Below are positions 1 through 22,113 of a stretch of DNA of 22,113 bases, one piece after another. The notes under the pieces were generated by a model. That model worked only from the letters and a program-made list of their open reading frames with translations. It was not told the origin of the DNA and made no database searches. Numbering within the stretch: position 1 is the stretch's first letter; every line of letters starts with the position of its first letter. Origin of the DNA: a virus. The position numbers and the translations under genes are program-made. The stretch covers positions 1 to 22,113 of IMG/VR virus record IMGVR_UViG_3300046385_000033; one strand, 5' to 3'.

Positions 1-215
1 CTAATGGTAGTATTGTTAAGGCGTTCAATCAAGCTGACATTGATTATTCAGAACGTACTAAAGTATGTATTCGACGTAGCACAGGTGCTCCAAGATGGAC
101 AATTTGTGAAGACGGTGAAATGGGTGACACAACATATGTTGTATCATACAAAGAAGAAGGCAAAGATAAAGGCTTTGTTGTATCTCATAAGGTTGGTCAA
201 ATAATCAGAGACTAA
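1..215 (+). CDS. Hypothetical protein, 5'-truncated by window edge
   Basis: An open frame enters from the left edge (first full codon at base 3) and ends with TAA at 213-215, giving about 70 C-terminal residues (N-G-S-I-V-K-A-F ... V-G-Q-I-I-R-D). The protein is hydrophilic and mixed-charge, with no membrane segment. An alternative ATG frame at 4-204 gives a basic, low-quality peptide. I take it as a shadow because this frame runs without a stop from the edge and ends 2 nt before the next ATG, matching the tight spacing elsewhere. I do not recognise the family; the start lies outside the window. Confidence 0.7.
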   Translation, partial: NGSIVKAFNQADIDYSERTKVCIRRSTGAPRWTICEDGEMGDTTYVVSYKEEGKDKGFVVSHKVGQIIRD

Positions 216-217
216 TC

Positions 218-388
218 ATGGGACGTAGATCAAAAGAAACTCTTGTTCTAAATAATGATGACAGTTTAAGCATGGTGATGAGATTATTCATTGCCATGTA
301 CACTGTTCTATTAGGACTAATCGCATTAATAATATTATATCTAATCATTTCTGAAGAACTTGGAACAATTGGCAAATGGACAAATTAA
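218..388 (+). CDS. Small single-pass membrane protein (56 aa)
   Basis: A 56-codon frame starts at ATG 218, 2 nt after the previous stop, and ends with TAA at 386-388. Residues 1-20 are polar (M-G-R-R-S-K-E-T). Residues about 23-44 form one strong hydrophobic helix rich in Leu, Ile and Val, and a short tail ends K-W-T-N. The positive N-terminus suggests the N-end stays in the cytoplasm, by the positive-inside rule. It overlaps the next gene by 13 nt, another tiny membrane protein, so the two may act together. No function can be assigned. Confidence 0.65.
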   Translation: MGRRSKETLVLNNDDSLSMVMRLFIAMYTVLLGLIALIILYLIISEELGTIGKWTN

Positions 389-537
389 TAAATAGAGTAT
401 TCATATTAACACTAGGTGTTCTTATGATATTATTAGGTGTACAGCTGTGTGTACATGGTCATTATGGTGTAGCTATTGGCTGTGCTTTGGTTGCAACAGT
501 ATTTGGTGCAATCTTTTACATTGAGTCGCGTAAGTAG
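376..537 (+). CDS. Small two-pass membrane protein (53 aa)
   Basis: The frame starts at ATG 376 inside the end of the previous gene and stops with TAG at 535-537. The 53 residues hold two hydrophobic helices, about 8-26 and 31-48, split by a short loop containing H-G-H-Y and ending E-S-R-K. The pairing of two tiny overlapping membrane genes is typical of phage early or accessory regions, where such proteins often act at the host inner membrane. I do not recognise the family. The TAG stop is one sign that TAG is not reassigned here. Confidence 0.65.
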   Translation: MDKLINRVFILTLGVLMILLGVQLCVHGHYGVAIGCALVATVFGAIFYIESRK

Positions 538-550
538 TAAATATATATTA

Positions 551-562
551 TTCACAATTTAA
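551..562 (+). repeat. Leader repeat TTCACAATTTAA, copy 1
   Basis: This 12-nt sequence recurs exactly at 770-781. A close variant, TTTACAATTAAA (10 of 12 identical), lies at 9319-9330. All three are in short intergenic gaps just upstream of a start codon. It may be part of a promoter or a translation leader; no promoter consensus is visible around it. Confidence 0.4.
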
Positions 563-573
563 TTTTTAAGATC

Positions 574-714
574 ATGAAAAAGATCAAGTTACCATCAGCA
601 GACTATTATAAGTTTGTAATGTTAGCAAAGTATGATCACATCTATATAGGTGTGGTTGGAGGCTTTGTTGTGTTACAAGCCAATGTAATAGACCTGATCG
701 AATTAGGTTATTAG
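574..714 (+). CDS. Small hypothetical protein (46 aa)
   Basis: The frame starts at ATG 574 after an A/T-rich leader (ending AAGATC) and stops with TAG at 712-714. The sequence begins M-K-K-I-K-L-P-S-A-D-Y-Y, and the C-terminal half (about 24-41) is moderately hydrophobic with a G-V-V-G-G core, possibly one weak membrane helix. It is the last gene before the hairpin terminator at 733-768, so it closes the first transcription unit. No family recognised. Confidence 0.6.
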   Translation: MKKIKLPSADYYKFVMLAKYDHIYIGVVGGFVVLQANVIDLIELGY

Positions 715-732
715 GGGTTTAAAGGTTGTCAT

Positions 733-768
733 AGAGCTCTTGGACATTGTCCTTGAGCTCTTTTATCT
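733..768 (+). terminator. Rho-independent-type terminator after the first gene cluster
   Basis: AGAGCTC (733-739) pairs with GAGCTCT (755-761). A TT/TT internal loop follows, then GGAC (742-745) pairs with GTCC (749-752) around an ATT loop. The stem leads into TTTTATCTTTT. It separates the genes at 1-714 from the long run that starts at 794. Confidence 0.75.
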
Positions 769-769
769 T

Positions 770-781
770 TTCACAATTTAA
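770..781 (+). repeat. Leader repeat TTCACAATTTAA, copy 2
   Basis: Exact second copy of the 12-nt element at 551-562. It sits directly after the terminator and 12 nt before the start codon at 794, in the leader of the next gene run. Confidence 0.4.
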
Positions 782-793
782 ACATGTATATAC

Positions 794-1156
794 ATGAGAA
801 ATGAATCAATTGAGCTACTACGTGTAGCTAAAGAGTTAAGAGAGTATGTAGTATCACTAAAGCTTCCAATCGAAAAAGATAAGGATGGTAAGGATACTGG
901 TATATGGGTAGACATATCAAAGACAGTGACTGTACATTATAATCCATTGTATGATTATTGTAATGTTAAGTTGTCATCATGGCCTAGAACAGTGCATGTA
1001 TCATTGTTTGAAACAGCTGATTATTCTAATAATACCATCACTATTAATGTTGAAACAGTAGATGATATAGAATTAGAGGCTATCATTTTGTTAGTTCAAG
1101 CAGATATTGCTATATTTAAGGCTGAAAAATTAATCAAAGATGTACACAGCAGTTAA
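794..1156 (+). CDS. Hypothetical protein (120 aa)
   Basis: First gene after the terminator at 733-768, so probably the head of the next transcription unit. The start at 794 is the first usable ATG: the one at 784 hits a stop after six codons. The 120 residues begin with a charged helix (E-L-L-R-V-A-K-E-L-R-E-Y), followed by a segment rich in beta-formers with W and Y, and end in a helix rich in Ile, Leu and Ala. No membrane segment or known catalytic motif. It overlaps the next gene by 17 nt. Family not recognised. Confidence 0.75.
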   Translation: MRNESIELLRVAKELREYVVSLKLPIEKDKDGKDTGIWVDISKTVTVHYNPLYDYCNVKLSSWPRTVHVSLFETADYSNNTITINVETVDDIELEAIILLVQADIAIFKAEKLIKDVHSS

Positions 1157-1610
1157 ATTAGTTTATAGACGCTATCAGCCTGGACCATTAGAGTTAGGTA
1201 TGTTGTTTGCTGTTCAAGTGAATGTAAATGATCATGAGTATTTTCATTTACATGAGCTTGATACTATTCCACGTGATATTGACAAATATCTACATGAGAA
1301 TGGTTTTCCTGTTAAGCCTTATTTAGTACAAGCGGTTAGTACAAATCCAGATGTGCCTGAAGTTGTTGTTGCATACCCTGATCAAATTGATTGGATAGAA
1401 TACAATGATGATGAGTATAGAATGGACGTTGATATGATGAACTATATATCATTAAATGATAATGGATTTGTAGCAATGTATTTTGAGAATGATCAAGCTG
1501 TATTAGATGAGGATGGAAAGGTAATTCTATGTGAAGTAGATTACCTAATGTATTATGGTGAGGATTACGATGATGATGATCATGATGATGAAGATTATAT
1601 AGAATGTTAA
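1140..1610 (+). CDS. Acidic hypothetical protein with D/E-rich tail (156 aa)
   Basis: The protein is strongly acidic and ends in a tail made almost only of Asp, Glu, His and Tyr (residues about 138-155, with runs such as D-D-D-D-H-D-D-E-D) before a terminal Cys. The first 110 residues are a mixed fold with L-H-E-L-D and several Val-rich strands. Acidic tails of this kind occur in DNA-mimic proteins and in proteins that contact SSB or basic partners; that is only a possibility here. It overlaps both neighbours (17 nt upstream, 7 nt downstream), so it is co-translated with them. Family not recognised. Confidence 0.75.
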   Translation: MYTAVKLVYRRYQPGPLELGMLFAVQVNVNDHEYFHLHELDTIPRDIDKYLHENGFPVKPYLVQAVSTNPDVPEVVVAYPDQIDWIEYNDDEYRMDVDMMNYISLNDNGFVAMYFENDQAVLDEDGKVILCEVDYLMYYGEDYDDDDHDDEDYIEC

Positions 1611-2146
1611 AGTACACGTACCTAAATGCCACACAAAAGCAGAGAGTGAGAGATTTCTTTCTAGCTAAGTTTAAGTTTGAGAATGTCGTTGGACTAGCAG
1701 GTCCAGACATTAATCAATACATTGATAAATTAGCATCAGAAGGATGTAAACAATTTGAGATTTATGAAAATGACCCTCAAACATTTATGTCTCAGGTGTA
1801 TAATATCAAGACGCCTGTTCACATAGTATATGGTGATATATTGACTGCAGATGCAGATAGAGATGATACATTGTATGATCTTGATTTCTGTAGATCTGTC
1901 ACTCATCTAACACCACACACTAGGAAGTTCCAAAAGAACTTCATGATGACATTTAGTATAAGAATAAAGGGAGGATCAGATGCCACTACAAAAATATTCT
2001 TTGATTCAAGAGATGAATCAATCATAACACGTAGAGAAATCACATCACCTATAGTTCATACTGAATTCATTACAACCAAAGGAAAATATTTATTCACGCA
2101 ATACCGTGACACATCACCAATGTGCACAATTGCAAAAATCAATTAA
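1604..2146 (+). CDS. Hypothetical protein (180 aa)
   Basis: The start ATG overlaps the previous stop (ATGTTAA). The N-terminus is basic and aromatic (T-Y-L-N-A-T-Q-K-Q-R-V-R-D-F-F). The middle is mixed alpha/beta with a D-R-D-D-T-L-Y-D-L-D-F segment near residues 85-95. The C-terminal third looks like beta strands (I-I-T-R-R-E-I-T-S-P-I-V-H-T-E-F). No transmembrane segment and no motif I can name. The gene ends 4 nt before the next start codon. Confidence 0.75.
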   Translation: MLKYTYLNATQKQRVRDFFLAKFKFENVVGLAGPDINQYIDKLASEGCKQFEIYENDPQTFMSQVYNIKTPVHIVYGDILTADADRDDTLYDLDFCRSVTHLTPHTRKFQKNFMMTFSIRIKGGSDATTKIFFDSRDESIITRREITSPIVHTEFITTKGKYLFTQYRDTSPMCTIAKIN

Positions 2147-2150
2147 TGAA

Positions 2151-2501
2151 ATGGAAAATAGTTATTTTTATTCACAGACTGAGCTTGGAGATATGATTCA
2201 TGCTCTTTCAACATCAAATGCATCAGTAGCATCATTAGCAAGAGAGTTTGCAGTTAAGTATAAGCGTGGATTCGTTGGTGTATCAATAAAACTACATACT
2301 CTTGCTAAAGGTATATCTAGACCAGCAAAAGAGAAAAAGCCTGGTTACATTAAGAAAGGCAGAGCTCCAAAGATTAGTGTTGAGAAAGTTAAATCATTAC
2401 CACAAACTCTTGGTATTGATGTACCTGAAGGCACAAGCTTTGACATTCAGAATGTTAAGCGTGTAGTATTACAAAAGAAATCATTAACTATCTATTTTTA
2501 A
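2151..2501 (+). CDS. Hypothetical protein, possible helix-turn-helix plus beta tail (116 aa)
   Basis: I start the gene at ATG 2151, 4 nt after the previous stop. A GTG 45 nt upstream would add residues that overlap the previous gene. The N-terminal half is helical, and a stretch around residues 25-52 (S-L-A-R-E-F-A-V-K-Y-K-R-G-F-V-G-V) resembles a DNA-binding helix set. A Lys/Pro-rich linker follows (A-K-E-K-K-P-G-Y-I-K-K-G-R). The C-terminus (V-P-E-G-T-S-F-D-I-Q ... L-T-I-Y-F) recalls a module in small proteins of Bacteroidota phages. A regulatory or DNA-binding role is an inference. Confidence 0.7.
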   Translation: MENSYFYSQTELGDMIHALSTSNASVASLAREFAVKYKRGFVGVSIKLHTLAKGISRPAKEKKPGYIKKGRAPKISVEKVKSLPQTLGIDVPEGTSFDIQNVKRVVLQKKSLTIYF

Positions 2502-2508
2502 AATCAAC

Positions 2509-2700
2509 ATGGAAAATAAAGTAAGAGTATTTGATAAAGATAATGCACGTTATGGATTTGCATCAGTGCAAGAGTTTAACGACGATGACTTAGCTGCCAT
2601 TAAAGTTGAGTTTTACAGAAACAAGTCTTCAAGAAAAGGAGATGTGCCAAAGTATGAACTAGCTACTATCCAAGTAATTAAAAAATCTAATTTAAAATAA
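2509..2700 (+). CDS. Small basic hypothetical protein (63 aa)
   Basis: Starts at ATG 2509 behind an A-rich leader (AAAATCAAC) and ends TAA. The 63-residue protein is soluble and charged (V-R-V-F-D-K-D-N-A-R-Y-G; F-Y-R-N-K-S-S-R-K-G) with a Lys-rich tail. No membrane helix, cysteine pair or known motif. It sits in a run of small genes with 5 to 12 nt gaps. Function unknown. Confidence 0.65.
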   Translation: MENKVRVFDKDNARYGFASVQEFNDDDLAAIKVEFYRNKSSRKGDVPKYELATIQVIKKSNLK

Positions 2701-2712
2701 ACCAATAATTAT

Positions 2713-2931
2713 ATGTCTATTAAAACACGTGTAGGTAACCTCGTTCATGTTAAGAACCAGAACAAGAAGAAAACAGCTAATAATGAGTATTATGCTGTAG
2801 TATTAAAGAACAGCAGCAACTATGCTTCATATCTATTTACAGAGGTGGAGATTGCTGTAGCATTTGAACGTGGTCGCAAGAATCCTGAAGATCAAGCACA
2901 ACGTAATTTCATCTCTAATATCTTAGACTGA
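2713..2931 (+). CDS. Small basic hypothetical protein (72 aa)
   Basis: The start ATG 2713 follows a 12-nt A/T-rich gap. The protein has a Lys/Asn-rich first third (V-K-N-Q-N-K-K-K-T-A-N-N), a probable small beta/alpha core (Y-Y-A-V-V-L-K; V-E-I-A-V-A-F-E-R-G-R-K), and ends S-N-I-L-D. The stop TGA shares its final A with the next start codon, so the two genes are probably translationally coupled. No known motif. Confidence 0.65.
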   Translation: MSIKTRVGNLVHVKNQNKKKTANNEYYAVVLKNSSNYASYLFTEVEIAVAFERGRKNPEDQAQRNFISNILD

Positions 2932-3218
2932 TGACTCCTAAACAAAAAGCAGATGAAGTCATCGAACGCTTAATGCATAAGATCGAGATGACTATTATTG
3001 TTTTTTGCATCATAATCATTACTGTATGTTGTGTAGTGGGGTATGTTGTTCATCCTATGATGGGCAAATCCTCACTACATAAAGGGTATGAGAAGTTTCA
3101 ACGCTTCTCATTACCTCTTGGTGATACAACAGGTACAGAGGCTTATGAAGAAAGAACAGTGACAGAGCATACAGACAATTGGGGTATTCACTATGTTTCT
3201 AAACAACGCATAAAATAA
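2931..3218 (+). CDS. Single-pass membrane protein (95 aa)
   Basis: The start codon shares a base with the previous stop and the stop shares a base with the next start. A charged N-terminal helix (residues 1-19, K-Q-K-A-D-E-V-I-E-R) leads into a very hydrophobic helix (about 20-43, rich in Ile, Val and Cys). The remaining 50 residues are polar and would lie in the periplasm if the N-terminus is inside. It is the first of three consecutive envelope-targeted genes. No family recognised. Confidence 0.75.
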   Translation: MTPKQKADEVIERLMHKIEMTIIVFCIIIITVCCVVGYVVHPMMGKSSLHKGYEKFQRFSLPLGDTTGTEAYEERTVTEHTDNWGIHYVSKQRIK

Positions 3219-3700
3219 TGGAAAATCTAACACTTTATTTAACTATAGCACAGTGGGTTATATTTACATCTTACATAGCATATACTGTTAGTAAATTTGG
3301 TATTCCTGCTTCCATATCTGATACATGGTATCTGTTGGAGCGTAAAGGTGTGTTGTTTACACTATTCTGTTGGTCATTAGGAGTATGTATGTTATATCAA
3401 GGTAATGATAAGAGTATCTTCTTTGTATTGTCAGGCGTAGGTCTTTCATTTGTAGGTGGTGCCACCATGTTTAAATGGAAAGGTGCTTACACTGATAAAA
3501 TACACGGTGCTGGTGCAGCTATTGGTATTGTATGTGCATTGTTAGGATTGTACATTGATTATGAAATCAGACCACCGTTCATGGTATTTTCAGGAGCAAC
3601 TATTCTTATAAGCTTGTTGCATATCAAGAATCACATATTCTGGATGGAGATAGTAGCTTTTGCCTGTGTAATATCAGGTCTTTTATATAGATTCATATGA
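3218..3700 (+). CDS. Polytopic membrane protein (160 aa)
   Basis: About six hydrophobic segments are visible (roughly 6-27, 43-62, 66-86, 95-112, 117-136, 138-157), so nearly the whole chain is membrane-embedded. The segment S-I-S-D-T-W-Y-L-L-E after the first helix, and the later G-L-S-F-V-G-G-A and K-I-H-G-A-G-A motifs, resemble a family of small integral membrane proteins I recall from Bacteroidota phages. That is memory, not a search. Its role in infection is unknown; remodelling or protecting the host inner membrane is plausible. The gene overlaps the following lipoprotein gene by 4 nt (ATGA). Confidence 0.75.
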   Translation: MENLTLYLTIAQWVIFTSYIAYTVSKFGIPASISDTWYLLERKGVLFTLFCWSLGVCMLYQGNDKSIFFVLSGVGLSFVGGATMFKWKGAYTDKIHGAGAAIGIVCALLGLYIDYEIRPPFMVFSGATILISLLHIKNHIFWMEIVAFACVISGLLYRFI

Positions 3701-3891
3701 AACAACTAATCTTATTAATGATGATAACGGGAGTGTTAGCATCATGTACACGCAGTGTGCCATGTCCTAAAATAATTAATGGTAAACCTATTCATTCTAA
3801 GCAGCTTAGAAAACTTAGACATAAATTAAGGGTAAAATACCATTATCATCAGACTAGAACAGGTAGATTATTTAACTTTAATTTATTTTAA
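3697..3891 (+). CDS. Small predicted lipoprotein (64 aa)
   Basis: The N-terminus is a classic lipoprotein signal: M-K-Q, a hydrophobic stretch to residue 13, then the lipobox L-A-S-C with Cys17 as the lipidation site. The mature part is only about 48 residues, very basic (H-S-K-Q-L-R-K-L-R-H-K-L-R-V-K), with a second Cys at 23. The acidic export signal that often follows the lipid Cys in Bacteroidota surface lipoproteins is absent, which would favour a periplasm-facing location (inference). Small phage lipoproteins such as T5 Llp block receptors to prevent superinfection. A similar role is possible but unproven. Confidence 0.75.
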   Translation: MKQLILLMMITGVLASCTRSVPCPKIINGKPIHSKQLRKLRHKLRVKYHYHQTRTGRLFNFNLF

Positions 3892-3892
3892 A

Positions 3893-4168
3893 ATGACAAG
3901 TATATCAGGGCATTCATATGTCACATGCTATCATCCAATAAATGAGGAAGAATGGTGTGAAGTTAAAGTTAATTGGATTCATTCATACTATCGAGGAGAT
4001 CGTGAAGACCCACCATATGAAGAAACAGACATTGATGATGTTAGACTTATAACATACAATGATGCTCCTGTTCCTAAGGGCACACCAGTGCCTGATTGGG
4101 TGACTGATGAAGAATTAATGGAAGGTATTGATATGTATAGAGATGGTTATGATGGAGATGATAACTAA
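3893..4168 (+). CDS. Acidic hypothetical protein (91 aa)
   Basis: Starts 1 nt after the lipoprotein stop. The protein is acidic, with W-C-E-V-K-V-N-W near residue 20, a basic patch (Y-Y-R-G-D-R-E-D-P-P-Y-E-E-T-D), and a D-rich tail (Y-D-G-D-D-N). No membrane segment. Family not recognised; it is clearly co-translated with its neighbours. Confidence 0.65.
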   Translation: MTSISGHSYVTCYHPINEEEWCEVKVNWIHSYYRGDREDPPYEETDIDDVRLITYNDAPVPKGTPVPDWVTDEELMEGIDMYRDGYDGDDN

Positions 4169-4169
4169 A

Positions 4170-4247
4170 ATGAGTAAACATCCAATATTGTATATTTTAA
4201 TAACAGCACTCATCATTGTGGTGAGTGCTTTAATAAATAAACTATGA
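4170..4247 (+). CDS. 25-residue single-helix membrane micropeptide
   Basis: ATG 4170 lies 1 nt after the upstream stop, and the frame ends in ATGA at 4244-4247, shared with the next start codon. The peptide is M-S-K-H-P followed by an almost wholly hydrophobic helix (I-L-Y-I-L-I-T-A-L-I-I-V-V) and a short tail N-K-L. Exact fit between two genes at both ends is the main argument that it is translated. Its coding DNA contains an 8-bp inverted repeat (4205-4212 / 4222-4229). Phage micropeptides of this type usually act on membranes, but no function can be named. Confidence 0.55.
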   Translation: MSKHPILYILITALIIVVSALINKL

Positions 4248-4426
4248 AGAACAACAAATCACCTGAAATAGAATCACCAGATGTGGTTAAAGCAATTATC
4301 AATGTATTTAGATCAGTTGACAATGAGCTCATGATAGAGCATCAACGCAGCAAGAGACAATATCTTGAGAAGTATAATCTTGATGAGATTAAGACTAACA
4401 CACCTAGAACAGCTCTTGAACAATGA
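4244..4426 (+). CDS. Small hypothetical protein upstream of DNA polymerase (60 aa)
   Basis: Linked on both sides by ATGA overlaps: to the micropeptide at 4244 and to the polymerase start at 4423. The 60 residues are hydrophilic and mostly helical (V-V-K-A-I-I-N-V-F-R-S-V-D-N; H-Q-R-S-K-R-Q-Y-L-E-K-Y). Strict coupling to the polymerase suggests co-expression, but nothing in the sequence shows a polymerase accessory role. Family not recognised. Confidence 0.65.
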   Translation: MKNNKSPEIESPDVVKAIINVFRSVDNELMIEHQRSKRQYLEKYNLDEIKTNTPRTALEQ

Positions 4427-6372
4427 AAGTATTAATCTATGACATTGAAACAATGCAAGAGTTGTTTCTCATTAATGTACTCGATCCTGAAATACATCAA
4501 CAGTATGAATTCATGGTGAGTAAATGGCACAACAATCTTGATGCATTTAGTAAATTCATAGAAGAACATCCTGATTATTATTGGGTGGGCTATAATAATC
4601 TACGATTTGACAGTCAGGTAGTTGAGTGGGTAATGCGCAATTGTGATAAGTGGAATGATTTAACAGGACTAGAGGTGTGTGCTAAAATAGCACAGAAGGC
4701 TCAAGATGTTATACATGATGCTAATTATGATGTATTTCCAGAGTATAGAGAAAGTGATTTGAGTATGAAGCAGATAGACCTATTCAAGGTCAATCATTAT
4801 GACAATAAGAATCGAATGGTTAGTCTAAAGAGACTGGAGTTTGAAATGGATTTGGAGAACATCGAAGAGATGCCAATACACCATACTAAAACTGATATGA
4901 CTCTTGAAGAAATAGAAATCACTAGATCATATTGTCGTAATGATGTGTTTGCTACCTATGAATTCTACAAGGTGACTACAGGTAATACTACTCATCCTCT
5001 ATACAAGGACAATGATCAAATACAATTGAGACTCGACATCCAAGAGGAATTCAAGATTCCATGTCTTAACTATTCAGATAGTAAGATTGGTGATGAGATG
5101 ATTAAGAAGTATTATTGTGAAGAGAGGCACATGTCGTATGACAATCTACCAAAGAAAGGATTCTTTCGTAAGGAGATTAAAGTGAAACAGTGTATAGGTG
5201 GTTATGTAAAGTTCACAACGCCACAGCTACAAGAGTTTCTCAAGAGAATGAAGGCATTAGTATTAGGATTGAATGATGATTTTAAAGAAAGTATAACATT
5301 TTATGGCAACATTTATACGTTCGCTAAGGGTGGCTTACATACGGAGAACAAACCCGAAGTTTTTGAGGCTGATGGAGAGTATGAGATTATTGATTGGGAT
5401 GTTAGCAGTTATTATCCTGCTATTATTATCAATAATGGTAAGTATCCTCAGCATCTTAGTAAAGACTTTCTTCATGGGTATAAGCGTATGTTTGAAAGGC
5501 GTTTGGAACTTAAGCCTCAAGCTAAGAAAGACAAACGCATTGCTGGTATTGTTGGGGCTCTTAAGCTTGCTGTTAATTCCGTATACGGTAAGTCGTCTGA
5601 TATGCAGAACTGGATCTACGATAGACAGCTTACTATGTTTACTACTCTCACTGGTGAGCTTAGCTTGCTTATGCTTATTGAAGCGTATGAAGTAGAAGGT
5701 ATACATGTTATATCAGCTAACACTGATGGTGTCACCATTAGAATAAAGAAAACGCATCTAGATAAGATGCATGAAATTAATGAATGGTGGAGCACACTAA
5801 CAGAATATGAACTCGAACGAACCGACTATAGCAAGATTATCTTCTCGACTGTTAATGATTACCTTGCGATTAAGACTAACGGAGAAATCAAAAAGAAAGG
5901 CGATTTCCTCACTGATTTCGAGTTGCATAAAAATAAGTCTGGGAGGATTGTGCCTATTGCTCTTGAGCAGTATTTCATTAATGACGTGCCTGTGGCTGAT
6001 ACCATTTGCAATCATAGAAACATATATGATTTTGCTATGCGTCAGAGAGCTACGCGTGACTTCCATTTCGAGGGAAGAGCTAATGGGAATGTTACAAAGT
6101 ATAACAAGCTTATTAGATACTATGTCTCAAACACAGGAGAAAAGCTCTTAAAGGTTAAGAAAGAAGATTCTATGTCTGGCGCTGCATCTGTATCACAAGT
6201 TGAAGCTGGCGAATGGCTCATGACTGTATGTAATCATCTAGCAAAAGATCATCCTCTAGATAATATTAATCATTCTTATTATATAGAGAGAGCAGAACGT
6301 ATTATTAACAAGATTAATTATAACGGTAAGAGAAGACCAGTTATAATTCCTAATCAATTAAGTTTATTCTAA
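4423..6372 (+). CDS. Family B DNA polymerase with 3'-5' exonuclease
   Basis: Replicative DNA polymerase of the phage. The proofreading domain is present: Exo I D7-I-E9, Exo II N-L-R-F-D63, Exo III Y170-C-R-N-D174. The palm carries motif A (D326-V-S-S-Y-Y-P), motif B (K381-L-A-V-N385-S-V-Y-G) and motif C (N433-T-D435-G). The first Asp of the usual D-T-D in motif C is Asn here, but the second, metal-binding Asp is kept, so activity is expected. At 649 residues it is short for the family. Short A-to-B spacing leaves little room for the TPR2 insert of protein-primed enzymes, and a primase and helicase are encoded nearby, so RNA-primed synthesis is likely. Codon usage changes within the gene (about 5335-5690 and 5815-6125). 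Confidence 0.93.
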   Translation: MKVLIYDIETMQELFLINVLDPEIHQQYEFMVSKWHNNLDAFSKFIEEHPDYYWVGYNNLRFDSQVVEWVMRNCDKWNDLTGLEVCAKIAQKAQDVIHDANYDVFPEYRESDLSMKQIDLFKVNHYDNKNRMVSLKRLEFEMDLENIEEMPIHHTKTDMTLEEIEITRSYCRNDVFATYEFYKVTTGNTTHPLYKDNDQIQLRLDIQEEFKIPCLNYSDSKIGDEMIKKYYCEERHMSYDNLPKKGFFRKEIKVKQCIGGYVKFTTPQLQEFLKRMKALVLGLNDDFKESITFYGNIYTFAKGGLHTENKPEVFEADGEYEIIDWDVSSYYPAIIINNGKYPQHLSKDFLHGYKRMFERRLELKPQAKKDKRIAGIVGALKLAVNSVYGKSSDMQNWIYDRQLTMFTTLTGELSLLMLIEAYEVEGIHVISANTDGVTIRIKKTHLDKMHEINEWWSTLTEYELERTDYSKIIFSTVNDYLAIKTNGEIKKKGDFLTDFELHKNKSGRIVPIALEQYFINDVPVADTICNHRNIYDFAMRQRATRDFHFEGRANGNVTKYNKLIRYYVSNTGEKLLKVKKEDSMSGAASVSQVEAGEWLMTVCNHLAKDHPLDNINHSYYIERAERIINKINYNGKRRPVIIPNQLSLF

Positions 6373-6373
6373 T

Positions 6374-6724
6374 ATGGGAAAGAAAACAATCACAATGTCA
6401 TATGAGGACTATCAAATGATGTCAATAGAGAATGAGACGTATAAACGTCAGTATGAAGAGCTCCAAGACGAAAAGATGGTTTTTCTTACTTTAGGGACAC
6501 GCGTTACGCACATTAGCCAAATGAGCGGTCAAATTGTTGAGAAAGATAAAGTGCTTAAAAAGATGCAAGAGCATTTAGCTGATTCCAAAAGACGATTTGA
6601 GGAACGTGAAGCTGATTATGAAAGGCGTATTGAAAAATTGAAGGAAGAGTTGTATCAAGCATCTATAAATCCAGTAGAAACAATTGTCACTAAATGGTGG
6701 CATAAATTATTTAAACTATTCTAA
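6374..6724 (+). CDS. Coiled-coil protein with amphipathic C-terminus (116 aa)
   Basis: Starts 1 nt after the polymerase stop. The chain is highly charged and helical, with a coiled-coil pattern from about residue 55 to 95 (K-D-K-V-L-K-K-M-Q-E-H-L; R-R-F-E-E-R-E-A-D-Y-E-R-R-I-E-K-L). The C-terminus K-W-W-H-K-L-F-K-L-F is amphipathic and aromatic, a likely membrane- or partner-binding tip. The same kind of ending occurs in the gene at 6999. Its stop TAA overlaps the next start (TAATG). Function unknown. Confidence 0.7.
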   Translation: MGKKTITMSYEDYQMMSIENETYKRQYEELQDEKMVFLTLGTRVTHISQMSGQIVEKDKVLKKMQEHLADSKRRFEEREADYERRIEKLKEELYQASINPVETIVTKWWHKLFKLF

Positions 6725-6996
6725 TGAAAAAATTAATAACAGTAATCGCATGTGTGGCATTATTGTCTGCATGTGGTAAAAAAGGAGATATAGTTGAAGC
6801 TCCGTCAGACTTCATAATTATTCATGGTAAAACATATAAATTAATGAGGGTTATACCATCTGATGGAGATCATGCTATTTGGATAATGTATCCTAAAGAT
6901 AGTACAGATGCTCAACCTACAATGATTAACTTTGAAGTAAGGACTGGAGGTAAAAGCCATCAAACAGCTAACGAAACAGTAATTAAAGTAGATTAA
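6724..6996 (+). CDS. Predicted lipoprotein (90 aa)
   Basis: The N-terminus M-K-K-L-I-T-V-I-A-C-V-A-L-L-S-A-C has a positive start, a hydrophobic core and the lipobox L-S-A-C with Cys17 as lipidation site. The mature part of about 74 residues is polar and beta-prone (F-I-I-I-H-G-K-T-Y-K-L-M-R-V; H-A-I-W-I-M-Y). It should be exported by the host and anchored in the envelope. It lies two genes upstream of the autotransporter and could be part of the same envelope-modifying group. No family recognised. Confidence 0.75.
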   Translation: MKKLITVIACVALLSACGKKGDIVEAPSDFIIIHGKTYKLMRVIPSDGDHAIWIMYPKDSTDAQPTMINFEVRTGGKSHQTANETVIKVD

Positions 6997-6998
6997 TA

Positions 6999-7355
6999 AT
7001 GGCAGGAACAGAGAAGCAACGCGAAGAGATCAACAGAAAGTTGGTCTCTATGCAAATGGAACTTATAGGTCTCACCTATGAGGACGCAGTGAATACACCA
7101 GAGTTCTGGAGGATATATACACTGACTACAGAACAAACATTAGAATGGCGTAAGGATGCTCTTAAGCTTATCCAGAAGACATTTAAATGTAATAGAAAAA
7201 AAGGAGAGTTAATAAGAGGTATGTTTGAGCTTAATTTAGGACTACGTGAGTATAATCCTCCTGTAGAACCATTAACTGCTTATTTACTAGAGAAACCCAC
7301 ATTCTGGCAAAAGATTAAAAAATTATTTACCTTTACAAACAATTTTAAAAAATAA
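6999..7355 (+). CDS. Helical hypothetical protein (118 aa)
   Basis: Starts 2 nt after the lipoprotein stop. It is mostly helical and charged, with a basic patch (K-T-F-K-C-N-R-K-K-G-E-L-I-R-G-M-F) near residues 65-80. It ends in an aromatic-basic segment (F-W-Q-K-I-K-K-L-F-T-F) like the tail of the protein at 6374. No signal peptide or full transmembrane helix. It is separated from the autotransporter gene by a 12-nt A-rich leader. Function unknown. Confidence 0.7.
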   Translation: MAGTEKQREEINRKLVSMQMELIGLTYEDAVNTPEFWRIYTLTTEQTLEWRKDALKLIQKTFKCNRKKGELIRGMFELNLGLREYNPPVEPLTAYLLEKPTFWQKIKKLFTFTNNFKK

Positions 7356-7367
7356 ATAAAAACTAAC

Positions 7368-8579
7368 ATGAAAAAAATTACGACATTGATTTTTAGCTTA
7401 TTGCTAATTGGTGCAACATTAAGTGTACAAGCACAAGAGAACAAAGGACCAAAAGGAGATAAAGGAGAAAAGGGAGACACTGGAGCAACAGGAGCGAAAG
7501 GTGATAAAGGTGAGAAAGGTGAAACAGGAGCTAAGGGAGACAAAGGTCTTAATGGTACTAACGGTACCAATGGTACAAATGGTATCAATGGTGCTAAAGG
7601 AGATAAAGGCGAACAAGGAGAGCATGGTGAGAAGGGAGAACAAGGGGAAAAAGGAGAAAATGGTGCTACAGGTCCACAAGGTCCACAAGGAGAGACAGGA
7701 GCCACAGGTGCTACTGGGGCTACGGGTGCAACTGGTGCAAAAGGAGATAAGGGAGATACAGGTGCTCAGGGCATCCAAGGTATTCAAGGTATTGCTGGTG
7801 CACAAGGTATCCAAGGAGTGAAGGGAGACAAAGGCAATGATGCTGACGTTCTAACAGAAACTAACAGAGCTAAAGGCGAAGAAGCAAGACTTGATGCAGA
7901 GATCGATATGGAAACAAATCGTGCTATGAAAGAAGAATCTCGTCTTGATCATAAGATAGATTCTGAAACTCACAGAGCAATAACTGCAGAGACCAAACTT
8001 AATACCAAGATTGATGCTGAGACTCATAGAGCTATGACAGTGGAAGGAGAATTAAGAACTTCTATTACAACTGTAGCTACAGACTTGGCAAACACCACTG
8101 TTACGCTTAATAATAAGATTGATAACACTTGGTCTAACACACAGAAATTAGTTTCAACAGAAACAACACGTGCTAAGTCTGAAGAAGCTCGAATTGAAGG
8201 TAAAGTAGATGCTGAAACTATCAGAGCAAAGCAAGCGGAGAATCTATTAGCTGAGACTATCGTTAAGAATGACAAGGCAATTAATCAGAGAGTTGATGCT
8301 GAGTACAACAGAGCAATCAAAGCAGAGACACAATTAGGTATGCAAATTGATGGTGTAGCTGCAATGACTGCTGCATTAGGTGCATTGAGTTCTTCTCAGG
8401 TGTACAATCCAAACAAGCGTGGCAATGTATCTGTAGGCACAGGTGTTTATCGTTCATCATCAGCTATGGCTGTAGGTGGTTCGTATTACACAACCAAGAA
8501 CTCTAAGATAGCTGTTAACGTAGCTTTTGGTAGTAACACTGCAACAAGCATCGGTGCTGGATTCAGCTTAGGATTCTAA
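7368..8579 (+). CDS. Collagen-like trimeric autotransporter with YadA-type anchor
   Basis: Complete type Vc secretion architecture in 403 residues: a cleavable signal peptide (about 1-22, ending S-V-Q-A before Q-E-N); 44 uninterrupted Gly-X-Y triplets (27-158), rich in GDK, GEK and GAT; a stalk of roughly 18-residue repeats with E-T-x-R-A and K-I-D (about 164-328), a trimeric coiled-coil pattern; and a YadA-like anchor (about 331-403), A-M-T-A-A-L-G-A-L then four amphipathic strands with G-V-Y-R-S-S-S-A-M-A-V-G-G and a terminal Phe. Family knowledge: such anchors trimerise in the outer membrane and display the stalk on the cell surface. Expected site is therefore the infected host's surface, not the virion. 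Adhesion, shielding or changed phage adsorption are possible roles. A hairpin terminator follows. Confidence 0.9.
   Translation: MKKITTLIFSLLLIGATLSVQAQENKGPKGDKGEKGDTGATGAKGDKGEKGETGAKGDKGLNGTNGTNGTNGINGAKGDKGEQGEHGEKGEQGEKGENGATGPQGPQGETGATGATGATGATGAKGDKGDTGAQGIQGIQGIAGAQGIQGVKGDKGNDADVLTETNRAKGEEARLDAEIDMETNRAMKEESRLDHKIDSETHRAITAETKLNTKIDAETHRAMTVEGELRTSITTVATDLANTTVTLNNKIDNTWSNTQKLVSTETTRAKSEEARIEGKVDAETIRAKQAENLLAETIVKNDKAINQRVDAEYNRAIKAETQLGMQIDGVAAMTAALGALSSSQVYNPNKRGNVSVGTGVYRSSSAMAVGGSYYTTKNSKIAVNVAFGSNTATSIGAGFSLGF
7446..7841 (+). repeat. Gly-X-Y collagen repeat tract (44 triplets)
   Basis: This part of the autotransporter gene encodes 44 consecutive Gly-X-Y triplets. The 9-nt unit is imperfect, with subclusters such as GTN-GTN-GTN and GAT-GAT-GAT-GAT suggesting local expansion by slippage or recombination. 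It also creates long open frames in other readings on both strands, which I do not count as genes. Confidence 0.9.
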
Positions 8580-8591
8580 TTACACCTCAAA

Positions 8592-8667
8592 GGGTATAAA
8601 ATGATGGAATGACACTATTGGGTTATAAAATAATCAACTTGATTATACCCGATAGTGTTATTTTTTT
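8592..8667 (+). terminator. Compound hairpin terminator after the autotransporter gene
   Basis: ACACTATTGGGT (8612-8623) pairs with ACCCGATAGTGT (8647-8658), one G-T wobble, and inside it ATAATCAA (8630-8637) pairs perfectly with TTGATTAT (8639-8646). A run of T follows (8661-8667). GGGTATAA at 8592-8599 can instead pair with TTATACCC at 8643-8650, so two folds compete. Confidence 0.85.
8599..8610 (+). repeat. 12-bp direct repeat AAATGATGGAAT, left copy
   Basis: Exact match to 9235-9246. The two copies bracket the GIY-YIG gene and its promoter, giving a 636-bp period. Joining the sequence left of this copy to that right of the other forms a long hairpin (8592-8610 with 9247-9263), which suggests an insertion into an older terminator. 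Confidence 0.75.
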
Positions 8668-8695
8668 GTTATTTATTATAAAATACATATATTTG
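8665..8695 (+). promoter_or_regulatory. Bacteroidota-type promoter for the GIY-YIG gene
   Basis: TTTG at 8665-8668, 19 nt spacer, then TATATTTG at 8688-8695, fits the known Bacteroidota primary sigma consensus (TTTG near -33, TANNTTTG near -7). The start codon is 20 nt downstream, giving a short leader. It is the only clear match to this consensus that I found in an intergenic gap of the window. Confidence 0.75.
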
Positions 8696-8713
8696 TACCA
8701 TAAAAAGGTATAA
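8693..8713 (+). promoter_or_regulatory. Candidate operator overlapping the promoter
   Basis: TTGTACC (8693-8699) and GGTATAA (8707-8713) form an inverted repeat with one mismatch, spaced 7 nt, covering the promoter's downstream end and the leader. A perfect version, TTATACC-6 nt-GGTATAA, lies after the gene at 9256-9275. Because the encoded protein has an XRE-like domain, these boxes are candidate autoregulatory sites. Confidence 0.4.
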
Positions 8714-8715
8714 AT

Positions 8716-9240
8716 ATGGAAAAAATAATATATGGATTGTATCATCCAATAACAAAAAAACCAGTATATGTTGGTAAATCAACAGTTGGTTTAGATAGAC
8801 CATGGGCTCACATTGATGAAAAGTCTCATAGTAGTAAAGTTAATGAGTGGGTCAATGAACTAAAAACTAACGGACTGAGTCCAGTTCTTATTGTGTTAGA
8901 TCAAGCAGAAACTAATGAAGTTTTAGCTAAGAAAGAAGTTTTTTGGATTAATAGTATCATAAATGATGGATATCCACTTCTTAATCAGTCATTAGTTAAT
9001 CCTGTTTATTTTCTATTAGAATCTTCTTATAATGACGATGATCATTTAAGAGAGATTAGATTATTTATAAAAATGAAAAGAAAACAAAACAAATTAACAC
9101 AACAAGAACTAGCTGACAAGGCTGGTGTAGGAATTAGATTTATAAGAGAGCTTGAACAAGGTCCTAAAACTAATTTCAATATAGAGACTTTACAAAAAGT
9201 ATTATCTCTATTTGGAGTAAGATTATCATTAACCAAATGA
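8716..9240 (+). CDS. GIY-YIG endonuclease fused to XRE/HipB-like DNA-binding domain
   Basis: Residues 1-95 are a GIY-YIG nuclease: G7-L-Y9 and Y18-V-G20 stand for the GIY and YIG elements, then catalytic Arg28 with His32 (R-P-W-A-H), Glu74 in K-K-E-V-F-W-I-N, and the Asn90 motif (L-L-N). All expected catalytic residues are present. Residues about 112-172 form a helix-turn-helix of the XRE/HipB type (L-T-Q-Q-E-L-A-D-K-A-G-V then F-I-R-E-L-E-Q-G). The gene has its own promoter and is framed by terminators, so it is transcribed alone. Likely a free-standing homing endonuclease or selfish nuclease that can repress its own promoter; a defence or inter-phage weapon role is the alternative. Confidence 0.88.
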   Translation: MEKIIYGLYHPITKKPVYVGKSTVGLDRPWAHIDEKSHSSKVNEWVNELKTNGLSPVLIVLDQAETNEVLAKKEVFWINSIINDGYPLLNQSLVNPVYFLLESSYNDDDHLREIRLFIKMKRKQNKLTQQELADKAGVGIRFIRELEQGPKTNFNIETLQKVLSLFGVRLSLTK

Positions 9241-9246
9241 TGGAAT
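9235..9246 (+). repeat. 12-bp direct repeat AAATGATGGAAT, right copy
   Basis: Exact copy of 8599-8610. It supplies the last Lys codon and TGA stop of the GIY-YIG gene. A third, related sequence, AATGATGGAA, lies at 9277-9286, next to GGTATAA as in the left flank. Confidence 0.75.
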
Positions 9247-9255
9247 TATCCGTCA

Positions 9256-9275
9256 TTATACCCAAAAAGGTATAA
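9256..9275 (+). promoter_or_regulatory. Perfect inverted repeat TTATACC/GGTATAA
   Basis: TTATACC at 9256-9262 and GGTATAA at 9269-9275 are perfect reverse complements with a 6-nt CAAAAA spacer. The same boxes occur upstream of the gene (8593-8599, 8643-8649, 8707-8713). It is either an operator for the XRE-domain protein or a leftover of the terminator arms. Confidence 0.45.
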
Positions 9276-9288
9276 CAATGATGGAAAG

Positions 9289-9317
9289 AAGCCTCACAGA
9301 AATGTGGGGCTTTTTTG
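9289..9317 (+). terminator. Strong terminator after the GIY-YIG cassette
   Basis: AAGCCTCACA (9289-9298) pairs with TGTGGGGCTT (9303-9312), one G-T wobble, around a GAAA tetraloop, followed by a T run. It isolates the cassette from the gene run that begins at 9341. Confidence 0.85.
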
Positions 9318-9340
9318 TTTTACAATTAAATCATAAAACT

Positions 9341-9556
9341 ATGGCTAAGGCTAAAAAACAAAAAGAAGATCAAGTGTATTACTCTGCATCAGTTGAACCT
9401 ATTGAACCAGAGATGGAAATATTTCCTGAATTAACAGCAGAGGATGCTATTGATTATGTTAAGGAAAATGAACCAGACATGAGAGAGATATATCTGTATG
9501 AGATTAAGCTTATTGGTAAGTATAAAGTAAACTACAACTTAGAAAAAATAATGTAA
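9341..9556 (+). CDS. Small acidic hypothetical protein (71 aa)
   Basis: I place the start at ATG 9341, right after the leader motif AAAACTA. An earlier in-frame ATG at 9278 would run the coding region through the terminator hairpin and is rejected. The N-terminus is Lys-rich (M-A-K-A-K-K-Q-K-E-D), the middle strongly acidic (I-E-P-E-M-E-I-F-P-E-L-T-A-E-D-A), and the end basic (K-L-I-G-K-Y-K-V-N-Y). No known motif. First gene of the operon that runs to 16667. Confidence 0.7.
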   Translation: MAKAKKQKEDQVYYSASVEPIEPEMEIFPELTAEDAIDYVKENEPDMREIYLYEIKLIGKYKVNYNLEKIM

Positions 9557-9558
9557 TT

Positions 9559-9858
9559 ATGACACCAACAAATCCAGTATGGATGATTGCAACAACGCAA
9601 GCAGTAAACAATCGTTCGCACCACCATCATCATCAGCATAGTGAAGATGAAGGAACACAGCTATTAGCTATAGCTTTAGCATTTATCATACCATCACTGT
9701 TATGGATTGTATTTACGTCTACTAGACAATTCTTTAAAAGAGATAAATACTACGACTTTTTTGATGAAAATAGTTTTGCATTACTCATATTAGCTGTGTT
9801 TGGAGGATTCACATTATTCGTAGTATTTGTATCATTAATTTACACATTAATTAAATAA
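9559..9858 (+). CDS. Two-pass membrane protein with His-rich N-terminus (99 aa)
   Basis: The N-terminal 30 residues are polar and contain a histidine cluster (H-H-H-H-H-Q-H at about 21-27). Two hydrophobic helices follow (about 34-52 and 74-96), separated by a charged loop (F-K-R-D-K-Y-Y-D-F-F-D-E). The His cluster could bind metal but may be incidental. It is tightly packed (2-nt gaps) between two soluble proteins. No family recognised. Confidence 0.7.
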   Translation: MTPTNPVWMIATTQAVNNRSHHHHHQHSEDEGTQLLAIALAFIIPSLLWIVFTSTRQFFKRDKYYDFFDENSFALLILAVFGGFTLFVVFVSLIYTLIK

Positions 9859-9860
9859 TC

Positions 9861-10412
9861 ATGGGAGGACAAGTTTTTATCGTTAGATCAAGAGGATCAA
9901 ATGTCAATGAGGCATACACAAGTGCTGTAAAAGAAGCAATTGCAGAACATGGCAATGACACCTACAATGGTACAATCAGTACAACAGTTAGCTGTATTGA
10001 TGTAACTAAAAAGTTTCGTGATAGTAAGAAAGAGAGACGTCAGTTTCTTGATGACATGATAGAGAACGCACGTAAGCGTGATTGTTATGCTATTGAAGAT
10101 GTAGCGCCTATCAAGAACAACAACAAGATCAAGTCTGTTGTTGAGCACACTGTTGTTAAAGGTACCAGTAAATGGGAGCTTAGATACAATGTGTATACAG
10201 GATGGGAGGATAGACAATTGAAGTCGTTCAAGACCAAAACTGAAGCTGTTAAGTTTGCTCGTGAGCAGACAGAGAAGACACAGGACAGTACCTTTGTACG
10301 TATGGAAAAGGTTCTTACTAATCAAGATGCTAACGTTGCTTGCATTAAGTATAAGCCATCTCCACAAGAGAGAGAAGGTGTGTATATATTGTTTGGAATA
10401 GCCGCTGAGTAG
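9861..10412 (+). CDS. Conserved phage hypothetical protein (183 aa)
   Basis: The N-terminus M-G-G-Q-V-F-I-V-R-S-R-G, followed by a helix (N-E-A-Y-T-S-A-V-K-E-A) and Y-N-G-T-I-S-T-T, matches a pattern I recall from unannotated phage proteins; their function is unknown to me. The middle is basic and helical (D-S-K-K-E-R-R-Q-F-L-D-D). The C-terminal half is beta-rich (W-E-L-R-Y-N-V-Y-T-G-W). Soluble, no cysteine motif and no catalytic signature. Ends with TAG, 1 nt before the next start. Confidence 0.75.
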   Translation: MGGQVFIVRSRGSNVNEAYTSAVKEAIAEHGNDTYNGTISTTVSCIDVTKKFRDSKKERRQFLDDMIENARKRDCYAIEDVAPIKNNNKIKSVVEHTVVKGTSKWELRYNVYTGWEDRQLKSFKTKTEAVKFAREQTEKTQDSTFVRMEKVLTNQDANVACIKYKPSPQEREGVYILFGIAAE

Positions 10413-10413
10413 T

Positions 10414-10656
10414 ATGCCTAAGAAACCTAAACTAACACAAGACAAGATGGAATGTCTTCATTGTGATGATGTACAGGATGTAGCAGTGATAGAAGAGTTG
10501 TTTGAACAAACAGGCAACTCTTCTGCTGTTACAACATATTGTACATCATGTAATGGTAAACTGATAGCACGGTTCTCAGTGAATGGATTCTATTCATTTA
10601 ATCACTTTAGACCTGAATGGAAGAAGAAGTATAACGCAAAACTTAGAAAAACATGA
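10414..10656 (+). CDS. Small zinc-ribbon-like protein (80 aa)
   Basis: Two CxxC pairs, C14-L-H-C17 and C43-T-S-C46, are spaced as in a zinc ribbon with a helix between them (V-I-E-E-L-F-E-Q-T-G). The C-terminal third is basic and aromatic (F-R-P-E-W-K-K-K-Y-N-A-K-L-R-K), suitable for nucleic-acid contact. Zinc binding is inferred from the pattern; the partner is unknown. It overlaps the next gene by 4 nt (ATGA). Confidence 0.72.
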   Translation: MPKKPKLTQDKMECLHCDDVQDVAVIEELFEQTGNSSAVTTYCTSCNGKLIARFSVNGFYSFNHFRPEWKKKYNAKLRKT

Positions 10657-10853
10657 GCGATAAGAAACAAACAGCAGTAGAATGGCTTGAAGAACAATTT
10701 AATTCAGGTTCATTCTTTAATTGGAAGACTGTTTTCGAACAAGCCAAACAAATGGAGAAAGAGCAGATAAAAGATGCTTACGACGAAGGCGATATTCAAT
10801 TAGTTAATGCAGAACAATATTACAACGAAACTTATGGCAAAGAAACCAACTAG
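10653..10853 (+). CDS. Small Bacteroidota-phage family protein (66 aa)
   Basis: The sequence follows a pattern I recognise from many small proteins in Bacteroidota and their phages: T-A-V-E-W-L at the N-terminus, Q-A-K-Q-M-E-K-E-Q-I in the middle, an A-Y-D-E-G turn, and A-E-Q-Y-Y-N-E-T-Y-G near the end. Function is unknown. Its presence is one of the better host-phylum clues in the window. Starts in an ATGA overlap and ends with TAG, overlapping the next start by 20 nt. Confidence 0.78.
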   Translation: MSDKKQTAVEWLEEQFNSGSFFNWKTVFEQAKQMEKEQIKDAYDEGDIQLVNAEQYYNETYGKETN

Positions 10854-11097
10854 AAAAACAGCATTGCACCGCGCGATACTTGAACTCAAGAAGAGGCAAT
10901 CGCTTTACGAAGACATTGATGACGTGTCTGCCTCAGTAGTTGAGGCTTGTATCTATGATATTACGTATTATCTATATGCCGAACAGAAACAGATTGTCAA
11001 AGCATACAAAGATGGGTTAGAGGATATGCGAGTAAGACACCACTTTAGACCCAATCATTATTTTGAAAATAACTTTAAGGAATATGACAATGAATAA
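10834..11097 (+). CDS. Hypothetical helical protein (87 aa)
   Basis: I choose ATG 10834 (M-A-K-K-P-T-R-K) over an in-frame ATG at 10807, because the shorter form keeps the overlap with the previous gene to 20 nt and begins with a typical basic N-terminus. The protein is helical and charged (L-H-R-A-I-L-E-L-K-K-R-Q), with a Tyr-rich core and an end rich in His, Phe and Asn. No named motif. It overlaps the next gene by 8 nt. Confidence 0.65.
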   Translation: MAKKPTRKTALHRAILELKKRQSLYEDIDDVSASVVEACIYDITYYLYAEQKQIVKAYKDGLEDMRVRHHFRPNHYFENNFKEYDNE

Positions 11098-11458
11098 AGA
11101 ATTTGTAACATACGAGCAAGCAGTAGAATTAAAAAAACTATTGTACGGCGAGCATTATGGAGATGATTATTTAGCTTGGTATTCTAGCAACAAAGACTTC
11201 CATTACAGGAATATGAATTCGCCTGTTTACCCAAACAATCAGTCCTTTATTGCGCCACTTAAACAACAAGTATTTAGATGGTTTAGGGAGATGTATGGTG
11301 CTCATATTCATCCTCGTAGAATTTTGCCAAATGTTTACATAGCTGAATATGGTTTATGGACAAGCGAAGCGTTTAAAACATACGAAGAAGCAGAGAATGC
11401 TTGTATAGATAAACTTATTGAGATAGCTAAACAACAAGACAATGGAACTTCCGATTAA
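11090..11458 (+). CDS. Bacteroidota-phage family protein with FRWFRE core (122 aa)
   Basis: The start ATG 11090 gives M-N-K-E-F-V-T-Y-E-Q-A-V-E-L-K-K, the usual beginning of a widespread small-protein family in Bacteroidota and their phages as I recall it. The hallmark core A-P-L-K-Q-Q-V-F-R-W-F-R-E-M-Y and the C-terminal T-Y-E-E-A-E-N-A-C-I-D-K-L-I-E are both present. Function unknown. An in-frame ATG 6 nt upstream is a possible alternative. Its last codons contain the 16-nt repeat in which the next gene starts. Confidence 0.78.
   Translation: MNKEFVTYEQAVELKKLLYGEHYGDDYLAWYSSNKDFHYRNMNSPVYPNNQSFIAPLKQQVFRWFREMYGAHIHPRRILPNVYIAEYGLWTSEAFKTYEEAENACIDKLIEIAKQQDNGTSD
11429..11444 (+). repeat. 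Gene-junction repeat AAACAACAAGACAATG, copy 1
   Basis: A 16-nt sequence repeated exactly at 11616-11631. In both places it encodes the K-Q-Q-D-N tail of one protein, and its final ATG is the start codon of the next gene in another frame. The junction is therefore duplicated. Confidence 0.7.
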
Positions 11459-11654
11459 AGGTAAGGATATTGAGGGAATAACTTCCAATGGTGAGAAGGT
11501 ATATTGTTTTAGATGTAATTGCCAAGATCCATATTGTGCAGAATGGAGATGTTCTATCACGGGATGTGGTTTAATCGTTAAAATAGTAAAATGGGAATAC
11601 CTTGAACAAATATCAAAACAACAAGACAATGAAAGTAACAGTAACAGAAATTAG
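11442..11654 (+). CDS. Small cysteine-rich protein, probable metal binder (70 aa)
   Basis: Six cysteines are clustered in the middle (C22-F-R-C25-N-C27, then C32, C37 and C42 with W35 between), a layout suggesting one or two zinc sites. The N-terminus is beta-prone (I-E-G-I-T-S-N-G-E-K-V-Y) and the K-W-E-Y segment follows the cysteines. The C-terminal K-Q-Q-D-N repeats the tail of the previous protein. Function unknown; similar Cys-rich proteins occur in Bacteroidota phages as far as I recall. Confidence 0.72.
   Translation: MELPIKGKDIEGITSNGEKVYCFRCNCQDPYCAEWRCSITGCGLIVKIVKWEYLEQISKQQDNESNSNRN
11616..11631 (+). repeat. Gene-junction repeat AAACAACAAGACAATG, copy 2
   Basis: Exact second copy of 11429-11444, again ending in the start codon of the following gene (ATG 11629). 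Confidence 0.7.
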
Positions 11655-11862
11655 AGAAGCTAGATTTAGTTATAATCCTTCAATACCTGCTCATAATAAG
11701 CATATACATACTGAATATGAAGTGTATATAAAAGGTGGCGAACTAGGAGGCACAATAAAAACATTTTATAGCAGGGAGGCTGCTGAAGCATATGTTGAGC
11801 ATCTTCAAGAAAAGAAAAATGATTACAGCAAGGTTATTAAAGAAATAGAAATCGATGGCTGA
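11629..11862 (+). CDS. Hypothetical protein (77 aa)
   Basis: I use ATG 11629, inside the junction repeat, rather than an upstream in-frame TTG. The protein starts with beta strands (M-K-V-T-V-T-E-I-R-E-A-R-F-S-Y) and has a loop rich in His and Pro, another strand (Y-E-V-Y-I-K-G-G), then a helix (S-R-E-A-A-E-A-Y-V-E-H-L-Q-E-K). This beta-beta-alpha layout is compact and soluble. Family not recognised. It overlaps both neighbours. Confidence 0.68.
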   Translation: MKVTVTEIREARFSYNPSIPAHNKHIHTEYEVYIKGGELGGTIKTFYSREAAEAYVEHLQEKKNDYSKVIKEIEIDG

Positions 11863-12061
11863 TATCGCAATGTGTAGAGACAAGAAGTGTCCTATGAAGT
11901 ATGACTGCTATAGGTTCACAGCACCAGAGAATCCGTGGAGACAATCGTTCTTTGCTGAATCACCTCGTGAAGAGGGTAAGTTTTATTGTGACCAGTTCTG
12001 GAATAACACAGGACACACATTAGATGTAAAATTTAGAGAGTACGAAAAAGAAAAATCATGA
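11855..12061 (+). CDS. Small four-cysteine phage protein (68 aa)
   Basis: Begins M-A-D-I-A-M-C7-R-D-K-K-C12-P-M-K-Y-D-C18-Y-R-F and has a further Cys at 45 (F-Y-C-D-Q-F-W). The C-x4-C-P-x4-C-x-R pattern with a later Y-C-x3-W matches a small protein family common in phages, as I recall it; four cysteines suggest a metal site. Function unknown. It overlaps the upstream gene by 8 nt and the downstream gene by 4 nt. Confidence 0.75.
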   Translation: MADIAMCRDKKCPMKYDCYRFTAPENPWRQSFFAESPREEGKFYCDQFWNNTGHTLDVKFREYEKEKS

Positions 12062-12336
12062 TACACATCGAAGATTATGAGCACGAGGCTCAGAAAGATT
12101 TAGTATATTTACAAGAAGAAATGCATGCATTTTATCACTCATTAAATGATCCTGGTAAGGCTCAAATTGAAGTTTTTATGAGCGATAAAATCAATCTTAA
12201 TGATCTAGAAATTCTACAAGAGAAAGCTAGAATCAATGTTTGTATTCCTGAAAGTTTAATTGCTAAAATAGATAAAAGAATAATTAGAAATTATGAACGT
12301 AAAATTAACACTTTATCATTTCAAAGAACTTCTTAA
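12058..12336 (+). CDS. Hypothetical helical protein (92 aa)
   Basis: Starts in an ATGA overlap. The chain is helical and charged (H-E-A-Q-K-D-L-V-Y-L-Q-E-E-M), with a middle segment (K-I-N-L-N-D-L-E-I-L-Q-E-K-A) and a basic end (K-I-D-K-R-I-I-R-N-Y-E-R-K). No membrane part and no named motif. Its 3' end overlaps the next gene by 44 nt, unusually long for this window. Confidence 0.65.
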   Translation: MIHIEDYEHEAQKDLVYLQEEMHAFYHSLNDPGKAQIEVFMSDKINLNDLEILQEKARINVCIPESLIAKIDKRIIRNYERKINTLSFQRTS

Positions 12337-12919
12337 ATCTGGATTCACTCTTGACATGGTCTTTCTCCTCAAACTAGTGGAGGAAGGCCATGATATTAAA
12401 GAGTTGTCTAAAGGTGATGCTAAGCTTGAAATCATATGTCAAGGTGTTTATCGTAAAGGACTGGTATCAGGAGAGAATAAACTAACACTTACAGGTAAGA
12501 ATGTATTGAAGTTTCTCAAAGAAGAAGCACCCACTGAAAAGATCATTAAGAACAAGCCTGTAAGCGAAGACTTTGATAGATGGTGGAAAGCTTATCCAGG
12601 TACTGATACATTTAAACATGCAGGTAAGACGTTCTCAGGTACAAGAGCTTTACGTAGAGATATAGAAAACTGTAAGCTTAAGTTCAATGCTATTTTATCA
12701 GAAGGAGAGTATACAGCTGATGATCTAATAGGAGCATTAGAGTTTGATATCTTACAGAAGAAAGAGAACTCTGTAAAGAACAACAGTAACAAGCTTAAAT
12801 ACATGCAGAACAGTTTGACATATCTCACACAACGTAGCTTTGAACCATTCATTGAGTTGGTTAGAGAAGGTATTACAATTAAAGAATCAACTAAACCAGT
12901 AGGAGGGACAAATATATGA
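12293..12919 (+). CDS. Candidate helicase-loader or replication accessory protein (208 aa)
   Basis: Immediately precedes, and overlaps by 4 nt, the DnaB-type helicase gene. Residues 1-80 look like a small winged-helix fold (F-L-L-K-L-V-E-E-G-H-D-I; G-L-V-S-G; L-T-L-T-G-K-N-V-L-K-F-L). After a linker comes a second domain with F-D-R-W-W-K-A-Y-P, T-R-A-L-R-R-D-I-E-N-C-K and L-K-Y-M-Q-N-S-L-T-Y-L. That two-domain layout and position fit a primosome accessory factor or helicase loader, but I see no ATPase motif. The role is inferred from context. Confidence 0.7.
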   Translation: MNVKLTLYHFKELLKSGFTLDMVFLLKLVEEGHDIKELSKGDAKLEIICQGVYRKGLVSGENKLTLTGKNVLKFLKEEAPTEKIIKNKPVSEDFDRWWKAYPGTDTFKHAGKTFSGTRALRRDIENCKLKFNAILSEGEYTADDLIGALEFDILQKKENSVKNNSNKLKYMQNSLTYLTQRSFEPFIELVREGITIKESTKPVGGTNI

Positions 12920-13980
12920 GTTTTCAAGATTTGGCAAAAGAAGTTCAGAATGGACTTGATGGTAGGAACAATGGTATTCCTATGGGATTTGATAGACTCA
13001 ATAGATACATTGGTATCCGTAAGTCTATGTACACATTGGTGGGTGGCTTAACTGGTTCAGGTAAGACAAGTTTCATTGATGATGCGTATGTTCTCAATCC
13101 ATTTGATTGGTATATCTCTAAGGCTAATAATACAGACATTAAGCTGAAGATTATATATAGATCCATGGAGCGTAGTAGAACATATAAGTTTGCAAAGTGG
13201 GTGAGTAGAAAGATCTTTATGGATCATGGTATGATTATATCTGTACCTAAACTATTGGGCTGGCAAAAGGAGAAGATGACTCATGATGAGCACGATCTAT
13301 TCTTAACATATGAATCATATGTTGACAGGATGAAAGATGTTATTACAATCATTGATGGTCCAGAGAACCCAGTGGGTATAGCTAAACAGCTCAAAGAGCA
13401 TGCAGAAGAGAATGGTGTGATACGTGAGATAGACAAATACAATAGAGTGTATGAACCTAATGATAGTAATACTATCACTATTGTTGTTATCGATCACATT
13501 GGTTTGTTAAAGACTACTAAAGACTATCCTACAAAGAAAGCGTCCATCGACAAGATGTCTGATGAGCTGAGATATGCTCGTGACTTCTTTGGATATACGC
13601 CTGTTGTTGTCAGTCAGTTTAATCGTGATATCTCTAGCCCTATGAGGATTAAGAATGGTGATGTAGAACCGCAGCTAGAAGACTTTGCTGATAGTTCAAG
13701 CACACAGAACGATGCTGATGTTGTAGTGGCATTATTTGATCCTATGAGATATAAAGTGGAAGACCCTAGTGGTTATCAACTAGATAAGCTTAAAGATGAA
13801 TATGGCGCTAAGTATTTTAGATCATTACGACTAATTAAAAATAGTTATGGTGAAGACGATGTTAGAATCGGTCTAGGTTTCTTAGGTCAGATAGGTATGT
13901 TCAAAGAACTACCACGTCTTAAAGAGATGACAGAGTCCGATTATCAATCAGTAGTAAATAAAACTTATTTCTTATCATGA
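12916..13980 (+). CDS. DnaB-type replicative helicase (RecA-fold domain only)
   Basis: Hexameric helicase that unwinds the replication fork, using ATP. Motifs seen: Walker A G44-L-T-G-S-G-K50-T51, the S-M-E85-R-S segment matching the catalytic Glu region of DnaB, Walker B I-V-V-I-D193-H, and the V-V-V-S-Q234-F-N-R sensor-like motif. At 354 residues it lacks the N-terminal primase-interaction domain of bacterial DnaB, as in many phage versions. Linked by ATGA-type overlaps to the candidate accessory protein upstream and the SF2 helicase downstream, so the three are co-translated. Confidence 0.9.
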   Translation: MSFQDLAKEVQNGLDGRNNGIPMGFDRLNRYIGIRKSMYTLVGGLTGSGKTSFIDDAYVLNPFDWYISKANNTDIKLKIIYRSMERSRTYKFAKWVSRKIFMDHGMIISVPKLLGWQKEKMTHDEHDLFLTYESYVDRMKDVITIIDGPENPVGIAKQLKEHAEENGVIREIDKYNRVYEPNDSNTITIVVIDHIGLLKTTKDYPTKKASIDKMSDELRYARDFFGYTPVVVSQFNRDISSPMRIKNGDVEPQLEDFADSSSTQNDADVVVALFDPMRYKVEDPSGYQLDKLKDEYGAKYFRSLRLIKNSYGEDDVRIGLGFLGQIGMFKELPRLKEMTESDYQSVVNKTYFLS

Positions 13981-15062
13981 GTTTAAGAAACCAGAGACAA
14001 AAGGAGTTTGCACAGGTGTGGATGGAAAAGAAATGGGGTATCCTCAATCTATGTCCTAGATTTGGTAAAATCTATACAACCATTAACATCTTGGAACAAA
14101 TGCCTAAAGATATATCTATCTTGATAGCTTATCCAGATGCTAAGATCAAAGACTCTTGGGAACAAGATTTTGAAACAAGAGGGTATAAGAATTCTAACAT
14201 CACTTATACAACACATCTATCTATGCACAAACATATTGCAAACAAATATGATATAGTGATTATAGATGAGATACATTTGTTATCTGATGCACAGCTGGAT
14301 GCTGCGTATGATTTAACATTGTTTAATAATCAAGTGTTAGGATTGACAGGTACGCTGTCCTCATGGACAGAAGCAGAACTACATCAAAGACTAGATTTAC
14401 CAGTGTTAGCTCATTATCCTATTGAACAAGCTATTGAAGAAGGAGTTATTGTTGATTATAAAATCACAGTGATTAAGACTCCTCTAGATAACAAGATAGT
14501 TCAAACCATTAAGGGTAAAGCTAGAACTGAGAAGAAGCACTTTGATGCATGTTCATGGGTAATTGATCAACTAGAACGTGAAGGCAAGAACACAATGATG
14601 TTACGTCTGAAACGTATGAGGATTATTCAATCATCTATAGCCAAGGTTAGATTAACCAAAGCTATTTTAGATAAGTATAAGGACGAACGTGTTCTTGTAT
14701 TTTGTGGTACTACTGATAGTGCAGACAGTCTAGGTATTCCATCACACCACAGCAAATCGCCCGACAAAGAGGGCTTCAAAAAGTTTGCTGAAGGAGAAGG
14801 TAATCACATGGCTGTTGTAAAGATTGGTAATACAGGTGTTACATACAAACCATTAAACAAAGTGATAATTAACTATTTCGATAGTAATGCAGAGAACTTG
14901 GCACAAAAGATAAATAGATGTATGGCTATGGAGTATAATAATCCAGATAAGAAAGCTGTTATATACATACTGTCCACTGATGAATCTGTAGAGGAAAAAT
15001 GGTTAAATAAGGCGTTGGAATTCTTCGATAGAGACAAAATCAATGTTGTAAATGTCACATAA
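13977..15062 (+). CDS. Small SF2 helicase with altered Walker A
   Basis: A compact (361 aa) superfamily 2 helicase or translocase. Motif I reads C-P-R-F-G30-K31-I32, with Ile where the Mg-binding Thr/Ser is normal. Motif II is D97-E-I-H100, motif III T124-G-T126, and the C-terminal half has L-V-F-C-G (motif IV), K-I-G-N-T-G-V-T-Y-K (motif V) and Q-K-I-N-R-C (motif VI). All other motifs are intact, so some ATPase function may remain. It sits between DnaB and Sak4 genes; a role in fork remodelling or recombination is likely. Confidence 0.87.
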   Translation: MSLRNQRQKEFAQVWMEKKWGILNLCPRFGKIYTTINILEQMPKDISILIAYPDAKIKDSWEQDFETRGYKNSNITYTTHLSMHKHIANKYDIVIIDEIHLLSDAQLDAAYDLTLFNNQVLGLTGTLSSWTEAELHQRLDLPVLAHYPIEQAIEEGVIVDYKITVIKTPLDNKIVQTIKGKARTEKKHFDACSWVIDQLEREGKNTMMLRLKRMRIIQSSIAKVRLTKAILDKYKDERVLVFCGTTDSADSLGIPSHHSKSPDKEGFKKFAEGEGNHMAVVKIGNTGVTYKPLNKVIINYFDSNAENLAQKINRCMAMEYNNPDKKAVIYILSTDESVEEKWLNKALEFFDRDKINVVNVT

Positions 15063-15105
15063 AATCCGTAAATTAGAGTATTAAATAACAACTAAATATT
15101 ATAAC

Positions 15106-15777
15106 ATGGCAAGCAAATTGATTGGGATCGTAGGGTCCACTGGAACAGGTAAATCAACGTCAGTAAAACACCTAAATCCAGAAGAAACGTACATCATTAA
15201 TGTAGCAAAGAAAGAGTTACCATTCAAAGGAGCTGAGTCTTTGTACAACGCTGAAAAGAAAAACTACAAAGAGTTAGATGACGCAGTCGAGATCACTCGA
15301 TTGTTGCATGTAATCTCTGAGAAAGCACCACACATTAAGAACATTGTGATTGAGGATTCAAACTACATCATGGGTTTTAACATTGTGTCACGAGCTACAG
15401 AAGTTGGCTTCACTAAATTTAGCATTATGGCTAGAGATATGGTGGCTTTATTTCAAGAAGCTCGTAAATTGCGTGAAGATTTGAAAGTGTTCTATTTCAC
15501 ACATCCAGAAACTATTGAAGAAGGTGGTGAAGTAACAGGATACAAGATCAAGACAGCAGGTAAGTTGATCGATAACCAAATTGTATTAGAGGGCTTATTG
15601 ACTATTTGTCTTTACACATTTGTAGAGGAGAATAAAGATGGCACTTGTACGTATAACTTTGTAACCAATAGGTTTAAGAAGTTTCCTGCAAAGAGTCCTG
15701 ATGGAATGTTTACTAACATCAAGATTCCTAATAACTTACAAACAGTAGTAGACACAATTGACGAGTATTACAAATAA
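15106..15777 (+). CDS. Sak4-like RecA-fold ATPase (single-strand annealing/recombination)
   Basis: Residues 10-18 form a perfect Walker A (G-S-T-G-T-G-K16-S-T). Walker B is I-V-I-E83-D84-S. A later F-Y-F-T-H-P-E segment is the sensor-like strand. Size (223 aa), motif order and position next to the SSB gene fit the Sak4 group of phage ATPases, which work with SSB in single-strand annealing. It starts after a 43-nt AT-rich leader, the first real gap in this operon, perhaps marking separate translation. An unspecific AAA ATPase is the alternative label. Confidence 0.82.
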   Translation: MASKLIGIVGSTGTGKSTSVKHLNPEETYIINVAKKELPFKGAESLYNAEKKNYKELDDAVEITRLLHVISEKAPHIKNIVIEDSNYIMGFNIVSRATEVGFTKFSIMARDMVALFQEARKLREDLKVFYFTHPETIEEGGEVTGYKIKTAGKLIDNQIVLEGLLTICLYTFVEENKDGTCTYNFVTNRFKKFPAKSPDGMFTNIKIPNNLQTVVDTIDEYYK

Positions 15778-15803
15778 TTTTTAACAAATAAACACTAGAA
15801 ATC

Positions 15804-16667
15804 ATGGCCATTGGAGGACAGAAAAGAGAAGTAACAACAACAAAAGAATTCACAAAGAAAGTAGGAATCTTTGAAGCAGACGTAATTGCTATCAACCCAA
15901 CAGCAGAAGAGTATAAAGATATACTTGGACGTGAGCTTAAGGAAGACAGCAAGGCTACAGAATATCTTTATGAGAAAGATGGTGTAGCAAAAGTGCGTGT
16001 TGACATCTGGTTAAAAGATGTTAAGAGTGATTTCATTGATAAGGTAACATTCTTCTTGGAAGACACAAAGCGTGTTAACAAGGATGGTACAAAGAAACAA
16101 TATGTTAATAATATCGGTATGTGTAGCTGGGCTACTAGTGAGGACAATCTTCCTACCTGGTTTGCTAAGCGTGACTATCGTGTAGCATATACAGGTGAGG
16201 AGGAGTTAATCACATTCTTCCGTACTTGGTTAGGTAACTTAGATTTCTCTAAAGATGACTGCGAAGTAACTTTGGATTGGAAAAAGGTTATCGCTGGTAA
16301 CTTGAAAGAATGGAAAGATGAGATTGGTGGTGAGTGGTGTGCTAGCGTTGGTGTCTTGGCTACAGTTAAAACTGTGGAGAAAGAAGAAGGACCAGTGTCT
16401 TATCAGAACATTTACAACAAAGCATTCTTCCCAGGTTATTCTATCAAGAAGATGCGCTTAGTTAACTATAACGATGCTGCTGTAATCAGAGGAGTTTCAT
16501 TCAAGAAGTCTAAAGAGTTACAACAACACGAACGTTTTGTTCTTAATGTAACAGGAGAGTACGGATGTAAAGATTACTATACATTCAAAGATCTTCAAGA
16601 TTATGATTCTACATCTAACTTAGTAGAAACTGATAAAGTAATTTCTACAGAAGGAGCAGATTATTAA
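15804..16667 (+). CDS. Probable single-stranded DNA-binding protein (287 aa)
   Basis: Lies between Sak4 and primase genes, just before a terminator. The chain is beta-rich with aromatic and basic residues (V-D-I-W-L-K-D-V; W-F-A-K-R-D-Y-R-V-A-Y) and ends in an acidic tail rich in Asp, Glu, Ser and Thr, closing G-A-D-Y. SSBs of phages usually carry such acidic tails to contact polymerase, helicase and primase. I see no direct motif proof, so the call rests on size, tail and neighbours. The start sits in the motif ACTAGAAATCATG, shared with the rIIA-like gene, in a 26-nt leader. Confidence 0.65.
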   Translation: MAIGGQKREVTTTKEFTKKVGIFEADVIAINPTAEEYKDILGRELKEDSKATEYLYEKDGVAKVRVDIWLKDVKSDFIDKVTFFLEDTKRVNKDGTKKQYVNNIGMCSWATSEDNLPTWFAKRDYRVAYTGEEELITFFRTWLGNLDFSKDDCEVTLDWKKVIAGNLKEWKDEIGGEWCASVGVLATVKTVEKEEGPVSYQNIYNKAFFPGYSIKKMRLVNYNDAAVIRGVSFKKSKELQQHERFVLNVTGEYGCKDYYTFKDLQDYDSTSNLVETDKVISTEGADY

Positions 16668-16700
16668 GATTGTACCATAATTTGTTTTAGTGAAACCAGA

Positions 16701-16735
16701 AAAGCCCAGTCTATCTTAGATTGGGCTTTCTTATT
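16701..16735 (+). terminator. Terminator between SSB and primase operons
   Basis: AAAGCCCAGTCTA (16701-16713) pairs with TAGATTGGGCTTT (16717-16729), 13 bp with one G-T wobble, around a TCT loop, followed by CTTATTAT. It ends the run that began at 9341. Confidence 0.85.
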
Positions 16736-16752
16736 ATCTAAAAACTACCAAA

Positions 16753-17766
16753 ATGGCAATTAACGGAATGAAGCGTCCCTCTATTATCACTCCAGAGAAG
16801 GTGCTTGACAAAGTGAGTGAGTATGATGTTTTTAGATATTATATGCCTAATACTGATTGGGTGCCTAATGTTATAACCTTTTCTCCATTTCGAAACGAGA
16901 ACAATCCATCTTTCATGATTGGTAACAAGCAAGGAAGATTGACCTTTATTGATTTTGCAGACACTAGTAAACGAGGATCATGTTTTGATTTTGTTAGAAT
17001 GTTATTTAATCTCAGAGATTTAAGACAGACACTAGAAATTATCGATAGAGATCTTGGACTGGGCTTTTCTAAAACCACAAATACAGAAGAGTATAAGCGT
17101 ATCATTACAGAATATAAACAACCTGTAAAGATGGCTAAGACTTATTCTAATATCCAGGTAGTAGTAAAGAAGTTTACAAAGGAAGAGTTGGCGTATTGGG
17201 CTCAGTATCATCTAGACATAGAAGATCTAAAAGCTAACAATGTCTATAGTGTGTCTAAGGTATTTCTAAACAAGCAGCTGTTTCCAGCAGGTATAGATGA
17301 GCTTAGATTTGGTTATCTATATGATGACAAGTGGAAGATATATCGTCCACATGCTAAAGACAAAAGGAACAAGTGGGTACCAAATAATGTACCCATTACT
17401 GCAATGGATGGTAAAGATGACATCAAACTATGTGATGTAGCATTTATCAACAAATCAAAGAAAGACTACATGGTCATGAAGAAACTATTCCCGTGCAGCT
17501 GTGCTGTACAGAATGAGGGCATAGGTTGTTTCTCTCCTGAGAACGTTGAGTATATCAAGAGTAATTCTGCTAGTCAGATTCTCAGTTTTGATAGCGATGT
17601 AACAGGCGTAGAGAATTCACAACAGATCACACAGATGTTTGGATTTGATTATTGTAATGTGCCCAGGAAGTATTTATCTGAGGGCATTAAGGATTGGGCT
17701 GATTTAGCAAAAGCTCATGGTATGCAAGCAATAGAGGATTATCTTAAAGAGAAAGAATTAATATGA
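16753..17766 (+). CDS. DnaG-type primase with a zinc-less N-terminal domain
   Basis: Makes RNA primers for lagging-strand synthesis. The N-terminal domain keeps the CHC2-like frame S44-P-F-R-N-E-N-N-P-S-F and F-I-D-F-A-D ... S-C-F-D-F-V, but the Cys/His zinc ligands of DnaG are replaced (Ser44, Arg47, no CxxC pair). The TOPRIM part is at about 228-290, with S-K-K-D-Y-M-V-M and the metal-binding F-D280-S-D282-V-T-G. At 337 aa it is shorter than DnaG and lacks a clear C-terminal helicase-binding domain. Headed by an AAAAACTA leader and coupled by ATGA to a micro-gene. Confidence 0.85.
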   Translation: MAINGMKRPSIITPEKVLDKVSEYDVFRYYMPNTDWVPNVITFSPFRNENNPSFMIGNKQGRLTFIDFADTSKRGSCFDFVRMLFNLRDLRQTLEIIDRDLGLGFSKTTNTEEYKRIITEYKQPVKMAKTYSNIQVVVKKFTKEELAYWAQYHLDIEDLKANNVYSVSKVFLNKQLFPAGIDELRFGYLYDDKWKIYRPHAKDKRNKWVPNNVPITAMDGKDDIKLCDVAFINKSKKDYMVMKKLFPCSCAVQNEGIGCFSPENVEYIKSNSASQILSFDSDVTGVENSQQITQMFGFDYCNVPRKYLSEGIKDWADLAKAHGMQAIEDYLKEKELI

Positions 17767-17936
17767 ATATTGAACAATTAGCAGTAGCGCTGGAAGATCT
17801 TGTGTATGAGATACAACAAGAGACAGAATGGTTAGAGACTACAGAAGGAGACTCTATTGAATGCATAGGCATTGAGAACCTAGAAGGAATATTATCATCA
17901 TTTTTTGGAATTAAAATCAAACTATCACAATCATGA
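17763..17936 (+). CDS. Small acidic protein between primase and DUF932 genes (57 aa)
   Basis: This frame starts in the ATGA that ends the primase gene and overlaps the next start by 4 nt, so it fills the gap exactly. The product is M-N-I-E-Q-L-A-V-A-L-E-D-L-V-Y-E-I followed by an acidic segment and a hydrophobic end (I-L-S-S-F-F-G-I-K-I-K-L). The helix-then-strand layout is consistent with a small folded protein. Coupling to the primase suggests co-expression; function unknown. Confidence 0.68.
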   Translation: MNIEQLAVALEDLVYEIQQETEWLETTEGDSIECIGIENLEGILSSFFGIKIKLSQS

Positions 17937-18715
17937 AAAGACCAGTTTATAACACAACATTACAAGACTTGGTAGCTGTAAAGTTACCAGAGCAGACTAA
18001 GCGTTACAAGCCAGTTAGTCACGGACAGTTAATTGACACCACCTTAAACAGTATAGAGAAGTCAGGCTTTAAGCTTGACAAACAAGCTTATACTTGGGCA
18101 GGTGAAGGTCAAGTTGCTACTGGTAAGTATACCATTAGTAACGTTGCAGACAGTGAGATGCAGATCCAGATTGCATGGCAGAATAGCTACAACAAGCAAG
18201 TGAGCTTGAAGTTTGCTATTGGTATCCATGTATTCATTTGTGCTAACGGTATGGTTAATGGTGACATGGGTACATTCAAGCGCAAGCATGTGGGTGATAT
18301 CCAAGAATTCACACCACAGTCTATCACTGAGTACATCAAGAGTGCAGGTGATTCATTCCGTGAGATGCAGATTCAACGTGAGTTGATGAAGCAGGTAGAG
18401 CTTACCAAAAGACAGCAAGGTGAATTGATTGGACGTATGATTGTAGAAGAAGGATTTATTAGCTCTAGTGAGTTAAATATCATTCGTAAGGAACTACAGC
18501 ATCCTACACACAATTATGGCGCTGAGAGCAGTTTATGGGAGTTATACCAGCACACTACATTCTCTTTGAAGGAGACACATCCTACCAATTGGATGACAGA
18601 TCACATGAGTGCTCACAGTTTCTTTGTCAATGCTCAAGGTGAGCTTATTACACAGAGAAAACCTGCAATCATTAGTGCACCACAATTAACTCAACAATTA
18701 GAATTATCATTATGA
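17933..18715 (+). CDS. DUF932-like phage protein (260 aa)
   Basis: The core F-A-I-G-I-H-V-F-I-C-A-N-G-M-V-N-G (about 94-110) matches the hallmark of the DUF932 family of phage and plasmid proteins (a Gly/Ile-rich strand followed by C-x-N-G-M/L-V). The C-terminal half is helical with L-W-E-L-Y-Q-H and W-M-T-D-H. Family function is not established; members are found near replication and recombination genes, as here, between primase and UDG. It overlaps both neighbours by 4 nt. Confidence 0.7.
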   Translation: MKRPVYNTTLQDLVAVKLPEQTKRYKPVSHGQLIDTTLNSIEKSGFKLDKQAYTWAGEGQVATGKYTISNVADSEMQIQIAWQNSYNKQVSLKFAIGIHVFICANGMVNGDMGTFKRKHVGDIQEFTPQSITEYIKSAGDSFREMQIQRELMKQVELTKRQQGELIGRMIVEEGFISSSELNIIRKELQHPTHNYGAESSLWELYQHTTFSLKETHPTNWMTDHMSAHSFFVNAQGELITQRKPAIISAPQLTQQLELSL

Positions 18716-19428
18716 TTTGGGACAATTTCAAAGACATGTTTCATGAGAGTTGGCATGACAAGATGAGACCATTCATTGAAAGCGAGGAGTGCGATAAGAT
18801 CTATGCACATTTAAAATCAGAGAGTAAAAGGGGCAAGATGATTGTCCCTTTCTCTCATGATGTGTTTAGATGCTTTAAAGAAACACCCCTTAATGAAGTG
18901 AAGGTTATCATTGTAGGCATGTGTCCTTATCATGTACTAAGGAGTGGAGTTCCAGTAGCCGACGGTCTACTGATGGGCTGTAGCACAACAGGTGCATTAC
19001 AGCCAAGCTTGGAGCAGTTTTATGGTGGTATAGAAAGAGAATTGTACAATGGGTTTGCTCTTGATAGAGCTAAGGATCCAGATGTCAGCTATCTAGCACA
19101 CCAGGGAGTGCTCATGTATAATGCAGCGTTAACAACAGAAATCAATAAAGCAGGAGCTCATTTAGAATTATGGGATTCATTTAATGATTATCTATTCACT
19201 AACATATTTGCATTTTCAGGAATTCCTACAATATTCTTAGGTAAAGAAGCATCAAAGGTTAGAAAGTATCTAACAGGATTTGATTGGCAGTTTCCAATTA
19301 GTCATCCAGCTTCAGCTTCTTATAGGAATGGTGATTGGAGTACAGAGGGAGTATTTACAAAAGTTAACATGCTAATCAAGGAGAACAACGGTTACACTAT
19401 TGATTGGCTAAAGAAAATAGACATTTAA
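18712..19428 (+). CDS. Uracil-DNA glycosylase family protein, catalytic Asp replaced by Cys
   Basis: Family 1 UDG by overall layout and length (238 aa, E. coli Ung 229). Conserved elements: T-P-L-N-E-V-K-V-I-I-V-G before motif 1, V-A-D-G-L-L-M-G-C-S (uracil pocket), Q-G-V-L-M-Y-N137-A-A-L-T-T-E, S-H198-P-A-S-A-S (DNA intercalation loop) and a closing I-D-W. Motif 1, normally G-Q-D-P-Y-H, is G-M-C71-P-Y-H74 here, so the water-activating Asp is missing. It may be a weak or inactive glycosylase kept for DNA or polymerase binding, like poxvirus D4 in its processivity role, or may use other chemistry. Coupled upstream to DUF932. Confidence 0.88.
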   Translation: MIWDNFKDMFHESWHDKMRPFIESEECDKIYAHLKSESKRGKMIVPFSHDVFRCFKETPLNEVKVIIVGMCPYHVLRSGVPVADGLLMGCSTTGALQPSLEQFYGGIERELYNGFALDRAKDPDVSYLAHQGVLMYNAALTTEINKAGAHLELWDSFNDYLFTNIFAFSGIPTIFLGKEASKVRKYLTGFDWQFPISHPASASYRNGDWSTEGVFTKVNMLIKENNGYTIDWLKKIDI

Positions 19429-19439
19429 AACTAGAAATC

Positions 19440-21758
19440 ATGATCTTAGAAAAACAAACACAATCTTTAATACATGAAGTCAATAGTACACAAGCTACTA
19501 TTGGTATGTCGTTAGACTTAGACTCTGCACAAGTATTGATGCAGATGTTAAGTAAGAATCTTTATTCAGATGCTATTGGTTCAACAATACGCGAGTGTGC
19601 TAGTAATGCACTAGACTCACATCGTAGGGCTGGTGTTGATACACCTATTATTGTTAAGCTCACTAAGGTATCTAATAACTATGAGTTCTCTGTTGAGGAC
19701 TTTGGTACAGGCTTAGATGCTGATGATGTAGAAAACATTATCAGTAAGTATGGTAAGAGTACAAAGCGTAATAGCACTACAGAATTAGGTATGATGGGCC
19801 TTGGTTTTAAGGCTCCATTAGCTTACGCATCTAGCTTTTATTTTACAGCACGTAAGAATGGTGTGGAACGTAAGTATATGATGTACGAAGGAGAAGATGT
19901 AAATTCTATCGACTTGTTACATGAAGGACCTACTGATAAGAGTAATGGCATCAAGATTACCATCCCTGTTAAGTGGTCAGATAGCTATGACTTCAAGACT
20001 AAGATTAAAGAGCAGCTAGCATATTTTGAAAGCGTATACTTTGATGTTGATGATATGAACAACCAGTTCACCATCTTCAGAAGTGAGCACTATCAGAAGT
20101 CTGAATTATGTCCAGATCACAATCTGCATGTATGTCTTGATAACGTTTACTATCCATTAGACTTTGACAAGCTTGGTATCAAACGTATCGATGTACGCCT
20201 TGGTCTTAAGTTTAGTCTTACAGATGGTATATTTCCAACTCCTAACAGAGAGGCATTGAGATACACTCAGGAAGCTAAGCAGATCATCCTTGCTAAGATT
20301 GCAACTGTAGCTAATGTATTCATGGCTAAATACAATGAAACTATTGTAGATACAGACGATGTACGTACAGCTATTGAGTATTTTAGTTCAAGTGCTAGAT
20401 ATATCAAGAACCACAATGGTGATGATATGGAAGTTACTGAAATCTTGAAGCATGCTACGATTCCAATGCGTAAACCAACGTTGATAGGATGTACATATTT
20501 CACAGCAGAAAGTCTTTTCAAAGTTAAAGACTATATGATGTTTGAGTATGAAGCAAAGTATGAACTTAATAGTTACAGAAGTAGACTATCTGAAACTAGA
20601 GGTCATTGGGATAAGCAAGTTAACATTAGTAGAAATAGATCAAGTGCTCAGCTTGCTATATTCACTGGTGTATTTGGTGATCGTAAACGTCGTTACATTA
20701 AAGAGATATGGAAAGGTAAATCTGTAAAGTTTGTCAAGAAGGTTACAGACTTCACTTTATTCTCTAAAGATAAAGCAAAGAGAAATACAATTCTTGGTAG
20801 TCCAGATATGTCTTCCTACTTTGATTTATTGAAGTTGTACAACTATCCTAAGACGCAGTGGCGAGCGATCATTACAGAGTTTCAATCTTGTGTCAATAAG
20901 ATAGTTGAAGAGTTTATTGATCTTGATGCTATTGAGATACCAGAAGCATGGATTGCTGCTGATAAAGCTAAGAACTACAAACCTAAGCCTAAAGCTTCTA
21001 AAAATGGTGGCGTAAAAGAGAAAGGTGATGTCAATTGTAAGATAGCTGAGACTCCTGAACGTTATACAGGATCCAATGCTAAGTTTACACCTATCATACT
21101 AAGTGGTAAAACTCTTCACACAAGAAAGAGTTTGACTGTTTATGGTAAGGAGTCTGATCGTCCAGTGTTAGATTATCTATTTGGTATGTTTAAGAACCAT
21201 GTTAATTTGGTAATTATGTCTGATAGAGAAATTAAAGTGTTGGAGATGTACAATCTTCATAACTTTATGAGCCTAGAAACATTCTTGAAAGGTGATAACA
21301 AACCATTCAGACGTGTAGTTATAGCAAGACTTATCAAGAAGATGATGGGTGTTTATGATGCTACGTTTAATGCTAAACCAGGAATGAGAGAAGTGTTACC
21401 TGAACTTACAAAAGATGTGGATACATTAGTTAGATTTAAAAAGCTATATCATAATGATTATGCTACATCAACTACATGTGAAACGTTCAATATTGATAAG
21501 TTTGCTTCAGAGAATAACAAGTATGATGTAGAACTATATCCATTGTTGTTAAAAGTAGATAAGCTTGTTACAAAGTTTCCATTTATAGAAACAATTGCAT
21601 ATCACATGAAAACTTATCCTGGCGTTAATGTAGACCCAATGATAACTGTTCTTAAAGATATGTGTCGTTACAAGAAAGCACGTATGGGTAAGCCTAATTA
21701 CAACATCACCACAGAGGTAAAACCAGAGGTGGTGGAAGTTTTAGATGAGGCTGCATAG
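19440..21758 (+). CDS. rIIA-like GHKL ATPase (772 aa)
   Basis: The N-terminal 200 residues form a GHKL (Hsp90/gyrase/MutL-type) ATPase: N-box R-E52-C-A-S-N56-A-L-D, G1 box D87-F-G-T-G91, G2 box G117-M-M-G-L-G122-F-K-A-P. This arrangement and total length resemble phage T4 rIIA (725 aa), a protein linked to exclusion of competing phages and membrane effects. The start is ATG 19440; an upstream in-frame TTG is rejected because it overlaps the previous gene. The remaining chain has a Lys-rich linker near residues 520-545 and an unrecognised C-terminal part. A rIIB-like gene follows. Confidence 0.78.
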   Translation: MILEKQTQSLIHEVNSTQATIGMSLDLDSAQVLMQMLSKNLYSDAIGSTIRECASNALDSHRRAGVDTPIIVKLTKVSNNYEFSVEDFGTGLDADDVENIISKYGKSTKRNSTTELGMMGLGFKAPLAYASSFYFTARKNGVERKYMMYEGEDVNSIDLLHEGPTDKSNGIKITIPVKWSDSYDFKTKIKEQLAYFESVYFDVDDMNNQFTIFRSEHYQKSELCPDHNLHVCLDNVYYPLDFDKLGIKRIDVRLGLKFSLTDGIFPTPNREALRYTQEAKQIILAKIATVANVFMAKYNETIVDTDDVRTAIEYFSSSARYIKNHNGDDMEVTEILKHATIPMRKPTLIGCTYFTAESLFKVKDYMMFEYEAKYELNSYRSRLSETRGHWDKQVNISRNRSSAQLAIFTGVFGDRKRRYIKEIWKGKSVKFVKKVTDFTLFSKDKAKRNTILGSPDMSSYFDLLKLYNYPKTQWRAIITEFQSCVNKIVEEFIDLDAIEIPEAWIAADKAKNYKPKPKASKNGGVKEKGDVNCKIAETPERYTGSNAKFTPIILSGKTLHTRKSLTVYGKESDRPVLDYLFGMFKNHVNLVIMSDREIKVLEMYNLHNFMSLETFLKGDNKPFRRVVIARLIKKMMGVYDATFNAKPGMREVLPELTKDVDTLVRFKKLYHNDYATSTTCETFNIDKFASENNKYDVELYPLLLKVDKLVTKFPFIETIAYHMKTYPGVNVDPMITVLKDMCRYKKARMGKPNYNITTEVKPEVVEVLDEAA

Positions 21759-21795
21759 TTCTGATTATCAATTAGTTAAATAGTATTTTCAACTT

Positions 21796-21836
21796 GAGAA
21801 TGTCCAGTTTATTGTGTAATTTACTGGACATTCTTA
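21796..21836 (+). terminator. Terminator-like hairpin after the rIIA-like gene
   Basis: AGAATGTCCAGT (21797-21808) is perfectly complementary to ACTGGACATTCT (21823-21834), giving a 12-bp stem with a 14-nt loop. There is no long T run, only CTTATAAA, so termination may be partial. Confidence 0.7.
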
Positions 21837-21850
21837 TAAACAATCACAAA

Positions 21851-22113
21851 ATGAACAATTCAAGTTTAGAGTTCTTTAAGTCCTTATTAGATCGTGATAA
21901 GGCAGTGTTAGACATGATAAATGATGTCGTAACATCTAATGATGTTATCAAGAGCAGCGGTAAGCCTTATGCAAACATCAAGTTTGTTAATGATGTACTA
22001 ACTGTCATCTTGAACGATGGTAATATCATCAGTAAGCACCCAGCTACAATCGATCACTTTAATCTTGCTCGTGAAGCAAAGAGTGAGATTGAGTTGTTTA
22101 CTGTATGTAGTTC
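21851..22113 (+). CDS. rIIB-like protein, 3'-truncated by window edge
   Basis: A frame opens at ATG 21851 after an A-rich leader (AATCACAAA) and runs to the window edge without a stop (87 residues seen). The start is helical (L-E-F-F-K-S-L-L-D-R-D), then comes F-V-N-D-V-L-T-V-I-L-N-D-G-N-I-I and H-F-N-L-A-R-E-A-K. The strand-turn-strand plus helix layout, and the position right after a rIIA-like gene, suggest a rIIB-like protein; sequence support alone is weak. The rest lies beyond the window. Confidence 0.5.
   Translation, partial: MNNSSLEFFKSLLDRDKAVLDMINDVVTSNDVIKSSGKPYANIKFVNDVLTVILNDGNIISKHPATIDHFNLAREAKSEIELFTVCS

Follow-up and report, generated by a model that had tools for sequence, protein, structure and literature searches.

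The 22.1-kb IMG/VR record analysed here (the window) contains an intact gene, 7368–8579 on the + strand, whose 403 residue product is recognised from its open reading frame, Pfam matches, AF2 modelling and Foldseek comparison as a collagen-stalked YadA-type trimeric autotransporter. To judge from its sequence features, the product is most probably displayed on the surface of the infected cell; that it also shields this cell against further adsorption is a tentative reading. As far as these searches reach, a collagen-stalked autotransporter is new both in the phage order (Crassvirales) and in the host phylum, and it would place a collagen-stalked outer membrane protein in a crAss-like phage, in an order where no other case was found.

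The gene codes for four successive parts. First, residues 1–22 (7368–7433, +) form a predicted Sec signal peptide, with the N-terminus reading MKKITTLIFSLLLIGATLSVQA followed by QENK and cleavage likely between VQA and QEN; by a hydropathy rule, rather than by SignalP, the h-region has a mean of 2.87, two basic residues precede it, and the site is of the AXA type. Second, residues 27–158 (7446–7841, +) constitute a collagen-like region of 44 uninterrupted Gly-X-Y triplets, which matches Pfam Collagen above the curated cut-off (6.4e-23) and contains 14 KGD/KGE motifs, with Pro at position X in only three triplets and at Y in none. Third, repeat analysis places a predicted coiled-coil stalk at residues ~159–330 (7842–8357, +), composed of 18-residue ETxRA repeats that begin at residues 163, 181, 199, 217, 264 and 282, with an extra copy at 311. 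Stalk-like repeats also occur in a gut-phage fibre-like ORF; descent of the stalk from phage fibre coiled coils is not claimed on this likeness, since short repeats can converge. Fourth, a YadA/Hia-type anchor, comprising a helix end and four strands, occupies 8358–8576 (+), and the product ends in GAGFSLGF at the stop codon, with a terminal aromatic residue (Phe) as for BAM recognition. A strong hairpin followed by a U-rich tract lies directly 3’ of the gene (8606–8664, +; −26.2 kcal/mol, z = −7.4) and is a probable transcription terminator. The four coding parts are those that the initial annotation had described in one intact gene ~1 kb downstream of the phage DNA polymerase, and the distance is likewise confirmed, as the polymerase gene (4423–6372, +; phrog_1252, 7.4e-141) ends 996 bp upstream.

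Assignment of the C-terminus to the trimeric autotransporter anchors is supported by both family and fold. YadA_anchor (PF03895) matches residues 346–403 above the curated Pfam cut-off (7.6e-12). In a sequence search against solved structures the best match is YadA (2lme, 5.2e-5), followed by the ‘cell surface protein’ 9gh4 (0.0049), which is taken to be Fusobacterium CbpF, and a 21-sequence anchor profile matches YadA, Hia, 9gh4 and AtaA. The AF2 model built with 21 aligned sequences, a monomer with a mean pLDDT of 68.8, contains one helix (positions 2–33 of the model) and then exactly four strands, with block pLDDT values of ~75–84 over the strands; the helix may continue the 18-residue stalk repeats into the anchor but is poorly scored (pLDDT ~51–59). 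The top five Foldseek matches in the PDB, 3emo, 2gr7, 9vnj, 2gr8 and 2lme, are in that order anchors of Hia, Hia, AtaA, Hia and YadA, so that the last 73 residues yield the YadA-like match that had been set beforehand as the test of the anchor. An AF2 model computed for the 105 C-terminal residues from the single sequence had a mean pLDDT of 49.6 and was not used. The product shares the anchor family and fold, terminal aromatic residue, predicted stalk and predicted signal peptide with the type Vc trimeric autotransporters YadA, Hia, AtaA and CbpF, but it is phage-borne and has a predicted collagen triple helix in place of the head. Neither YadA head nor neck repeats were detected in it.

The gene is not the product of a chimeric assembly, as other contigs cross both of its borders. 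One near-identical record (L002) agrees with the window at 99.99% identity along a stretch of 7,031 bp that spans both borders, and a second (L003), which also spans both, codes for an identical protein; the reading frame is thus intact and identical in three contigs. L003 diverges from the window mainly downstream, at ~9250–9780 (97 differences), which is likely a recombination border within the variable slot described below. The surrounding genes code for the polymerase, a DnaB-type helicase, a Sak4-like annealing protein, a primase and an rIIA-like protein, with the autotransporter gene between polymerase and helicase. Primase and helicase find their best matches in crAss-like phages of the gut and in phages that infect Flavobacterium psychrophilum, Bacteroides and Cellulophaga; the helicase also matches many mycobacteriophages, and the rIIA-like gene matches unrelated phages. 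The window itself carries replication genes and no virion genes, and the phage group is read through a near-complete 114-kb relative (78% polymerase identity) with Crass_capsid (4.3e-27), CrAss_Ring_1 (3.4e-9) and a portal matching crAss001 gp20 (7qog, 5.7e-33). The phage therefore appears to be Crassvirales-like, and because its relative has the capsid, ring and portal genes of that order, it very probably infects a Bacteroidota bacterium, in line with the earlier reading of the locus as an apparent Bacteroidota phage replication region. A search of 25 related records, among them a 48-kb contig of the same phage, found no PF00589 integrase, and lysogenic conversion is accordingly less likely, although the phage's own genome is incomplete. 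Matches to a Bacteroidota promoter pattern number three in the window against 1.2 expected, a count reached in 10% of shuffles and not significant overall; one of them lies just upstream of 8716.

Proteins with YadA-type anchors are not confined to this phage. They are encoded in ~100 annotated phage records, nearly all from phages of Enterobacterales or Aeromonas, and a profile scan of viral contigs yields 22 more loci, part of which are the same phages. Under a fixed hydropathy, n-region and AXA rule, 33 of 39 phage YadA-anchor loci have a signal-peptide-like start, compared with 10 of 228 control ORFs from the same loci. Because one phage is represented by near-duplicates among the 39, these do not amount to as many independent cases, and at least two of the six loci that fail the rule had been read from an internal start only. 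The four-part plan of signal, collagen, coiled coil and anchor, in the same order, is common to phiEco32 gp119 (22 Gly-X-Y triplets), Bas90_0117 (34), the ‘agglutinating adhesins’ of FSL SP-058 (44) and FSL SP-076 (41), Munch_428 (21) and one metagenomic phage (38). Full-plan loci of lytic enterobacterial phages are L172:3578-4255 (phiEco32 gp119), L185:2470-3255 (Bas90_0117), L187:5224-6210, L183:2257-3216 and L176:2894-4216, whose labels vary between tail protein, adhesin and hypothetical; for phiEco32 gp119, translation likely begins at MKAIVLSS, downstream of the annotated start. Several phage YadA-anchor genes, including some of full plan, are located away from structural genes, next to anti-sigma factor, dUTPase or tRNA genes, and AAM22 gp20 lies among small genes on the strand opposite to nearby structural genes. 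The FSL SP-058 and SP-076 copies are not close to tail genes, and a virulence role has been considered for them (Switt et al., PMC3728262). The PHROGs category ‘tail’ nevertheless holds both families, PHROG 26246 as ‘tail protein’ and PHROG 17426 as ‘adhesin’.

The enterobacterial phages with this plan infect Enterobacterales and are unrelated to Crassvirales. Their anchors end in Trp, whereas that of the window gene ends in Phe, and they are 20–33% identical to it (~26% in the alignment with phiEco32), so that a shared function is not assured. Two further scans of viral contigs with anchor profiles added no further Bacteroidota phage, although the strict patterns used make this weak evidence of absence. 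Within the reach of the searches, the gene can thus still be called unusual for its phage order and host phylum; this does not hold for the design, which recurs in phiEco32, Bas90, FSL SP-058/076 and Munch. Eib proteins, YadA-type surface proteins that are encoded by E. coli prophages and bind immunoglobulin, had been offered as the precedent. The comparison is apt in that both are phage-borne YadA-type surface proteins; the window gene, however, has no known immunoglobulin-binding part and belongs to a lineage without an integrase found, and its nearest parallels are the signal-bearing YadA-anchored proteins of lytic enterobacterial phages. It is conceivable, if short of probable, that lytic phages of several unrelated groups, including Crassvirales-type phages, have repeatedly acquired trimeric autotransporters, often collagen-stalked, and that these form an unrecognised class of surface-remodelling proteins deployed during infection, as exclusion or debris-masking rods filed as tail proteins and adhesins. 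Among open-licence papers, none was found that treats phage YadA-anchor proteins as exported proteins of lytic phages. The grouping proposed here brings together the signal-bearing proteins of phiEco32, a Bas collection phage and others, mostly filed as tail protein or adhesin; should their display on infected cells be shown, many ‘tail’ annotations would change, and it would become a simple, testable question what lytic phages gain from remodelling the surface of a host that they are about to lyse.

Sequence evidence supports the signal for export, the collagen triplets, the repetitive stalk and the fold of the anchor, and likewise the location outside virion genes and the recent gain as cargo; together these suggest how the protein may work. 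Made by the phage during infection, the autotransporter would be exported by Sec, three copies would trimerise so that their anchors form a 12-strand barrel, and the host BAM machinery would insert this barrel into the outer membrane, so that the coiled coil and the collagen triple helix project from the cell. The likeliest benefit would be that a fringe of such rods, or a specific interaction, prevents further phages, of its own kind or rivals, from adsorbing to the infected cell and, after lysis, keeps progeny off membrane debris. Superinfection-exclusion proteins of lytic phages stop secondary infection as well as nonproductive adsorption to fragments of lysed cells (PMC9586334). Among these, T5 Llp is an outer membrane protein made in infection that halts further adsorption (PMC9586334); it resembles the window product in proposed role only, being unrelated in sequence and structure and jamming one receptor, and the rods would be an analogue that acts by another route. 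Display with shielding is favoured by the position of the gene, which has its own probable terminator and lies within the replication module close to a predicted lipoprotein, as well as by the recurrence of signal-bearing anchors in other phages, several in non-structural regions, and by the exclusion precedent. The lipoprotein in question (6724–6996, +), small and two genes upstream, is predicted from its lipobox, LSAC, and has a weak LptM_cons match below the cut-off (0.0056). A second small predicted lipoprotein, with a lipobox ending in ASC, is encoded in the same region (3697–3891, +).

Aggregation or adhesion is the main rival to shielding. The displayed protein might aggregate infected with uninfected cells or fix cells to surfaces, such that the burst meets hosts nearby. 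The classical roles of trimeric autotransporters are adhesion and agglutination, the label ‘agglutinating adhesin’ is given to phage relatives, and rods of collagen-like and coiled-coil segments suit reaching out. Against this, no Pfam family other than Collagen and YadA_anchor exceeds its cut-off in the gene, leaving no recognisable head or binding domain, and some phage versions are only 128–194 residues long, with little to reach with. An adhesive function is therefore somewhat unlikely, and the preference for shielding is one of plausibility. Among other collagen-like surface proteins, the collagen region matches streptococcal Scl1 and Scl2 and Legionella Lcl well below family cut-offs, these proteins carry other anchors (LPXTG or other), and the likeness is compositional.

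The gene may instead be cargo of no benefit to the phage, a surface gene of a host or mobile element that entered a hypervariable slot, perhaps with its GIY-YIG-like neighbour, and is being lost. Comparison of relatives identifies two genes kept in most of them as borders of this slot, one following the polymerase on the left (6999–7355, +) and one on the right (9861–10412, +). These borders are 2.5 kb apart in the window, compared with 262–660 bp in many close relatives. The earlier proposal to survey related phages for the gene was carried out on 50 related viral records, ~20 of them other records longer than 100 kb; the anchor is present in the two near-identical records and in none of the 48 others. 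As the anchor is absent from these 48 and the slot is longer than in near relatives, the gene is a recent accessory gain of one lineage, and it is dispensable in that the 48 other records do without it. Immediately after it, 8716–9240 (+) codes for a GIY-YIG-like N-terminal part fused to a Y4mF/HipB-antitoxin-like HTH; the HTH matches TIGR03070 just below the cut-off (1.6e-17), the GIY-YIG part is a weak homing-endonuclease match, and relatives of this gene lie near the same slot in three other records (L007, L012 and L047). Scans of genome contigs for close relatives of stalk and anchor found none, a genome-contig scan with the anchor profile returned one enterobacterial endosymbiont only, and a plasmid search gave mostly enterobacteria, with Arsenophonus as the best match (9e-5) and no donor. 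Restriction to a single phage lineage and the slot lengths are consistent with cargo. However, the frame is intact and identical in three contigs, although this identity may also reflect one recent strain, and retention of the four-part plan recurs among unrelated lytic phages, which points to selection. Cargo without benefit is thus an unlikely account of the gene.

It is less likely still that the protein is a virion fibre, a particle component whose anchor-like end serves as a trimerisation cap. Its best PHROGs matches are tail fibre families and its relatives are filed as ‘tail protein’, yet the best PHROG stretches listed fall on the collagen and stalk. A tail fibre would be expected to lack an export signal and to lie in a structural module; here a Sec signal, unexpected on a virion protein assembled in the cytoplasm, is present, and the gene lies in the replication region, far from virion genes. 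The same phage also offers a comparison. The record of L091, a 48-kb contig from the sample that also yielded L002, shares 99.99% identity with the window across 10.9 kb and contains three collagen-containing genes among fibre-type genes, none of the three with a signal peptide and none with an anchor. From content and location these are presumably of virion type, and they serve as an internal control indicating that virion-type collagen differs from gene 7368–8579. Display on the infected cell is supported by this difference together with the anchor fold, anchor family and signal peptide. The fibre was rejected as the main reading on the Sec signal, the distance from virion genes and the separate signal-less collagen genes, and the earlier view of a protein built for the host cell surface and not for the virion is favoured by the anchor, signal and location. 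By eye, possible sulfotransferase, glycosyltransferase and methyltransferase genes adjoin the collagen-type genes of the same phage (L208:6755-14187).

Proteomic data on other phages bear on the same point. Cyanophage ‘YadA domain’ proteins, in which the YadA-like part may be an anchor or another part, have been found in virions by LC-MS (PMC9146016), and mass spectrometry has detected two homologues: the fHe-Yen8-01 copy carries the annotation particle-associated, and LC-MS/MS picked up the one of fENko-Kae01. The fENko-Kae01 sample was an ultrafiltered lysate that also held ligases and DNA and RNA polymerases; given the polymerases, outer membrane debris is a fair explanation for the detection.

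It is highly improbable that the barrel itself is the effector, a self-inserting trimer that loads BAM and disturbs outer membrane assembly or permeability to aid takeover or lysis with the stalk secondary, as 300 residues of rod are kept in the window gene, even if the shortest phage versions are nearly signal and anchor alone. Such very short proteins are encoded at L181:2863-3246, L204:5794-6207 and L164:5650-6231, and they raise the question whether a barrel alone has any function. A further, apparently exported protein occurs in the 114-kb crAss-like relative, where L212:8503-10230 on the − strand codes for a signal-peptide-bearing protein of 576 residues that includes a cohesin domain (6e-8).
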